DNA of 64,000 bases from Chryseobacterium tructae. GTDB lineage: Bacteria > Bacteroidota > Bacteroidia > Flavobacteriales > Weeksellaceae. Location of the stretch: NCBI RefSeq assembly GCF_030409875.1, contig NZ_JAUFQR010000001.1, forward strand, positions 2,356,001 to 2,420,000, read 5' to 3'. Under the pieces are notes generated by a model. That model saw only the letters and a list, made by a program, of their open reading frames with translations. It was not told where the DNA came from and ran no database searches. This document shows, piece after piece, positions 1 to 64,000 of the stretch. A program made the position numbers and the translations under genes. Positions within the stretch are counted from its first letter, which is position 1. Every line of letters begins with the position of its first letter.

Positions 1-666
1 CACACGGGTTACAATTTTTGTAGCAGTAGCATTGCTTACAATATCTTCACCCACACCTGTACAGCTTACTGCACAAAATGCATTAGCATAATTTCCTGCC
101 ACTGTGGCAGAATCTGAAATTCTTCCCGGAATTTCAAAACCTTTACCTCCTGTAGAGGTCGCTACGGCTAACTTACCATCTTTATCAATGGCTACGCAGC
201 CTACCGTACCTTTACCTCCATGATTAAGTTTAGCTTCATATTCTCTTCTTCTTTGTGGAATTTCCGTAGAAAAGTTTTCGAATCCATGTTCTGTTGCGTA
301 GCGTTTTGCTCCATTTCCACCCAAAACCCTATCATCCTCACCGATAAGGTCTTTAGCTACAAAAATGGGATTCTTAACATCCTGAATATTGATAACGCCA
401 CTTAATTTTTGGGTTTCACCATTCATAATGGCAGCACTCATCCGAATGACACCGTCACTTTGAATCTGTGAACCGATTCCTGCATTGTACAATGGATCAT
501 CTTCCAATAAAGAAACGGCATAGGCTACCGAATCAAAAGCAGAGTGTGTCTGAAGATATTGAAATGCCTTTTGAGCAATTTCTTGTAAAGAATTCTGTTT
601 CGCAGTTTTTATTTCATGGCTTTGGTCACTTTCTGAGAAAAAACCGCCGTGGATAATGATTTTCAT
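1..666 (-). CDS. iaaA: Isoaspartyl peptidase / plant-type L-asparaginase (3' end outside the window)
   Basis: I translated 222 residues from the ATG at 664-666 leftwards without a stop, so the gene runs off the left edge. The protein is an N-terminal nucleophile (Ntn) hydrolase of the type 2 asparaginase family. It starts with the family's MKIIIHGG strand and contains the autocleavage/nucleophile segment GTVGCVAID with Thr154, followed by the conserved AVATSTGG. These enzymes cleave beta-aspartyl dipeptides. Next to cyanophycinase and cyanophycin synthetase, the likely substrate is the beta-Asp-Arg released from cyanophycin, giving free Asp and Arg; this role is inferred from context. The upstream region contains a heptanucleotide repeat that could affect its promoter. 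Family assignment is firm; a general asparaginase role cannot be excluded. Confidence 0.9.
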   Translation of the reverse strand, partial: MKIIIHGGFFSESDQSHEIKTAKQNSLQEIAQKAFQYLQTHSAFDSVAYAVSLLEDDPLYNAGIGSQIQSDGVIRMSAAIMNGETQKLSGVINIQDVKNPIFVAKDLIGEDDRVLGGNGAKRYATEHGFENFSTEIPQRRREYEAKLNHGGKGTVGCVAIDKDGKLAVATSTGGKGFEIPGRISDSATVAGNYANAFCAVSCTGVGEDIVSNATATKIVTRV

Positions 667-710
667 ATAAATAAGAATTGATGAATAATTTTTACGAAGG
701 TAATTTATAA

Positions 711-789
711 ATAAAAGATAAAAGATAAAAGATAAAAGATAAAAGATAAAAGATAAAAGATAAAAGATAAAAGATAAAAGATAAAAGAT
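711..789. repeat. Heptanucleotide tandem repeat (ATAAAAG), about 11 copies
   Basis: A perfect 7-bp unit, ATAAAAG, runs for 79 bp. It begins 44 bp upstream of the isoaspartyl peptidase start codon and so lies in or near its promoter and leader. A 7-bp unit changes length by a number not divisible by three and could vary by slipped-strand mispairing, which would alter promoter spacing. No coding role is visible. Confidence 0.95.
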
Positions 790-835
790 CTTGTCGTTAA
801 GCAACTACAATGCATCAGGATATCAACATCAATAG

Positions 836-890
836 AGGTGGGCTTTAGCCCACCTAATAAATAAAACAAAAATTCATCCGGCTTTAGCCC
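836..890. repeat. GGCTTTAGCC palindromic intergenic repeat, one full and one partial copy
   Basis: A perfect inverted repeat AGGTGGGC-TTTA-GCCCACCT occupies 836-855, and a partial second copy with the same core GGCTTTAGCC is at 879-890. There is no T tract for either strand, so this looks like a dispersed palindromic repeat rather than a terminator. The rest of the 667-994 gap holds only the heptamer array and the cyanophycinase terminator. Confidence 0.7.
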
Positions 891-945
891 AAACCTAAAA
901 TACGGAATCTCTTTATGAATTGACTTCTAATCCTTAAAAATTAGG

Positions 946-974
946 AAACAAAAAACGGAACCTTGGTTCCGTTT
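946..974 (-). terminator. Rho-independent terminator of cyanophycinase
   Basis: AAACGGAACC-TT-GGTTCCGTTT at 953-974 is a perfect 10-bp stem. On the minus strand it is followed by a T-rich run, and it lies 20 bp after the cyanophycinase stop codon. Confidence 0.85.
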
Positions 975-994
975 ATATAATTGTATGATTTTTA

Positions 995-1885
995 TTATTT
1001 ATCCTGTGGAATAGGATTAAACTGAGAGTTTTCAATGGTCAGAGCCTTAGTCGTAAGATCGTAATGATCATTCATAGACATGACATGCACCGTTAAATTG
1101 TCAATAGAGATAGGTTCTCCAAGGTTAATATTGGTAAGGTTGGTATCTTTAATGAATCTTCCGTCTACCAGAATTACAAGTCCTGAACCTACTGCAGTCA
1201 TAACATCATTATGAATGAAAAGCCCTGTATCTTCCCCAAGCCCAATTCCTAAAGTTCTGGGGTTATTTACCACTGCCTGGAAAAGACGTCCTATTCTGCC
1301 TCGCTGCACAAAATGCGTGTCGATGATCACATTATCAATTAAACCTAAACCTTGTGTTGTTTTAATTTCTCCTTTTAATAGTGCTTCGGAGCTACTTCCT
1401 TGATAAATCATATTTTCAGAGGCAGCAGCAGCACCGGCAGAAGTTCCGGAATAAATAAAGTCCTGTTCCTGATATTTTAATAAAATGGTATCATGAAATC
1501 TTGTTCCGCCAAGAATAGAAGTCAATCTAAGTTGATCTCCTCCAGTAAACATCATAACGTCTGCAGCATTTGCTCTTGCTACCATTGCATCAGAATTTGC
1601 TTCTTCACGGTTATGAATATCAAGAATATTCACATTTTTAGCACCCAGAAACTCAAAAGCCTTTTTGTATTCAGCACCTACGATCTGAGGAATTTGAGAG
1701 GCTGTTGTTACCACTTCAATGACAGAATCCTCCTTATATTTTGATTCGTTAATGATTTTTCGCAAAATTCCACGTTCAAAAAAATTAAGATTCTTCTCAA
1801 TATTTTGATCATAATCGGTTTCTGCAAAACTTCCCTTGTTTACAGCTCCTCCGATAACTATTAATTTTCCAACAGGTTTCGTCAT
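995..1885 (-). CDS. cphB: Cyanophycinase (peptidase family S51)
   Basis: A 296-residue exopeptidase that cuts cyanophycin into beta-Asp-Arg dipeptides. Visible family features are FTGGDQ at 113-118 (Gln118 in the active site), the nucleophile elbow GTSAGA with Ser149, and DTHFVQRGR with His191. Length is close to other cyanophycinases and there is no signal peptide, so it should act in the cytoplasm. It is divergent from cphA with 197 bp between them. A TAATTTTG element ends only four bases before the ATG, suggesting a very short or absent leader. Together with iaaA downstream on the same strand it completes the degradative route from polymer to amino acids. The assignment is strong because motifs and context agree. 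Confidence 0.95.
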   Translation of the reverse strand: MTKPVGKLIVIGGAVNKGSFAETDYDQNIEKNLNFFERGILRKIINESKYKEDSVIEVVTTASQIPQIVGAEYKKAFEFLGAKNVNILDIHNREEANSDAMVARANAADVMMFTGGDQLRLTSILGGTRFHDTILLKYQEQDFIYSGTSAGAAAASENMIYQGSSSEALLKGEIKTTQGLGLIDNVIIDTHFVQRGRIGRLFQAVVNNPRTLGIGLGEDTGLFIHNDVMTAVGSGLVILVDGRFIKDTNLTNINLGEPISIDNLTVHVMSMNDHYDLTTKALTIENSQFNPIPQDK

Positions 1886-1889
1886 GGTA

Positions 1890-1897
1890 CAAAATTA
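1890..1897 (-). promoter_or_regulatory. -7 promoter element (TAATTTTG) of cphB
   Basis: It matches the Bacteroidota TAnnTTTG element on the minus strand and ends four bases before the cphB ATG. This implies transcription starting at or next to the start codon. Confidence 0.55.
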
Positions 1898-2030
1898 AAA
1901 AATAATTAACATTATTGGCGAAATTCGTGCCATCTTTAGTTGATTTTTAATGTTTTAAAAATGTTAATAAGAATTAAATTTTTTTTAGTAAATCTTCAAT
2001 CAGGGTATGGTTTTGTTTAGGGTTTTATAT

Positions 2031-2038
2031 TATATTTG
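2031..2038 (+). promoter_or_regulatory. -7 promoter element (TATATTTG) of cphA
   Basis: A TAnnTTTG match lies 44 bp upstream of cphA, with TTTTG at 2011-2015 as a possible -33 element. Confidence 0.6.
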
Positions 2039-2082
2039 ATTGTAAAATAAGTTATCGTTAACTGTTAAAATGCCAATAGACT

Positions 2083-4713
2083 ATGAAAATCGAAAAGATT
2101 CAGGCACTGCGTGGTCCTAACATCTGGAGTATCAGAAGAAAGAAGTTGATACAAATGAGGTTAGACCTTGAAGAAATGGAGAATTATCCTACCAATAAAA
2201 TTGATGGATTCAGGGAAAGAATTGAAAAAATGATCCCTTCATTGATTACCCACAGATGCTCCGAAGGAGTAGAGGGTGGATTTTTCCATAGAGTGGAAAC
2301 AGGAACCTGGATGGGACATGTCATTGAGCATATTGCCTTGGAAATACAGACCTTGGCAGGAATGGATGTTGGATTTGGAAGAACCCGCGAAACAAAGACT
2401 CCGGGGGTATATAATGTAGTATTCAATTATCTTGAAGAAAATGTAGGAATTTATGCTGCTGAGGAAGCAGTAAACATTGCCCAAGCATTAATTGAAGGAA
2501 AAGAGTATGATCTGCATGCTTGTATCCATAAACTGAAAGAGATCAGGGAACGTGTTCGTCTGGGACCTTCTACAGGAAGTATCGTAGAAGAAGCTGTTTC
2601 CAGAAAAATACCATGGATCCGATTGGGAACAAACTCCTTGGTACAGCTTGGATATGGGGTAAATCAGCAGCGTTTTCAGGCTACAATCACAGGAAAAACA
2701 AGTTCTATTGCTGTAGATATTGCCTGTAATAAAGAGCTGACCAAAAGGATGCTTCATGATGCAGCTATTCCGGTACCAATAGGTGATCTGGTGGTAGACG
2801 AAGAAGGCTTACATGAAGTGATCAGAAAAATAGGATATCCTATTGTTTTAAAACCTTTGGACGGGAATCATGGGAAAGGATCCTCTATCAATGTCAATGA
2901 TTGGGAGGCTGCTAAAATAGGATTAGAGCATGCTCAGAAATACTCCCGAAAAGTAATTGTTGAAAAATACATTACAGGATATGATTTCAGAGTATTGGTG
3001 ATTGATAATAAAATGGTAGCTGCGGCAAGAAGAGTTCCTGCTCATATCGTTGGAGATGGGGAACTAAGCATTCAGCAACTGATTGATAAAGAAAATAAAG
3101 ATCCACGCCGCGGTTATGGCCATGAAAATGTCCTTACCGAAATTGAAGTAGATAAAGATACATTAGAATTGCTTGAAAAGCTTCAGTATACTCTGGAAAC
3201 CACTCCGCAAAAAGGAGAAATAGTGTATCTGAAATCAACTGCAAACCTTTCTACTGGAGGAACATCCATAGATGTTACTGATATGGTGCATCCAGAAAAT
3301 ATCACCATGGCAGAGAGAATCTCTAAAATTATCGGGCTGGATGTTTGTGGTATTGATATCATGGCCGAAAACTTAACTCAACCATTAAAAGAAAGCGGTG
3401 GAGCAATCATTGAAGTGAATGCTGCTCCCGGATTCAGAATGCACTTGGCTCCGAGCGAAGGATTGCCTAGAAACGTTGCTGCTCCGGTAGTAGACATGTT
3501 GTATCCACAAGGGAAACCTTTTACGATTCCGATTATTGCTGTTACTGGTACCAATGGAAAGACAACAACAACAAGGTTGATTTCTCATATTGTAAAAAGC
3601 AATGGCTATAGAGTAGGATTTACTACTTCAGACGGGATCTATATTCAAAATACAATGTTGTCAAAAGGAGATACTACAGGGCCTCTTTCAGCAGAGTTTA
3701 TTTTAAAGGATCCTACTGTTGAATTTGCCGTTCTTGAAACAGCAAGAGGCGGGATTCTTCGTTCAGGGTTAGGATTTTCTCAATGTGATATTGGGGTGTT
3801 GACCAATATTGAGGAAGACCATTTGGGAATGAATGATGTTCACAACTTAAAAGATCTTACCAAAGTAAAGCGGGTTGTATTAGACAGTGTAAAGAAAACC
3901 GGCTGGAGTGTATTGAATGCGGATAATGAATATTCCATGAAAATAGTGAAAGACCTTGATTGTAACGTTGCTATTTTTAGTATGAATGAAAATAATCCCC
4001 ATATTGTAAAATTTGCAAAAGAAGGCAGAATCACTTGTGTTTATGAAGAAGGATTTGTAACCATTAAAAAAGGAGATTGGAAAATCAGAATAGGAAAGGC
4101 CAAAGATTTCCCGATTACGATGGAGGGAAAAGCCAGATTCATGATCGAAAATGTTTTGGCAGCTAGTTTAGCCAGCTATCTTCATGGATTTGGGATTGAG
4201 GACATCTCCAATTCTTTAAGAACCTTTATCCCAAGTGCACAGCTTACTCCGGGAAGATTAAATGTTTTTAAGTTTAAAAGCTTTAAAGTACTGATCGACT
4301 TTGCTCATAATCCATCCGGATATGAAGCAATAGAAGATTACCTGAAAAATGTTGAATCTACCAAGAAAATAGGAATTATTTCAGGTGTAGGAGATCGAAG
4401 AGACAATGACATCAGAGAATGCGGAAAAATCGCAGGAAGAATGTTTGATCATATTATCATTCGAAATGAAAAACATCTTCGCGGAAGAACAGAAGAGGAG
4501 ATCAACGGGTTGATTATTGAAGGAATGCAAGCTTCAGGGAAAGATGTCAGTTATGAGATTATTCCTAAAGAAATTGAAGCATTGAAGCACGCTATGGGAA
4601 TGGCAGAAGATGGAACATTCATTACTGCATTAAGTGATGTTATTTCTAATGCTATTGATCTTGTTCAGGAATATCAGGCAAGAGAACTGCTGGAAGATGA
4701 TAAAAATTTGTAA
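2083..4713 (+). CDS. cphA: Cyanophycin synthetase
   Basis: An 876-residue enzyme that extends multi-L-arginyl-poly-L-aspartate using two ATP-dependent ligase sites. The full three-part architecture is visible. There is an N-terminal domain of about 160 residues. An ATP-grasp domain with KPLDGNHGKGSS at 257-268 and a late EVNAAPGFRMH segment adds Asp. A Mur ligase-like domain has P loop GTNGKTTTT from 489, NIEEDHLG near 575 and DFAHNP near 739; it adds Arg. Length matches characterised CphA proteins. Cyanophycinase is divergent and isoaspartyl peptidase lies beyond it, so synthesis and breakdown sit together. A TAnnTTTG promoter is 44 bp upstream and a hairpin follows the stop. The reading frame is intact. 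Confidence 0.96.
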   Translation: MKIEKIQALRGPNIWSIRRKKLIQMRLDLEEMENYPTNKIDGFRERIEKMIPSLITHRCSEGVEGGFFHRVETGTWMGHVIEHIALEIQTLAGMDVGFGRTRETKTPGVYNVVFNYLEENVGIYAAEEAVNIAQALIEGKEYDLHACIHKLKEIRERVRLGPSTGSIVEEAVSRKIPWIRLGTNSLVQLGYGVNQQRFQATITGKTSSIAVDIACNKELTKRMLHDAAIPVPIGDLVVDEEGLHEVIRKIGYPIVLKPLDGNHGKGSSINVNDWEAAKIGLEHAQKYSRKVIVEKYITGYDFRVLVIDNKMVAAARRVPAHIVGDGELSIQQLIDKENKDPRRGYGHENVLTEIEVDKDTLELLEKLQYTLETTPQKGEIVYLKSTANLSTGGTSIDVTDMVHPENITMAERISKIIGLDVCGIDIMAENLTQPLKESGGAIIEVNAAPGFRMHLAPSEGLPRNVAAPVVDMLYPQGKPFTIPIIAVTGTNGKTTTTRLISHIVKSNGYRVGFTTSDGIYIQNTMLSKGDTTGPLSAEFILKDPTVEFAVLETARGGILRSGLGFSQCDIGVLTNIEEDHLGMNDVHNLKDLTKVKRVVLDSVKKTGWSVLNADNEYSMKIVKDLDCNVAIFSMNENNPHIVKFAKEGRITCVYEEGFVTIKKGDWKIRIGKAKDFPITMEGKARFMIENVLAASLASYLHGFGIEDISNSLRTFIPSAQLTPGRLNVFKFKSFKVLIDFAHNPSGYEAIEDYLKNVESTKKIGIISGVGDRRDNDIRECGKIAGRMFDHIIIRNEKHLRGRTEEEINGLIIEGMQASGKDVSYEIIPKEIEALKHAMGMAEDGTFITALSDVISNAIDLVQEYQARELLEDDKNL

Positions 4714-4737
4714 AAATCAAACGATTTGAATAATAAA

Positions 4738-4761
4738 CGGCTGTACTTTGTAGTACGGCCG
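4738..4761 (+). terminator. Probable terminator of cphA
   Basis: A 10-bp stem (CGGCTGTACT / AGTACGGCCG, one G-U pair) begins 25 bp after the cphA stop and is followed by a short T-rich stretch. The tract is weak, so confidence is moderate. Confidence 0.6.
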
Positions 4762-4855
4762 TGTTATTTCTAACGATGTTTTTTATAATCTCTCTCGGAT
4801 TTTACCGATCAATATGCCTCTGCGTGATCTGCAAAATCTGCGTGTGTTAGTATTT

Positions 4856-5344
4856 TTATTTTAGCAATGCCCTTGCTCGTTGAAGTATTTTATCTTGCTC
4901 TCCGGAAAATACTAAGAAATATTGCGTTTGCCAATCCTGTGTTTTTTGAGCTTGCTTACTTTCTGTTTTATCCCAGGCTGGATAAACTCGGATTCCCCGT
5001 TTTCCTGTCTTTTTTCCATCAGATAGAATCCCTTTTCCCGCTAAAATAGATTTAGGGAAAATAAATATCCCTGAAAAGTTATCTTTAAAAGCTGCAACAA
5101 GATAAAAGTCAATATCATCTTTAATATCAAAAGGAGCTGTTTCTCCCTTTTCATTTCTTTTCCAGATTGTTACAAATTGTCCTGTTTTAGTGGGTGTTAT
5201 TTTGGAAATCCGGAACTTGATGTTCAAATTATTTAATCTAAAATTAAAACCAGAATACTCCTTACATTCTAAATCTTCTTCAAGGGCTGAACAATTCATA
5301 CCCAGAGGTTGAAAAAAGTGTTCTTGGAAAAATTTTAGTGACAT
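4856..5344 (-). CDS. MepB family protein
   Basis: A 162-residue cytoplasmic protein resembling the MepB family named after the third gene of the staphylococcal mepRAB locus, whose biochemical role is not established. Recognisable family stretches are the middle strand GQFVTIWKRNEKGETAPF and the C-terminal half with FPKSIL, KRGIRVYPAWD and a final AQKTQDWQTQYF. There is no signal peptide or membrane segment. It is the last gene of the minus-strand series, 29 bp after a small membrane protein. It may only be a passenger of the amidoligase island. Confidence 0.75.
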   Translation of the reverse strand: MSLKFFQEHFFQPLGMNCSALEEDLECKEYSGFNFRLNNLNIKFRISKITPTKTGQFVTIWKRNEKGETAPFDIKDDIDFYLVAAFKDNFSGIFIFPKSILAGKGILSDGKKTGKRGIRVYPAWDKTESKQAQKTQDWQTQYFLVFSGEQDKILQRARALLK

Positions 5345-5373
5345 TACTTTTTATAGGACAATTTAGAAATAAT

Positions 5374-5835
5374 TTATTTTAAACGCTTCCATCTTTTCTC
5401 AATTTTTATCATATCGATTAAATAAAAGCAGAGCGGAATAAGTTCCATTCTGAAAGTAAAGGGATATGATGGTAAAATGAAGGGCCGAACCATTACAGCT
5501 ATACAAATGATCAATCCTAAAATGGCATCTGTTATCGCCGCTTTTGGAGCCCATCGGTATTCAAACCAAAGGCTATAGGCGACGATTCCTTTAAGGATAA
5601 ATAGCCAGCATATAATGATTCCGGTCGCTGAATAGGGATGAGTGGTGCTCAGTCCATATAATGATAGATCTGTATCATCAAGGAAAGCCCCAAAGGATAA
5701 TATTAAACTGGCTATAATTCCTAAAATTAAAAAGAACCAGATGAAAACCTTAATCCATAAAGGGAGTAACTTTCTTCTACGATTGAAATCATTTTGTGAA
5801 TCAAATATATCAGGTACGGGTTCTCCTTTTTTCAT
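5374..5835 (-). CDS. Four-helix membrane protein of unknown function
   Basis: 153 residues. After a charged N terminus (about 22 residues, ending NRRRK) there are four hydrophobic segments near residues 24-48, 70-90, 97-120 and 128-145. The C terminus is basic (KIEKRWKRLK), consistent with cytoplasmic termini. I do not recognise the family. It starts 20 bp after the upstream permuted ATP-grasp-like gene, so the two are probably co-transcribed. A role as exporter or membrane anchor for the island's product is possible but not shown. Confidence 0.7.
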   Translation of the reverse strand: MKKGEPVPDIFDSQNDFNRRRKLLPLWIKVFIWFFLILGIIASLILSFGAFLDDTDLSLYGLSTTHPYSATGIIICWLFILKGIVAYSLWFEYRWAPKAAITDAILGLIICIAVMVRPFILPSYPFTFRMELIPLCFYLIDMIKIEKRWKRLK

Positions 5836-5855
5836 GATCCATCGGTTTTATAGAT

Positions 5856-7040
5856 TTATCCCTCTGCAAAAAAGGCATTAGAACTTCCAATCCAAATAGC
5901 ATCTTTCTTATTGAAATCTACATTTACCATGGCAGCTTTGGTCATTCTTCCCAGATTTTCCAGGAGGATAGGACGCTCTTCATTTTCTTTCCATATATAT
6001 AATAAACGGATTTCTGCTTTTGAAAAATCTCCATTGATGTCTTCAAAAAGCGGTTCATACGTTACCTTTCTCTGTAATATATAATTTTCTTTATCTTCAA
6101 TGGCATCCGTGATCTCTTTGGTTGGGTTTAGATTTACACCGCTTCCAGCAAATGAAAACAAGGGTTTCAATACAAAGCTGTCTAAGTTTTCATGCTGTGG
6201 GAATTCATGTAAGAAATAACTCTTGGGAACAAATTGATGTTTTAATAGAGGTAAAAGAAACTTGGAAATTTTAAAGAACCAATTAGGATGAGTAATCCAC
6301 TTTACATCAACCTCTTCACGAAAATTAAATTCAGTGACCAGATCTGGGATTCTGTCCAATTCATCAAATATAACCCGATTGTAGATCCTTTTGATCTCGA
6401 CAAGTCTGCCATTGTTTTCGTAATAAAGCTTTTTACCTTCCTTCTTTATCTTGGTCAAACATACTGTTTTGATGCCTAATAACTTTTCTGTCAAGGCGAA
6501 ATCAATAGCTGTTTTTTGTTTTTCAGGGAAAATTTCAAGAAGAATTACATTCTCGGGATTTTCATCTCCTACAATCAGTTCCTTCAAATGGTTTTTAAAA
6601 ATCTCATGAGGCATAGGATTTTTGATCTCTGAAATAAAAGGGTACACCTCACAGTATGTTTCTTCATATACTTTCTGAAAAGCATACAAAGAAGGAAAGG
6701 CTTGCAGTTCTATGAGTTGGGGTTCTATTTCCCCATTTCCACTTTTACAAACTCCAAAATCGATGGTGAAAAAATGAGGCTGATTCGTATCATTAGGAAC
6801 TCTGCAATTATCAGGAATAGCTTTTTGAAGCGTTTCAACAGGGAGAGCCTTAATCTGACTAATAATACTTTCGCTGGCATCGAGTAATTTAGCCTCAAAT
6901 TCTTTCGTAAGAAAAATCGGACTTTCTGATACTCTAAAACCCGGTTCTACACCTCCTTTTTGCTGCAAAATATCCTTCAGGTTTTTATATTTTTCATCTG
7001 AAAACTCCTTGTTGAACTGTTTTCTGTATTTTGGGATCAT
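5856..7040 (-). CDS. Probable circularly permuted ATP-grasp protein
   Basis: 394 residues, no signal peptide or membrane segment. The order of nucleotide-binding features looks reversed compared with standard ATP-grasp enzymes. An acidic metal-binding-like strand (DFGVCKSGNGEIEPQLIELQ, around residues 94-113) comes first, and the Lys/Gly-rich ATP-contacting strand (FVLKPLFSFAGSGVNL) comes about 180 residues later. It is followed by YILQRKV and EIRLLYIW, typical of the second half of the fold. That order is known from glutathionylspermidine synthetase-type ligases. I infer an amide ligase acting on a peptide or amino acid; no substrate can be read. It lies downstream of the GATase-like gene after a 212-bp gap with an inverted repeat. 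Confidence 0.6.
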   Translation of the reverse strand: MIPKYRKQFNKEFSDEKYKNLKDILQQKGGVEPGFRVSESPIFLTKEFEAKLLDASESIISQIKALPVETLQKAIPDNCRVPNDTNQPHFFTIDFGVCKSGNGEIEPQLIELQAFPSLYAFQKVYEETYCEVYPFISEIKNPMPHEIFKNHLKELIVGDENPENVILLEIFPEKQKTAIDFALTEKLLGIKTVCLTKIKKEGKKLYYENNGRLVEIKRIYNRVIFDELDRIPDLVTEFNFREEVDVKWITHPNWFFKISKFLLPLLKHQFVPKSYFLHEFPQHENLDSFVLKPLFSFAGSGVNLNPTKEITDAIEDKENYILQRKVTYEPLFEDINGDFSKAEIRLLYIWKENEERPILLENLGRMTKAAMVNVDFNKKDAIWIGSSNAFFAEG

Positions 7041-7095
7041 ATTTTTTCTTTTGTGATGTTAAAAAAATCGAGCAGTAATGCCCGATGTTTTATTA

Positions 7096-7242
7096 GATGG
7101 AAGCCAGTTGCCGGAAGAGGGAAGTTTTTGAAGCTGAGATTTTAAAGCAAGAGCAATTGTACTGATACCTCATTAAAATCAAAAGTTTACCAGAAGTTTA
7201 GTTACTGTTAGAAACTTCCAGCCTCCTTCTTCCAGCTTCCTT
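7096..7242. repeat. Inverted purine/pyrimidine-rich repeat pair (MITE-like intergenic element)
   Basis: The left arm at 7096-7127 (GGAAGCC...GGAAGAGGGAAGTTT) and the right arm at 7211-7242 (AAACTTCCAGCC...CCAGCTTCC) are imperfect inverted copies with about 85 bp between them. The same arm sequences bracket three other gaps in this window (20851-21004, 35508-35845, 56281-56731). Confidence 0.6.
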
Positions 7243-7252
7243 ACTTATTAAG

Positions 7253-8086
7253 TTAAGCCAAAGACTCAGCTTCCTTCAAAATGTTTTTTTTTGCGAACTG
7301 AAGAAATCTCGGAAGAATCTGGTTTCTGGTCAGGATGATTTTATCTTCATCATCTATTCTGTCCATCGTTTCAAGGTATTTCTCCATTCCGAAGTTTTCG
7401 ATCATAGCTTCTCTGTTTTTGTCATCCTTAAGGTTTTCAATTAAAGCCTGAGGGCTTGCTTCCGGATGAAACTGAGTTCCAAAGATCTCATCAGAAAAAC
7501 GAACCGCCATTACAGCTCTTTCCAGATTGATATGTGGACGGAATTTTTCAATGGCCATAACCGTCATTCCTAATTCTTCGAAACGATCATGATCAGGTTC
7601 AATGAATTGATAAGCTCTGGAATCTACCGCATAAAAAGGATCCTGAAGATTTTTAAATAAAAATTCATCTCTGCCTTCTCTTGTTTTGTGTACGGGCATC
7701 ACTCCAAAAGAATAGGATTTTCTTTTACAGATATTTCCTAATTTCCAGTGAATACTCGCCAGTTGGAATGAATGACAAATCAGGAAAAGATACTTTTTAT
7801 CTTCATTGTATTTATTATGTTCTAAAACGGAATCTAAAAAATGAGCAAACCTACTTTCCCACTCAAAACCTTCACGGTGTGGAGTCCCTGGTCCGCCTGA
7901 AGAAATAAAAATATCAAAGTCTCCAATCTCCGGCATTTCATCTTTAAACCTCACATCAAATGTCTTGATAATTACATTTTCTTCAGAGTTCTGCTGAAAC
8001 GTTTCAGAAATTTCTTTAATGTTTCTAAAGCCTTGATTGACGTGATTATTGTTCATGTCCAGCAGAGCAATTCGAATATTTTTCAT
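7253..8086 (-). CDS. Class I glutamine amidotransferase-like protein
   Basis: 277 residues with the class I GATase (flavodoxin-like) fold: SSGGPGTP at 62-69, a nucleophile elbow LICHSFQLA with Cys104, and the dyad FHPEA with His207 and Glu209. All three catalytic residues are present. The elbow reads C-H-S-F-Q instead of the usual C-x-G-x-Q, so the oxyanion geometry may differ. There is no fused synthetase domain, so it would deliver ammonia to a separate enzyme or hydrolyse a gamma-glutamyl amide. It lies 33 bp after the GCS2-type ligase gene, with which it is probably co-transcribed, and this pairing supports a role in processing glutamyl or carboxyl amides. Confidence 0.85.
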   Translation of the reverse strand: MKNIRIALLDMNNNHVNQGFRNIKEISETFQQNSEENVIIKTFDVRFKDEMPEIGDFDIFISSGGPGTPHREGFEWESRFAHFLDSVLEHNKYNEDKKYLFLICHSFQLASIHWKLGNICKRKSYSFGVMPVHKTREGRDEFLFKNLQDPFYAVDSRAYQFIEPDHDRFEELGMTVMAIEKFRPHINLERAVMAVRFSDEIFGTQFHPEASPQALIENLKDDKNREAMIENFGMEKYLETMDRIDDEDKIILTRNQILPRFLQFAKKNILKEAESLA

Positions 8087-8119
8087 TACATCATATTTTT
8101 TGTAAAGTTACCAAAAATA

Positions 8120-9241
8120 TTATGAAGCAGTCTCGCCATGTGTTATGCCATACTCTGTTTCCGAAATCATATAATCCACAACCTTAGTAAGATCGCCGGT
8201 TTCCTTGAATATCTGGAGTTGTCTGTCTGCGCCGGTTCCGTTTTCCAAAATTTTCCATGCGTATTCTACCTCATGACGGCATCCTAAATCGTCTACTACA
8301 TCATCTATAAACTCCAGTAATTCTTTTAATAAGATAGGATAAGGAACAGATTCTTCTTTTCCAAAGTCAATCAGATGAGATTCGATGCCACTTTTTGAAG
8401 CACGCCATTTATTTTCGTTCAACAAGAGTCTTCTGTAGCTTCTGAAGCTTAGATTTTGTTGGTGAAGTTTATAAATTTTGGCCACTAAACTCTGCATAAT
8501 GGCTGCAAGACATACTGTTTCATCAATTCTTAATGGCATATCACAGATCCTGAACTCAATGGTAGGGTAGAACGGGTGAACCCTTAAGTCCCACCATATT
8601 TTCTTGGCATTGTCAATGGTTCCTGTTTTTACCAGAAGATCAACATAGCTGTCAAATTCAGCTAAAGAGTTGAAGTAACTTGGAATACCGGTTCTCGGAA
8701 ATTTAACGAAAATTTCCTGTCTGTAGGATTTAAACCCTGTATATCTTCCAATCCAGAATGGAGAATTGGTAGATAAAGCATAAACGTGAGGCAGAAAATA
8801 ACGCATTACATTCTGAATTCTTACTCCTTCTTCACGATTAGGGATTCCAATATGTACGTGAAGCCCAAAAATCAGATTTTCACGGGCAACATCGCCCATA
8901 TCATCTACGATTTTGATGTATCTTTCCCCTTGGGTGATACTATTGTCAGACCAATGAGAAAAAGGATGGGTTCCGCCTCCGGAAACACGTAATCCCTGTT
9001 CGTGGGCAGTATTGATCAAATGTCTTCTCAAATTCGTTAATTCTGCTCTGGCTTCCTGGATATTTTGACAGATTCCAGTCTCCATCTCAATCATGGATTC
9101 GTGCATTTCGTGCTTTAGATTTTCACTTAATACCGCCTTTCCACCTTCGATGATTTTTGATACATGAGAAATCAGATCCCTGCTTTCAACATCAATAATC
9201 TGATATTCTTCTTCGATTCCAATAGTAAACTGATGATGCAT
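8120..9241 (-). CDS. Carboxylate-amine ligase, GCS2/YbdK family
   Basis: 373 residues of the glutamate-cysteine ligase type 2 superfamily, which forms an amide between a carboxylate and an amine using ATP. Visible landmarks are the first strand FTIGIEEEY (5-13) with metal-binding Glu residues, GLHVHIG at 126-132, the substrate-site segment TIEFRICD and the C-terminal RHEVEYAWKILENGTGADRQ. I chose the ATG at 9239-9241. A longer reading frame beginning at a TTG (9307) would overlap the preceding gene and add a sequence not found in the family. It sits 32 bp after an ATP-grasp gene and 33 bp before the GATase-like gene. Not necessarily a true gamma-glutamylcysteine synthetase; many YbdK-type members have unknown substrates. 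Confidence 0.88.
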   Translation of the reverse strand: MHHQFTIGIEEEYQIIDVESRDLISHVSKIIEGGKAVLSENLKHEMHESMIEMETGICQNIQEARAELTNLRRHLINTAHEQGLRVSGGGTHPFSHWSDNSITQGERYIKIVDDMGDVARENLIFGLHVHIGIPNREEGVRIQNVMRYFLPHVYALSTNSPFWIGRYTGFKSYRQEIFVKFPRTGIPSYFNSLAEFDSYVDLLVKTGTIDNAKKIWWDLRVHPFYPTIEFRICDMPLRIDETVCLAAIMQSLVAKIYKLHQQNLSFRSYRRLLLNENKWRASKSGIESHLIDFGKEESVPYPILLKELLEFIDDVVDDLGCRHEVEYAWKILENGTGADRQLQIFKETGDLTKVVDYMISETEYGITHGETAS

Positions 9242-9273
9242 TGTCTTGTGTTTTTTTATTCTTTTTTTCAAAC

Positions 9274-10227
9274 TTATTTTATGGAATCTTTCACAAAAGT
9301 TCCCCAAGTGATATTAGGTTTTCCCGGAACATATTCCTTGGCTTTTTCAATAGCCAGTTTTGCAGCATGTTCTATAATCCATGCAAAATTCTCTTCTCCT
9401 ACAGAATTTCTGTCTGCATCCGGAGCTGGATTGCAGAAGTCGATCGCATAAGGAATACCATCTCTTACAGCAAATTCTACGGTATTGAAATCATATCCTA
9501 AAGCTTCATTCATTTTAATTGTATAATCATGAATGGTTTTCAATAATTTTTCAAGCTCTTTACCTTGTGTCTGGTGGGTTGTGGCATATCTCAGGTGATG
9601 CGGATTTCTAGGTTCATAAGGCATAATATGTACATATTTTCTGCCCAGGCAATAAACCCTGTAATAATCATCAAAGACAATTTCCTCCTGAACCATCATG
9701 ACCAGTTGTTCTGTTTCTCCAAGCTTATTCCAAAGATCATCCGGGTTTTCTACTCTGTAAACGCTTTTCCAGCCACCACCATCGTGAGGTTTCATATAAG
9801 CCGGGAATCCTACATAATTGAAAATATATTCCCAGTCGTGAGGAAATTTAAGGTTTCTGAATGAAGTTTCCGAAGTATCGGTTGGTCTCTCATGAGAGGG
9901 AAGCAATACAGTTTTCGGTAACGGAATTCCTAATTTGCTCATCAGTGCATTATTAAAAAACTTTTCATCAGCACTCCACCAAAACGGGTTATTGATTACA
10001 TAAGTGCCATTAAGTGCGGCATTTTTCAGATATGCTCTGTAAAAGGGAACATCCTGCGAAATTCTGTCGATGATGACGGCATAACCATAATCTGCACCTT
10101 GTTCAAGTTTATCAATGGTAACAGGCTCGGCCACAATATCTCCGCCACCCAGTTCATTGACTTTGTCTATAAATGCCCAGGGAAATGTGTCCTCCATACC
10201 GAATAGAATTCCTACTTTTTTTGTCAT
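9274..10227 (-). CDS. ATP-grasp ligase of unknown substrate
   Basis: 317 residues. The fold is visible from a Rossmann-like N-terminal domain (KKVGILFGME), a middle ATP-binding loop YMKPHDGGGWKSVYRV with Lys146, a segment VQEEIVF for the adenine-contacting linker, and C-terminal metal-binding strands TVEFAV and AIDFCNPAPD. Such enzymes activate a carboxylate as acyl phosphate and attack it with an amine. It is the first gene of a tight three-gene group (ATP-grasp, GCS2, GATase) with 32-33 bp spacers, so a two-ligase pathway is likely. The 299-bp gap upstream suggests its own promoter. Substrate cannot be inferred. Confidence 0.85.
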   Translation of the reverse strand: MTKKVGILFGMEDTFPWAFIDKVNELGGGDIVAEPVTIDKLEQGADYGYAVIIDRISQDVPFYRAYLKNAALNGTYVINNPFWWSADEKFFNNALMSKLGIPLPKTVLLPSHERPTDTSETSFRNLKFPHDWEYIFNYVGFPAYMKPHDGGGWKSVYRVENPDDLWNKLGETEQLVMMVQEEIVFDDYYRVYCLGRKYVHIMPYEPRNPHHLRYATTHQTQGKELEKLLKTIHDYTIKMNEALGYDFNTVEFAVRDGIPYAIDFCNPAPDADRNSVGEENFAWIIEHAAKLAIEKAKEYVPGKPNITWGTFVKDSIK

Positions 10228-10486
10228 AATTTTTGTTTTTAATGGGTGTATATTTTTTCTATTTTATCTTTTTTTTGGATGAAAAAAGGTTTTCAGTCCA
10301 GATTTAGCTCGTGTGATTTCTTTGATTACCTCATCAAAGATCCTTTGAATTTTCGACCACTCCGGCTGAGGGAGATATCATGTCCTCAATTGTGATATTG
10401 GCAGAAACTGAAAATTTTAAATTTTCAAAAGACTTAATGCACACTCACACACAGGTAGTAGTAGCTTAAAATAACCTAAGTGTTAA

Positions 10487-10523
10487 AAACTTTAGTGCCT
10501 AAAAATAAAGGCTAAGTTTAAAA
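10487..10523 (-). terminator. Probable terminator after the island esterase
   Basis: On the minus strand AAACTTAGCCT and AGGCACTAAAGTTT form a bulged stem around an AT loop, followed by a T run. It begins four bases beyond the esterase stop. The rest of the 10228-10526 gap shows no gene; it should carry the promoter of the ATP-grasp/GCS2/GATase group, but I found no clear TAnnTTTG element. Confidence 0.55.
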
Positions 10524-10526
10524 ACT

Positions 10527-11239
10527 CTAAGAAAAATAAGCTCCAATAAATGTTGGAAAAACAAGTCTCCACAATGGCCAGTCGTGTCCAATCCATTTTC
10601 TTTCATCATACCAGAAATCAATGCCTTTTACCCTTAAAATTTCAGCCATTTCAATATTCTTGTCCTTACAGATATCCTGATCGGAAGTACTCAATACAAT
10701 ATGCATGTGTTTGTATTTCCAGGCTTCATCATTTCTTACAAACTCCCTTGGACAGTTGAAATAACCAGGTCATCAGAATAACCATTCATGAAGTTTCTTA
10801 CACTGAAAGCTCCTGATAGACAAAATAAATGAGAAACCACATCTGGAAATCTGAAAGCGAAATTAGCGGCGTGATAGCCCCCAAAACTGGCTCCTGCCAC
10901 TGCTACTCGATGAGTTTTATGAAGCTTTTGAATGTAGGGCACAAATTCCAAAATCAAAAACTGGACATAGCGTTCATAGTTTTTTATTCTCTGCTGTGGA
11001 GATATTTTTTCATCATAAAAACTCCAACTATCAATGGTCTGAATATTATAAAGCTTTACTTTTCCCTGTTCTACGAACCAATTGATGCTTCCGTTAAGAT
11101 GAAAATCATGGTTCTGGGTGTATTGTCCTTGAGAAGTCGGGAACATAATGATAGGGTGTCCATAATTTCCGGTTACTTCTACTTTAAGGCTTGTTCCCAG
11201 TATATTGGAATAGTAGTCTGTATGTTCTATATGAGGCAT
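10527..11239 (-). CDS. Alpha/beta-hydrolase esterase, frame broken near 10763
   Basis: The uninterrupted part is 167 residues and ends early. Restoring one base in the run at 10763-10764 (minus-strand GGTTATTTC to GGTTTATTTC) gives a 237-residue protein ending at the stop 10527-10529. It has the esterase-like fold: nucleophile elbow GASFGG with Ser118, then after the break the STSDQD segment (candidate acid) and WIGHDWPLW (candidate His). Without the second half the triad would be incomplete. No signal peptide, so cytoplasmic. It lies 28 bp after the 92-residue gene in the island and could hydrolyse an ester or amide of the pathway product. Other genes here show similar run-length errors, so I regard the break as a sequencing artefact, though a real pseudogene cannot be excluded. 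Confidence 0.75.
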
Positions 11240-11267
11240 TTTTTCTTATTTGGTTTTAATATGGTCA

Positions 11268-11546
11268 TTATAATCTTTTGAGAAATTCAATTCCTCCGAG
11301 TTTGTCATGTTCCAGAATATCCAGTACCAAAGTTCCTAACTCAGGATGTTCCAGTATGATATTTTCTTTAAAGATCCATTGGGATCCGCGCTGATTGGCA
11401 TCGGTAGAGTCAACGAATCTGTAATAGGTTCTGTTTTCCCATTTTCCAGTATTAATCTTGTCTAAATTATGAATTAAAACAGGCCTTTCTGGCAGATTTA
11501 ATTTTATAAAATCAATACTGCTTTGAATATCAGTTTGCCTATTCAT
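11268..11546 (-). CDS. Small conserved-looking hypothetical protein in the amidoligase island
   Basis: 92 residues, soluble, acidic and hydrophilic overall, with no signal peptide and no motif I recognise. It begins two bases after the stop of the ATP-grasp gene upstream and is followed 28 bp later by the esterase, so it is surely in the same transcript. The tight coupling suggests a subunit or accessory factor of the neighbouring ligase, which is inference only. Stretches such as GKWENRTYYRFVDSTDANQRG and a C-terminal ILEHDKLGGIEFLKRL would be useful search seeds. Confidence 0.7.
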   Translation of the reverse strand: MNRQTDIQSSIDFIKLNLPERPVLIHNLDKINTGKWENRTYYRFVDSTDANQRGSQWIFKENIILEHPELGTLVLDILEHDKLGGIEFLKRL

Positions 11547-11548
11547 TT

Positions 11549-12763
11549 TTAAGACATTAATTTACTGCTTTTTGGAGGGAGAATATTGAGCATTTCTGCA
11601 TTGATTTTTTCTGCAGCACTGTCCAATCTTTCCTCTATCACAGACGCTTCACTGGATTTGTAAACAATCCCAACATGATAGTCTATGGGGAGAAATTTTA
11701 CAACTTCTTCACATTCAAATTTGCTGTAATCGGGTTCTTTATCTTTAATAAGAGCGACAATAAGTCCGGAGTAATAGCCTGTAGGAGGAGAGACACTATA
11801 GTTTTGGTTTCTTAAAAGAGCATCTTCGATTTTAGCCCATTCCCGCCAGATATTGACACCACTTGAAGCCTCTACCAAATCAGGAATATGTGCACCACCT
11901 ACTCTTGAAGAGGTTTCCAGGAAGTACCATTTTCCATCTTCTTTTCCACGAATAAATTCTGTATGGGTAGCTCCGTTGAGAAGTCCGAAATTGGAAAGTA
12001 CTCTGGAATTAATTTCTTCCAATGCTTTGAATTCATCAGAGTATCTTCCTAATGTTTTAGATCTGAAAACACCACCCTCATGAGAAACCTGCATAGGAGG
12101 AGCAAGATATTTTGATGCAGAAGTAAATACAATTTCTTTATTGAATGTAAGGCTGTCTACATGATATACATCTCCGGGTTTAAAGCTTTCCAGCAAGAAA
12201 AGATGGCGCTCTTCTCCAAGGATATCCAACGCTTCGTGAAGCTGTTCTTTAGTCATGATCTTTTTGATTCCTGATGCAGAAGCTTCCGATCGGGGTTTAA
12301 GTACCCAAGGTGCAGGAACTTTATCCACAAACTCATTCACCGTATCATCATTGAAAACAGCTGTGAATTCCGGAACATTAATCCCTGAATCTTTTGCTTT
12401 TTGACGCATGGCGAGTTTATCTCTGAAATAGCGATGGGTAGTTTGGCCCATTCCCGGAATACGAAAAGTTTCCCGGATCAGGGCAGCTTTTTCCACGTCA
12501 TAGTCATCAAGAGCTACAACAGCATCCACTTTTCTGGTTTTCATCAGGTGTGAAAATCCCTGAATCAGATGCTCAAGGTTCCAGACAGACGGTTTAATTT
12601 CAGGCATATAAAATACCTCATCAATGGCATGCCAGGGCCAGTTTTTTTCTTTAAGATTTTCTGATGTTACTAAGATGATTTTATTACCGAGCTTCTTCAT
12701 TTCATCCATGAAATCATAGCCCTTGTAATAGCACGAAATACATACTATAATTTTCTCCTCCAT
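11549..12763 (-). CDS. ATP-grasp carboxylate-amine ligase (dipeptide ligase-like)
   Basis: 404 residues, first gene of the operon that continues with the 92-residue protein and the esterase. Typical ATP-grasp order is visible: a Rossmann-like N-terminal domain with ALDDYD near 84-89, a central domain with FRDKLAMRQKAKDSGI, the ATP-binding strand WVLKPRSEASASGI with Lys156, the hinge FLLESFKPGDVYHVD, and the metal-binding strand FLETSSRVGGAH with Glu283 and Arg287. This arrangement resembles amino-acid ligases of the bacilysin/carnosine synthase type, which join two amino acids. A TATTTTTG promoter element is 30 bp upstream. Substrates cannot be deduced. Confidence 0.85.
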   Translation of the reverse strand: MEEKIIVCISCYYKGYDFMDEMKKLGNKIILVTSENLKEKNWPWHAIDEVFYMPEIKPSVWNLEHLIQGFSHLMKTRKVDAVVALDDYDVEKAALIRETFRIPGMGQTTHRYFRDKLAMRQKAKDSGINVPEFTAVFNDDTVNEFVDKVPAPWVLKPRSEASASGIKKIMTKEQLHEALDILGEERHLFLLESFKPGDVYHVDSLTFNKEIVFTSASKYLAPPMQVSHEGGVFRSKTLGRYSDEFKALEEINSRVLSNFGLLNGATHTEFIRGKEDGKWYFLETSSRVGGAHIPDLVEASSGVNIWREWAKIEDALLRNQNYSVSPPTGYYSGLIVALIKDKEPDYSKFECEEVVKFLPIDYHVGIVYKSSEASVIEERLDSAAEKINAEMLNILPPKSSKLMS

Positions 12764-12792
12764 ATAATGTTTTTTAAGTTTTAGTGAATTAT

Positions 12793-12800
12793 CAAAAATA
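12793..12800 (-). promoter_or_regulatory. -7 promoter element (TATTTTTG) of the ATP-grasp/esterase operon
   Basis: A TAnnTTTG match on the minus strand, about 30 bp upstream of the ATP-grasp start at 12763. It is the clearest promoter within the amidoligase island. Confidence 0.55.
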
Positions 12801-12903
12801 AAAGCAATTCTTTATTATTTGATTAATATCAAAAATTAAAATATGATATACTTTCCTAAATCACTAATCAAGTATACAGAGAATTTTTGTAATAAACTAA
12901 TTT

Positions 12904-14319
12904 TTAGTGATAATTTTCGATTAAATCCGACAATAGTTGAACACCAAAACCAGTAGCTGCTTTTTCCTTAGCATATCCTACATTTCCAAAGGCAACTCCT
13001 GCGATGTCTAAATGTGCCCATTTAGGGTGGTTCTCAGTGAATTGCTCTAGAAATTTAGCGGCAATAATACAGTCTCCAACAGGTTTCATAGAGATGTTTT
13101 TTAAGTCGGCTACATCAGACTGAATATCGTCTTTCCAAATATCCCATAAAGGAAGATTCCAAAGCCTTTGATTGGTTTGATCTCCGGTTTTTATTAAAAG
13201 ATTTTTCAATTCTTCATTATTAGAAAACATTGCTCCACAAGTATCGCCAAACATTCTTACTGAACTTCCTGTTAAAGTTGCGAGATCAATAAGGAAATCT
13301 GTTTTATAGTTTTTTGCTAAATAAGAAAGTCCGTCTGCAAGAATCAATCGGCCTTCTGCATCAGTATCAATAACTTCAATCGTTTTTCCATTGTAAGCTG
13401 TAATAACATCACTTGGGAGTAACGCTTTTTCAGAAACAGCGTTGTCTGTGATAGGAAGGATCGCGGTGATATTAACAGGAAGTTTCATTTCTGCAGCATA
13501 GATCAAGGCGCCTAGAACAGCTGTTGCACCACCCATATCAGATTTCATATAGTGCAGATTGGCAGAACCCTTGATGGAAATTCCTCCTGTATCAAAAAGA
13601 ACACACTTCCCAACAAGTCCAAATGTTTTGGCATTTTTCACCGTGGTTTTATATTCCAAAATAGTAAATGCTGCATCATAGGCACTTCCTTGATTAACGG
13701 CAAGATAAGCCCCCAGTCCAAGCTCTTCACATTTCTTTCGATTGAAAACGGTATACTTTAATTCATATTTTTTGGCCATATTTTTAAGATATGAGCTAAA
13801 AATATCCGGTTTTTTGAGATTAGCAGGTTTGTTTAGCCAATCCTGACAGGCAATTTGTCCATTGCTTAAGGCTTCAGCTTTTTGGCTAATGTGATCCAGT
13901 CTTTTCTGGCTTAAATTCTCAAAATGCAGTTCGAATTTTGCATTCCAGAACGGGTGATTTTTTTCAAAAGGATAATTATAAGTTCCGATGAGGAGTCCCT
14001 TTACAAATTCTTCAAACTGTTTTTCACTAAGGAAATCGGCCAATAGTAAAGTTGAAACAGCTTGTAGTTTTTCTTTCTGGGATTGTGAAAATTTTACTCC
14101 AATCTGCTGGATTTCGAAGTTTTGAAAAGTAGATTTTCCCAGTCCGATAAAGTAAGTGATTCCTTCCTCATGGGCATTGATGAAAATCTCATACTTTTTT
14201 CCCGTGAAGAATGTTGAAATATTTTTATTGAAATTCTTGTTGGTCTTTGCCCATTCTTCCTCTGTGAATAAATGGAAAACCTGAGTGTAATTGTTATTTT
14301 TTTTGTTGATTAGTTTCAT
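12904..14319 (-). CDS. Leucyl aminopeptidase family protein (M17)
   Basis: 471 residues, the usual M17 length. The C-terminal catalytic domain has the family metal-binding and catalytic signatures: VGKCVLFDTGGISIKG and MKSDMGGA, and the diagnostic IDTDAEGRLILADGL (family NTDAEGR, with D for N). The N-terminal half is divergent, as is usual. The enzyme removes N-terminal residues from peptides, or splits dipeptides, with two metal ions in a hexamer. It is expected to be cytoplasmic. It ends 104 bp before position 12800 and follows the second esterase by four bases, suggesting an esterase-aminopeptidase operon. Placed among peptide ligases, it may recycle their products, or it may be a general peptidase. 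Confidence 0.9.
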   Translation of the reverse strand: MKLINKKNNNYTQVFHLFTEEEWAKTNKNFNKNISTFFTGKKYEIFINAHEEGITYFIGLGKSTFQNFEIQQIGVKFSQSQKEKLQAVSTLLLADFLSEKQFEEFVKGLLIGTYNYPFEKNHPFWNAKFELHFENLSQKRLDHISQKAEALSNGQIACQDWLNKPANLKKPDIFSSYLKNMAKKYELKYTVFNRKKCEELGLGAYLAVNQGSAYDAAFTILEYKTTVKNAKTFGLVGKCVLFDTGGISIKGSANLHYMKSDMGGATAVLGALIYAAEMKLPVNITAILPITDNAVSEKALLPSDVITAYNGKTIEVIDTDAEGRLILADGLSYLAKNYKTDFLIDLATLTGSSVRMFGDTCGAMFSNNEELKNLLIKTGDQTNQRLWNLPLWDIWKDDIQSDVADLKNISMKPVGDCIIAAKFLEQFTENHPKWAHLDIAGVAFGNVGYAKEKAATGFGVQLLSDLIENYH

Positions 14320-14323
14320 AAAT

Positions 14324-15448
14324 CTAGTTCTTAATGCTTTGTTGTTGTGGTTTTACTTCGACAGGATTTTCTGTGTTGTCATAGAACAGCCATTCAATAG
14401 CTCTTGGGAATTCCTGAGACCAATAAAATTCATTGTGTGTTCCTTCAGGATTAATGTTGGTTCTGAATTCAAAATCGAAAAGGTTCTTTTTCTCCCATCT
14501 TTTCAAATATTCCTCGAAAATATGGATTCTTTTTACCATTTTGGAACCTTCCTGGCCACCGCCATATAAATATATTTTTGTTTTAAAAGGGACTCTGAAG
14601 TTCATCATTGGGAAGTTATTGTTTGGTTCTACCCAAAGAGAAGGCGAGAAAATCAATAATTTGGAGTAAACTTCAGGATAAAGAAAGCCACTGTAGATAC
14701 TGATTAATGCTCCTAGTGAACTGCCACCGATTCCGGTGTTATCTCTGTCTTTTTTGGTGCGGTAATTTGCATCTACATAAGGTTTTAAAGTATCAGCAAT
14801 AAAGCGGATGTATTTTTTTCCTTCAGAACCATTCGCAACATTATCATTATCGAAGATATACTCTTTAATTCTTTCTTCACTTCCATGTTCAATGGCAATC
14901 ACAATGATGTCTCCACGCCCATATTCTGCAAGGATAGAAAGCTTTTTATCAATTTCCCAATTTCCGAAACCACTGCCTTCATTGAACAGATTTTGAGCAT
15001 CCTGAAGATATAAAACAGGATAATCTTTATCTGAGGTATGATAGTCATAGGGTAATACAGCCCATATCTTACGATAGCGATCCAGTTGTGGAATATAGAA
15101 TTTTTCAGAAATCACTTCAGCAATAGGGAAGAACTCTTCTTTGAAAGGCCCCCAGTTTAATCTCCATTTTTCTACTTGATCAGAAATTGCTTGTAGAGAC
15201 TTTTTAACCTTTCGGTTAGGAGTGATATTTCCGTATCGGTCAAGTTCAACATTTTCCCAACCTCCTTTGGTGAATTTATATTCTATTTCATCCGAAAGCG
15301 ATTGATTATCAATTTCTATGAAATAATTCCCAGGATTTAATTCCTTAAGTTGATAATTGTAGTCTTTAGGATTCCAATTATTGAAATTTCCGGTGATGAA
15401 TACCGGTCTGTCGTCTTTTTCATCAGTATAAAGTTCAAACCTCATCAT
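14324..15448 (-). CDS. Esterase D-family hydrolase with N-terminal carbohydrate-binding-like domain
   Basis: 374 residues. The N-terminal part (about 10-75) reads like an E-set/CBM48 domain, with VFITGNFNNWNP matching the glycogen-binding beta-sandwich style. It is followed by an esterase D-type alpha/beta hydrolase domain with elbow GGSSLG (Ser244), an upstream YPVLYLQDAQN strand, and a late EGTHNEFYW carrying the probable catalytic His. There is no signal peptide. Two ATGs are adjacent (15446-15448 and 15443-15445); I keep the first. It is divergent from glgB, 197 bp away, and GlgB carries a comparable N-terminal module, so binding or processing of alpha-glucan is possible. It also lies four bases from the M17 gene, linking it to the peptide island. 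Confidence 0.8.
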   Translation of the reverse strand: MMRFELYTDEKDDRPVFITGNFNNWNPKDYNYQLKELNPGNYFIEIDNQSLSDEIEYKFTKGGWENVELDRYGNITPNRKVKKSLQAISDQVEKWRLNWGPFKEEFFPIAEVISEKFYIPQLDRYRKIWAVLPYDYHTSDKDYPVLYLQDAQNLFNEGSGFGNWEIDKKLSILAEYGRGDIIVIAIEHGSEERIKEYIFDNDNVANGSEGKKYIRFIADTLKPYVDANYRTKKDRDNTGIGGSSLGALISIYSGFLYPEVYSKLLIFSPSLWVEPNNNFPMMNFRVPFKTKIYLYGGGQEGSKMVKRIHIFEEYLKRWEKKNLFDFEFRTNINPEGTHNEFYWSQEFPRAIEWLFYDNTENPVEVKPQQQSIKN

Positions 15449-15645
15449 AAGTGTTTAATAAATATTAGCTTGCTAAATTTATAAAAAAGATTGTTTTAGA
15501 ATCATAAAAAAGTGAATTAAAAAATGATATATTTGATAGGAAACGAAAGAAGAAAGCTAACTTGACAATTATTTGATGAATAATTAATCGCTAATGTCAG
15601 TATTTTTCGTAGTTTCAAGCAAAATATAAATACAAACTGATCTTG

Positions 15646-17592
15646 ATGAATTCTGTTAAAACCTATACGCTTTTCACCGATCATGATGTATATCTTTTTA
15701 AAGAAGGTAGACATTATAAGCTGTATGGTAAATTTGGAGCGCATTCTGTAAAGAAAGATGATGTGGCGGGAGTTTATTTTTCAGTTTGGGCACCTCATGC
15801 AAAAAAAGTATCTGTAATAGGAGATTTTAATAACTGGAATCATAAAGATCATATTCTGTTTCCAAGATGGGACGGTTCCGGGATCTGGGAAGGTTTTATT
15901 GAAGAATTGCCCTGGGGTACTTTATATAAATATGCTGTGGAAACAGCAAGAGGAGAGATCTTAGAAAAAAGTGACCCCTTTGCTTTAAGTTGGGAGCAGA
16001 ATATTCAGGCTGCTTCATTGGTTTCTACAACCTGGTATGAGTGGAATGACAAAGAATGGATGGAAAATCGCCGCGAGAAAAATAATTTGAATGCCCCCAT
16101 ATCTGTGTATGAACTGCATTTAGGTTCATGGGTAAGGGAGAATGATGATCCTGATCGTTTTTTGAATTATCGCGATATCGCCGAAAAACTCGTTCCCTAT
16201 ATAAAAGAAATGGGTTTTACCCACGTAGAGTTTATGCCCGTTATGGAATATCCTTACGATCCTAGCTGGGGATATCAGATCACGGGATTTTATGCCGCTA
16301 CATCACGCTTTGGTTCTCCTCAGGATCTGATGTTCCTGATCGATGAACTTCATAAAAATGATATAGGTGTTATCCTGGATTGGGTGCCTTCACATTTTCC
16401 AGGTGATGCCAATGGACTTCATCGTTTTGACGGTTCTTACCTGTATGAACATGAAGACCCAAGAAAAGGTTTTCACCCCGACTGGAAATCATATATCTTT
16501 AATTATGGAAGAAATGAAGTGAAATCTTTCCTCATTTCCAATGCGATGTTTTGGTTGGATCGTTATCATGCAGATGGACTTCGTGTAGATGCAGTTACTT
16601 CAATGCTTCATCTGGATTATTCAAGGAATGAAGGCGAATGGGAACCCAATATATATGGTGGAAACGTCAATCTAGAAGCTAAGGCCTTTTTACAGGAATT
16701 CAATACGGCTGTTTACAAGGAATTTGGAAATAGTATTATGACAATTGCTGAAGAAAGTTCAGATTTTCCGATGCTGACTAAGCCTGTTCATGAAGGCGGT
16801 GTAGGTTTTGGAATGAAATGGATGATGGGCTGGATGCACGATACGTTGGATTATTTTAAGGAAGATTTTGTCAATAGAAGATTCCACCATCATAAACTTA
16901 CGTTTGCTTCCATGTATATGTATAACGAAAATTATATGATGCCTTTGTCACATGATGAAGTAGTGCATGGGAAAGCAAGTCTTATTTATAAAATGAAGGG
17001 TGATGAGTGGCAGAAATTTGCCAATCTTCGTACCTTGTATGTCTATATGTATACCCATCCGGGAGCCAAACTCCTTTTTATGGGGGATGAATTTGGGCAA
17101 ACCAGTGAATGGAATTTTAAGCAAAGCCTGGATTGGCATCTTTTGAAATATCCTGTGCATAAAGGATTACAGAATGTAGTAAAGGAGCTTAATCATTTAT
17201 ACAGATCTGAATCAGCTTTGTATGAAAATCAGTTTGATAAACATGGTTTTGAATGGATAGAAGCTGACGATCTTGAAAATTCAGTATACGTTTATCTCAG
17301 AAAAGGAAAAAGAAAAGATGATGTTTTGATGACGGTATTGAATCTGGCACCAAAAGTTTTGGATTACAAAATAAACATTCCTAGCGGAACCCATTGGGAA
17401 GTGATTTTTAATTCCGATGATGAAGAATATAGCGGAAGTGGAGTGATTTCTGAGATTTTGGAAGAGAAATATGAAGATGATGCAGATTATCATAAGTTTA
17501 TGATCATCAAGTTGCCTCCTCTGGCAGGTGTTGTTTTAAGACAGCAAAAAGATAAAAAGTATAAATTACACAGAATTAAACACAAAAGATAA
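15646..17592 (+). CDS. glgB: 1,4-alpha-glucan branching enzyme
   Basis: 648 residues from the ATG at 15646; a TTG directly before it is not needed. It makes the alpha-1,6 branches of glycogen. An N-terminal CBM48 domain (VSVIGDFNNWNH near 60-70) precedes a GH13 barrel with the nucleophile Asp315 in DGLRVDAV, the acid/base Glu369 in TIAEESSDFP, and the transition-state Asp437 in SHDEVVHGK. The insert YDPSWGYQITGFYA is typical of branching enzymes. Length fits the short-N-terminus GlgB type. It is the first gene of a glycogen operon: glgA begins after a two-base gap. A weak TATTTTTC element at 15601 may be the promoter. Confidence 0.96.
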   Translation: MNSVKTYTLFTDHDVYLFKEGRHYKLYGKFGAHSVKKDDVAGVYFSVWAPHAKKVSVIGDFNNWNHKDHILFPRWDGSGIWEGFIEELPWGTLYKYAVETARGEILEKSDPFALSWEQNIQAASLVSTTWYEWNDKEWMENRREKNNLNAPISVYELHLGSWVRENDDPDRFLNYRDIAEKLVPYIKEMGFTHVEFMPVMEYPYDPSWGYQITGFYAATSRFGSPQDLMFLIDELHKNDIGVILDWVPSHFPGDANGLHRFDGSYLYEHEDPRKGFHPDWKSYIFNYGRNEVKSFLISNAMFWLDRYHADGLRVDAVTSMLHLDYSRNEGEWEPNIYGGNVNLEAKAFLQEFNTAVYKEFGNSIMTIAEESSDFPMLTKPVHEGGVGFGMKWMMGWMHDTLDYFKEDFVNRRFHHHKLTFASMYMYNENYMMPLSHDEVVHGKASLIYKMKGDEWQKFANLRTLYVYMYTHPGAKLLFMGDEFGQTSEWNFKQSLDWHLLKYPVHKGLQNVVKELNHLYRSESALYENQFDKHGFEWIEADDLENSVYVYLRKGKRKDDVLMTVLNLAPKVLDYKINIPSGTHWEVIFNSDDEEYSGSGVISEILEEKYEDDADYHKFMIIKLPPLAGVVLRQQKDKKYKLHRIKHKR

Positions 17593-17594
17593 AA

Positions 17595-19001
17595 ATGGTA
17601 ATCTATCATTTAAGTACAGAATGTTACCCTGTAGCAAAAGTAGGTGGCTTGGCAGATGTTGTTGGGGCGCTTCCGAAATATCAGAATAAAATAAAAGGAA
17701 TAGATGCCAAGGTCGTAATGCCATGGTACAACAAACCCTTTTTCTATGAACATGAATTTGAGGTGGTTTTTGATGGGTTTATTCATCAGGGGTCAAACAT
17801 GCTTCAGGTTCAGGTGATGAAAGAGAAAACAAATGTTCTAGGATTTGAGCTGTACATGGTGAAAATCCCGGGGCTACTGGATAGAGATAATCCTTATGGT
17901 TATCAGGATGAAAGTTTTCAGTTTCTGGCTTTTCAGCAAAGTGTTCTGCATTGGATGTGTGCTATGGAAATTAGACCAGATGTGCTTCATTGTCATGATT
18001 ATCACACCGGATTGATTCCTTTTATGGTAGAACATTGCCCTGAATTTAGCTTTCTGCAAGGTGTAAAAACTATAGGAACCATTCATAATGGGGAGTATCA
18101 GGGAATGATGAGTTGGAATATGGCGAATTATATGCCTTCTTTTGATGCCTACAAATGGGGACTAATGGATTGGAACGGTTTTATGAATCCATTGGCAAGT
18201 ATGCTGAAATGTTCCCATGCTTTTACTACCGTTTCCGAAGGGTATCTGGAAGAACTTTTCATCAGCTTCCGAGGATTAGAAAGTCTCGTTCGTCAGGAAT
18301 TTGGAAAAGCCTATGGAATTATCAACGGAATTGATACCGAAGTCTGGAACCCTGAGACTGATCCGATGCTGGATTTTAATTTTAATAATAAAAATGCAGT
18401 CGCTCAAAAGAAAAAGAATAAAGAGAAACTCTGTAAAGAATATGGTCTAAAGCCGGAATTGCCTTTATTTGCATTCATTGGCAGGTTTGCTACAGAAAAA
18501 GGAGCTGATTTGTTACCGGATGTAGTATGGCGAAGTATCAAACAAAGCTACGGAGCTTTAAATATTATGATCTTGGGCTCGGGAAATACCTATATTGAGA
18601 ATAAACTTAAAGAATACGATTATACCTACACCAATTTTGCTGTGGATCTCGGCTATAAAGAACATCTTTCTCATAAGATCTATGCCTCGGCAGACTTTCT
18701 ATTGATGCCATCAAGAGTAGAACCATGTGGACTGAATCAAATGTATTCTATGAGATACGGAACAGTTCCTGTAGTAAGATATACAGGCGGATTGAAAGAT
18801 ACAGTAGAAGATATTTCAACAGGCGGAGCAGGGTTGAACTTTACGTATCCCGGTGTAGATGATATTGTACATGCGATGAACAGGGCACTTGGAGTTTACA
18901 ACCAAAAAGGAATGATGGAGGAGCTTATTCATGCTAATATGAAATTTGATTTTGCATGGGAGAAATCTGCCGAAAAATATATAGCTTTATATAAAAACTG
19001 A
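17595..19001 (+). CDS. glgA: Glycogen synthase (GT5)
   Basis: 468 residues. It transfers glucose from ADP-glucose to the growing glucan chain. The N terminus has the ADP-glucose-binding motif in its Bacteroidota form (AKVGGLADVVGALPK), GTIHNGEYQG stands where many GlgA proteins have HN...G, and the C-terminal nucleotide-binding region contains IGRFATEKGADLL and LLMPSRVEPCGLNQMYSMRYGTVPVVRYTGGLKD with the conserved EPCGL. It starts two bases after glgB ends. The next gene, a small lipoprotein, starts one base after its stop, so the transcript continues into glgC. Confidence 0.96.
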   Translation: MVIYHLSTECYPVAKVGGLADVVGALPKYQNKIKGIDAKVVMPWYNKPFFYEHEFEVVFDGFIHQGSNMLQVQVMKEKTNVLGFELYMVKIPGLLDRDNPYGYQDESFQFLAFQQSVLHWMCAMEIRPDVLHCHDYHTGLIPFMVEHCPEFSFLQGVKTIGTIHNGEYQGMMSWNMANYMPSFDAYKWGLMDWNGFMNPLASMLKCSHAFTTVSEGYLEELFISFRGLESLVRQEFGKAYGIINGIDTEVWNPETDPMLDFNFNNKNAVAQKKKNKEKLCKEYGLKPELPLFAFIGRFATEKGADLLPDVVWRSIKQSYGALNIMILGSGNTYIENKLKEYDYTYTNFAVDLGYKEHLSHKIYASADFLLMPSRVEPCGLNQMYSMRYGTVPVVRYTGGLKDTVEDISTGGAGLNFTYPGVDDIVHAMNRALGVYNQKGMMEELIHANMKFDFAWEKSAEKYIALYKN

Positions 19002-19002
19002 T

Positions 19003-19566
19003 ATGATGAAGAATCTTCTTTTGGGAATATTAGTGATTATAACTGCTTCTTGTGAGAAGGGAAGTCATAATATGCTGGCAAAGGAAGAACAGAATCAGTC
19101 TAAAGATGAATACTATACAATACTAGGCTATGGAATGCCTGATATGGAAAGGCAGAGATTGGTAGAAGGAATTTCAGAAAAATGGAAAATAAAAAATATA
19201 GATGTTGCAGGTTGTGAAGTAACCCAGGAACTGACAGATAGTGTAGCAGCAGAAAATAAGAAAACATATGCTGCGTTGGAAAAGAGGTATGGGAAAGACT
19301 GGAAAGTAAGATATGAAAAGGATATTGAAGCTTTCATAATGAAGCAGGCAGATATCATGGATATTTTGATTGTCAATAAGCCATTTCGCGAAAAGCTTAA
19401 AAGTTGTAACATAGAAATTGATGGAGTCATTAAAGAGGTTAAACAACTCACTAATTCTGAAGTATACGACGTGACGGTATACGATTTTGATAAAAATTAT
19501 AAAAAAATAATCTGCTGTACAGTGCAGGTGAATACCAAAGACAGAACAGTAAACTTAATAAAATAA
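19003..19566 (+). CDS. Putative lipoprotein inserted in the glycogen operon
   Basis: 187 residues with a lipoprotein signal peptide ending in a lipobox at ITASC (Cys17). The mature part is highly charged and shows no domain I recognise. It contains YTILGYGMPDMERQ near the start and ends in strands such as VYDVTVYDFDKNYKK. It is placed one base after glgA and 16 bp before glgC, so it is co-transcribed with enzymes that work in the cytoplasm, although it is itself predicted to be exported. A functional link to glycogen is therefore not obvious. It could be a recent insertion that kept the operon intact. Confidence 0.75.
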   Translation: MMKNLLLGILVIITASCEKGSHNMLAKEEQNQSKDEYYTILGYGMPDMERQRLVEGISEKWKIKNIDVAGCEVTQELTDSVAAENKKTYAALEKRYGKDWKVRYEKDIEAFIMKQADIMDILIVNKPFREKLKSCNIEIDGVIKEVKQLTNSEVYDVTVYDFDKNYKKIICCTVQVNTKDRTVNLIK

Positions 19567-19582
19567 AAAACGCAATATATTT

Positions 19583-20851
19583 ATGAACCGAAATGTAATC
19601 TCTATTGTATTGGGCGGTGGCAGAGGAACAAGATTATTCCCGTTAACGTATTCCAGATCAAAACCGGCAGTCCCTATTGCTGGAAAATACAGGCTGGTGG
19701 ATATTCCGATCTCAAATTGCCTAAACTCAGGACTGAATAAAATTCTGGTATTGACTCAGTTTAACTCAGCTTCCCTGAACTCACATATCAAAAACTCTTA
19801 TCACTTCGATATCTTTAGTCAGGGGTTTGTAGATATTCTGGCAGCAGAACAGAACGTAGAAAACGACAGCTGGTATCAGGGAACTGCAGATGCTGTGCGT
19901 CAGTCTATGAAACATCTTGAAAAATATGATTACGAATATATCTTAATCCTTTCCGGAGATCAGCTTTATCAAATGGATTTCAGAGAAATGCTGGATTTTC
20001 ATATCGAAAACGGAGGCGATCTTACCATTGCAACCATTCCCGTAAATGCTAAGGATGCTACAGGTTTTGGGATCTTAAAATCTGATGATGACGGAAATAT
20101 CACGTCTTTCTATGAAAAGCCGAATTATGATATGTTGGAAGGTCTTACATCTGAAGTTTCAGAAGAAAATAAACACAGAGGTAAGGAATATCTGGCTTCC
20201 ATGGGAATCTATATATTCACCAAGACCATCCTTAAGAAAATGTTTGATGAAGGAGCGGGTGATGATTTTGGAAAAGATATTATTCCAAATTCTATTGGAA
20301 AATATAAGACATTAAGTTATCAATATGAAGGGTATTGGACGGATATTGGAACGATAGAATCATTTTACGAAGCCAATTTGGATCTTTGTCTTGATCTTCC
20401 ACAATTCAACCTGTTTTCTTCCTCTCCGATCTATACAAGAGCGAGGATGCTTCCACCATCAAAGATCAACGGCTCTTATGTAAGTAAGGCTGTTTTTGGC
20501 GATGGATGTATCATCATGGCAGATAAAATTGAAAATTCAGTGATTGGAAACAGAACCAGAATAGATAAAGGAAGTACCATTGTTAATTCTTACGTCATGG
20601 GTGCGGATTTCTATCAGAATACCACAGAAATTGTTCTGAACGACAGAGCTGGCCGCCCGAATATGGGAATTGGAAAATACTGCTATATTGAAAAGGCAAT
20701 TCTTGATAAAAACTGTTATATCGGAGATAATGTGAAAATTATCGGTGGAAAACACCTTCCGGACGGTGACTATGACACTTATTCAGTACAGGATGGTATT
20801 GTAGTCGTGAAGAAGGGGGCTGTGCTGGCACCGGGAACGCATATAGGATGA
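19583..20851 (+). CDS. glgC: Glucose-1-phosphate adenylyltransferase
   Basis: 422 residues. It makes ADP-glucose, the committed step of glycogen synthesis. The nucleotidyltransferase domain opens with VLGGGRGTRLFPLTYSRSKP and PIAGKYRLVDIPISNC; the catalytic and substrate segments ILSGDQLYQMD and GTADAVRQ follow, then YWTDIGTIESFYEANL. The C-terminal part is a left-handed beta helix with repeated hexads (GRPNMGIGKYCYIEKAILDKNCYIGDNV split over several turns) that usually holds allosteric and oligomer contacts. Length is standard. It is the last gene of the glycogen operon; glgP or glgX are not in this window. Confidence 0.96.
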   Translation: MNRNVISIVLGGGRGTRLFPLTYSRSKPAVPIAGKYRLVDIPISNCLNSGLNKILVLTQFNSASLNSHIKNSYHFDIFSQGFVDILAAEQNVENDSWYQGTADAVRQSMKHLEKYDYEYILILSGDQLYQMDFREMLDFHIENGGDLTIATIPVNAKDATGFGILKSDDDGNITSFYEKPNYDMLEGLTSEVSEENKHRGKEYLASMGIYIFTKTILKKMFDEGAGDDFGKDIIPNSIGKYKTLSYQYEGYWTDIGTIESFYEANLDLCLDLPQFNLFSSSPIYTRARMLPPSKINGSYVSKAVFGDGCIIMADKIENSVIGNRTRIDKGSTIVNSYVMGADFYQNTTEIVLNDRAGRPNMGIGKYCYIEKAILDKNCYIGDNVKIIGGKHLPDGDYDTYSVQDGIVVVKKGAVLAPGTHIG

Positions 20852-21004
20852 GAAGTAAGGAAGAGGGAAGTTGGAGGCTGGTAGTTATTAAAGTCAGGAT
20901 AATGAATATACCTTTTCTTTATTGAAAGGGGATAAAAAATAATTCAATCAAAGAATTGTTGCTCATCATTGGACTAACAGTAGCTTCCAGCTTCCTTATT
21001 CCTG
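20851..21004. repeat. Inverted GGAAG-rich arm pair downstream of glgC
   Basis: The left arm at 20855-20883 (TAAGGAAGAGGGAAGTTGGAGGC) and right arm at 20990-21004 (AGCTTCCAGCTTCCTTATT) are inverted copies of the same arm family seen at 7096-7242. The spacer of about 100 bp holds no gene. Confidence 0.5.
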
Positions 21005-21049
21005 CTTTAATCAGGTTAATTAAACGCATAATTAGAGTGATCAACATAA

Positions 21050-21457
21050 GTGAAACCAATAAAATCTATCCTCATAACTGTTGCAATAATATTTTCTTGC
21101 ATCGTCAATGCACAATTGGATACCTTAAAATATTTAAAGCAATTTGAAGCAAATAAAGCTCAATATATAGGAAAACCTTTTGCGGTGCTGCTTAATGACA
21201 TGATACAGATACAACCCAAAACAGTCTGGCCAGTTCTTATTACTAATAAGAAAAGTGTCATCAGAGAATCTGAATTCAATTTTTGTGATAAAGAAAAAAG
21301 TTTTAATAATGTAATTAAGCTTTATATAACCTGGCAGGAAGAAATTCCAAGAAGTGATATAAAATATTGTGAGCAGAAAAATGGTTTTTATTTCACGGAA
21401 GAAGAACGCGTATTGTATGGAAATAAGATAGTGAAGGATATCTTGGTTTATCGTTGA
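21050..21457 (+). CDS. Secreted small protein, paralogue A
   Basis: 135 residues read from a GTG at 21050; this start is chosen because it gives a complete signal peptide (IKSILITVAIIFSCIVNAQ). The mature protein has conserved ends and a variable centre compared with the genes at 23360 and 23794. The shared N-terminal block contains LKYLKQFEANKAQYIGKPF and LLNDM.QIQPKTVW; the shared C-terminal block is YGNKIVKDILVYR. I do not know the family's function. Conserved flanks with a variable middle are reminiscent of immunity or binding proteins, but that is only a guess. Its 3' end is the left copy of a 175-bp direct repeat. Confidence 0.7.
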   Translation: MKPIKSILITVAIIFSCIVNAQLDTLKYLKQFEANKAQYIGKPFAVLLNDMIQIQPKTVWPVLITNKKSVIRESEFNFCDKEKSFNNVIKLYITWQEEIPRSDIKYCEQKNGFYFTEEERVLYGNKIVKDILVYR

Positions 21458-21609
21458 GAATGAAGAGGTATACTATTCAGGATAAGAAATAAAAACTCAT
21501 GATAGATAGCAACTTGTAGTTTCTTTCATTGACTTCTACTCTTTAATCAGGTTAATTATTGTTAAACATATAATTAGAGTGATCAGCATATTGGTCACTT
21601 TTTTTATTT
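21435..21609. repeat. Left copy of a 175-bp direct repeat
   Basis: This segment recurs at 24173-24347 at a constant offset of 2,738 bp, with only a few substitutions and no visible gap. It includes the last codons of paralogue A and a terminator. A shorter relative (AATCAGGTTAATTA...ATTAGAGTGATCA) is also present at 21009-21046. Confidence 0.85.
21578..21605 (+). terminator. Terminator after paralogue A
   Basis: AGTGATCA and TGGTCACT form an 8-bp stem with a 6-base loop, followed by seven T. The 21458-21798 gap otherwise holds the direct repeat and about 180 bp with no visible gene. Confidence 0.75.
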
Positions 21610-21798
21610 TTAAACAATTAGAAGTATTCTAATGAGGTAAGCGAAGGTGTGCAGCGATATTGCTGAAACACTTTGAGAAAATATAAGATTTAGAAAAAAA
21701 AAAAATCTTGGTAGACCATCAGACTAGTTATTTAAATTGAAAATCACTATTCTGTGATATTGTAAATTTTAATATATTAGCAACTCAAAAAAATATTT

Positions 21799-23337
21799 AT
21801 GACGAGAAAAAATATTCTTCAGTTAGCGCTGCTTGCATTGCTAACATTTTCCTTGCATTCCTGTAGAACAGAAGATGAAATACTTCCCAAAGAAGAACAA
21901 ATCCAATTCAGGGTTCCTATTGAAATGTTTTTGAAATTTGAGGAAAAAAATTTGTCTGATCCTGAATTTAGAGCACAGAATAAACAGGAAATGGGTCAGG
22001 CTAACCAAAAGAATGCTACTTATAGTACTTCTACTGTAAATATTCCATTGTCTCAAGTAAGTTATAAAATGCCTTTTAGAGAAACTATAGAAGCATTTTT
22101 TCGCAATAATACAGATTTGAGAAAAGATTTCTATCAGGATTTTGGTACCCCGTTTTATAATGTATCAACCTATACTTATGGGAATAACTCTAAAGCTATT
22201 GCTTTTCCTATCCTTCAAGGAGATCAGGTAACAGCGTTTATACATGGTATCGTTTCACCCAACAGAGACTATGTCCAATTTACCGTAATACAGAATAATG
22301 ATCCTGTAACTTTGAGAGTGTTAAGTATTCTTCAGGATGCAGTAGATAATCTTTATCCTAAAAATCCTACGCCAATGGGGAAATTTGCGAAGGAGCAATA
22401 TATCCGAGTTAATGATATAGAGGAAATCACCATTATTAAATTCAATGTTTTCTCTGGCGGTGGCGGCGGTTTTGGTTATTTATTTCCTGGGCGAGACTGG
22501 TGGAAAGATGCACAATGGAAAGAACCTGGTAACATGCATTTTGGTGGCGGTGGAAATGCAATGTCTGGAGATGGCTCTAAGCATAAGTTTCCAGATTATT
22601 TGGATCCAGGGGATAATCCTTGTGAAAAAATAAAAACAAATAATACAAAGGTTAAGGATTTACTTGATAAAACTGAGATAAAGAATAAAAAAGAACAAAT
22701 TACATCAAATATTTCCACTGATGCAAATGAAAAGTCTTTCTCTTTTGGAAAAGATACTTATGGTAATTATCAAACCACTACAATAAAAACTGGAATAGAC
22801 GGGCAATCTGTAGGGGTAATGGCTACTGCTAATGATATGACCATTGAAGGAGGAGCACATACTCATACCACTAGTTTATTTAACTGTTTTTCGCCAGCCG
22901 ACTTCTATGCTTTGCATGATGCGAATAAGGCTAATTCTGCTTTCCAATATTTTTATGTATTTTCTGAGACTGCAGGGTATGCAATGACTATTACCAATCC
23001 CGAAAGATTTAGGACTTTTTTGAGTAATCTACCTGCTGATTCTTATGATACTACTACAGGAGATTGGAAAAAAGGATCATCCATTTATAATGATTTTAAT
23101 GCAGCATTCCAACAGTTTAAAGATTCTGGCATTGATGAAGATCTAGCTTTTGAATACTCTACAGCAATGGTAATGGGTAAGTATGATATGGGAATCTCCC
23201 TAAGCAAGCAAGAGGCTGGAGGTAATTTTAACTCAATATTTGTACAGGAAAATAAAATGAATATACCTGTTGTGTCAGGGGGAACGATCTCTGTAAATAT
23301 TTATAAAAAAACAGATGATTGTAATCTAAAAAAATAA
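21799..23337 (+). CDS. Lipoprotein with a JAMM/MPN-like metal-site motif
   Basis: 512 residues with a lipoprotein signal (lipobox SLHSC, Cys22), so it should sit on an outer or inner membrane. The N-terminal 200 residues form a domain of unknown type. A Gly-rich linker with FSGGGGGFGYLFPGRDWW follows. The C-terminal domain contains GGAHTHTTSLFNCFSPADFYALHD (near residue 353), which matches the order of a JAMM metallo-site (HxH, then S-x-x-D), except that Thr replaces the usual Pro after HxH and the spacing is one residue longer. If real, it would be a zinc peptidase or isopeptidase fold. The downstream genes at 23360 and 23794 start 22 bp and 35 bp after the preceding stop and are probably co-transcribed. 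Confidence 0.65.
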   Translation: MTRKNILQLALLALLTFSLHSCRTEDEILPKEEQIQFRVPIEMFLKFEEKNLSDPEFRAQNKQEMGQANQKNATYSTSTVNIPLSQVSYKMPFRETIEAFFRNNTDLRKDFYQDFGTPFYNVSTYTYGNNSKAIAFPILQGDQVTAFIHGIVSPNRDYVQFTVIQNNDPVTLRVLSILQDAVDNLYPKNPTPMGKFAKEQYIRVNDIEEITIIKFNVFSGGGGGFGYLFPGRDWWKDAQWKEPGNMHFGGGGNAMSGDGSKHKFPDYLDPGDNPCEKIKTNNTKVKDLLDKTEIKNKKEQITSNISTDANEKSFSFGKDTYGNYQTTTIKTGIDGQSVGVMATANDMTIEGGAHTHTTSLFNCFSPADFYALHDANKANSAFQYFYVFSETAGYAMTITNPERFRTFLSNLPADSYDTTTGDWKKGSSIYNDFNAAFQQFKDSGIDEDLAFEYSTAMVMGKYDMGISLSKQEAGGNFNSIFVQENKMNIPVVSGGTISVNIYKKTDDCNLKK

Positions 23338-23359
23338 ACAACTTTATAATATTAGTTCT

Positions 23360-23758
23360 ATGAAAAAAATATTTATAATCATAAATTTCTTACTGTTCAA
23401 TTTTGGATATTCTCAACTAGATACCTTGAGTTATCTCAAACAGTTTGAAGCGAATAAAGCTCAATATATAGGAAAGCCTTTTTCGGTTTTGCTTAATGAT
23501 ATGACGCAGATACAACCTAAAACAGTCTGGCCAGAATTGAATATGAGATTTAAAACCTTTATTATTGGTAATCATTTTAAATTTGCAAATAAAGAATTTA
23601 GTTTTCATAATGCCGTAACATTAACTATTACTTGGAAAGATACCATTCCTATGAATCTGTTTAATTATTACGGGGAAAAAAATCATTTTTTTTTCACTCA
23701 GGAAGAAAAAGGCTTTTACGGAAGTAAAATCATAAAGGATATTATGGTATATAGATGA
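23360..23758 (+). CDS. Secreted small protein, paralogue B
   Basis: 132 residues with a signal peptide ending FNFGYSQ. The region from LSYLKQFEANKAQYIGKPF to IQPKTVWPE is almost identical to paralogue A at DNA level as well, and the C terminus YGSKIIKDIMVYR is shared. The central 45 residues differ strongly. It follows the JAMM-like lipoprotein by 22 bp and precedes paralogue C by 35 bp. Function unknown. The near-identity of the ends points to recent duplication or gene conversion. Confidence 0.75.
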   Translation: MKKIFIIINFLLFNFGYSQLDTLSYLKQFEANKAQYIGKPFSVLLNDMTQIQPKTVWPELNMRFKTFIIGNHFKFANKEFSFHNAVTLTITWKDTIPMNLFNYYGEKNHFFFTQEEKGFYGSKIIKDIMVYR

Positions 23759-23793
23759 TGTTTTTTTATTAAACTACTTTAATGGTGTGAGCT

Positions 23794-24195
23794 ATGAAAA
23801 AAATATTTTTAATGATAAGTTTCTTATTATTCAGTTTTGGATATTCTCAACAGGACACCTTAAAATACTTAAAGCAGTTTGAAGTCAACAAAGCTCAATA
23901 TATAGGAAAACCTTTTTCAGGATTACTTAATGATATGACAAAGATTCAGCCCAAAGCGATATGGCATAATGGGCCTTTTAATAATAAAAATATAAGAACC
24001 TCTTCTGACTTAGGCTTTTATGATTTGTCAAAAGGCTATGAATTTGGTGCTGTTACTCTTGTTATACATTGGCAAGACCCTATATCAGTAACAGAGGTCA
24101 ATTATTATAAAAATAAAAACAAAAATAACTTCACATCTGAAGAAAAAAACTTTTTTGGGAAGAGAATAATAAAAGATATCCTGGTTTATCGTTGA
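23794..24195 (+). CDS. Secreted small protein, paralogue C
   Basis: 133 residues, signal peptide ending FSFGYSQ. It shares LKYLKQFEVNKAQYIGKPF, LLNDMTKIQPK and the C-terminal FGKRIIKDILVYR with paralogues A and B, while the centre (about residues 60-105) differs from both. It ends inside the right copy of the 175-bp direct repeat, as paralogue A ends inside the left copy. Function unknown. Confidence 0.75.
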   Translation: MKKIFLMISFLLFSFGYSQQDTLKYLKQFEVNKAQYIGKPFSGLLNDMTKIQPKAIWHNGPFNNKNIRTSSDLGFYDLSKGYEFGAVTLVIHWQDPISVTEVNYYKNKNKNNFTSEEKNFFGKRIIKDILVYR

Positions 24196-24347
24196 GAATG
24201 AAGAGGTATACTATTCGGGATAAGAAATAAAAACTTATGGTAGATAGCAACTTGTAACTTCTTTCATTGACTTCTTCTCTTTAATCAGGTTAATTATTGT
24301 TAAACATATAATTAGAGTGATCAGCATATTGGTCACTTTTTTTATTT
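24173..24347. repeat. Right copy of the 175-bp direct repeat
   Basis: Matches 21435-21609. Recombination between the copies would remove the lipoprotein and two paralogues and leave a single fused paralogue. Confidence 0.85.
24316..24343 (+). terminator. Terminator after paralogue C
   Basis: Same AGTGATCA/TGGTCACT stem and seven-T tract as at 21578, carried by the right copy of the direct repeat. Confidence 0.75.
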
Positions 24348-24351
24348 GTAT

Positions 24352-24359
24352 TACTTTTG
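24352..24359 (+). promoter_or_regulatory. -7 promoter element (TACTTTTG) of the SRPBCC gene
   Basis: A TAnnTTTG match ending four bases before the ATG at 24364. It supports that start over an in-frame upstream one at 24346, and predicts a leaderless mRNA. Confidence 0.55.
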
Positions 24360-24363
24360 TGCG

Positions 24364-25404
24364 ATGCGTATTTTTAAATATTTAACGGTAATTATTATTC
24401 TTTTGGGAGGGGCATATGCTGCTTCCATGTATTATTTTGTAGATGAAAGTAAGAATTTTACCGTTGAGAAAGAAGTTGATTATCCGGTAGATAAGGTTTT
24501 TGCTCAGTTCAATAATCTTCAGAACTTTACAAGGTGGAATAATTTTTTTACCAGTTCACAGGCCATGGATATAGACTATTATACGCCTTATGAAGGACAG
24601 GGAAGTGCCATCAGTTATGTAGACAAAAAGAACGATACCGATGGTGAAATGTTCATTCGATATGAAAATACCAATAAGACCTTAAAGTATCAGCTTTTTG
24701 AGGATGAAAATGAAAATCCGACATTAGTTGACGTGAAATTCAAGCCAATTTCCGCAGAAAAAACAAAAATTAAATGGTATGTACATACTCCGAAACTTTC
24801 TGTCTGGAGAAGGGTAGAAAACTTCTGGACGGAAGACCGTTTTGCTGAAAATATCAACAAAAGTATGGTGAATCTTAAAAATTCTCTTGGAAATAAAGTT
24901 GAAAAAGACAATCAGATGGCGGCAATCAAGTATGACAGTCTGATGGTAGAAAATGAAGAGGATAAGCTATTACTAGGAATCAATGTAAGTACAGCCAATA
25001 AAAAGGATGCCCTCTATAAGAATATTGTGATGAATTATAACAAGGTGTATAATTTCGTAACGATGGACCTTGGTAAAAGGGATGATGAATTTGGATATCC
25101 GGTTTTGATGACTGATGCGGATAACTATAAAGACAAAGAGGTTTCTTACTTCCTGGGAATTCCACTTTCTAAGAAAATCGGAGTCTCTGACAATAACTTT
25201 AATTTTAGGACTGTAAACCCATCACAAAACTACGTAATGTACTACAAAGGGAGCTATGAAGGCCGAATTAAGGCGATTCAGCAGCTTATTCTGAAAGCCA
25301 AAAAAGATGAGATGCGCTTCGGAGATATCCGCCAGACCTTTATTGAGCGTCCGATGGAAGGTCAAGACGTAAACATTAAGCTCTCATTATCAGTGTATAA
25401 GTAA
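24364..25404 (+). CDS. SRPBCC-fold protein with GyrI-like C-terminal region
   Basis: 346 residues from the ATG at 24364. An N-terminal hydrophobic segment (about residues 4-24) anchors or exports the protein. Residues 35-170 resemble a polyketide cyclase/START-like (SRPBCC) domain: VEKEVDYPVDKVFAQFNNLQNFTRWNNF is the classic first strand and helix. The C-terminal part, with FRTVNPSQNYVMYYKGSYEG, looks like a GyrI/effector-binding domain of the kind that holds small hydrophobic ligands. This pairing is common in Bacteroidota proteins of unknown role. It stands alone: terminators separate it from the upstream genes and it has its own promoter. Confidence 0.7.
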   Translation: MRIFKYLTVIIILLGGAYAASMYYFVDESKNFTVEKEVDYPVDKVFAQFNNLQNFTRWNNFFTSSQAMDIDYYTPYEGQGSAISYVDKKNDTDGEMFIRYENTNKTLKYQLFEDENENPTLVDVKFKPISAEKTKIKWYVHTPKLSVWRRVENFWTEDRFAENINKSMVNLKNSLGNKVEKDNQMAAIKYDSLMVENEEDKLLLGINVSTANKKDALYKNIVMNYNKVYNFVTMDLGKRDDEFGYPVLMTDADNYKDKEVSYFLGIPLSKKIGVSDNNFNFRTVNPSQNYVMYYKGSYEGRIKAIQQLILKAKKDEMRFGDIRQTFIERPMEGQDVNIKLSLSVYK

Positions 25405-25474
25405 TTTTTTTTTAATTATTTTTTTCTTAAGTTTTTTTAACGGTTTCAGACTGTTCTAACTCGGTTTTTTTTAT

Positions 25475-25482
25475 TAAATTTG
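25475..25482 (+). promoter_or_regulatory. -7 promoter element (TAAATTTG) of sucA
   Basis: A TAnnTTTG match 47 bp upstream of the sucA start, in a short gene-free interval. Confidence 0.55.
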
Positions 25483-25529
25483 AAGATTAATTCTACAAAT
25501 AAATTTTAATAAATAGATAAACTGTAATA

Positions 25530-28341
25530 ATGGACAGATTTTCATTCCTAAACGCAGCTCATTCTCAGTTAATTGAGGATTTATACCAACAGTACTTAAA
25601 ATTCCCGGACTCTTTAGAACCATCATGGAAAGCTTTCTTTCAAGGCTTCGATTTTGCTTTGGAGAACTACGGAGATGACGATAACATTCAATTTATTCAG
25701 GCTCCGGCCAACGCTGCTCCTGCAGTACAACAAATTTCTCAGGCAGTAACAAGCGGAGAAGTTCCTGAACACATCAAGAAAGAATTTAAAGTAGTAAACC
25801 TTATTGAGGCTTACAGAACAAGAGGGCACTTGTTTACAAAAACGAACCCAGTTAGAGAAAGAAGACACTATACACCTACTTTAGATATCGAGAACTTCGG
25901 TCTATCTACAGCAGATTTAAATACAAAATTCAACTGTGCCGTTGAAACAGGGATGAAAGAGCCTGCTACTTTAGCAGATTTGATCAAGCACCTTGAAAAT
26001 ATCTACTGTGATTCTATCGGAGTAGAATATACATACATCAACAACGTTGAAGAAAAAGATTTCATTAAAAAATGGCTTCAGGTGAATGAAAACCACCCAA
26101 GCCTTTCTGCGAATGAAAAAACAGAAATTTTATTAAAATTAAATCAGGCTGTAGCCTTTGAAAATTATCTTCATACAAAATTTGTAGGTCAAAAAAGATT
26201 CTCACTGGAAGGTGGCGAGACTTTAATCCCGGCTTTAGATCAATTGATCTCAAGATCTTCTCAATTAGGAGTAGATGAAGTAGTATTGGGTATGGCTCAC
26301 AGAGGAAGATTAACGTATTATCAAACATCTTCGGAAAATCTTACAAGCAGATCTTCTCTGAATTTGAAGGAAAAGAATTTGAAGAAGATGTATTCTCAGG
26401 TGACGTTAAATATCACTTAGGATCATCTAAAAAGATCAAAACTGCTTCAGGAGAAGAAGTGTGTATCAACCTGACTCCGAACCCGTCTCACCTTGAAACC
26501 GTAGCAGCTCTAGTAGAAGGAATCTGCCGTGCAAAAGTAGACGATAAGTATAAAGACTATTCTAAAGTATTGCCAATCATCATCCACGGTGATGGTGCTA
26601 TCGCAGGACAGGGTATTGCTTATGAAGTAGCTCAGATGATGACGCTGGAAGGATACAGAACAGGAGGTACTGTTCATATCGTTGTAAACAACCAGGTATC
26701 TTTCACCACAAACTTCCATGATGCAAGATCTTCAACCTATTGTACAGATATCGCAAAAGTTACAGAATCTCCTGTAATGCACGTAAATGCTGATGATGCT
26801 GAAGCGGTAGTTCACGCGATCCATTTTGCTGCTGATTTCAGAGCTAAATTCGGAAAAGATGTATACATCGATCTATTAGGATACAGAAAATATGGTCATA
26901 ACGAAGGGGATGAGCCAAGATTTACTCAGCCTAACCTTTACAAAGCGATCTCTAAGCATCAGAACCCAAGAGAAATCTATAAAGATAAATTAATCAACGA
27001 CAGCGTTATTTCTAACGATATCATCAAAAAAATGGAAGTTGACTTCAAAGCGCTTCTTGATAAAGATTTTGATGCTTCCAAAGAGATCGAGAAAAACGTA
27101 ATGGATCTGTTCATGTCTGAAGATTGGGTAGATTATCCAATTGGAAAGAGAGGAGCTGTTCAATTACCGGTTGATACAAAATATGACTTAGTTAAATTGA
27201 AAGAGTTGGCGCTTACAATGTCAACACTTCCTGCTGATAAAAAATTCCTTAACAAGATTACAAGACTTTTCGAAAACAGAATCAAGGCTATTGAAGGAAA
27301 TTCATTAGACTGGGCACTGGGAGAGTGGTTAGCCTATGCAACACTACTTGTAGAAGGTCATAATGTAAGAATCTCTGGGGAAGATGTAGAAAGAGGTACA
27401 TTCTCTCACAGACATGCTGTTGTGAAAACAGAAGATACAGAAGAAGAATATATCCCATTAAGACAAGTTTCAGAAAGCAGATTTGATGTATTCAACTCTC
27501 ACCTTTCAGAATACGGTGTTTTAGGTTTCGACTATGGATATGCAATGGCTTCTCCCAATACATTAACGATCTGGGAAGCTCAATTCGGGGACTTCGTGAA
27601 CGGTGCTCAGATCATCGTTGACCAGTACCTAGCTGCTGCAGAAGAAAAATGGAAAATCCAGGACGGATTGGTAATGTTATTGCCTCACGGTTCAGAAGGT
27701 CAGGGTGCAGAACACTCTTCAGCAAGATTGGAGAGATTCTTAACACTTTGTGCTAATGAAAATATGGTAGTGGCTAATATTACTTCACCTGCCAACTACT
27801 TCCACTTATTGAGAAGACAGTTGAAATGGGCATTCAGAAAGCCATTAATTGTAATGAGCCCTAAATCTTTATTGAGACACCCTAAAGTAGTTTCTCCGCT
27901 TGAAGATTTTGCAACAGGTTCATTCCAGCCGATCTTAGATGATCCAACTGCAGATCCTAAAAAAGTAGAAAAATTAGTTCTTTGTTCAGGTAAACTGTAC
28001 TTCGAATTATTAGCGAAGAAAGAAGAATTAAACTGTGAAAATATTGCATTGGTAAGATTCGAACAGTTATATCCACTTCAGGCAGATGCTATTGAAGCGA
28101 TCTTCAACAAATATGAAACAGAAAACAACTAGTGTGGGCTCAGGAAGAACCTGAAAACATGGGAGCTTGGTCTTATATCCTAAGAAACTTCAGAGATACA
28201 GGAATCCAGGTAGTGTCTCCGGTACCAAGCGGTGCTCCGGCTCCGGGTAGCCACAAAATGTTTGAGAAAAACCAAAATGCAGTAATCAACAGAGTATTCG
28301 ATAGAGATGATGCTCCTGCAAAAAGACCCGTTACAGCTTAA
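25530..28341 (+). CDS. sucA: 2-oxoglutarate dehydrogenase E1 component, frame broken twice
   Basis: A thiamine diphosphate-dependent decarboxylase that starts the 2-oxoglutarate dehydrogenase reaction of the TCA cycle. Three consecutive reading-frame pieces belong to one protein. Adding one A in the run at 26312-26313 (restoring RGRLNVLSNIFGK) and one T near 28134 (restoring NNLVWAQEEPENMG) gives a continuous 937-residue protein, the normal E1 length. Recognisable parts are the N-terminal FLNAAHSQLIEDLYQQYL, HRGRL, the ThDP-binding IIHGDGAIAGQGIAYE, YRKYGHNEGDEP and the C-terminal ALVRFEQLYPL. The E2 gene follows 39 bp later. An E1 this well conserved is unlikely to be a real pseudogene, so I read both breaks as run-length sequencing errors. 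Confidence 0.93.
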
Positions 28342-28380
28342 TTTAAATAATATCCAATTAAAAAATAAAAAATACTCGAT

Positions 28381-29634
28381 ATGTCAGTTTTAGAAATGAA
28401 AGTTCCTTCACCGGGCGAATCAATCACAGAAGTTGAAATTGCAACTTGGCTTGTAAAAGATGGGGATTATGTAGAAAAAGATCAGCCTATCGCAGAAGTA
28501 GACTCAGACAAAGCAACTCTTGAATTGCCAGCAGAACAAAGTGGTATTATCACTTTAAAAGCAGAAGAAGGTGATGTAGTACAAGTAGGTCAGGTAGTTT
28601 GTTTAATTGATATGGATGCTGCAAGACCAGAAGGTGCTGCACCTGCTGCTGAAGCTCCAAAACAGGAAGAAGCTCCAAAAGCTGCTGAGCCTGCTAAACA
28701 AGAAGCTCCAAAACCAGCGGCTCCGGTTGCTGCTCCACAAACTTATGCTACGGGAGCTCCATCTCCAGCTGCTAAGAAGATCCTTGACGAAAAAGGGATG
28801 GAAGCGGGTCAGGTTTCAGGAACAGGAAGAGACGGAAGAATCACTAAGACTGATGCTGAATTAGCAGCAGTTCCTGCACTAGGAGGAAGCCCTCTTACAG
28901 CTACAGGTTCTAGATCTACGACTACAACTAAACTTTCAGTTTTAAGAAGAAAAATCGCTCAGAGATTAGTTTCTGTGAAGAATGAAACAGCGATGTTAAC
29001 AACTTTCAACGAAGTTGACATGTCTGAAATCTTCAGATTAAGAAAACTATATAAAGAAGAATTTGCTCAAAAACACGGAGTTGGACTTGGTTTCATGTCT
29101 TTCTTTACAAAAGCGGTTACAAGAGCATTAGAAATGTATCCTGATGTAAATGCATCTATCGACGGAGACTTCAAAATAAACTATGACTTCTGCGATATTT
29201 CAATTGCTGTTTCAGGACCTAAAGGATTAATGGTTCCTGTATTGAGAAATGCAGAAAACATGTCTTTCAGTGCTGTTGAAGCAAATATCAAAGATCTTGC
29301 TACAAAAGTAAGAGACGGTAAAATTACAGTTGACGAAATGACTGGTGGTACTTTCACCATTACAAACGGTGGTACTTTCGGATCTATGTTATCTACACCA
29401 ATCATCAACCCACCACAATCTGCTATCTTAGGGATGCACAACATTATCCAAAGACCAGTGGCTGTAGACGGGCAAGTTGTAATCAGACCAATGATGTATG
29501 TTGCGATGTCTTATGACCACAGAATTATCGATGGAAAAGAATCTGTAGGATTCCTTGTAGCGGTAAAAGAAGGTATCGACAATCCTGTTCAAGTATTAAT
29601 GGGAGGTGATGAAAGAAAAGGCCTTGGATTATAG
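28381..29634 (+). CDS. sucB: Dihydrolipoamide succinyltransferase (2-oxoglutarate dehydrogenase E2)
   Basis: 417 residues. It transfers the succinyl group from E1 to coenzyme A. Domains in order: a lipoyl domain (about 1-78) with the lipoylated Lys in [11 protein letters not shown], an Ala/Pro/Lys-rich flexible linker (about 85-120), a peripheral subunit-binding domain with [13 protein letters not shown] and [10 protein letters not shown], and the catalytic domain ending in [18 protein letters not shown] with the catalytic HxxxDG. Length is standard. It sits 39 bp after sucA and is followed by a strong terminator. Confidence 0.95.
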
Positions 29635-29663
29635 TTTTTAATAAAATTATAACGCAAATATAT

Positions 29664-29692
29664 AATCTCGCCTTAAAAAAGGCGAGATTTTT
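29664..29692 (+). terminator. Terminator of sucAB
   Basis: AATCTCGCC and GGCGAGATT form a perfect 9-bp stem followed by a T run, 30 bp after the sucB stop. Confidence 0.9.
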
Positions 29693-29715
29693 GTATCTAT
29701 TAAGAAAATACTACA

Positions 29716-30105
29716 ATGATGTTTTCAAAAATGACTTCCAATATCAAAGTTTCAGTAATACCTGAATATGATAGTAAAAACAGTTATCCTTCCGAAAACC
29801 GTTATGTTTTCAAGTACAATATCACCATAGAAAATGACGGAAGCTTTCCTATAAAAGTACTGAAAAGAAAATGGCTCATCTTTGATGTAGGATTCGGATT
29901 CACAGAAATTATAGGTGACGGAATTATCGGCCTGACTCCAGAGATAGGAACCGGCGAAAATTTCGCTTATTTCTCCAATGTAATGCTCCGTTCCGGAGTA
30001 GGGAATATGAGTGGAAAATACCTGGTTAAAAACCTGGAGACGCAGGAGACTTTTGAGATTGATATCCCAAAATTCAACCTGCTCTCTGAAGTTTTAAGCA
30101 ATTAA
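29716..30105 (+). CDS. apaG: ApaG domain protein
   Basis: 129 residues forming the compact ApaG beta-sandwich. Recognisable strands are VFKYNITIENDGSFPIKVLKRKW, the central IIGDGIIGLTPEIGTGENFAY and the final GNMSGKYLV. Family members are linked to Co2+/Mg2+ resistance phenotypes in enterobacteria, but the molecular role is not settled. Two ATGs start the frame (29716 and 29719). It converges with the T9SS gene, with only two bases between the stop codons. Confidence 0.9.
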   Translation: MMFSKMTSNIKVSVIPEYDSKNSYPSENRYVFKYNITIENDGSFPIKVLKRKWLIFDVGFGFTEIIGDGIIGLTPEIGTGENFAYFSNVMLRSGVGNMSGKYLVKNLETQETFEIDIPKFNLLSEVLSN

Positions 30106-30107
30106 AA

Positions 30108-30830
30108 TTACTCTTTAATGAATTGATGTCTGCTAATACCACTTTGAGATTTTACTTCCATAAAGTAGCCCCCTTTTAGCAGGTTAGAGACATTAATCTT
30201 AGCATCGGTAGAATAATCCTGAAGAATTAATTTTCCTTCTGTGTTATAGACTTTTATCCATTCAATTCTTTCTGCATTTTTAAGATGAACAGAACCCTCT
30301 TTTACTGGATTAGGGTAAAGTGATATTGCTTTAGAAGATAATTGCGAGTTGATATCTTTTGTTCCCAATGTTCCAAATTGATAAAAAGCTTGATCTCCAG
30401 CACTATTGGTTATGATAAGGTTTTTTACCCCATTAGAATTGTTAATTTGATAGTTGAAATTATTAGGTGACATGGTTAAATAATCACGATGTTGATTAAA
30501 AAAAGCTATATTTTCAGGAAGTGTACAGGTATGTGCATTGGCAATCCCCATAGCCCACACATTAAAGCTATTGGCTGTCATCTCAGCATTAAATATTGTA
30601 GCCCATATATAAGTTCCACAAATATCATTCCTCATATTTGTAGTTTGACCTGGAGGAACAATAGGTGTAAAAGTTAAACTAGGAGATCCTATTTCGCTGT
30701 TTGACGGAACATTGTAAGTAATATTATTCTTTACTATTTTCTTCAAAGACCATTCTGTGTTGTAAAGTTCTGTTTGTGCATGTACAAAAGTTCCGACAAT
30801 TGCGGTAAGAGAAAGTAAAAGTTTTTTCAT
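30108..30830 (-). CDS. T9SS-sorted secreted protein with META/HslJ-like N-terminal region
   Basis: 240 residues with signal peptide (ending TFVHAQ). Residues 20-150 open with YNTEWSLKKIV and contain an LTF strand and a conserved-looking NDICGTY, a pattern similar to META/HslJ domains. From about 168 (SLYPNPVKEG) to the end (LLKGGYFMEVKSQSGISRHQFIKE) it carries a type A T9SS C-terminal sorting domain, so it should be exported across the outer membrane by the type IX system. Function of the passenger is unknown. Confidence 0.8.
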   Translation of the reverse strand: MKKLLLSLTAIVGTFVHAQTELYNTEWSLKKIVKNNITYNVPSNSEIGSPSLTFTPIVPPGQTTNMRNDICGTYIWATIFNAEMTANSFNVWAMGIANAHTCTLPENIAFFNQHRDYLTMSPNNFNYQINNSNGVKNLIITNSAGDQAFYQFGTLGTKDINSQLSSKAISLYPNPVKEGSVHLKNAERIEWIKVYNTEGKLILQDYSTDAKINVSNLLKGGYFMEVKSQSGISRHQFIKE

Positions 30831-30847
30831 GGTTTTTAATTTTAAAG

Positions 30848-31405
30848 TTACAGTTTTTTGATATATTTTTTTAATATTGATTCATTTATTTCCTCATTTC
30901 TTGTGATAAATAGCTTCTCAAATGCTAACAAGGATAGTTTTGCACAAACTTCAGCATCTGCGCCGGCTCTGTGGTGATTAAACTGGATCTGATGGTATTC
31001 TGCTAAAGGTTTCAGACCATATTTTGGGAGGTAATTCCATGATTTTTTGGCCAGCTGTATGCTGCAGAGGTAATTCAGTTTGGGAGTAAACATTCCATAA
31101 TGTTCAAAGCAACCTCTTAAAACCGAAGCATCAAAACTGGCGTTGTGAGCAATCATTAAGCTTCCATACATCAATTCTTCAGCTTCATACCAGATCTCAT
31201 CAAAAGTAGGAGCATCCTGTACATCTTCCGGTTGTATTCCATGCACTGCAATATTGAATTTGTTGAAATAAGGAAAGCTGGGAGGTTTAATCAACCAGGT
31301 TTTGGTTTCTACAATTTTGGAGTCTTGTACCACACAGATTCCCATCTCACATGCTGAGTTTTTTTCGTGAGTTGCCGTTTCAAAATCTATTGCACAGAAG
31401 TCCAT
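30848..31405 (-). CDS. DEDDh 3'-5' exonuclease domain protein
   Basis: 185 residues of the DnaQ-like exonuclease superfamily. The four acidic residues and His are visible: Asp7 and Glu9 in AIDFETA, Asp92 in AHNASFD, and His145/Asp150 in HRAGADAE. It has no polymerase or helicase fusion. Such stand-alone proteins trim DNA or RNA 3' ends or act as proofreading-like nucleases. It lies 17 bp upstream of the T9SS gene on the same strand, but the products are unrelated. Confidence 0.9.
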   Translation of the reverse strand: MDFCAIDFETATHEKNSACEMGICVVQDSKIVETKTWLIKPPSFPYFNKFNIAVHGIQPEDVQDAPTFDEIWYEAEELMYGSLMIAHNASFDASVLRGCFEHYGMFTPKLNYLCSIQLAKKSWNYLPKYGLKPLAEYHQIQFNHHRAGADAEVCAKLSLLAFEKLFITRNEEINESILKKYIKKL

Positions 31406-31503
31406 TCAGATAATTTGATATTTAAAATTTAAAGTTTGATATTGGTGAAGCTATACCATTTTCTGTCCTAAAAAAATCTAAAGCTAAGATAATCTACCCT
31501 TTA

Positions 31504-32487
31504 TTATTTCTTATTTCCACCCAGAAAATGTTTAAAAATCAACCATTCGGATTGATAGAACTTATCTTTCTGGTATTTCTGACGGAGCTTCCAGGTTCCG
31601 GGAAGCTGTGCATAGAAGCCAAAATGAGCCCTTACTACTGCCCAAAGATGAGAAAAGCCATGTTTTAATCCAAAATAGATTCCTGCAACTCCATCCAGAC
31701 AAAGCCTGAAAAAAATGAGTCCGATTAATTTAGGAAACGGAAGGTTTTTAAGCATCATAGACAGATTGTTTCTGATATTTAAATAGGTTTTTTGAGCACT
31801 TTGTTTATTCAATGTTCCACCCCCTACATGATATACTTTGGATTTTCCTGTATAAAAAATATTTTTTCCAGCATTAATAAGTCTCCAGCAAAGATCAATT
31901 TCTTCCTGGTGCGCGAAAAATCGCTCATCAAAGCCTTTTTGTTCCCAAAAATCTTTAGAACGAATGAAAAAACAACATCCTGAAGCCCAGAATATTTCTG
32001 TTTCATCATCATATTGTCCTTGGTCTTCTTCAAGGTCATCAAAAACCCTTCCTCTGCAATAAGGATAGCCCAGATTATCAATCAAGCCACCTCCGGCTCC
32101 GGCAAATTCAAAGAAGTTTTTGTTATCATATGACAAAACCTTAGGTTGAATGGCCGATATTGTAGAATCTTTATCAAATAGATTCAATACAGGCTCAATC
32201 CATTTTTCTGTCACTTCTACATCAGAATTAAGAAGACAGTAATATTCATTTGTTATGGTCTTTAATCCTTCATTATAACCCCCTGCAAATCCGTAGTTTT
32301 TATCGTTTTTAATAATTTTTACGGTAGGGAAATGAGTATTCAGATATGCTATAGAATCATCTGTAGATAGATTGTCAATAACATAAATATCAGCATTTTG
32401 AGAAAATTGAACTACACTCGGAAGAAATTTTTCCAGCCAGTTTTTCCCATTCCAATTTAAGATGGCAATAGCCAATTTGTTTTGCAT
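31504..32487 (-). CDS. Family 2 glycosyltransferase
   Basis: 327 residues. GT-A fold landmarks are the first strand ILNWNGKNWLEKFLPSV, DNLSTDDS, the metal-binding region LLNSDVEV, and later GCCFFIRS and FDERFFAHQEEIDLCWRLINAG, which are typical of rhamnosyltransferase-like GT2 enzymes acting on cell-surface glycans. The C-terminal part is moderately hydrophobic. It starts six bases after the acyltransferase gene, so both are one transcription unit, consistent with envelope glycolipid synthesis. The sugar and acceptor are unknown. Confidence 0.88.
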   Translation of the reverse strand: MQNKLAIAILNWNGKNWLEKFLPSVVQFSQNADIYVIDNLSTDDSIAYLNTHFPTVKIIKNDKNYGFAGGYNEGLKTITNEYYCLLNSDVEVTEKWIEPVLNLFDKDSTISAIQPKVLSYDNKNFFEFAGAGGGLIDNLGYPYCRGRVFDDLEEDQGQYDDETEIFWASGCCFFIRSKDFWEQKGFDERFFAHQEEIDLCWRLINAGKNIFYTGKSKVYHVGGGTLNKQSAQKTYLNIRNNLSMMLKNLPFPKLIGLIFFRLCLDGVAGIYFGLKHGFSHLWAVVRAHFGFYAQLPGTWKLRQKYQKDKFYQSEWLIFKHFLGGNKK

Positions 32488-32493
32488 GTAAAA

Positions 32494-33378
32494 CTAATTT
32501 TTTTCAGAATCAAAAAACTTGATAGAATCCTGATACTTCCACTTTCTGTGGGACCAAAGATAATTGTCCGGATGTTTGTGTAACGTATTTTCAAGCATTT
32601 TGTGGAATTTTCTTACCACTTCATGTTCAGAGAATTTTTCCTGATCCGGATAGATTCTATAATAATTGACCTGATAATAACCACGCTTTACTTTTTTCAT
32701 TTCACAATAAATAAAAGCAAGATCCATACGTGTAGCCAGTTTATCGTAGCCTATGAATGCCGGGGTTTTTTGGTTCATAAACTCTAGTCCATAGGTAACA
32801 TTGGAAAAGTGAGGAGTCTGATCTGCTACAAACATGTAGATAGAGTCTCCATCATTTTTACTTCTGAAGATATTAAGAATGACTTCGTTGGCTTCCAATG
32901 CTTCATTTCCGAATTTATTACGGACTTTTTTCATCTGGTTTTCCCAAAAATTACTATTCACCTTTCGATATACAGGGTGACAGTGGGCTTGAGGAACAAT
33001 TCTTGCCAAAGCATTGATCCATTCCCAGTTAAAAACATGGCCGGCGAGAAGGATGATATTTTTACCTTCCTTTTGCACTTCATGGAACACGTCCTGATTA
33101 ATATGCTGCATTCTTACTCTCGATTCTGTCTCAGAGATACTGAATGACTTTATAGTTTCTACCAAATAATCGGAGAAATTGCGATAGAATTTTTTTCGGA
33201 TTTTTCTGATCTCTTCTTCAGATTTATCAGGAAAGGAGTTGATAAGGTTTTGGGTAATTACCTTTTTTCTGTAGCCTACCAGATAATAATTAAGGAAGAA
33301 CATAACGTCCGAGAAAATATATAATATTCTAAGCGGAAGTTTTGAGATGAAATATAATATTTTAATTAAGAAGCTCAT
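32494..33378 (-). CDS. Lipid A biosynthesis (LpxL/LpxM-type) acyltransferase family protein
   Basis: 294 residues with an N-terminal membrane segment (about 8-34) and the family catalytic motif HxxxxE in LLAGHVFNWEW (His114, Glu119). It should add a secondary acyl chain to lipid A or a related lipid at the inner membrane. A shared operon with a GT2 glycosyltransferase fits envelope lipid work. A TAAATTTG element lies nine bases upstream of the start, divergent from the thioredoxin-like gene. Confidence 0.88.
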   Translation of the reverse strand: MSFLIKILYFISKLPLRILYIFSDVMFFLNYYLVGYRKKVITQNLINSFPDKSEEEIRKIRKKFYRNFSDYLVETIKSFSISETESRVRMQHINQDVFHEVQKEGKNIILLAGHVFNWEWINALARIVPQAHCHPVYRKVNSNFWENQMKKVRNKFGNEALEANEVILNIFRSKNDGDSIYMFVADQTPHFSNVTYGLEFMNQKTPAFIGYDKLATRMDLAFIYCEMKKVKRGYYQVNYYRIYPDQEKFSEHEVVRKFHKMLENTLHKHPDNYLWSHRKWKYQDSIKFFDSEKN

Positions 33379-33386
33379 AAAACAGG

Positions 33387-33394
33387 CAAATTTA
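33387..33394 (-). promoter_or_regulatory. -7 promoter element (TAAATTTG) of the acyltransferase operon
   Basis: A minus-strand TAnnTTTG match, eight bases before the ATG; together with 33416-33423 it forms a divergent promoter pair. Confidence 0.55.
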
Positions 33395-33415
33395 GTGATA
33401 ATAAAATTATGGTTC

Positions 33416-33423
33416 TATTTTTG
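33416..33423 (+). promoter_or_regulatory. -7 promoter element (TATTTTTG) of the thioredoxin-like gene
   Basis: A TAnnTTTG match 35 bp upstream of the ATG at 33459. Confidence 0.55.
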
Positions 33424-33458
33424 TAGGGAGATAAGTATTATTTTTTTACTTTTATGTT

Positions 33459-34028
33459 ATGAAAAAATTAGCAATGATAGCTTTTCTGGGATTAGGCGTA
33501 TTAGGCTTTTCACAGAATACCAATATACCGAAAGAGGAAAGATTACGAGATAATACACTTTTGGTAAAGACTGATCATACAGAATTGGATGCAAAGAAGA
33601 AAGCCGCTGAAGAAAAGGCAAAACTTCCTAAGCCCTATAATCCAAAGGCTGATGCTCAGGCAGATATTAATAAATTAGTCGCTCAGGCTAAAAAAGAAGG
33701 AAAAAATATTATGATCCAGGCTGGTGGAAACTGGTGTATCTGGTGTCTTAGATTCAATAATTTTGTACAACAAACACCTGAATTGAAGCAGCTTGTAGAT
33801 AAAAACTATTTATATTATCACCTGAATTTTTCTCCGGATAATAAAAATGAAAAAGTTTTTGCTCAATACAATAATCCTGGCGAAAAGTTCGGATATCCGG
33901 TATTTATTGTTTTAGATAAAAACGGGAAAATGATTAAAGTTCAGCAAAGTGATGTATTCGAAGATGGAAAAGGATACAGTAAGGACAAGGTAAAGGAGTT
34001 CTTCAATACCTGGAAGCCTAAGGCATAA
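33459..34028 (+). CDS. Periplasmic thioredoxin-fold protein
   Basis: 189 residues with a signal peptide ending GVLGFSQ. A charged stretch (about 30-65) precedes a thioredoxin-like domain with active site NWCIWC (Cys93, Cys96). Cys-Ile-Trp-Cys is unusual compared with CGPC but typical of thioredoxin_7-like proteins. A later FGYPVFIVLDKNGK is the conserved cis-Pro strand. Likely a periplasmic thiol-disulfide oxidoreductase. Monocistronic, ending at a bidirectional terminator. Confidence 0.85.
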   Translation: MKKLAMIAFLGLGVLGFSQNTNIPKEERLRDNTLLVKTDHTELDAKKKAAEEKAKLPKPYNPKADAQADINKLVAQAKKEGKNIMIQAGGNWCIWCLRFNNFVQQTPELKQLVDKNYLYYHLNFSPDNKNEKVFAQYNNPGEKFGYPVFIVLDKNGKMIKVQQSDVFEDGKGYSKDKVKEFFNTWKPKA

Positions 34029-34034
34029 AAAATG

Positions 34035-34066
34035 AAAAGGTTGTTTCTCATAGAAGCAACCTTTTT
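34035..34066. terminator. Bidirectional terminator between thioredoxin-like and aldehyde dehydrogenase genes
   Basis: AAAAGGTTGTTTCT and AGAAGCAACCTTTT pair around a CAT loop with T runs on both sides, between convergent genes. Confidence 0.85.
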
Positions 34067-34068
34067 TA

Positions 34069-35429
34069 TTATAAAAATCTTTTAATCCAGCTTAATTTCT
34101 TTTCAGAATAGGGTGGATATTTAATATTCGGTTCACCCCAGGTTGCTTTTTCAAGAATTGCTTTTTGATGAGAGAACGCCTCAAAACCGAATTTACCATG
34201 ATAATTCCCGATTCCTGAATTTCCAACACCGCCGAACGGAAGGTTGTCATTACTCAAATGCATCACAACATCATTGATACATCCGCCTCCGAAAGATAGC
34301 TTTTGGATAAAGCTTTCTTTTTCCTCAGTATTATTGGTAAAAAGATAAGCAGCCAGTGGTTTTTCTAATTCCAATATGGCATTCAGGGCAATATTATAAT
34401 TTTTAAAGCTGATAACAGGTAGGAGAGGCCCAAATATTTCTTCCTGCATAATCTGAGCATCCCAATCTATATTGTGAAAAATAGTAGGTTCTATATACCG
34501 TTTCTCCTCATCAAAAGTCCCTCCGGAATATACTTTATCCTGATCAATAAGTTTAATCAATCGTTGAAAATTTCTTTGATTAATGATCTTGGTATACTGT
34601 TCTGAATCTGTTCTGTATTTAATTCTTTACTATATTTTCTTAGCATTTCCAGAAACTGCTCCTGAATAGATTCTTCTACTAATACATAATCAGGAGCTAC
34701 ACAGGTTTGCCCGGAATTCAGGAATTTTCCCCAGACAATTCTTTTCGCTGCCACTTCCAGATTAGCGTTTTTAGTAACGATAGCTGGAGATTTTCCACCC
34801 AGTTCAAGCACTACTGGCGTTAAGTGTTCAGCAGCAGCTTTGTATACTATTTTTCCAACGTTAGTGCTTCCTGTAAAGAATATTTTATCAAACTTAAGTT
34901 TCAAAAGGATTGTGGTTTCATCAATGCCCCCTTCATATACATACAGATATTCGGCGGGAAAATTTTCATTAATGATTTTAGCCATTGCTTTCATCGTATT
35001 TTCGGCAATTTCGCTAGGCTTTAGAATACAGCAGTTCCCTGCCGCAATGGCTGCAATGATAGGTGATAACGACAATTGATAAGGATAGTTCCATGCTCCG
35101 ATAACAAGAATATTTCCAAGAGGTTCGGAATGGATCCTACTTTTTCCAAGCTGATTTGCCAGATTGGTGCTTACTTTTCTGGGTCGGGTAAGAGATTTTA
35201 AACTTTTTTGATAATAGTCGATATCATTTAGGATAAAGGAAATCTCTGTAGTAAACGTGTCGAATTTTGATTTGCCAAAATCCTTGTAAATCGCTTCGTA
35301 TAACATGTTTTCATTGGAAATGATAAGACTTTTGAGCTTTTCAAGATACATTTTTCTGAAGGCCAGACTTTTGGTTTGCTGTGTTTTGAAAAAGTCTCTC
35401 TGACTCTGCAAAATTTTTTCAATTTCCAT
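34069..35429 (-). CDS. Aldehyde dehydrogenase family protein, frame broken near 34605
   Basis: Two overlapping frames join into a 453-residue class 3-type NAD(P)-dependent aldehyde dehydrogenase. One T added to the run at 34605-34606 (minus-strand GATTCAG to GATTTCAG) restores ISEQYTKIINQRNFQRLIKL. Landmarks: GAWNYPYQLSLSP, ILKPSEIAENT, FFTGSTNVGKIV, the catalytic-Glu strand PVVLELGGKSP, and the catalytic Cys in NSGQTCVAPDYVL; the second half has EEIFGPLLPVISF and NLPFGGVGNSGIGNYHGKFGFEAFSH. The enzyme oxidises fatty or aromatic aldehydes, and the C-terminal hydrophobic YPPYSEKKLSWIKRFL suits membrane association. Both catalytic halves are well conserved, so a sequencing error is more likely than decay. 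Confidence 0.9.
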
Positions 35430-35507
35430 ACGAAGTTTTTTCTGTTAAACGTAAGTAATGATGTGATACTGTAACAGAAAACAAGCAACAATAAACTGGC
35501 CAAAGTT

Positions 35508-35845
35508 GGGGAAGATGGAAGATGGGAGCAGTAAGTGGGAAGTTATTTTTGACGTTTAAGAGCTGTTGTTTAAAGATTTTATTAATCTAAATTATATATT
35601 TTAAAACGCTATGATCGCTAAGATGATTTTAATTCTGCTTATTTTCCGTTCGCAAAGGCACTTCGTTCAGCAAGGATTGTAAGCTATAATCCTTGCTAAG
35701 TGAAACGCCCTTGCGAACGTTTATAAAGTGTTTTATTGCAAGTCTTTGCGAACATTGCGTTAAGAATAAGGAAATTAATTTCCTAACTAACAGAGGTATT
35801 TAAGTCTTCAATAACTTCCATCTTCCAGCCTCCTGCTCCCTTTCT
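35508..35845. repeat. Inverted GGAAG-rich arm pair flanking a gene-free interval
   Basis: Arms at 35508-35546 (GGAAGATGGGAGCAGTAAG then TGGGAAGTTATT) and 35810-35845 (AATAACTTCCATCTTCCAGC then CTCCTGCTCCC) are inverted copies of the arm family found at 7096, 20851 and 56281. They enclose the REP-like hairpin at 35647-35719; nothing else is recognisable in the 35430-35852 gap. Confidence 0.55.
35647..35719. repeat. REP-like nested palindrome
   Basis: An outer pair CGTTCGCAA/TTGCGAACG encloses an imperfect stem and a perfect inner pair AGCAAGGATT (35669-35678) / AATCCTTGCT (35688-35697). The half-element TTGCGAAC recurs near 35745. There is no T tract, so it is not a standard terminator. Confidence 0.75.
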
Positions 35846-35852
35846 TGATTCA

Positions 35853-37414
35853 TCACATAATATTCCTCACCGCTATTTTCACCGGATGATAGAGAAGTAA
35901 GAGAAGGGCAGTAATGAAGGCCAGCCAGAACAAACCTGTAAATATTTCCATATTGGAAAGCAGGACGGATTGAGCGGCTATCTTTGCTTTAAAGCTCCGG
36001 CAGTCATGGATAGAGATTCATTAATCGGAAGTTTTGATGCATTGGCTCCGAAAATCTGGTTCCATTGGCTATAGAAAACAGGATTGGTATCTGTAAGATT
36101 GAAGCTTAAGGCATCCGAATGTTTTAATGTTAAAAATAACATTACGTTTTGCATTAAAGCATATCCACTGGCTGTAGCCCAAAAGCGGGTAGTAGTTCCC
36201 ATTGCACTGGCATTGGCCACATATTCTTCCGGCATTCCTGAGATCAGAAAAAATACCAAAGGAGTAAATAATAGACCCTGGGCAATTCCCTGAAGGAAGA
36301 GAGGCGGGCAGATGGTCGTAAGGGTAGTATCCGGATAAAAGGTATAGGTAAACCATGCGCAGTCTATTGCCAGTAAGAGAAAGCCTGTAAAAAAGACAAT
36401 TCTGGAAGAAACGCCACGAACTAAGCAAATTCCTGATAAAAGAACACCGATAAGTGTTCCGGCTACATTCCAATACTGAATGTTGACGATATAATCCCAT
36501 GGCCACTTCCATACCGTTGCCATAATACTGTATACATTATTTAACCCCGAACGAATGAGGTAAAAGATGAAGAACAGGATCATACCCACAATCACATTTT
36601 TCGAACTGAACACTTCAAAATGAAATAAAGGTCGTTTTGAATTCCTTTGTTTCAGCATAAATAAGCCTCCTGAAATTAAAAATATAAATAAGCAAATACT
36701 AATAGAATCAGATTCAAACCACATCAGCCTTTTTCCATAGACAATAGCATAAGCTCCGGACTGAAGACAGACCCAAAGCAAAAACCAACTTGGAATATCC
36801 ATTTGATACAAAGGTTTCTTTGGGAAAAAACGATTTTTATTAAAAATAAGAAAGCCCAGAATCAAAACGAAAAGATGAAAATAGGCCATCATTAAAATCA
36901 TATGCTGGTAATCATAATCCTGAATGCTTGATTTAAGTAAAGTCGTTGTCACTGTTCCGCCTGTCAGCATTAGGGCATACATAAAAAGATAGGCAATCAC
37001 TTTAGCATGTCTTGTTTTTAATTCAGCAATAATTAGGGGCAGAAAAATAGCACCTTCCAACAATCCAAAGAATCCTTCTAAAATACGGATCACGAGAATC
37101 ACATGATAATCATTGGTGACGGATAAGATATAAAGAAGAATTACTGAAACTGAAGACATCAGCAGAACATAATACTTTACACTGAAATAAGACATAAATC
37201 GCTGTAAAACAAAAAGTGTGACTACAAACGTTCCATACATCAACATCATCAGATATTGAATGTCATCCGAATCTACGTCCATAAATGAAGAGGTAAAGGC
37301 ACTATTGGAATGCAGCAAGGACAACAACATAATGTGTGGAAATAATGCCAGAATAAGAAGAGGCAATTTCAGCCATTGTGGTAACCATTTATGATAAACT
37401 GTATTGTGTTGCAT
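35853..37414 (-). CDS. MFS multidrug transporter, DHA2/EmrB-like, frame broken near 35989
   Basis: The uninterrupted part is 478 residues and stops after the penultimate helix. One base added to the run at 35988-35990 restores GALKAKIAAQSVLLSNMEIF, a final transmembrane helix and an end at 35853, giving 520 residues and the usual 14-helix size. It should use the proton gradient to expel drugs. The HlyD-like adaptor and TolC-like channel genes lie directly upstream on the same strand, so the three make a tripartite efflux pump spanning both membranes. A 268-bp gap with short repeats separates it from the adaptor gene. Confidence 0.88.
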
Positions 37415-37648
37415 AGTTGTTTGAAAAAGCTGATAAAGTCTATGAATTCGCTTTTTAGCTATTTGTTATAATAAAAAGCGAAAAGACAAAAGGGCAAAGA
37501 GGTGTAAAGGTAAATGACAAATATGCTTAAAGAAAAAATTGAGCAGATCTGTATATTGCGGTCTTGCCTTTTCGCAAAAAAATAATTTTAATTTGAAGAT
37601 TTGAAAATGGATTAATTTGAAAATACAACTAAAGCCCAATATTTTTGC

Positions 37649-37678
37649 ACTCTAATACTCTAATACTCTAATACTCTC
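37649..37678. repeat. Octanucleotide tandem repeat (ACTCTAAT), 3.75 copies
   Basis: A perfect ACTCTAAT array immediately downstream of the adaptor gene stop, in the 37415-37682 gap, which has no gene. Confidence 0.8.
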
Positions 37679-37682
37679 AAAC

Positions 37683-38729
37683 CTAAATCTTCTTCGCACT
37701 CACCAGAACATTCATTCCGGAAAGGAGTTTTTCGTTGTCTTTGTTGTGATCAAGGATAATTTTCACAGGAAACCTTTGTTCAATCTTGACAAAGTTTCCT
37801 GTTGCGTTATCTGGTTTTACCAGAGAAAACTGAGATCCAGATGCGGGTGAAACAGAAAGGATTTTTCCTTTGAACTCAACGTTAGGATAAGCGTCTGCAG
37901 TAATAATGACTTCCTGATTCTGATCAATCTGACCCAGCTGAGTTTCTTTATAATTGGCAATAATCCATTTTTCTTTGCTTACCATCTGTACCAATGCCTG
38001 GCCTTCTTTGATCAGTTGGCCTTCCTGAATCGTCTTTTTGCCTACCCATCCGTCATATGGAGCAGTAATGACCGTATACGAAAGGAATAGCTTGGCATTA
38101 TTCAGACTGGCAGAACTCTGTTGAATCTGACTTTTAGCAGGAGCTACTTTTGTTTGTTGTTCGTTTGCCCCAGCTCTCACCGCATTTTTCTGCTGCTCCA
38201 ATGCTAAAAGATTCGCTTTCGATTGTTCGTAAGATGCTTTTACATTTTCAAATTCCTGCTCTGTAGCGGCATCTTCAGACAGAAGGTTTTTGTATCTTTT
38301 AAAATCCTGTTCCGTTCTCCAGATATCAATTCTGGCGGAAGCAATTTTAGCATCAATGATTTTCGTATCACTTTCCTTTGTATTGACACTACTTTGAATG
38401 GTTGTAATATTTTCAGTAGTGGTATTAAGGTTGGCTTCAGCCATATGTACCTGATTGACGAATTCTCTATTGTCAATAACGATAAGAGTATCTCCTTTGT
38501 GAACAAACTGATTTTCATTAAACTTTATAGCCTTGATGAATCCCGAAACCTTACTGGAAACCGGAGTGATATATTGTTCGATCTGTGCATCATTGGTGGT
38601 AACATTTTTTCGAGAGAAAAGATAGAAACTTACCATTCCCACGACTCCGCTGATAATAAGGATCCAGGCTAGGAATGCAATAGTTTTGTTGATTCTTTTT
38701 TCCTTTTGTGTCAGTTGTTTCTGTGCCAT
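37683..38729 (-). CDS. HlyD/EmrA-family efflux adaptor
   Basis: 348 residues. A single N-terminal membrane anchor (about 14-36) is followed by the split lipoyl (barrel-sandwich) domain: first half ITPVSSKVSGFIKAIKFNENQFVHKGDTL, second half ITAPYDGWVGKKTIQEGQLIKEGQALVQM. Between them lies a long alpha-helical hairpin (about 85-205) with many Gln, Ala and Glu residues, which should contact the outer-membrane channel. It ends with a beta-barrel domain containing PVKIILD. It bridges the MFS pump and the TolC-like protein, whose gene stops five bases upstream. Confidence 0.92.
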   Translation of the reverse strand: MAQKQLTQKEKRINKTIAFLAWILIISGVVGMVSFYLFSRKNVTTNDAQIEQYITPVSSKVSGFIKAIKFNENQFVHKGDTLIVIDNREFVNQVHMAEANLNTTTENITTIQSSVNTKESDTKIIDAKIASARIDIWRTEQDFKRYKNLLSEDAATEQEFENVKASYEQSKANLLALEQQKNAVRAGANEQQTKVAPAKSQIQQSSASLNNAKLFLSYTVITAPYDGWVGKKTIQEGQLIKEGQALVQMVSKEKWIIANYKETQLGQIDQNQEVIITADAYPNVEFKGKILSVSPASGSQFSLVKPDNATGNFVKIEQRFPVKIILDHNKDNEKLLSGMNVLVSAKKI

Positions 38730-38734
38730 AGTTT

Positions 38735-40069
38735 TTATAAGTTCCCAATCGTATATTGGAGTTGATAATATTTGAGTTGTCTGTTAATTTTTACGGAAAT
38801 AAGATTGGATTCTGCTTCCAGATAAGTATTGTCAGCATCAATGAGTTCTGTGATAAGACTTAGCTTGTTCGCGTATTTTGTTCTTACAATACGGTAATTT
38901 TCTTTCGCTTGGTCAATAGCTTCTTCTGCAATTTTTACTTTCTGATCGGTTTCTTCAAACTTTTTATAAGCCTCATATACATTGTGTCTTACCTTTTCTT
39001 CATTTTCTTCAATTTGAAGCTTCGCGAGATCAATATTTTCCCTGGCTTCCTGCATCTTATATTTGTTTTTGTACAGATTTTCGATAGGATAGGTAAGGTT
39101 CAGCCCGATCATTCCTAAACGATAAGCATAAGGTTCAGGCGGAAAGAACATCATATTCGGATACTTCAGGAAATATTCCCCACCAGCCGTTACTTTGGGT
39201 AAATAATTGGCCTTGGTGAGCTTTTGATCTAATTCCTTTAATGAAAGGTTTTTGTGGGTGATTCCTACAGACTCGTTCTTGTTGAGAGCCGTTTCTGTTA
39301 ACTCTTCAATATAAGGAATGGCGGCTTTATCAGAGATTAAGTCTTCCGTGTCCACATGCATTTCCTGAGGTTCAGGAAGAGAAAGTATTGTTTTCAGCTT
39401 ATGTTCGGCAATTTGGATATCATTATCCAGCTCTGTCCAGCTCATCTTGTGGTTAGAAAGCTGTAAAGACGTTCTTAAAACCTCATTTACGGTTACCACT
39501 CCATTTGCTTTCAAGGCTTTTACCTGTTTAATATTGACAGAATCTTCTTTCATCTTATCGTTAATCAGGTTTTGTTGTTCCTTTAAATGATGGATTTGTA
39601 AAAAAGCGGTGATAATTTCCATGGTAAGCTGTCTTTCATCAAGATGCGTTTTCAAGGCTGAAATTTCAGTATCAATCGCTGCTTTTTTTTCAGTGTTTTT
39701 AATTTTTCCGCCCATATAAACGGGAATAGAAGCTGATAAAGTAAAATCATACATTCCATTGATAGCATCATATTTTGTAGGTTTATTAAATACGCCATCC
39801 TGATATTGAAAAAGATTGGTCACCTGATTGTAGCTGGTATGAAATTCAATATCCGGAAGCTTTTCCATTTTTAGGTCTTTTTCCTTGGTGACGGACATTT
39901 CCTGTTTTAAATGGCTTATCTGGATATTTTTGTTGTTTTTTAAACCAATTTCTATAGCCTGTTGTAAGCCAAGGTGTTGGTAATCTATCATCTGTGCGGG
40001 TAAAAAGCTGCTCAATACTAAGCACAACGCGATGCACTGATATCGGCATGCGTTAAATATCATATTCAT
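38735..40069 (-). CDS. TolC-family outer-membrane efflux protein
   Basis: 444 residues with signal peptide (ending SSFLPAQ). Two repeated coiled-coil halves are visible; the start QHLGLQQAIEIGLKNNKNIQISHLK and the internal TETALNKNESVGITHKNLSLKELDQKLTKANYLPKV are the paired TolC repeats. It forms the outer-membrane exit duct for the HlyD/MFS pump. It is the promoter-proximal gene of the efflux operon, and a TACCTTTG element lies 42 bp upstream. ATG choices at residues 1 and 3 both fit; I keep the first. Confidence 0.92.
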   Translation of the reverse strand: MNMIFNACRYQCIALCLVLSSFLPAQMIDYQHLGLQQAIEIGLKNNKNIQISHLKQEMSVTKEKDLKMEKLPDIEFHTSYNQVTNLFQYQDGVFNKPTKYDAINGMYDFTLSASIPVYMGGKIKNTEKKAAIDTEISALKTHLDERQLTMEIITAFLQIHHLKEQQNLINDKMKEDSVNIKQVKALKANGVVTVNEVLRTSLQLSNHKMSWTELDNDIQIAEHKLKTILSLPEPQEMHVDTEDLISDKAAIPYIEELTETALNKNESVGITHKNLSLKELDQKLTKANYLPKVTAGGEYFLKYPNMMFFPPEPYAYRLGMIGLNLTYPIENLYKNKYKMQEARENIDLAKLQIEENEEKVRHNVYEAYKKFEETDQKVKIAEEAIDQAKENYRIVRTKYANKLSLITELIDADNTYLEAESNLISVKINRQLKYYQLQYTIGNL

Positions 40070-40110
40070 AAATTAATTAAAGGATTTTTGCTAAAATGAT
40101 TTTGATATGG

Positions 40111-40118
40111 CAAAGGTA
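40111..40118 (-). promoter_or_regulatory. -7 promoter element (TACCTTTG) of the efflux operon
   Basis: A minus-strand TAnnTTTG match 42 bp upstream of the TolC-like start and 75 bp from the divergent AraC promoter. The interval is a plausible regulator-binding region. Confidence 0.55.
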
Positions 40119-40168
40119 CGGCGACTAGCATCCGACATGATTTGTGAAACAAGAAAAAGATTTGCTCA

Positions 40169-40201
40169 TTTGCGCCATTTTAAAAATTCTTCCTATCTTT
40201 A
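40169..40201 (+). promoter_or_regulatory. Predicted promoter of the AraC-family gene
   Basis: TTTG at 40169-40172 and TATCTTTA at 40194-40201 lie 21 bases apart. The -7 element ends four bases before the ATG at 40206, so the mRNA is probably leaderless and the longer frame from 40107 would lie across its own promoter. Confidence 0.55.
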
Positions 40202-40205
40202 TTTC

Positions 40206-41009
40206 ATGAATGACAGTCATTTTAAAGCCGTCGAGGATGAAGATGCAGAATTTTACGTGTATCATGTGCTTACCGGAAACATCACAACAGAGATCCATTA
40301 TCATAGTTCTGCGCAACTGGTCTATGCAGAGGGTGGTATTGTACATGTTTTTACAGATCTTAAGCACTGGTATCTTCCGGCAAGATATTTTATGTGGATT
40401 CCTGCCGGAACGCCTCATTATCTTTTTTCTACCAGTCCAAAAGTGAATTTATATAATTTTTATTTTAAAAAAGAAGAAAATGAAAATGGCTTTTTTGATG
40501 AAATTAATATTTATTCAGTCAATGAATTGCTTCGTGAGATGATTTTATATACGAAAGACTGGGATGGGAAAATCACAAAAAATGATGGTTCTAAATATTT
40601 TTTTCTTAAAGCTTTAAAAGGCATTTTACCGGAAAAAAGAGATAAGAAACTCCCTTTTCCCGTTCAGCATCCCTTTCCAAAAGATGAAACTTTATTAAAA
40701 ATAGCCAGATACATCCATGAGAATCTCGATAAACCTCTTACCATTGAGTCTACGGCCAAAGAATTTGGAATGGGTACAAGAACCCTGTCAAGAAAGTTTA
40801 AGGAGACTTTAGGGATGAATTACGTCCGTTTTCTGCGCGCTTTAAGGATTACCCGTTCTTTGGAATTAATGCTGGAAGGAAAATACAATATGTACGAAAT
40901 AGCGATGATGGTAGGCTACAATAGCTTGTCCTCCTTTAGTAATATTTTCAAAAAAGTAATTGGAGTTGCTCCTACGGAATATCAGCAGAAATTGAGGGGA
41001 GATAGGTAG
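40206..41009 (+). CDS. AraC-family transcriptional regulator
   Basis: 267 residues from the ATG at 40206, chosen because an in-frame upstream start (40107) would place the promoter inside the gene. The N-terminal cupin-like sensor has the HYHSSAQLVYAEGG strand and YFMWIPAGTPHYLF. The C-terminal double helix-turn-helix (about 170-267) contains ARYIHENLDKPLTIESTA, FGMGTRTLSRKFKE and the signature VGYNSLSSFSNIFKKVIGVAPTEYQ. It is divergent from the efflux operon and likely controls it in response to a small molecule; this is inferred from position. Confidence 0.9.
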   Translation: MNDSHFKAVEDEDAEFYVYHVLTGNITTEIHYHSSAQLVYAEGGIVHVFTDLKHWYLPARYFMWIPAGTPHYLFSTSPKVNLYNFYFKKEENENGFFDEINIYSVNELLREMILYTKDWDGKITKNDGSKYFFLKALKGILPEKRDKKLPFPVQHPFPKDETLLKIARYIHENLDKPLTIESTAKEFGMGTRTLSRKFKETLGMNYVRFLRALRITRSLELMLEGKYNMYEIAMMVGYNSLSSFSNIFKKVIGVAPTEYQQKLRGDR

Positions 41010-41026
41010 TTTGAAGCTGCTTTAAG

Positions 41027-41060
41027 AGTTTGAGAGTTTTGAGAGTTTTGAGAGTCTTAG
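41027..41060. repeat. Short tandem repeat (GAGAGTTTT)
   Basis: Nearly three copies of GAGAGTTTT follow the AraC-family gene. Like the array at 37649, it sits at the end of the efflux region. Confidence 0.7.
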
Positions 41061-41184
41061 AGTGGGAGAGTTGTGGTGTGTGTGGGTGGGTAGAATATGA
41101 GGTATGTAGATGATCATTTCTCCATATATAGAAGTGCACAGTCACAGTATCTTATTACTGAAATTCGTTAGATAGTGCTATATT

Positions 41185-41224
41185 CCCCTTCTCTGAAGGG
41201 GGTGGCTTTTTGCAGAGCAAAAAG
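41185..41224. repeat. Adjacent palindromes (CCCCTTC/GAAGGGG and CTTTTTGC/GCAAAAAG)
   Basis: CCCCTTC-TCT-GAAGGGG at 41185-41201 and CTTTTTGC-AGA-GCAAAAAG at 41206-41224 are two perfect hairpins four bases apart, in a 316-bp gap with no gene. They could be intergenic repeat elements; neither has a good T tract. Confidence 0.7.
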
Positions 41225-41263
41225 ACGGGGTAGTTCATACGGTTGTAATAACTAGTATAATAA

Positions 41264-41295
41264 TAGAAAAAACCACTTCAAAAAATTGAAGTGGT
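41264..41295 (-). terminator. Terminator of the rpsF-rpsR-rplI operon
   Basis: ACCACTTCAA and TTGAAGTGGT form a perfect 10-bp stem, followed on the minus strand by a T run, 30 bp after rplI. Confidence 0.9.
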
Positions 41296-41325
41296 CTTGT
41301 ATGGAGAGAAAATCTCAGTTGCTTA

Positions 41326-41829
41326 TTAAGCTTCTTCAGATTTAGCTTCTTCTTTCTTTGCAGCAGGTGCAGCTACAACTGGAGCGTCAGATACGATATC
41401 GAATTCGAAATTGTACTCAACGTTTCTGTGTAGTCTGATGTTTGCAGTTACTCTACCAGTTCTCTTAATAGTGTTCCCTGGAATTTTGATGTATTTCTTC
41501 TCTACAGAAACTCCAGCTTTAGCAAGAGCAGCAGAAAGATCTGCATTGTTGATAGATCCGAATAATTTATCACCAGAACCTACTTTTGCAGGAATAGTAA
41601 TAGAAGTTTTCTTCAATTGATCTACTACAGCGTTAGCAGCAGCGATTAATTTAGCTTCTTCTTCTTTTCTAGCTTCCAAAGTTGCTTCAAGAGCTGCTTT
41701 GTTTTTAGGAGTTGCTAAAAGTGCAATTCCTTGAGGAAGTAAGAAGTTTCTAGCATAACCTGGCTTTACGCTTACTGTATCAAACTCAAGTCCTAAGTTT
41801 TCTACGTCTTGTTTTAGGATGATATCCAT
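41326..41829 (-). CDS. rplI: 50S ribosomal protein L9
   Basis: 167 residues. The N-terminal domain MDIILKQDVENLGLEFDTVSVKPGYARNFLLPQGIAL is diagnostic of L9; a central helix links it to a C-terminal RNA-binding domain. An extra Glu/Ala/Lys-rich tail (VVAAPAAKKEEAKSEEA) extends beyond the usual 148-150 residues. It binds domain V of 23S rRNA near the L1 stalk. It is the last gene of the rpsF-rpsR-rplI operon. Confidence 0.97.
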   Translation of the reverse strand: MDIILKQDVENLGLEFDTVSVKPGYARNFLLPQGIALLATPKNKAALEATLEARKEEEAKLIAAANAVVDQLKKTSITIPAKVGSGDKLFGSINNADLSAALAKAGVSVEKKYIKIPGNTIKRTGRVTANIRLHRNVEYNFEFDIVSDAPVVAAPAAKKEEAKSEEA

Positions 41830-41939
41830 TGTTGTTGTCCTTTTTTAAGATTTTAGAATAATCTAAAATCAAGTTAGAATTAATTATTTATTCAGCAACA
41901 AAAGAAGAGATTGCTCTCTTCTTTTATTTATTTTTTGTC

Positions 41940-42242
41940 TTATTTCAATAAGTCAGCTACGTAAGGTAGTAAAGAAAGGTGTCTTGCTCTTTTGATAGCA
42001 GCAGAAACTTTTCTTTGGTATTTTAAAGAAGTTCCAGTGTATCTTCTTGGTAAGATTTTACCTTGCTCGTTTACAAACTGTAATAAGAAATCAGCATCTT
42101 TGTAATCAACGTGCTTAATTCCGTATTTTTTGAATCTACAATATTTCTTTTCAGATTTTGTATTGATATCAAGCGGAGTAAGGAATTTTACTTCTGATTC
42201 TCCTCCAGCTGAGGCTTGTTTAGCCATTTCATCTATTGCCAT
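41940..42242 (-). CDS. rpsR: 30S ribosomal protein S18
   Basis: 100 residues. The core [64 protein letters not shown] is typical S18. About 25 extra N-terminal residues ([14 protein letters not shown]) are usual in this phylum. It pairs with S6 on the 30S platform. A 110-bp spacer follows before rplI. Confidence 0.97.
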
Positions 42243-42275
42243 GTCTTGTCTTTTTTAAAAAATAGGGTTAATTAA

Positions 42276-42617
42276 TTAAGCTTTAGCTGATTTTACTTTA
42301 GCTCTTCTTGTTACAGCGTACTCAACAGCGTGTTTGTCAAGTTTTGTAGTAAGGTAACGGATAACTCTCTCGTCACGTTTGAATGCTAATTCTAAGTCAG
42401 CTACTACAGAACCTTCTCCTTTAAATTCAATTAAAGTGTAGAATCCGTTCTTTTTCAATTGGATTGGGTAAGCTAATTTTTTTAATCCCCAGTTTTCTTT
42501 AGCAACGATTTCGCAGTTCTTTTCTTTGATAAGATCTACATACTTGTTCACTGCTTCCTCTACCTGTGACTCAGATAGAACGGGAGTTAAAATGAAAACA
42601 GTTTCGTAATTGTTCAT
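42276..42617 (-). CDS. rpsF: 30S ribosomal protein S6
   Basis: 113 residues with the S6 start [18 protein letters not shown] and the central [24 protein letters not shown]. It binds S18 and helix 22-23 of 16S rRNA. First gene of the operon, with a TACTTTTG promoter element 34 bp upstream. S6-S18 often controls its own mRNA through a leader element, but I saw no clear structure here. Confidence 0.97.
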
Positions 42618-42651
42618 AATGTTAAATGAATTTGTTAATTATTTCGAGGTG

Positions 42652-42659
42652 CAAAAGTA
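42652..42659 (-). promoter_or_regulatory. -7 promoter element (TACTTTTG) of rpsF operon
   Basis: A minus-strand TAnnTTTG match 34 bp upstream of rpsF. Confidence 0.6.
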
Positions 42660-42744
42660 AAAATTATATTTTTAATATACAAGAGTAGCGATGAAATAGT
42701 TGAAAATTGAAGACTAAAGGCTTGAGTGTTGGTCATGTTTTTTG

Positions 42745-42752
42745 TAGCTTTG
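42745..42752 (+). promoter_or_regulatory. -7 promoter element (TAGCTTTG) of the 42775 gene
   Basis: A TAnnTTTG match 22 bp upstream of the ATG, divergent from the ribosomal operon. Confidence 0.55.
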
Positions 42753-42774
42753 TATAAGACAGAATTATTATTTC

Positions 42775-43377
42775 ATGAAAACTAAAATATTTACACTTCC
42801 CTTATTATTAATGGGGGTCTTATGCTATTCCCAGGATAAAATCTTAAAGAAAAACGGAAAGTCTTTTGATGCTAAAATTGTTGAAGTTAATGCATCCAAT
42901 ATTACTTACAAAGAATTGGATTATCTTGATGGGCCTATTCATTCTCTGAATAAATTTGAAATATATCAAATTAACTATAGCAACGGTAAAACTGATATTT
43001 TAGGGAAATATAAAACAGCTGACGAAGCTAAAAATTTCATTTTATCCAGGATCAATGAATATGGAATTGATCGCGATAGAAATGATCTGTCATTGCATGC
43101 TGAATTTGAGGGTGAAAATATTAAAATCAATTCATTAAACGCAAAAGGAAGAATTGTTCACGAAGGTGATTTTTGGGATATAAGCAAAGTAGTGGCTTTT
43201 CATGATATTTCAAAAAGAAAAGATAACATTGCTTATTTAAATATTGTTACTTATAAAGTTACAAAATCTAAAAGAGAGCTCAGTAAATTGGTTATTAAAT
43301 TGACTGACTATGAAGTTGCCGCTAATGTTTTGGAGGCACTGAAAGATTTAAATATAATGCTAAAAAAAGACCTGTAA
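42775..43377 (+). CDS. Secreted hypothetical protein
   Basis: 200 residues with a signal peptide ending VLCYSQ. The mature N terminus DKILKKNGKSFDAKIVEVNASNITYKELDYLDGPIHSLNKFEIYQINYSNGKTD reads like a small beta domain in which a conserved Lys/Gly 'KNGK' hairpin is followed by an 'I..INYSNG' strand, a pattern seen in many Bacteroidota periplasmic proteins of unknown role. The C-terminal half is charged and shows no motif I recognise. Monocistronic, with its own promoter and terminator. Confidence 0.7.
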   Translation: MKTKIFTLPLLLMGVLCYSQDKILKKNGKSFDAKIVEVNASNITYKELDYLDGPIHSLNKFEIYQINYSNGKTDILGKYKTADEAKNFILSRINEYGIDRDRNDLSLHAEFEGENIKINSLNAKGRIVHEGDFWDISKVVAFHDISKRKDNIAYLNIVTYKVTKSKRELSKLVIKLTDYEVAANVLEALKDLNIMLKKDL

Positions 43378-43392
43378 TATTCAGGTCTTTTT
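43364..43392. terminator. Bidirectional terminator overlapping the end of the 42775 gene
   Basis: AAAGACCTG and CAGGTCTTT form a 9-bp stem whose left arm includes the last codons of the gene. T runs flank both sides, and the CLC gene converges on it. Confidence 0.85.
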
Positions 43393-43402
43393 TATTATAT
43401 GT

Positions 43403-44751
43403 TTATTCTTTTCTTATTTCCGTTAAGAAATTGATCTTCAATACATCGTACAAAGAATGTCTGCTTACTAAGATGGACGCAATAGAAGAAACCATTCCAG
43501 CGAGCATAAGGTGAAAAATCAGCGAGTGTCTGTCTGTCATTTCCAGAACAATGATAGCTGATGTAAACGGAGCCCGGGTAATTCCCGTGAGAAAAGCTAC
43601 CATTCCACCAAGAACTACTACGTTCGTTTCATTAGGTGTTAAATGAATTAGCCCTGAAATAACAGATCCTATACTGGCACCAGCAGACAGGGCAGGGGCG
43701 AAAATACCTCCGGCGCCACCAGAAGTGAAGGACAAAGCAGGGCCAAGCATTCTTAAAACAGGAACGTACCAATCCTCATGCTTGTCTTTGGTAAAAAGAA
43801 CCCGTTCCATAATTTCCTTCCCCGAACCTAAAATTTCACGATTGATAAAGTAGGCAATAGACGCGATGATTAAAGCACATACAATAAGAAATACAACATT
43901 TGCTTTATCTGTTTTCAGTGTTTTCTTTTTCCATCCATTGATCTTAAGCATAATCACCGAAAGTTGACTGGCCATAATTCCAGCAGTGGCAGCCACAAGG
44001 ATGATTGGAAACATCACCATTAAGGAAACATCATTCGTTTTGGGATATCCAAGGTATAGATAAGATCCGGCTAAAGTCTGGGCAGTTAAACCTGCAATAA
44101 TAACAGCCGTAAATAAAGCGGTTTTAAAGTAATTAATATGGGTTTTTGATAATTCTTCTACGGCAAACACAATTCCGCCAAGAGGAGTATTGAAAGCGGC
44201 TGCCAGTCCGGCTGCTGCACCTGTCATGATCATGTTCTTCTTGGAGATCTTAGGCCACCAATCCGGTAGGTATTCATTAACTTTCCTGAAAACAGACCCC
44301 GCAATCTGGATCGTAGGCCCTTCACGACCCACAGCACCACCACCGATTACCAAAATCACAGAAGAAACAATTTTAAAGATGATAATTTTTAAACTTAAAA
44401 GATTTCTGATCTTTGTATGTTCTTTCGGATTGGCAAGTTCTACCGCTGCCATCACTTGTGGGATACCGCTTCCTTTGGCATTGGGTGCAAATTCCTTGAC
44501 CAGCCACCACGAAAGCACAAATCCTATGGGAGCAATAATGAAATCATCCATGCATGCCAGTTGAAGATAAAATTCATGAGATTTTCCCCCCAGGCAAAGA
44601 GCTGAGCATACAATACTGCAAAAAAACCGGTAATAACAGATCCGATCCAAAAAGGAATAGCCTGAAGAAGATTGTATTTCAGCTGTTCATTCCGGATATT
44701 ATCAAAGGAATTTTTCAGGGACTTTTGAATAAGGATAAGGATTTTCAGCAT
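43403..44751 (-). CDS. CLC-family chloride channel/antiporter, frame broken near 44542
   Basis: A 75-residue start and a 415-residue remainder overlap in two frames. Adding one T in the run (minus-strand ATGATTTCA to ATGATTTTCA) joins them through NWHAWMIFIIAPIGF into a 449-residue membrane protein. CLC selectivity motifs are all present: GSGIPQV, GREGPTIQIAG and GGIFAPALSAGA. It moves chloride, possibly in exchange for protons; the residue at the external gating Glu is within GREGP. No C-terminal CBS domain, so it is the short bacterial type. The well-conserved remainder argues for a sequencing error. Confidence 0.92.
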
Positions 44752-44794
44752 TTGTTGGTTTTGAGGGATGAAATTACGTCAAAAAAACTGAAAT

Positions 44795-45421
44795 TTATAT
44801 CTCTTCTAAAAATTTGGGAACCATTAAAGCATAATCAATACTCAATGCTTTTAGTATTCTTAAACCAATAATATTGTTTTTAATCTCTATTTTGAAATCT
44901 TCGCCAGCAATAGATTGTATAGCTTCTTTTCTTTCTGGACTTAAGAATTTTAGCGTTTTGCTAGGATCACTCCCTAAAACATAAAAGTCTTTAAAATCTT
45001 TATTTTCTTTGAAATTTATACGAGAATGGTTAAATATTCCAGCGATTCTGTCTGCCAGGTTTTTCTTATTGATAGAAATGAAGCCAAAATCTTCATTCAT
45101 TTCTTTTAATCCCCAAACTTCTAAAGTATCGTATTTATCAGAGGTACGGGTTCCTTTGGCATTGGTTCCAATCAAATTGACGATGAAAAGATAAGAAGTA
45201 CTTGTTTTACTTTTGTGAGTAAGGTGATAACAGAGTTTAGGTTCCTGCAAGGGATTGATGTCTTGAGATTTGAATCGGCTGTATGGCGAATTTTCAATAT
45301 CCACCACTGAAACATCATAAATTTCAGATAAACGATGATGGATAGTAAGTATTAATTCTTCATCTTCCTTTGAAAAATCAAATAATTTGGTAACATATAG
45401 TTTTCTGAAATCAAGTTCCAT
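44795..45421 (-). CDS. Hypothetical cytoplasmic protein
   Basis: 208 residues, no signal peptide or membrane helix. It begins MELDFRKLYVTKLFDFSKEDEE, includes a GTNAKGTRTSDKYDTLEVWGLKEMNEDFGF stretch suggestive of beta strands, and ends with a helical NNIIGLRILKALSIDYALMVPKFLEEI. I do not recognise a family. It is 43 bp upstream of the CLC gene on the same strand and may be co-transcribed. Confidence 0.65.
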   Translation of the reverse strand: MELDFRKLYVTKLFDFSKEDEELILTIHHRLSEIYDVSVVDIENSPYSRFKSQDINPLQEPKLCYHLTHKSKTSTSYLFIVNLIGTNAKGTRTSDKYDTLEVWGLKEMNEDFGFISINKKNLADRIAGIFNHSRINFKENKDFKDFYVLGSDPSKTLKFLSPERKEAIQSIAGEDFKIEIKNNIIGLRILKALSIDYALMVPKFLEEI

Positions 45422-45512
45422 TTGTAATAGTTTCTATAAAGGTAAAATTATTTGATGAATAATGGAATTATTAAAGTGCAATGATGATGGAGTATATGAT
45501 ATGCCATACAAA

Positions 45513-45544
45513 GAAAAAATCTCACCCATAAAGAGTGAGATTTT
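45513..45544 (-). terminator. Terminator after the 45552 T9SS gene
   Basis: AAAATCTCAC and GTGAGATTTT form a perfect 10-bp stem, eight bases beyond the stop codon on the minus strand, with a T run after it. Confidence 0.85.
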
Positions 45545-45551
45545 AATATAT

Positions 45552-46346
45552 TTAATTTTTAATAAACTTAGCACTTACATCTCCGATCTTGTAAAAGTAA
45601 GTTCCTTTTGTCAGGTTTTCAACGTCTATAGAAAATGTATTTTCACTGGATCCGAAAAGTTTATTTAAAACAATCTTTCCGGTCATATCATAAACTTCTA
45701 CTTTATTGCTTCCGTTTCCCGGGTTTGAAATGGTAAGGGTTTTACTTGTAGGAATGGGGAAGGCTGCCAGTTTAGTTGTATTCTGGATTTCTTTAGCTGC
45801 TAATACAGAGGTTGGTAAACCAAATACATCATACACCTGATCATTGTTATTGTCCCAGTTTTCAATGATAATTTTATTGGTATTAGAAACTGCATCATGG
45901 AATACATTGTAAGTTCCAGAAAATGAAACGCTTGTATTTGGAGTGAAATCTTTTAAGACAACTCCGTTTTCGTTAACCAGAAGTAATTTTGTGTGAACTC
46001 CGGCTGGGGATGTTGCAGAAGATGCTTTTGCTGCGATTAAAAATTCCAGATTGTCATCAGTATTGAAAATGTGCTTAGATATAGCATAGGGATATTGCTC
46101 TGAATCATACCAAATGTCTAATGTGTATCCGGTGGGTAGTGAAAAGGTTGCAGTCTTAATCAATACAAAATTTGAATTATAGATTTTCAGACTGTTTCCG
46201 GTTTCCCGGGTAATATAAAACATATCATTCCCTTTTGCAAAGGCAAATGCTTTTTCTCCGGTAGAAAAGGAATGCTGTAATGTAATTTGTTGTCCGAACA
46301 TTATACCTGCTACTGCGATTGCAGCAGATAACATCATTTTTTTCAT
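45552..46346 (-). CDS. T9SS-sorted secreted protein
   Basis: 264 residues. A signal peptide (ending AGIMFGQQ) is followed by a beta-rich passenger of about 165 residues with no recognised domain, and a type A T9SS C-terminal sorting domain from about 195 (AAFPIPTSKTLTISNPGNG) to the end (VENLTKGTYFYKIGDVSAKFIKN). It should be delivered to the cell surface or medium. A TAGTTTTG promoter element lies 63 bp upstream. Confidence 0.82.
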   Translation of the reverse strand: MKKMMLSAAIAVAGIMFGQQITLQHSFSTGEKAFAFAKGNDMFYITRETGNSLKIYNSNFVLIKTATFSLPTGYTLDIWYDSEQYPYAISKHIFNTDDNLEFLIAAKASSATSPAGVHTKLLLVNENGVVLKDFTPNTSVSFSGTYNVFHDAVSNTNKIIIENWDNNNDQVYDVFGLPTSVLAAKEIQNTTKLAAFPIPTSKTLTISNPGNGSNKVEVYDMTGKIVLNKLFGSSENTFSIDVENLTKGTYFYKIGDVSAKFIKN

Positions 46347-46409
46347 GTTATAGTTTATTTTTAATTTCTTCTCAGAGCACTTTTTTAGTGTCTTGTTTTA
46401 ATTTGAATG

Positions 46410-46417
46410 CAAAACTA
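46410..46417 (-). promoter_or_regulatory. -7 promoter element (TAGTTTTG) of the 45552 gene
   Basis: A minus-strand TAnnTTTG match 63 bp upstream of the start. Confidence 0.5.
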
Positions 46418-46583
46418 GACTAATTTTTTTTAAATGGCGGTAAACGATTTGTTAAAACATGAATAAAGACGGGCAAAAACGATATTTTATTAAAAGGTTT
46501 ATATTTTGAAATAGAGTAGCCCGGAAATAAAATATAGATATCCAAAAACAATCATTATGAAGAACATTTACAAAATGTTCCAA

Positions 46584-48014
46584 TTATTTCTTTTTCATCA
46601 GATCTTCTATGGTGTGAATCATTTTTAGGGCATTGGTATTTTCCGGATTTAAGTTTAATGATTTTTTATAATTTTCTAAAGCTAAAACATAATTTTTTGC
46701 ATAGAAATACCCTTCACCTAAACTATCAAAAGCATTAGCCGATTGTGGATTTTCCTTAACATTTAAAACAAAAACTTTAATAGCTTCATCCATTCTTGAA
46801 TTTCTCAATAGGGTATAGCCTATGTCATTCAACGTGTTTTCAAAATTCCATTTTGAATTTTTTGCTTTAAGAGAATAATAGATTCTTTCCGTATCAGGAT
46901 TGTTCTTTTTTGAAAATTCCGAGATAATGGTTTCTTCTGCTAATGAATAGTCGTCTGTCAAATTTTTATCAATCATAGATGCAATATGATTAATCATCCG
47001 GTACTGGACAGGGAATATATTATATCCATTAGACATCATAATGATAGCCATATTATGGTGTGGATATATTTTATAAGCGCTCACATTTCCACCAGAAAAA
47101 TTGTAAGAAACTATATTATTCACTTTACTAATGTCCCAACCATAAGCAAAAACATCCTTTTTGTTACCAAAATCAAAAGGTTGCCACATCATTTCTTTTG
47201 TCTTTGGATTTAAAAAATCATTTTTGCTAAGGTGAGTACTCCATTTTAAAAATGCAGGAAGTGTTATGGCAATGCCATTGGCGGAATGGGCTCTTGTTCC
47301 GCTAACATCCGTAGATTTTTCATATTGCTTTTTTTCTGGATTGTAATTGTATTTTACCACACGGTTAGGAATCTTTTCGAGAGCGTTTGAAGAGAAAATA
47401 ACTTGATTTTTAGCATCGGAAAACTGATTGTTCAGGATGAAATCTTCAAAAGATTGTCCCGTAATTTTTTCAATAATCATCGTGAGAAGGAAATAATTCG
47501 TCTGATTATATCTGAATTCATTTCCTGTTTTAAAATCCATCTTTTCCTTAGCCAGCCGTTCTATGACTTTTGTATTAGAGTCATCCGCCAAAATATCGTT
47601 AAAAGCAATAAGGTTAGGAAGTCCCGAGGAGTGTGTAATCAGGTTTTTTACTTTAATATCTTGCCATTGTTCAGGTACATTCTTAATATATTTGGAGATA
47701 GGATCTTCTAAAGATAATTGTCCTTTTTCAATCAGTTGAAAAATACCAACATTTGTCATCAATTTTGATGTGGAGTAAATCCTGAACATTGAATTTGAAT
47801 CTACCTTTTTATCACTTTCCAGCGTTTCTGTACCGTAATACTTTTGAAAAATAATCCGGTCATCTTTTATTATTCCTAGAGCCAAACCGGGAATCTGATT
47901 GGTTTTAATCACTTCTTTCACATACTGATCAATGGCTGCAGATTGATCTTTTTGTTGAGAATAGGCCATTACGGAAGTGGCTAAAGTTACTGTGGTCAGA
48001 ATGAATTGTTTCAT
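46584..48014 (-). CDS. Serine hydrolase (class C beta-lactamase/DD-peptidase fold) with C-terminal TPR repeats
   Basis: 476 residues with a signal peptide ending VMAYSQ. The catalytic domain (about 25-370) has SxxK in YSTSKL (Ser81, Lys84). The tyrosine motif reads RYNQTNYFLL, so the usual YxN is Y169-N-Q here. It ends with two or three TPR-like helices (about 395-476: EAIKVFVLNVKENPQSANAFDSLGEGYF, NYKKSLNLNPENTNAL). The beta-lactamase-plus-TPR arrangement is common in Bacteroidota esterases and peptidases of unclear substrate, so resistance should not be assumed. Confidence 0.85.
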   Translation of the reverse strand: MKQFILTTVTLATSVMAYSQQKDQSAAIDQYVKEVIKTNQIPGLALGIIKDDRIIFQKYYGTETLESDKKVDSNSMFRIYSTSKLMTNVGIFQLIEKGQLSLEDPISKYIKNVPEQWQDIKVKNLITHSSGLPNLIAFNDILADDSNTKVIERLAKEKMDFKTGNEFRYNQTNYFLLTMIIEKITGQSFEDFILNNQFSDAKNQVIFSSNALEKIPNRVVKYNYNPEKKQYEKSTDVSGTRAHSANGIAITLPAFLKWSTHLSKNDFLNPKTKEMMWQPFDFGNKKDVFAYGWDISKVNNIVSYNFSGGNVSAYKIYPHHNMAIIMMSNGYNIFPVQYRMINHIASMIDKNLTDDYSLAEETIISEFSKKNNPDTERIYYSLKAKNSKWNFENTLNDIGYTLLRNSRMDEAIKVFVLNVKENPQSANAFDSLGEGYFYAKNYVLALENYKKSLNLNPENTNALKMIHTIEDLMKKK

Positions 48015-48074
48015 AAGTATCTGGTTATGTTTTATAATAGAAAATTGAAACGCTGGTTATATTACTCCGTCATT

Positions 48075-48082
48075 CAAAGATA
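48075..48082 (-). promoter_or_regulatory. -7 promoter element (TATCTTTG) of the serine hydrolase gene
   Basis: A minus-strand TAnnTTTG match about 60 bp upstream of the start. Confidence 0.55.
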
Positions 48083-48097
48083 CTTCAGATTAAGCAC

Positions 48098-48128
48098 AAA
48101 AAAACCTCCGATAAAAATCAGAGGTTTT
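48098..48128 (-). terminator. Terminator of the 48175 acyltransferase gene
   Basis: AAAACCTC and GAGGTTTT enclose a second short pair (GAT/ATC), forming a long hairpin with a minus-strand T run. Confidence 0.85.
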
Positions 48129-48174
48129 ATTTATTATATGATCAGCTGCAAGTAAATTATGCCTTGCTGATTAT

Positions 48175-49482
48175 TTATATTTCCGTGTTTAGATCCCAGT
48201 TTTCAAGGTAATCGTGAACGTGTTTAAGCATCATTCCTCCTAGAGAGCCATCTACTACTCTGTGGTCATAAGAGTGAGACATGAACATTAAGTTTCTGAT
48301 GGCGATTACGTCACCATCTGCCGTTTCAAGAACTGCAGGTTTCTTAACGATAGCTCCGATAGCAAGGATTGCAACCTGAGGCTGAGGAATAATTGGTGTT
48401 CCCATAAGGTTTCCAAAGCTTCCAACGTTAGAAATGGTATAAGTGGCTCCTTGAGTATCTTCTGGTCTTAATTTCTTGTTTCTTGCTCTGTATGCTAAAT
48501 CATTGATTGCTTTAGCAAGACCTGAAAGAGATAACTGATCAGCATTCTTGATGACAGGAACAATAAGGTTTCCGTCTGGTAGAGCAGTAGCCATACCAAT
48601 GTTGATGTTTTTCTTCTTAATGATGTTTTCACCACTAATAGAAACATTAATCATTGGGAAATCCTGGATTGCTTTAACAATAGCTTTCACGAAGATAGGC
48701 ATGAAAGTAAGCTTTTCTCCTTCACGTTTTTCGAAGGCCGCTTTATTTTTAGCTCTCCATTTTACAACGTTGGTAACATCTGTTTCAATGAAAGACGTCA
48801 CGTGTGGAGCAATTTGTTTAGCTTTCACCATGTTTTCAGCAATGATCTTTCTCATTCTGTCCATTGGAATGATCTCATCTCCCGCAGCAGCAGTAATTGT
48901 TGCAGCCGGTGTAGAAACTGGAGCTGGTGCAGAAACTGTTGGCTGAACCGGAGCAGCCTGTTGAGCAGGTTGGTTTCCTCTGTTAGCAACGTAAGCTAAG
49001 ATATCTTCTTTGGTAATTCTTCCTTCTAAACCGCTTCCTTTGATAGATTTTAGTTCAGTTTCAGAAATATTTTCCTGTTGTGCAATTGATTTTACAAGTG
49101 GAGATAAATAAAGATCTCCAGAGAATTCTACATTTGATACAGCAGTAGTTTGTAAAGGCTGTTCAATTGTGTTTAACGTTTCAGTGTCCGGAGTAGCTGC
49201 CGGTGTTTCAGTGGTTACTTCCTCAGAAGCAGAACCTTCTCCTTCAATTTCTAAAATAGCAATGGCCTCACCTACTTTTGCAACTTCATCTTTTTGCTTT
49301 AAAATTTTTACGATTTTCCCCGAAACTGGTGTCGGAACGTCTGAATCTACTTTATCTGTTGCAATTTCTACTACAGAGTCATCCTCTTTTACGTTATCAC
49401 CTTCATTGAATAACCAAGTGATAATTGTCGCTTCCATAACACCTTCTCCCATGGAAGGAAGCAATAATTTGTATTCTGCCAT
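48175..49482 (-). CDS. 2-oxo acid dehydrogenase E2 (branched-chain type)
   Basis: 435 residues. Domains in order: one lipoyl domain (about 1-77) with the lipoylated Lys in EIATDKVDSDVP; an acidic/Pro linker; a peripheral subunit-binding domain (LSPLVKSIAQQENISETELKSI, GSGLEGRITKEDIL); a second Ala/Pro-rich linker; and the acyltransferase core with DRMRKIIAENMVKAKQIAPHVTSF and the catalytic SYDHRVVDGSLGG. It differs from sucB in this window and resembles the E2 of branched-chain 2-oxo acid dehydrogenase. E1 and E3 are not adjacent. A TATATTTG element is 20 bp upstream. Confidence 0.92.
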   Translation of the reverse strand: MAEYKLLLPSMGEGVMEATIITWLFNEGDNVKEDDSVVEIATDKVDSDVPTPVSGKIVKILKQKDEVAKVGEAIAILEIEGEGSASEEVTTETPAATPDTETLNTIEQPLQTTAVSNVEFSGDLYLSPLVKSIAQQENISETELKSIKGSGLEGRITKEDILAYVANRGNQPAQQAAPVQPTVSAPAPVSTPAATITAAAGDEIIPMDRMRKIIAENMVKAKQIAPHVTSFIETDVTNVVKWRAKNKAAFEKREGEKLTFMPIFVKAIVKAIQDFPMINVSISGENIIKKKNINIGMATALPDGNLIVPVIKNADQLSLSGLAKAINDLAYRARNKKLRPEDTQGATYTISNVGSFGNLMGTPIIPQPQVAILAIGAIVKKPAVLETADGDVIAIRNLMFMSHSYDHRVVDGSLGGMMLKHVHDYLENWDLNTEI

Positions 49483-49502
49483 TTTTGATTTTTAGATTTT
49501 GA

Positions 49503-49510
49503 CAAATATA
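49503..49510 (-). promoter_or_regulatory. -7 promoter element (TATATTTG) of the 48175 gene
   Basis: A minus-strand TAnnTTTG match 20 bp upstream of the ATG. Confidence 0.55.
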
Positions 49511-49545
49511 TAAAAAAAATCGGTTTTTTTATGAAATATATAATT

Positions 49546-50373
49546 TTACATGAATTCAATATAGATATTTTCACCTACATTCAATCCAAACAGGCTTTTA
49601 GCTCCGTTTTTCTTACTTCCTTTATAGATAGTAAGCTCCAATAACTGACTGTCATTGAAAATTGCAGCAGATTGCCCATGAAATTCCGTTTCCCTTTCCC
49701 AGTCTGAAACCAATTCTGTATGCCCAGAAAAGATCCTCGAAAGACTCAGGTTCCTGAATTTTATGGTAAAACCATTGTATCCTTTGCTGATATTTTCAAA
49801 GAAATCTTTGTTGATATTTGAAATTATATTTCCGAAATTATCAATATAGGTGACTTCACCAATGATCATTCCTTCAGACTCATTATAAACCGCTCTGGGG
49901 AACATCAATTGCTTAACAGAATCTATTTTCCTTCCAATTACCTCAGGAAGACCACCGTTAGCAAGATGTACAGCTGCCGGAACGAAAATGTCCGTAGAAG
50001 TAAAGTTGATAATATCGTCAAAACGATTATTCAGCGTGATCTCATAGATCGCTTCAGGCTTGATGTCAAAAAAAATCAGACTTAAAAGGCCATTATCGGC
50101 GGCCAGAAAGTAAGATCCATCAGCTTTATAAAGAATATTTTTTCTTGATTTATTGTAAAAACTATCTACAGAAATGATATGGATACTGCCTTTAGGAAAG
50201 TATTTATAAGCGTTTCTTACAATATATGATGTTTGTATAAGATTGAATGCCTGGATGTCGTGGGTTATATCAATAATATTAACCTCAGGGTTTAGAGACA
50301 GAATTTTGCCTTTCACAGCAGCAACTCTGTAATCTAAATTTCCGAAATCCGAAGTAAGGGTAATAATTGACAT
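49546..50373 (-). CDS. SAM hydrolase/SAM-dependent halogenase-family protein
   Basis: 275 residues from the ATG at 50371-50373. An alternative TTG at 50403 is rejected because it falls inside the predicted promoter TAACTTTG at 50401-50408. The N-terminal domain starts IITLTSDFGNLDYRVAAVKGKI with the family's Asp, continues with VNIIDITHDIQAF, and has AADNGLLSLIF; a C-terminal beta barrel follows. Most homologues hydrolyse S-adenosylmethionine to adenosine and methionine, and a few make halogenated adenosine. It is divergent from phoH with overlapping promoter regions. Confidence 0.9.
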   Translation of the reverse strand: MSIITLTSDFGNLDYRVAAVKGKILSLNPEVNIIDITHDIQAFNLIQTSYIVRNAYKYFPKGSIHIISVDSFYNKSRKNILYKADGSYFLAADNGLLSLIFFDIKPEAIYEITLNNRFDDIINFTSTDIFVPAAVHLANGGLPEVIGRKIDSVKQLMFPRAVYNESEGMIIGEVTYIDNFGNIISNINKDFFENISKGYNGFTIKFRNLSLSRIFSGHTELVSDWERETEFHGQSAAIFNDSQLLELTIYKGSKKNGAKSLFGLNVGENIYIEFM

Positions 50374-50400
50374 GAGCAATTTTAGAATAGTGTAGTCATG

Positions 50401-50408
50401 CAAAGTTA
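50401..50408 (-). promoter_or_regulatory. -7 promoter element (TAACTTTG) of the SAM hydrolase-family gene
   Basis: A minus-strand TAnnTTTG match 27 bp upstream of the chosen ATG; it decides against the TTG start at 50403. Confidence 0.6.
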
Positions 50409-50455
50409 TTTAAAATAAAAGGAAAGCCCGAAAGATTGTTGAAAAGAATTTGATA

Positions 50456-50463
50456 TAAATTTG
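50456..50463 (+). promoter_or_regulatory. -7 promoter element (TAAATTTG) of phoH
   Basis: A TAnnTTTG match with TTG at 50436-50441 upstream, 41 bp before the ATG. Confidence 0.6.
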
Positions 50464-50504
50464 AAAAAAAGCTTAATTTTAAAATCTAAAAATAAAAATA
50501 CTGC

Positions 50505-51464
50505 ATGTTTGAATTGACCTATGATCTGGAAGAAATCGACGCGAAAATCTTCTATGGAGTTAATAACCAATATTTCAACTTACTAAAATCAAGCTTCCCA
50601 ACCATTAAAATTACAGGAAGAGATCATTATATCTTTGCCATGGGTAACCAGGAAGCATTAGACATACTAAAGCAAAAGCTGGATGACATTGTAAAATTTA
50701 TCTCAAAAAATAATTCAATAGGTCTAAAAGACGTTGAAAATATTCTGAATATTAAAGATGAGAATGAAAAGCATCTGATTTTTGACCAGGATATTATTGT
50801 AAAAGGGGTAAATGGGAAAGTCATTAAAGCTAAAACAACCAATCTTAAAAAACTTGTAAAAGAAACTGAGAAAAAGGATATGGTGTTTGCTATTGGCCCT
50901 GCCGGAACCGGAAAAACGTATACCAGTGTAGCGTTGGCAGCAAGAGCTTTGAAAGATAAGGAAGTGAAAAGAATTGTTCTGACAAGACCCGCTGTAGAAG
51001 CAGGAGAGAGTCTGGGATTCTTGCCAGGAGACCTTAAAGAAAAGCTAGATCCTTATTTGCAGCCTCTATATGATGCCCTTCGTGATATGATTCCTCATGA
51101 AAAGCTGGAAGGCTTTATAGAAAAGAAGGTTATTGAGGTGGCTCCTTTAGCCTTTATGAGAGGGCGTACGCTAGACGATGCTTTTGTAATTCTTGATGAA
51201 GCACAGAATACGACTCATGCTCAGATGAAAATGTTCCTGACAAGGATGGGGATGAATGCTAAATTTATCATTACCGGAGATCCAAGCCAGATTGACCTTC
51301 CAAAAAACCAGCAATCGGGATTGAAAGAAGCCATGAGGATTTTGAGTGGAGTGAAGGAGATAGGTTTCGTGTATCTTACAGAGGAAGATGTGGTAAGGCA
51401 CCCAGTAGTAAGGAAGATTATTCTTGCTTATAATGATGAAGAGAAAAGATTGAGAAATGACTAA
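50505..51464 (+). CDS. phoH: PhoH-family ATPase
   Basis: 319 residues. An N-terminal domain of about 110 residues (with ITGRDHYIFAMGNQEALDIL, a KH-like start) precedes the PhoH P-loop ATPase: Walker A GPAGTGKT at 131-138, TRPAVEAGESLGFLPGDLKEKLDPYLQPLYD, Walker B in FVILDEAQN, and the sensor ITGDPSQIDLP. This is the PhoL/YbeZ-type layout; such proteins work with the endoribonuclease YbeY in RNA maturation. It is divergent from the SAM hydrolase-family gene and stands alone. Confidence 0.93.
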   Translation: MFELTYDLEEIDAKIFYGVNNQYFNLLKSSFPTIKITGRDHYIFAMGNQEALDILKQKLDDIVKFISKNNSIGLKDVENILNIKDENEKHLIFDQDIIVKGVNGKVIKAKTTNLKKLVKETEKKDMVFAIGPAGTGKTYTSVALAARALKDKEVKRIVLTRPAVEAGESLGFLPGDLKEKLDPYLQPLYDALRDMIPHEKLEGFIEKKVIEVAPLAFMRGRTLDDAFVILDEAQNTTHAQMKMFLTRMGMNAKFIITGDPSQIDLPKNQQSGLKEAMRILSGVKEIGFVYLTEEDVVRHPVVRKIILAYNDEEKRLRND

Positions 51465-51544
51465 TCCTGAATAGTAATTAAGCTGTTAACCTTTTATTAA
51501 CTTTCGAATTTTGTCTTAAAATTTGTTAATTTAAAAAAAAGAAT

Positions 51545-51552
51545 TAGTTTTG
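51545..51552 (+). promoter_or_regulatory. -7 promoter element (TAGTTTTG) of the 51581 gene
   Basis: A TAnnTTTG match 28 bp upstream, with TTTG at 51522-51525 spaced 19 bases away. Confidence 0.6.
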
Positions 51553-51580
51553 CAATCCTTAAATGTATAACTAATAAACA

Positions 51581-52258
51581 ATGAAAAAACTTTTACTTAT
51601 TGCAGCCGTTGCTGTATTGGGAGTTACTGCAAATGCGCAGGAATTTAAATTTGGACCTAAAGCAGGTTATTCTTTATCAATGCTTAAAGCAAGTGGTGAA
51701 GGGCACACTTACAATTTTGATGCAAAATCTACTTTCTATGCTGGTGCTATGGTTGAATATAAATTCAACGATAAGTTTGCAGTACAAGGTGAAGTATTGT
51801 ATTCTCAATTAGGAGGTAAACAAGAAGAAACTATTAACTATGATCTAATGGGAGTTTCTGTTACAGGTACTCAAAAATCAGACTGGAAAATAGGTACAGT
51901 ACAGGTTCCTGTGAGTGCTAAATATTATGCTACGGAAAATCTAGCATTCGCTTTAGGACTTAACGTAGGAATTGTTACTTCTGCAAAAATTAAAACAACA
52001 GCTAATTTAACTGCAACAGGAGGTGGTCAAACAGCTACTGATTCAACAAGTGACACTGTGGATGCTAAAGATCATATGAATAAATTGAATTTAGCTCCAT
52101 TTGTAGGTGCAGAATACACTCTTGAAAATGGATTATTCTTTGATGCAAGATATAACTTAGGTGTTTCTAACTTGATGAAAAAGGAAGATGGTGAAAACGG
52201 AACACTAAAGAACAGTTTTGTTCAAGTAGGTGTAGGTTTCAAATTCGGAGGAAACTAA
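51581..52258 (+). CDS. Outer-membrane beta-barrel protein 1 (porin family)
   Basis: 225 residues with a signal peptide ending TANAQ. It starts with the OMP_b-brl strand EFKFGPKAGYSLSMLK and continues with alternating hydrophobic strands, ending NSFVQVGVGFKFGG with an aromatic-flanked last strand. It is closely related to the fourth gene in this set (54092): AVQGEVLYSQLGG matches AIQGEVEYANLGG. A terminator follows the gene. Function is likely a small outer-membrane barrel with unknown ligand. Confidence 0.85.
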   Translation: MKKLLLIAAVAVLGVTANAQEFKFGPKAGYSLSMLKASGEGHTYNFDAKSTFYAGAMVEYKFNDKFAVQGEVLYSQLGGKQEETINYDLMGVSVTGTQKSDWKIGTVQVPVSAKYYATENLAFALGLNVGIVTSAKIKTTANLTATGGGQTATDSTSDTVDAKDHMNKLNLAPFVGAEYTLENGLFFDARYNLGVSNLMKKEDGENGTLKNSFVQVGVGFKFGGN

Positions 52259-52290
52259 TCGGAAAGATTTAATAGCTAAAATCACGATAT

Positions 52291-52318
52291 AAACAGGACA
52301 AATTTGTCCTGTTTTTTT
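52291..52318 (+). terminator. Terminator of outer-membrane protein 1
   Basis: A perfect AAACAGGACAAA/TTTGTCCTGTTT palindrome followed by a T run. Confidence 0.9.
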
Positions 52319-52370
52319 GTTTTGAAGAATGGTATTAATGCAAATATATCCCTGTAATGAAAATAATTAG

Positions 52371-52378
52371 TATTTTTG
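52371..52378 (+). promoter_or_regulatory. -7 promoter element (TATTTTTG) of the 52404 gene
   Basis: A TAnnTTTG match 25 bp upstream of the ATG. Confidence 0.55.
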
Positions 52379-52403
52379 GGGCGTAAAATTTAGACTTAAA
52401 AAA

Positions 52404-52901
52404 ATGAAAAAGCTATTATTAGTAGGTGCTTTTGCACTTTTAGGAGGAGCAGCTCAGGCTCAGGAAGGTTTGAAATTAGGAGGGCATATTGGTGTTCCTG
52501 TATCTGATGCGAGCAATGTATCTTCATTTACATTAGGGGTAGACGGAGCTTATATGTGGAATATCGCTAAAGGTCTTGATCTTGGGGTAGCAACCGGATA
52601 TTCTCACTTCTTTGGAAAAGATCACTTTGATGATTTCGGATTTATTCCTGTAGCTGTTGCAGGTAAATATAAATTTAAAGGGGCACCTATCTTTGTAGGA
52701 TTAGACTTAGGATACGGAATTTCCACTAAAAGTGGAGTTGATGGAGGTTTCTACGCACAACCTAAATTTGGATATCAGATGTCTAAAGGAGAATTGTATA
52801 TAGGATATCAGTCTGTAAGCAACAGTCAAAAAGTAGGCTGGGGGACATACAGCTGGACTGCAGGAGCGGTGAACTTAGGATTCAACTTCTTTATTAAATA
52901 A
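52404..52901 (+). CDS. Outer-membrane beta-barrel protein 2
   Basis: 165 residues with a signal peptide ending GAAQAQ. Short barrel with strands such as GLKLGGHIGVPVSDASN, GLDLGVATGYSHFFG and the final WTAGAVNLGFNFFIK. It is smaller than its neighbours and only loosely similar to them, so probably an eight-stranded barrel. It has its own promoter and terminator, so the four barrel genes are regulated separately. Confidence 0.8.
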   Translation: MKKLLLVGAFALLGGAAQAQEGLKLGGHIGVPVSDASNVSSFTLGVDGAYMWNIAKGLDLGVATGYSHFFGKDHFDDFGFIPVAVAGKYKFKGAPIFVGLDLGYGISTKSGVDGGFYAQPKFGYQMSKGELYIGYQSVSNSQKVGWGTYSWTAGAVNLGFNFFIK

Positions 52902-52923
52902 ATGATGTTGAAATAACATACGG

Positions 52924-52949
52924 AACTCCGGCTGAAAGCCGGAGTTTTT
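52924..52949 (+). terminator. Terminator of outer-membrane protein 2
   Basis: AACTCCGGCT-GAA-AGCCGGAGTT is a perfect GC-rich stem followed by five T. Confidence 0.9.
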
Positions 52950-53352
52950 ATTGAGATACTCCTTTATAATAAGGTAGTATTTTACTTTTAAACTCTTATT
53001 GTCTTGTTTTGAGCCGGTTAAAATAGATACAAATCATAAACAAATGTTTAAATTTTATGAGTTAATGGCTTAAATGTTAATATTTTAACAAGACTATTTT
53101 TACTGTAGAGGATACAAATAGGATGATTTTGATTAATTTTTTAAACTTCGAAAATTAAACATATTGCTCTCTGGTTGATAAATTGTAGTTTTTTTATTCA
53201 TAAAATTGTGAAAAAATCAAAAGACTCTCTTTGATATGATTTATTTTTACAAATACTTAAATTTTAACAATGATATTAATCACATTAACAAATTTTAATA
53301 TTAGTGGGGACGACTGTAACTTTGCCCTCAGAAAGTATTAAAAATTTTTAAA
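52950..53352 (+). promoter_or_regulatory. Long AT-rich upstream region of outer-membrane protein 3
   Basis: 403 bp without a gene. It holds the -7 element TAACTTTG at 53317-53324 (28 bp before the ATG) and, further upstream, a near palindrome TGTTAA-TATT-TTAACA at 53075-53090. The unusual length and AT content suggest regulator or nucleoid-protein binding, but no known operator is recognised. Confidence 0.5.
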
Positions 53353-54006
53353 ATGAAAAAAGTATTATTAGCGGGTGCTGTTGCACTTTTTGGTTTATCA
53401 AATGCTCAGATTGCTAAAGGAACTACATATTTATCAGGACAAGTTAGTTATTCTCAAACAGAAGACAACAACGATAACAGTAAAGTAGAAAGCATTAAAA
53501 TTCTTCCAACTGTAGGTTATTTCGTAAACACTAACTTAGCAGTAGGTTTAGGTTTAGGTTATAAAAACGGTAAAGATACTAATACAACGACAAGTTTAAC
53601 TGGTGCTGTAACTGAGCTTGAAAAATCTAAGCCAGCATTCGTTGTAGCTCCTTTCGTAAGAAAGTATTGGACTATTGGAGAAAAATTATACATCTTCGGT
53701 CAATTAGAAGTTCCAATGGAATTTGGTCAAAATAAAGTAGAAGGTACTACTACAACTACAAACGGTGGAAACACAACTGTTACTTCTGCTTCTACTAAAA
53801 ATAACTACACTTCAATCGGTGTTAACGTTAAGCCAGGTTTAGATTATTTCTTAAACAAAAACTGGACTATTGAAGCTACTATCGGTGAATTCGGATACAA
53901 CACTTCAAAAGAAAATGTTGACGGAGCTAAGAGAGTTAACAACTATGACTTTGGGTTAAACCTAAAAGCTGTAACTTTCGGAGTTAAGTATGTATTTGCA
54001 AAATAA
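53353..54006 (+). CDS. Outer-membrane beta-barrel protein 3
   Basis: 217 residues with a signal peptide ending GLSNAQ. Barrel strands run from GTTYLSGQVSYSQTEDNN through LAVGLGLGYKNGKD and YWTIGEKLYIFGQLEVPMEFGQN to the C-terminal LNLKAVTFGVKYVFAK. Two loops are rich in Thr, Ser and Asn (GTTTTTNGGNTTVTSASTKNN is split across one of them), which suggests exposed loops. It has the longest upstream region of the four barrel genes. Function unknown. Confidence 0.82.
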   Translation: MKKVLLAGAVALFGLSNAQIAKGTTYLSGQVSYSQTEDNNDNSKVESIKILPTVGYFVNTNLAVGLGLGYKNGKDTNTTTSLTGAVTELEKSKPAFVVAPFVRKYWTIGEKLYIFGQLEVPMEFGQNKVEGTTTTTNGGNTTVTSASTKNNYTSIGVNVKPGLDYFLNKNWTIEATIGEFGYNTSKENVDGAKRVNNYDFGLNLKAVTFGVKYVFAK

Positions 54007-54026
54007 TAAACAAAGCATATAGCAAT

Positions 54027-54058
54027 AAAGCCCTAAGCCTGTCTTGGGGCTTTTTTTT
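54027..54058 (+). terminator. Terminator of outer-membrane protein 3
   Basis: AAAGCCCTAAG and CTTGGGGCTTT pair (one G-T) around CCTGT, followed by eight T. Confidence 0.88.
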
Positions 54059-54091
54059 ACTATTAAAACAAATATTTTTAAAATTAATAAC

Positions 54092-54760
54092 ATGAAAAGA
54101 ATTTTATTAGCATCTGCAATTGCATTATTTGCAGGGCTAAATGCACAAACTACATTTGGTGTAAAAGCAGGGTACGCATTATCAACATTGAACTTAAATG
54201 AGAATGATGTTCAGTTTAATGGAGTAGGAGCAAGTATGAAATCAAAATCAGGGTTCTATGTAGGGGCTTTGGTGGAACACAAATTCAACAATAAATTTGC
54301 AATTCAGGGAGAAGTAGAATATGCAAATTTAGGAGGTACGGCAGAAGTATCTTTACCATACGGGACAAAAGTAACTGAAAATATTAGTATTAACAAAATT
54401 GTAATTCCTGTTTCTGCAAAATATTATGTAACTCCTGAATTAGGTGTTTATGCAGGTCCTTATATGGCCATAAGAACTAATACAAGTGTTAAAATGACAG
54501 TGTCAGGCTTGCCTGCTGGTACTACAGCAGATCCAAATGCTATCAAAGAGGGTGAAAATATCGTAGCAAAAGAATTTTCTAGTCTTATGAAGCAAACCGA
54601 TTTTGGATTGTTTTTAGGGGCGGATTACAACGTGTACAAAGGTTTATTCGTGGAGGCGCGTTATAGTTTTGGTTTAACCAATATGGTGAAGACTAAAGTT
54701 GACAATGAGAATGTGAAAATGAACTTTTTACAGATTGGTGTCGGATATAAATTTAAATAA
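54092..54760 (+). CDS. Outer-membrane beta-barrel protein 4 (paralogue of protein 1)
   Basis: 222 residues from the ATG at 54092, chosen because it begins a complete signal peptide (MKRILLASAIALFAGLNAQ); an in-frame start 48 bases upstream lies in the previous terminator's T run. It shares TFGVKAGYALSTLN, GFYVGALVEHKFNNKFAIQGEVEYANLGG and the final MNFLQIGVGYKFK with barrel protein 1, so the two are duplicates separated by two unrelated barrels. It has no obvious promoter element of its own in the 85-bp gap. Confidence 0.85.
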   Translation: MKRILLASAIALFAGLNAQTTFGVKAGYALSTLNLNENDVQFNGVGASMKSKSGFYVGALVEHKFNNKFAIQGEVEYANLGGTAEVSLPYGTKVTENISINKIVIPVSAKYYVTPELGVYAGPYMAIRTNTSVKMTVSGLPAGTTADPNAIKEGENIVAKEFSSLMKQTDFGLFLGADYNVYKGLFVEARYSFGLTNMVKTKVDNENVKMNFLQIGVGYKFK

Positions 54761-54778
54761 GAAAACTTTACATAAAAT

Positions 54779-54807
54779 AAAAACTCTCAGGAATCCTGAG
54801 AGTTTTT
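54779..54807. terminator. Bidirectional terminator between outer-membrane protein 4 and ffh
   Basis: AAACTCTCAGGA/TCCTGAGAGTTT hairpin with T tracts on both strands, between convergent genes. Confidence 0.9.
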
Positions 54808-54831
54808 TTATGTTTAAATTTCGATTTAAAA

Positions 54832-56193
54832 TTATTTTCCGAACATTCCACCCATTCCAGGCATATTCGGCATTTTGCTCATCATCTGCATCATTTGCTT
54901 TCCTTGAGGACCTTGCATCATCTTCATCATTTTACCCATCTGATCGAATTGTTTCATAAGCTGATTTACATCTTCAATCTTTCTTCCTGCTCCTTTTGCA
55001 ATTCTATTCTTTCTCTGAGTATTGATAATAGAAGGTGTTCTTCTTTCGTCCGGAGTCATAGAATAGATGATGGCTTCAATGTGCTTAAATGCGTCATCAC
55101 TGATCTCTACATCTTTGATGGCTTTTCCAACCCCAGGAATCATTCCCATAAGGTCTTTCATATTACCCATCTTCTTGATCTGGTTGATCTGCTTTAAGAA
55201 ATCGTCAAAACCAAACTCGTTTTTAGCAATTTTCTTGTGAAGTTTCTTAGCTTCTTCTTCGTCAAATTGCTCCTGAGCTCTTTCTACTAAGGAAACAACG
55301 TCTCCCATTCCTAAGATTCTGTCTGCCATCCTTTCTGGGTAGAAAAGATCAAGGGCTTCCATTTTTTCACCTGTAGAGATGAATTTGATCGGTTTTTCAA
55401 CTACAGAACGGATTGTCAATGCAGCTCCCCCTCTTGTATCACCATCTAATTTGGTTAAGACAACTCCGTCAAAGTTTAAGGCATCGTTGAACGCCTTAGC
55501 GGTATTCACAGCATCCTGACCAGTCATGGAATCCACTACGAAAAGGGTTTCCTGTGGTTTGATAAAATAATGTACAGATTTAATCTCGTTCATCATCTGC
55601 TCATCAATAGCCAAACGACCTGCAGTATCCACAATAACGACATCGTGGTTGTTGGCCTTTGCAAAATTAATGGCATTTTCAGCAATCGTAGAAGGGTTTG
55701 TGGCGCCTTCTTCAGTATATACAGGTACATTAATTTGTCCTCCTAATACTTTCAGCTGATCAATTGCAGCAGGACGGTAAACGTCACATGCTACCAATAA
55801 AGGCTTTTTATTTCTTTTTGTCTGTAAATAATTAGCAAGCTTTCCTGAGAAAGTCGTCTTACCTGAACCTTGAAGACCTGCGATAAGAATAACAGATGGT
55901 TTTCCGGCAAGATTAATTCCTTCCTGAGAACCTCCCATTAGATCCACCAACTCATCGTGAACGATTTTTGTCATCAACTGTCCCGGAGTAAGGGAAGTAA
56001 GAACGTTTTCGCCTAATGCTTTATCCTGAACTCTCTTGGTAAGATCCTTTGCAACTTTATAGTTAACGTCGGCATCCACCAATGCTCTACGGATTTCCTT
56101 TACGGTTTCCGCCACATTGATTTCGGTAATTTTTCCACGTCCGGAAATATTATGTAATGCCTTGTCTAATTTATCCTGTAAACTATTAAACAT
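54832..56193 (-). CDS. ffh: Signal recognition particle protein Ffh
   Basis: 453 residues. The SRP GTPase that binds signal sequences of nascent membrane proteins. Domains: N domain (1-85), G domain with GLQGSGKTT (106-114), DTAGR (189-193) and TKLDGDTRGG (247-256), and the Met-rich M domain with ERRTPSIINTQRKNRIAKGAGR, ending in a Met/Gly/Pro tail (MMQMMSKMPNMPGMGGMFGK). Length and motifs are standard. A TATTTTTG element lies 23 bp upstream. Confidence 0.97.
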   Translation of the reverse strand: MFNSLQDKLDKALHNISGRGKITEINVAETVKEIRRALVDADVNYKVAKDLTKRVQDKALGENVLTSLTPGQLMTKIVHDELVDLMGGSQEGINLAGKPSVILIAGLQGSGKTTFSGKLANYLQTKRNKKPLLVACDVYRPAAIDQLKVLGGQINVPVYTEEGATNPSTIAENAINFAKANNHDVVIVDTAGRLAIDEQMMNEIKSVHYFIKPQETLFVVDSMTGQDAVNTAKAFNDALNFDGVVLTKLDGDTRGGAALTIRSVVEKPIKFISTGEKMEALDLFYPERMADRILGMGDVVSLVERAQEQFDEEEAKKLHKKIAKNEFGFDDFLKQINQIKKMGNMKDLMGMIPGVGKAIKDVEISDDAFKHIEAIIYSMTPDERRTPSIINTQRKNRIAKGAGRKIEDVNQLMKQFDQMGKMMKMMQGPQGKQMMQMMSKMPNMPGMGGMFGK

Positions 56194-56216
56194 ATTTATT
56201 GTAAATTATAGGTTTG

Positions 56217-56224
56217 CAAAAATA
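56217..56224 (-). promoter_or_regulatory. -7 promoter element (TATTTTTG) of ffh
   Basis: A minus-strand TAnnTTTG match 23 bp upstream of the ATG. Confidence 0.6.
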
Positions 56225-56280
56225 AGGAATTTTTAAGAAACCTGAGTATGATAGACTTAATATTATAAGGATTTGATTAA

Positions 56281-56533
56281 AGTTGGAAGCTGGGAGCGGG
56301 AAGAAGGGAGGTTTTATTAGCCGATAAAATGAAACGTGTTTGTTTTAAGGATTATTTTAGAGAGTGTGTCTAAAGTATTTTATAATAGTTGGAAGCTGGA
56401 GGCGGGAAGAAGGGAGGTTTTATTAGCCGATCAAATGAAATGTGTTTGTTTTAAGGATTATTTTAGAGAGTGTATCTAAAGTATTTTATAATAGCTGGAA
56501 GCTGGAGGCGGGAAGAAGGGAGGTTTTATTAGC
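56281..56533. repeat. 106-bp tandem repeat, about 2.4 copies
   Basis: Copies start at 56281, 56387 and 56493 with a constant 106-bp period. Each begins with (A)GTTGGAAGCTGG(A)G.GGGAAGAAGGG and contains AGGTTTTATTAGCCGAT and TTTTAGAGAGTGT. Together with a right arm TCCTTCTTCCAGCTTCC at 56711-56727 it forms another member of the GGAAG-arm family. Nothing coding is visible in the 56194-56792 gap. Confidence 0.9.
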
Positions 56534-56780
56534 AATAAAACAAACTATCATCTTTTTTGATAGATTTGAGAAGACGGAAGAAAAAGGATACCAGAAGGAT
56601 GTTCGGTTGATCAAATGAAATGTGATGGTTTGTATAGCTGTCCAAAAATTACAGTTTTTTTTATTAAATGAATAAAATCTATTATTGTAACACAATAGTA
56701 ACTTTCATCATCCTTCTTCCAGCTTCCGGCCTTGTAATACAGAAGAATTCAGAATTATTTTGTTTCAAAAATTTTAATCC

Positions 56781-56788
56781 TATTTTTG
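56781..56788 (+). promoter_or_regulatory. -7 promoter element (TATTTTTG) of the 56793 gene
   Basis: A TAnnTTTG match ending four bases before the ATG, again implying a leaderless transcript. Confidence 0.55.
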
Positions 56789-56792
56789 CAGC

Positions 56793-57061
56793 ATGAATTT
56801 TCTTGATAGTTTTATTATTGTATTATTAATAGTACTGCTTAATATAATAGTATATATAATATTTAAAAAGTATTTGTACGGTAAACAGGATGCGGGAATG
56901 AAATTCCTGGTCATTAATCTCTCTAAGGATCTGCTCTGGCTTATTACTTCTTTAATAATTATAGAGAAGACGAAAGCTAATTTCTCTTTATAGTGATCTG
57001 TTTTCTTATCGCATCATTCCTTATTTATTTACCCATAATAAAACTCATTAATAAGTCTTAA
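56793..57061 (+). CDS. Small membrane protein upstream of atpB, frame broken near 56991
   Basis: The uninterrupted part is 66 residues. Adding one T near 56991 (TTATAGTG to TTATTAGTG) extends it to 89 residues with a third hydrophobic segment (LLVICFLIASFLIYLPII) and a stop at 57059-57061. Three helices (about 5-27, 42-58, 64-84) result. A small hydrophobic protein at this position is usual before atpB in Flavobacteriia, and I think it belongs to the DUF6168-type group, from memory. A role in assembling the Fo sector is plausible but unproven. The expected atpZ is not seen upstream. Confidence 0.65.
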
Positions 57062-57092
57062 TTATTTTGATGATAAAAATCAATTTTTAGTA

Positions 57093-57123
57093 TTGGTAAA
57101 GTTTAATAAAATCGATATATTTG
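57093..57123 (+). promoter_or_regulatory. Promoter of the atp operon
   Basis: TTGG at 57093-57096 and TATATTTG at 57116-57123 are separated by 19 bases, a textbook Bacteroidota promoter, 20 bp before atpB. Confidence 0.75.
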
Positions 57124-57143
57124 CACACGATTAAAAAAGAGAT

Positions 57144-58269
57144 ATGAACAGAAAAATTTCTTCATTATTTTTCGCATTTTTATTTGTGTTTATAAGCAGT
57201 TTAGCTGCTGCTCAACACGAATCAGAAGGAGAAGTATCAGCGGAAAAAGTAGAGAACAAAGAAGCGAAAGACGGCTTCAATGCGACCACAATGATCATGG
57301 AACACATTGGTGATTCTAATGAATGGCATTTATGGACTACAAAAGATGACAGTGGTGAAGAACATCACGTTTCTATCCCTTTGCCTGTTATCATTAAAGA
57401 TAATGAAGGATGGCATACTTTCTTTCTAGTAGTATTGCTCACGGACACGAACATGATGGGTATACTTTAGAGCACGGACAAGTAGTTTCTACTAAAGGAG
57501 TTGAAAAAGCTACATTATTTTCAATCATCAGTGGGAAACAAAAATCAAACGAAGTGTTTTTTGATCTTTCAGTAACAAAAAATGCGGCTTCAATGTTCTT
57601 GTCAGTAATTTTTATGGCAGTAGTGTTCATAGGAATGGCAAGAAACTATAAGAAATCACAACTTCCAAAAGGTATTGGGAAATTAATGGAGCCAGTGATT
57701 GTGTTTATCAGAGACGAAGTGGCTATTCCAAACATCGGGTCTGTTAAATATAAAAGATATATGCCTTATTTATTAACTGCATTTTTCTTTATCTGGATTA
57801 ATAACTTGTTTGGATTGATTCCTTTCTTCCCATTCGGTGCTAACCTTACTGGTAACATTGCGATCACAGCAGTATTAGCGATCATTACATTATTAATTAC
57901 ATTATTCAGTGCGAATAAAGATTACTGGAACACATCTTTATGCCACCGGTTCCAATCTTATTGTACCCAATTATGGTTCCAATCGAGATTATCGGAATCT
58001 TTACAAAGCCTTTCGCTTTAATGATGCGACTTTTCGCTAACGTTACAGCGGGACACATTATGATCTTGGCGATCGTTTCATTGATCTTCATTTTCAAAAC
58101 TCCATTATTAGGATTTGCATCTGTACCATTAGCATTATTCGTTTCAGTATTGGAATTACTGGTAGCAGCATTGCAAGCATATATCTTCACTGTACTATCC
58201 GCACTATTTATCGGAATCGCAGTGGCAGAACACGAACATGAGCACGGTCACGAAGAGCACGCTCACTAA
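57144..58269 (+). CDS. atpB: ATP synthase subunit a, frame broken twice
   Basis: The proton-channel subunit of Fo. Three frame pieces unite when one T is added at 57425-57427 ([20 protein letters not shown]) and one A at 57929-57930 ([19 protein letters not shown]), giving 375 residues. An N-terminal signal-like segment and a polar domain of about 100 residues, usual in this phylum, precede the membrane part. This ends with the conserved [20 protein letters not shown] (with the essential Arg) and [18 protein letters not shown], then a His/Glu-rich tail. ATP synthase subunits should be intact, so the breaks are taken as sequencing errors. Confidence 0.93.
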
Positions 58270-58320
58270 TTAAAAGAAAGAATTTAAAAATAATTTTTTA
58301 ACTAATATAATTTATTTATT

Positions 58321-58539
58321 ATGGATTTATCAACAGGAGCAGGATTAATTTACGTAGGTATCGGTTTAGCAGTACTAGGTGTAGGTCTAGGTATCGGTAA
58401 AATCGGTGGTCACGCAATGGACGCTATCGCTAGACAACCAGAACAAGCTGGTAAGATTCAAGGAGCAATGCTTATTGCTGCTGGTCTTATTGAAGGTGCT
58501 GGTCTTATCGCGATCATCTTTGGTGCTTTCATCAAGTAA
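58321..58539 (+). CDS. atpE: ATP synthase subunit c
   Basis: 72 residues: two transmembrane helices around the polar loop ARQPEQ (38-43), with the ion-binding carboxylate Glu58 in LIEGAGLIAI. Glu followed by Gly, without the Ser/Thr ligands of sodium-binding rings, points to protons as the coupling ion; this is inference. Several copies form the c ring. A hairpin 17 bases downstream may protect or attenuate the message. Confidence 0.96.
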   Translation: MDLSTGAGLIYVGIGLAVLGVGLGIGKIGGHAMDAIARQPEQAGKIQGAMLIAAGLIEGAGLIAIIFGAFIK

Positions 58540-58555
58540 TCTATCCTCAAAAAAC

Positions 58556-58597
58556 ATTCTTAGCAGTAAAGCGGTTGGCTGCTGCTAAGAATTTTTA
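58556..58597 (+). terminator. Hairpin with T run between atpE and atpF
   Basis: ATTCTTAGCAG and CTGCTAAGAAT form a perfect 11-bp stem (58556-58566 with 58582-58592) followed by a T-rich run. It looks like a partial terminator or 3'-end protecting structure inside the operon. Confidence 0.75.
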
Positions 58598-58641
58598 AAA
58601 AACGATCCATAAAATAACATTTAAAAAAAGAATTTACAGAT

Positions 58642-59136
58642 ATGGGAATTATTGAACCTGGAATTGGACTTTTGTTTTGGATGACGCTTACTTTTGTTAT
58701 CCTATTATTTCTTCTAGCTAAATTCGCTTGGAAACCAATTGTAAATGCTGTTAATGAAAGAGAAACTTCTATCATTGATGCATTAAACCAAGCTAAATTG
58801 GCTAAAAAAGAGATGGAAGATCTTAAAGCTGACAACGAAAGAATCATTCGTGAAGCTAAAATTGAAAGAGACGCTATCCTTAAAGAAGCTAGAGAAATTA
58901 AAGACAGAATCGTAGGTGAAGCTAAAGATGTTGCTAAAGCTGAAGGAGATAAACTTATCGAAGCTGCTAAGCAAACAATCAACGCTGAGAAAAATGCTGC
59001 AATGGCAGACATCAAAACTCAGATCGGTGCTTTATCTGTAAACATTGCAGAGTCTATCTTAAAACAAAAGTTAGATAATACAGAAGCTCAAAACGAATTA
59101 GTTCAAAATTATATCAACAAATCTAACCTTAACTAA
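58642..59136 (+). CDS. atpF: ATP synthase subunit b
   Basis: 164 residues: one N-terminal membrane helix (about 10-27, GLLFWMTLTFVILLFLLAKF), then a long charged coiled coil (about 45-150) rich in Ala, Glu and Lys that forms the peripheral stalk, and a C-terminal region binding the delta subunit. Typical length. It is 45 bp after the hairpin and two bases before atpH. Confidence 0.95.
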   Translation: MGIIEPGIGLLFWMTLTFVILLFLLAKFAWKPIVNAVNERETSIIDALNQAKLAKKEMEDLKADNERIIREAKIERDAILKEAREIKDRIVGEAKDVAKAEGDKLIEAAKQTINAEKNAAMADIKTQIGALSVNIAESILKQKLDNTEAQNELVQNYINKSNLN

Positions 59137-59138
59137 GA

Positions 59139-59678
59139 ATGCTTACATCTAAAGTAGCGAAAAGATACGCACAGGGTTTACTTGATTTCACAAATGAATC
59201 AGGTCAGACAGCTGCCGTGTTTTCTGAAATGAAAGATGTAGTGAAGATTATGATTGAATCTAAAGATTTAAACAAATTCTTCCTTACCCCTTACATTGAT
59301 GCAAAAAAGAAAATAGAGGTAGCAAACGAAATTTTCAAAGGTTTATCAGCATCTTCCCAGAATTTGATCAGATTGGTTATTAAACACGGACGTGAGAACC
59401 AATTGAAAAATATCGCTCAGGAATTCATCAACAAAGTTGAAGATATCAACGGAGTGCAGAGAGTAACGCTTACAACAGCAACTCAGCTTTCTAAAGAGAA
59501 TATTGATCAGATCCTAAGATCTACCAACTTGGTGAATGCCAATTCAAACTTCGATTTGAAAGTAAACATCAACCAGGATATTTTAGGTGGATATATCCTA
59601 AGAGTGGGAGACCAGCAGGTAGACGCGTCTGTAAAGACCAAATTGAACCAAGTTAAAAAAGATTTCCAATTAAATTAA
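59139..59678 (+). CDS. atpH: ATP synthase subunit delta
   Basis: 179 residues. The N-terminal helical domain begins [20 protein letters not shown], as in other delta/OSCP subunits, and the C-terminal half has the conserved [30 protein letters not shown]. It links the peripheral stalk to the F1 head. Starts two bases after atpF. Confidence 0.95.
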
Positions 59679-59694
59679 GAAAAACAACCATACA

Positions 59695-61271
59695 ATGGCA
59701 GAAATAAATCCGGCAGAAGTATCTGCGATCTTAAAACAGCAATTGGCCAACTTCGATACTCAATCAAACGTTGAGGAAGTAGGTACAGTTTTAACCATCG
59801 GTGATGGTATTGCTCGTGTATACGGGTTAGAAAACGTACAATACGGAGAGTTGGTGAAATTTTCTAGTGATGTAGAAGGTATTGTACTTAACCTTGAAGA
59901 AGACAACGTAGGTGTTGCTCTACTTGGAGAAAGTAAATTAGTAAAAGAAGGGGATACAGTAAGAAGAACAAACAGAATCTCTTCTATCAAAGTAGGAGAA
60001 GGAATGTTAGGAAGAGTAGTAGATACTCTTGGTAACCCTATCGATGGTAAAGGTCCTATTACAGGAGATTTATACGAAATGCCATTAGAAAGAAAGGCTC
60101 CTGGAGTTATCTTCAGACAGCCGGTAACTGAGCCTTTACAGTCAGGTATTGTTGCAATTGATGCGATGATTCCAGTAGGAAGAGGACAAAGAGAGCTTAT
60201 CATTGGTGACAGACAAACAGGTAAACTACTGTTGCGATTGATACGATCATCAACCAAAAAGAATTCTTTGATGCAGGTAAGCCTGTATATTGTATATATG
60301 TTGCAATCGGTCAGAAAGCTTCTACTGTAGCACAAATCGTTAAAACTCTTTCTGATAAAGGAGCTTTAGCTTATACTGTAATCGTTGCAGCTAACGCATC
60401 AGATCCAGTTCCAATGCAGGTATATTCTGCAATGGCAGGAGCTTCTATCGGTGAGTTCTTCAGAGACACTGGTAGACCAGCATTGATCGTTTATGATGAT
60501 TTATCTAAACAAGCTGTTGCTTACCGTGAGCTTTCTCTACTATTAAGAAGACCACCGGGCCGTGAAGCTTACCCTGGAGACGTTTTCTATCTTCACTCAA
60601 GACTATTGGAAAGAGCTGCAAAAGTAATCGCTGATGATAACATTGCTAAGCAAATGAATGACTTACCAGAGTCTCTTAGACCAATCGTGAAAGGGGGTGG
60701 TTCATTAACTGCTCTTCCAATCATTGAAACTCAGGCAGGTGACGTTTCTGCGTATATCCCAACTAACGTAATCTCTATTACTGACGGACAGATCTTCTTG
60801 GAGTCTGATCTATTCAACTCAGGGGTTCGTCCGGCGATCAACGTAGGTATTTCTGTATCGAGAGTAGGAGGTAACGCTCAGATCAAATCAATGAAAAAAG
60901 TTTCTGGTACGCTAAAATTAGACCAGGCTCAATATAAAGAACTAGAAGCGTTTGCTAAGTTTGGTTCTGACCTTGATGCTTCTACTTTAGCAGTAATCTC
61001 TAAAGGAGAAAGAAACGTAGAGATCCTTAAGCAGCCGGTAAATGCTCCACTTCCTGTAGACAGTCAGGTAGCAATCGTATATGCTGGAACAGAAAACTTA
61101 ATGAGAAACGTTCCATTGAACAAGATTAAAGAATTCCAACACGAATATATCGAGTTCCTAAGATCTAAGCATCCTGATACTATGGCTGCAATTAAGTCTG
61201 GGAAAATTGATAACGATATTACAAGCGTTCTTAAGCAGGCAGCTAATGATTTAGCTTCTAAATACAACTAA
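59695..61271 (+). CDS. atpA: ATP synthase subunit alpha, frame broken near 60224
   Basis: Adding one A in the run at 60223-60225 restores the P loop [19 protein letters not shown], giving 525 residues. The break hits the nucleotide-binding loop, so a real mutation would be lethal. Other signatures are the N-terminal [19 protein letters not shown], the central [39 protein letters not shown] (the PAINVGLSVSRVGG-type motif), and the C terminus. Non-catalytic nucleotide-binding subunit of F1, alternating with beta. Followed by a 77-bp gap with a hairpin, then atpG. Confidence 0.95.
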
Positions 61272-61283
61272 AAAAATTCAATG

Positions 61284-61318
61284 TTTAAGGTTTAAAATAT
61301 AGCATTTTAAGCCTTAAA
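61284..61318. other. 15-bp inverted repeat between atpA and atpG
   Basis: TTTAAGGTTTAAAAT (61284-61298) and ATTTTAAGCCTTAAA (61304-61318) pair with one G-T and a 5-base loop. No T run follows, so it is not a standard terminator. It may be an intergenic repeat or an mRNA processing structure; related AT-rich words (CCTTAAACTTT) follow. Confidence 0.65.
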
Positions 61319-61348
61319 CTTTAGACCTTAAACTTTGAACCCAAATTA

Positions 61349-62219
<871 letters not shown>

Positions 62220-62244
62220 AGAATTATTTTAACATACCATCAAA

Positions 62245-62272
62245 AGCATCGATCTTATCGGTGCTTTTTTTG
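62245..62272 (+). terminator. Terminator of the atp operon
   Basis: AGCATCGAT-CTT-ATCGGTGCT (one G-T) followed by seven T, 25 bp after the atpG stop. The rest of the 62220-62488 gap has only promoter sequence. Confidence 0.88.
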
Positions 62273-62452
62273 TTTTTAAAAAGTAGAAAACGCTTTTTAG
62301 CATCCAAAAACATTCTTTTTACGATAGAAACGACCTGAACTTCCATTTTTTTTTAAAAACAGAAAATAGCCATATTTTAAGACGTGATTTTTTTTCTTAA
62401 AATTCCTTTATTGAAATAATCTATCCCGGATTCAGGTTATTTTTATTTTGCA

Positions 62453-62460
62453 TATCTTTG
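62453..62460 (+). promoter_or_regulatory. -7 promoter element (TATCTTTG) of the 62489 gene
   Basis: A TAnnTTTG match 28 bp upstream of the ATG. Confidence 0.6.
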
Positions 62461-62488
62461 TACCTAATAAAATTTATACAACTTCTAA

Positions 62489-63847
62489 ATGGACTCGGAC
62501 ATAGTCAGGCTTTTGCTGGCCTTATTTCTTGTTTTACTAAATGGCTTCTTCGTAGCCGCAGAATTTTCAATTGTTAAAGTTCGTTACTCACAAATCCAAA
62601 TAAAAGCCGCAGAAGGGGATTCTATGGCTAAGCAGGCAGAACATATCATCAAGCATCTTGATGAATATCTTTCCGCTACACAATTAGGTATTACATTGGC
62701 ATCGCTTGCCCTTGGATGGGTAGGAGAAAGCGCACTGCATCATATTTTTGAAAATATTTTTACGTCTTTGAACGTTAATTTGACTCAGACAACAATTACT
62801 ACCATTTCGGTAGCTACCAGTTTTGTTTTGATTACCGTTATGCATATTGTATTTGGTGAACTTATTCCTAAATCGATAGCCATCAGGAAATCTGAAGCAA
62901 CCACTATGGCAACAGCAGTGCCATTGAGAGTTTTTTATACTATTTTTAAACCGTTTATCTGGCTAATGAACCTTATGTCAAACGGTTTCTTAAGACTGAT
63001 CAAAATTCACCCGGCTTCGGAGCAGGAAATCCACTCCACAGAAGAACTACAGCTTTTGGTAAAGCAAAGTGCAGACAGTGGTGAAATTGAAGAGGAGAAC
63101 TATGAGATCATTAAAAATGCCTTTGATTTTACAGATCACTCTGCGAAACAAATCATGGTTCCAAGACAGAATATTACTTCCATCGATTTTGAAGAAGATG
63201 TGAACGATATCATCAATAAGATTATGGATAGTGGATATTCCCGTATCCCTGTATATATTGATTCTATAGACAATGTAATCGGAATTTTCTACACCAAGGA
63301 AATTATAAGAGAATTTGTTAAAAGAAAAGGAGATCTGGATCATGAGGATCTTAAAGATTTAATGCGTGATGCCTTTTTCGTAGTAGGAAGTAAGAAGGTT
63401 TCAGACTTATTGAAAACTTTCCAATTGAAAAAACAGCATATTGCTGTTGTTATTGACGAATTTGGTGGAACTGAAGGGATTATTACCCTGGAAGATATTC
63501 TTGAAGAGCTTGTGGGAGAAATTCAGGATGAAGAAGATGACGAAGAAAAGATTGTTGACAAAATAGCGGATAATACCTATTGGGTACAAGCTACTCAGCC
63601 TTTGGAAGAGATCAATGAATTTTTACCTAAGAAGCTCCCTCTTTCAGAAGAAAGTGAATACAACTCGCTGGCAGGGTTTATTCTTTATGAACTGGAAGAA
63701 ATTCCTGAGGAAAACCAGGAATTTTATCTGGATGACTATTATTTCAAGATTCTGAAAATGAACAATAAGAGTGTAGAGCTGGTTGAATTGATATACCAGG
63801 AACCCAATGCTATTGATAGTTTAGCAGAAAAAATTGGTGAAGTTTAA
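62489..63847 (+). CDS. CNNM/CorC-type membrane protein (hemolysin family)
   Basis: 452 residues. Domains in order: DUF21/CNNM membrane domain (about 1-200) with FFVAAEFSIVKVRYSQI, ATQLGITLASLALGWVGESAL and HIVFGELIPKSIAI; a CBS-domain pair (about 210-335) with FTDHSAKQIMVPRQNI and DEFGGTEGIITLEDILEELVGEIQDE; a CorC_HlyC C-terminal domain (about 350-440). Members transport or control Mg2+ and Co2+; the 'hemolysin' name is historical. Its own promoter precedes it and clpS begins 11 bp later. Confidence 0.92.
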   Translation: MDSDIVRLLLALFLVLLNGFFVAAEFSIVKVRYSQIQIKAAEGDSMAKQAEHIIKHLDEYLSATQLGITLASLALGWVGESALHHIFENIFTSLNVNLTQTTITTISVATSFVLITVMHIVFGELIPKSIAIRKSEATTMATAVPLRVFYTIFKPFIWLMNLMSNGFLRLIKIHPASEQEIHSTEELQLLVKQSADSGEIEEENYEIIKNAFDFTDHSAKQIMVPRQNITSIDFEEDVNDIINKIMDSGYSRIPVYIDSIDNVIGIFYTKEIIREFVKRKGDLDHEDLKDLMRDAFFVVGSKKVSDLLKTFQLKKQHIAVVIDEFGGTEGIITLEDILEELVGEIQDEEDDEEKIVDKIADNTYWVQATQPLEEINEFLPKKLPLSEESEYNSLAGFILYELEEIPEENQEFYLDDYYFKILKMNNKSVELVELIYQEPNAIDSLAEKIGEV

Positions 63848-63858
63848 AATAGCTAAGA

Positions 63859-64000
63859 ATGAATTTTTATAATACGATAAAAGACTACGAAGATCCGAAA
63901 CGTCAATATGAAGAAGAAGTTCTGGTATTGGATGATACAGATGAAGTCTACAAACTAGTGTTGCATAATGATGATGTTCATACTTTCGATTATGTTATCG
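63859..64000 (+). CDS. clpS: ATP-dependent Clp protease adaptor ClpS (3' end outside the window)
   Basis: 47 residues from the ATG at 63859 before the window ends. VYKLVLHNDDVHTFDYVI is the diagnostic ClpS motif; it binds N-end-rule substrates and hands them to ClpAP or ClpCP. The N-terminal extension (about 30 residues, DPKRQYEEEVLVLDDTDE) is acidic as in other flexible ClpS leaders. It follows the CorC-type gene by 11 bp. Confidence 0.93.
   Translation, partial: MNFYNTIKDYEDPKRQYEEEVLVLDDTDEVYKLVLHNDDVHTFDYVI

Follow-up and report, generated by a model that had tools for sequence, protein, structure and literature searches.

Do the amide-forming and amide-hydrolyzing enzymes crowded into one short stretch of the Chryseobacterium tructae genome belong to a single pathway, and if so, what could that pathway make? 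In the window, a 64,000-nucleotide stretch of contig NZ_JAUFQR010000001.1, eleven genes run on the minus strand from position 15448 down to 4856, between the plus-strand gene for cyanophycin synthetase (CphA, 2083-4713) and glycogen genes that lie on the plus strand from 15643 on. Seven of the ten intergenic gaps measure 2 to 33 nt; the larger ones are 140 nt after an M17 peptidase gene, 508 nt after an interrupted esterase ORF and, between the genes for a class I GATase and a permuted ATP-grasp protein, 212 nt. The gene positions, common strand and short spacers between most genes given in a sequence-only reading of this DNA are borne out, and Pfam and NCBIfam confirm the GCS2/YbdK ligase, class I GATase, M17 peptidase, ATP-grasp at 11549 and esterases that it had named. 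No known RNA family reached its gathering threshold in positions 4000-16000 of the window or in loci L062, L072, L098 and L103, and no plasmid copies of the genes at 9274 or 7253 were found at E 1e-5.

The sequence-only reading had made its proposal of a peptide pathway depend on gene order being conserved in relatives. Loci were drawn from an alignment of relatives of AG9274, the RimK/LysX-type ATP-grasp of the cluster, in species genomes, and the best 80 of 546 confirmed loci were compared. They range from Chryseobacterium, Kaistella, Elizabethkingia and Cloacibacterium through Maribacter, Polaribacter and Winogradskyella to Dyadobacter, Spirosoma, Cyclobacteriaceae and Saprospiraceae; we use "Weeksellaceae group" as this study's own label for 32 of them (L031-L061 and L063) and "outside" for the other 48. 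The order esterase, AG9274, GCS2, GATase, permuted ATP-grasp (pAG), all on one strand, occurs in 70 of these best 80 of 546 loci. Among those of at least 18 kb it is kept in 58 of 61, made up of 27/27 in the Weeksellaceae group and 31/34 outside; the order is broken in three, since two Runella loci lack GATase and pAG in the stretch and a Portibacter locus lacks GCS2. This five-gene arrangement is more than chance. In 15 loci (7 genus labels, by our own labelling) the core is followed, at a median distance of 54 nt, by a gene for a class III aminotransferase, which stays under the cut-off for each family listed and reveals no substrate.

Three genes of the Chryseobacterium cluster are lineage-limited passengers, all on the minus strand: a 92-aa protein that matches no Pfam or NCBIfam family (11268..11546), a small membrane protein, so described from reading of its sequence (5374..5835), and a 162-aa MepB-like protein (PF08877, 4856..5344). 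At E 1e-6 they were found in 4, 2 and 3 of the best 80 of 546 loci, respectively, which leaves the earlier inclusion of the 92-residue and membrane genes in the pathway unsupported, and the MepB-like gene likewise. ORF clustering places CphA close to the cluster in 13 loci and tblastn does so in 14, all within the Weeksellaceae group. Of the 48 outside loci among the best 80 of 546, 34 reach a length of 18 kb or more, and none of the 48 has a CphA or GlgB cluster near the core; a tblastn search with GlgB gave two outside matches (L096, L102) that cover a third of the protein at 25-27 percent. Because the flanks are lineage-specific, the suggestion that Asp, Arg or beta-Asp-Arg might be substrates is unsupported, and membership of the cluster in cyanophycin metabolism was rejected.

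Co-occurrence was followed across 296 sampled Bacteroidota genomes. AG9274 is present in 108 of them, about one third, and in 77 of 139 genera; within Chryseobacterium it occurs in 34 of 36 genomes, the source genome included. The other families were counted in 93 (pAG), 77 (GATase), 103 (GCS2), 125 (the core esterase, EST1) and 66 genomes (AG11549, a second ATP-grasp), with thresholds of E 1e-60 for GCS2, 1e-20 for EST1, 1e-40 for AG11549 and 1e-3 for AG9274, pAG and GATase. Weak matches to GATase (G105, G222, G243, G269, G312, G321 and G332) and to pAG (G320) were dropped before overlaps were counted. Twenty-nine genomes hold all six families and 50 hold the five core families; the genomes with a partner but no AG9274 number 3 for pAG, 1 for GATase, 12 for GCS2 and 20 for EST1. 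AG9274 and pAG are also both kept where they are unlinked, lying 0.55 to 3.2 Mb apart on single contigs in G088, G098, G114 and G323, and AG9274 and AG11549 lie 0.98 to 2.8 Mb apart on single contigs in seven genomes; these examples were hand-picked, and some of the distances would be shorter if the chromosome is circular. The p-values for co-occurrence (3e-19 to 5e-55) are too small because the genomes are related. That unlinked partners are kept together would nevertheless be difficult to account for if no functional tie joined them. The families do occur together in other genomes, including where their genes are apart, and the proposal was refuted neither by the gene order nor, as examined by co-occurrence, by the converse idea of unrelated housekeeping enzymes.

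The first core gene, EST1 (10736..11239, minus strand), encodes a PF00756-type alpha/beta hydrolase that is truncated in the window at 167 aa. Its frame stops at 10736 and the homology goes on in another frame to about 10527, so that the esterase earlier placed at 10527 is right as to its PF00756 homology but is not one ORF here; in 104 of the 107 loci with a match, EST1 is full length in a single frame. AG9274, the second (9274..10227, minus strand, 317 aa), was called an ordinary ATP-grasp. That description agrees with its RimK/LysX-like structural model, whose nearest fold is RimK, and with an E value of 9e-9 to rimK_fam, but the protein has no Pfam match at E 0.001 and its 35.1 bits fall short of the rimK_fam cut-off of 143.4; judged by the model, it may be RimK-like in its working at most. 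The single sequence had no match in the PDB, and its profile had weak, unspecific ATP-grasp matches alone (best E 0.012). The 50 matches listed for AG9274 do not include GshB (1gsa), an absence that we do not count as evidence.

The third core gene, GCS2 (8120..9241, minus strand), matches PF04107 with an E value of 7.6e-65, exceeds the cut-off of the NF010039 (PRK13515) equivalog (534.9 bits versus 371) and matches the YbdK-type structures 1tt4 and 1r8g; its start is most likely the ATG at 9241. The fourth, GATase (7253..8086, minus strand, 277 aa), scores 37.1 bits against PF00117, for which the cut-off is 22.8. PF00117 was matched by all 33 of its relatives and HTS (homoserine succinyltransferase) by 4 of the 33, and a Cys104-His207-Glu209 triad is invariant in all 33, placing the protein in class I by family and triad together. 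Its sequence is equally compatible with a gamma-glutamyl hydrolase, with an acyltransferase relative and with an enzyme hydrolyzing glutamine for a partner synthetase; searched as a single sequence, the protein had no match in the PDB. One of the GATase relatives is named Candidatus Sericytochromatia.

The last core gene, pAG5856 (5856..7040, minus strand, 394 aa), encodes a permuted ATP-grasp. Its model is of the YgiC/GspS/eukaryotic glutathione-synthetase kind, with the GspS-synthetase fold over the whole protein; the CP-ATP-grasp 3n6x aligns with it end to end, and the first residues of canonical ATP-grasps such as LysX align only from about residue 160 of the model, all of which fits the earlier description as permuted ATP-grasp-like. 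For Cp1B, residues of R-x-D and E-x-N are named as the phosphorylation site (PMC12568646). D94 and E111 of pAG5856 are invariant in 33/33 relatives, and the same 33 carry A, Q, T, C or G at the position of the Arg and Gln113 at that of the Asn, in a register set by pattern only, so that neither motif is complete. A CP_ATPgrasp_2-type protein is part of the cluster in deep lineages, scoring above the Pfam cut-off in L135 and below it in L129. It and pAG5856 are mutually exclusive, and we infer that they are isofunctional. Their kinship rests on fold, because hhalign gives a probability of 2.5 percent for the two sequences while 3n6x matches both.

A second module precedes the core on the same strand in the window. 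AG11549 (11549..12763, minus strand, 404 aa) is an ATP-grasp of the L-amino-acid-ligase type: its profile matches the L-amino acid ligases 4wd3, which we take to be RizA (E 8.5e-23), and 3vot (1.8e-12), and five ATP-grasp residues are conserved in 15/15 sequences. The gene at 12904..14319 (minus strand) encodes a leucyl-aminopeptidase-type M17 peptidase (PF00883, E 4.8e-104). Of the 47 loci that hold AG11549, 34 have an M17 gene at most 1.5 kb from it on the same strand, and 31 of these 34 belong to the Weeksellaceae group. The second esterase (14324..15448, minus strand) matches PF00756 over residues 121-301 (E 7.3e-23), with no Pfam family matched by its first 120 or so residues, and is present in 27 of the best 80 of 546 loci. 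AG11549 itself occurs in 31 of the 32 Weeksellaceae-group loci among the best 80 of 546.

Taken together, these genes probably encode a widespread Bacteroidota pathway that makes a small, non-ribosomal peptide-like compound. The basis for this reading is the families, predicted folds, conserved active-site residues, gene order, co-occurrence, and mutual exclusion of pAG and CP-ATP-grasp; from these we infer a step order, substrates and product. AG11549 would join two L-amino acids, or add one, and GCS2 and AG9274 would add more, at least one of them probably glutamate-like. pAG5856 would make the last amide on the peptide carboxylate, with an amine or amino acid as acceptor, a step proposed from the fold it has in common with peptide-spermidine ligases and glutathione synthetases. 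In succession, these steps would form three or four amide bonds, with the GspS-fold enzyme closing the chain. GATase may be an amidase that delivers ammonia or may hydrolyze amides of the gamma-glutamyl type, and the esterases and M17 peptidase may trim, unmask or recycle the product.

It could instead be that two separate pathways are neighbors mainly in Weeksellaceae, one of the five-gene core and the other of an AG11549-M17-esterase module that makes and degrades a dipeptide. Of the 48 outside loci (best 80 of 546), no more than 6 have AG11549 close to the core, downstream in all six and on the opposite strand in four, so that the unit of eight families originally proposed is looser than claimed. 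AG11549 is also absent from 42 of the 108 AG9274 genomes. However, AG11549 is never found without AG9274 (66/66 genomes). Among the six it sits directly behind pAG in L101, L103 and L109, of which L101 and L109 are Saprospiraceae, and 1.8 to 5 kb off in the remainder, and in the deep-lineage loci L128 and L166 it is about 1 kb behind the core. We consider such a division unlikely, if only slightly more so than peptide tagging, in which the RimK-type and GspS-type ligases would attach amino acids, or else an amine, to a protein or a carrier protein and GATase, the esterases and M17 would remove the tag. RimK modifies ribosomal protein S6, and LysX and ArgX act on LysW; because these enzymes act on proteins, tagging was kept as a rival, though a rather improbable one. 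Against it, the neighbor families found in at least four genus labels (ORFs of at least 70 aa called) include no recurrent gene for a small carrier or target, the 92-aa protein is confined to its four loci of the best 80, and the acceptors known for YbdK, L-amino-acid-ligase and GspS-type enzymes are small molecules.

Far less probable than either is that these are unrelated housekeeping amino-acid enzymes, together by chance or through local synteny of a storage-compound region. The cyanophycin and glycogen genes do flank the cluster in Chryseobacterium, but from Flavobacteriales to Cytophagales and Saprospiraceae the same order persists as the flanks change, with no CphA or GlgB clusters at the 48 outside loci of the best 80, and unlinked partners are retained together.

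Among known systems, the synthesis of glutathione, glutathionylspermidine and trypanothione (GCS, GSH synthetase, GspS, YgiC/YjfC) resembles a single peptide pathway of this kind in having GCS2-type and GspS/GSH-synthetase-fold ligases side by side, along with predicted amide hydrolases. In contrast to those systems, the cluster's GCS2 is YbdK-type and its other ATP-grasp RimK/LysX-like, and its pAG is without the Arg of R-x-D and the Asn of E-x-N and, at the size of YgiC, has no space for a fused amidase domain. A more specific and decidedly tentative reading is that the product could be a widely conserved Bacteroidota peptide-amine conjugate, a parallel in function of glutathionylspermidine or trypanothione without glutathione, made by RimK-, YbdK-, L-amino-acid-ligase- and GspS-type ligases, with one CP-ATP-grasp doing the last step in deep lineages. 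As one polyamine route, nspC was searched; it was over the cut-off in 2 of 42 genomes, with any match in 16, and does not track the cluster, giving no support to a polyamine link through this gene. BshC, one gene of the bacillithiol route, exceeded the cut-off in 42 of 42 genomes, of which 23 carry AG9274 and 19 do not; this result disfavors a role as main low-molecular-weight thiol in place of bacillithiol.

AG11549 falls in the sequence neighborhood of the L-amino-acid ligases (RizA-type 4wd3, BL00235 3vot, BacD), but differs in being linked to an M17 peptidase and an esterase and in being found only in AG9274-holding genomes. The Anbu operon comprises Anbu, an ATP-grasp, alpha-E and a transglutaminase (PMC5666114). 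It shares a CP_ATPgrasp_2-type protein with the deep-lineage clusters, but Pfam found no Anbu, alpha-E or transglutaminase family among ten window proteins, and the cluster has GATase, an esterase and a RimK-type ligase instead.

The cluster represents a real, old and conserved pathway. The core idea of stepwise synthesis, with conserved amide-forming enzymes and hydrolases best read as one small peptide-like pathway, stands together with the permuted ATP-grasp, whereas the proposed boundaries and the cyanophycin link fall. Iyer et al. in 2009 reportedly predicted amidoligase neighborhoods, and the present cluster is probably of the same general class; because that work may already show this neighborhood, our claim to novelty is lowered. 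The pathway is directly testable, with four ligase families and defined partners, and the natural swap of one ligase for another constrains one of its steps. The core ligase AG9274 is carried by roughly one in three of the Bacteroidota genomes sampled, yet among the literature matches listed, no product was assigned to the gene set in titles or abstract openings. Conservation this broad makes it probable that the compound is a cofactor, a stress metabolite, or a storage or signal peptide.

The short PF00756-type esterase that forms the first gene of the core, EST1, is encoded on the minus strand of the window (10527-11239) and is frameshifted in the C. tructae genome, with the break falling past the nucleophile Ser and ahead of the conserved Asp and His. 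EST1 is whole at 104 of the 107 loci with a match, and the window is one of only three misses, the others being a shortened copy at L060 and a contig end at L099. The frameshift in the window reflects either an assembly error or a strain-specific loss. A second PF00756 esterase, enterochelin-esterase-like and divergently transcribed, lies immediately upstream of the core in 34/48 loci outside the Weeksellaceae group, including L062 (8323-9141, minus strand).

Downstream of the core, L082 (14513-15730, plus strand) encodes a class III aminotransferase that belongs to the ArgD/putrescine group; at this locus and 14 further loci, its gene starts a median of 54 nt past the core end. The window carries a MepB-like gene (PF08877; 4856-5344) downstream of the cluster, and such a gene was found in 3 of the 80 loci. 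At a single locus, L142, an M29 metallopeptidase (7351-8367, minus strand) sits between the permuted ATP-grasp gene pAG and the YbdK-type ligase gene GCS2, representing the second family of aminopeptidases found with the pathway.

Four Bacteroidota genomes (G092, G119, G213, and G233) matched the esterase, the ATP-grasp ligase AG9274, the GATase, and pAG, while genome searches at E 1e-60 returned no GCS2 match in them, and GCS2 is absent at locus L106. In these four genomes and at L106, GCS2 is either dispensable or replaced.
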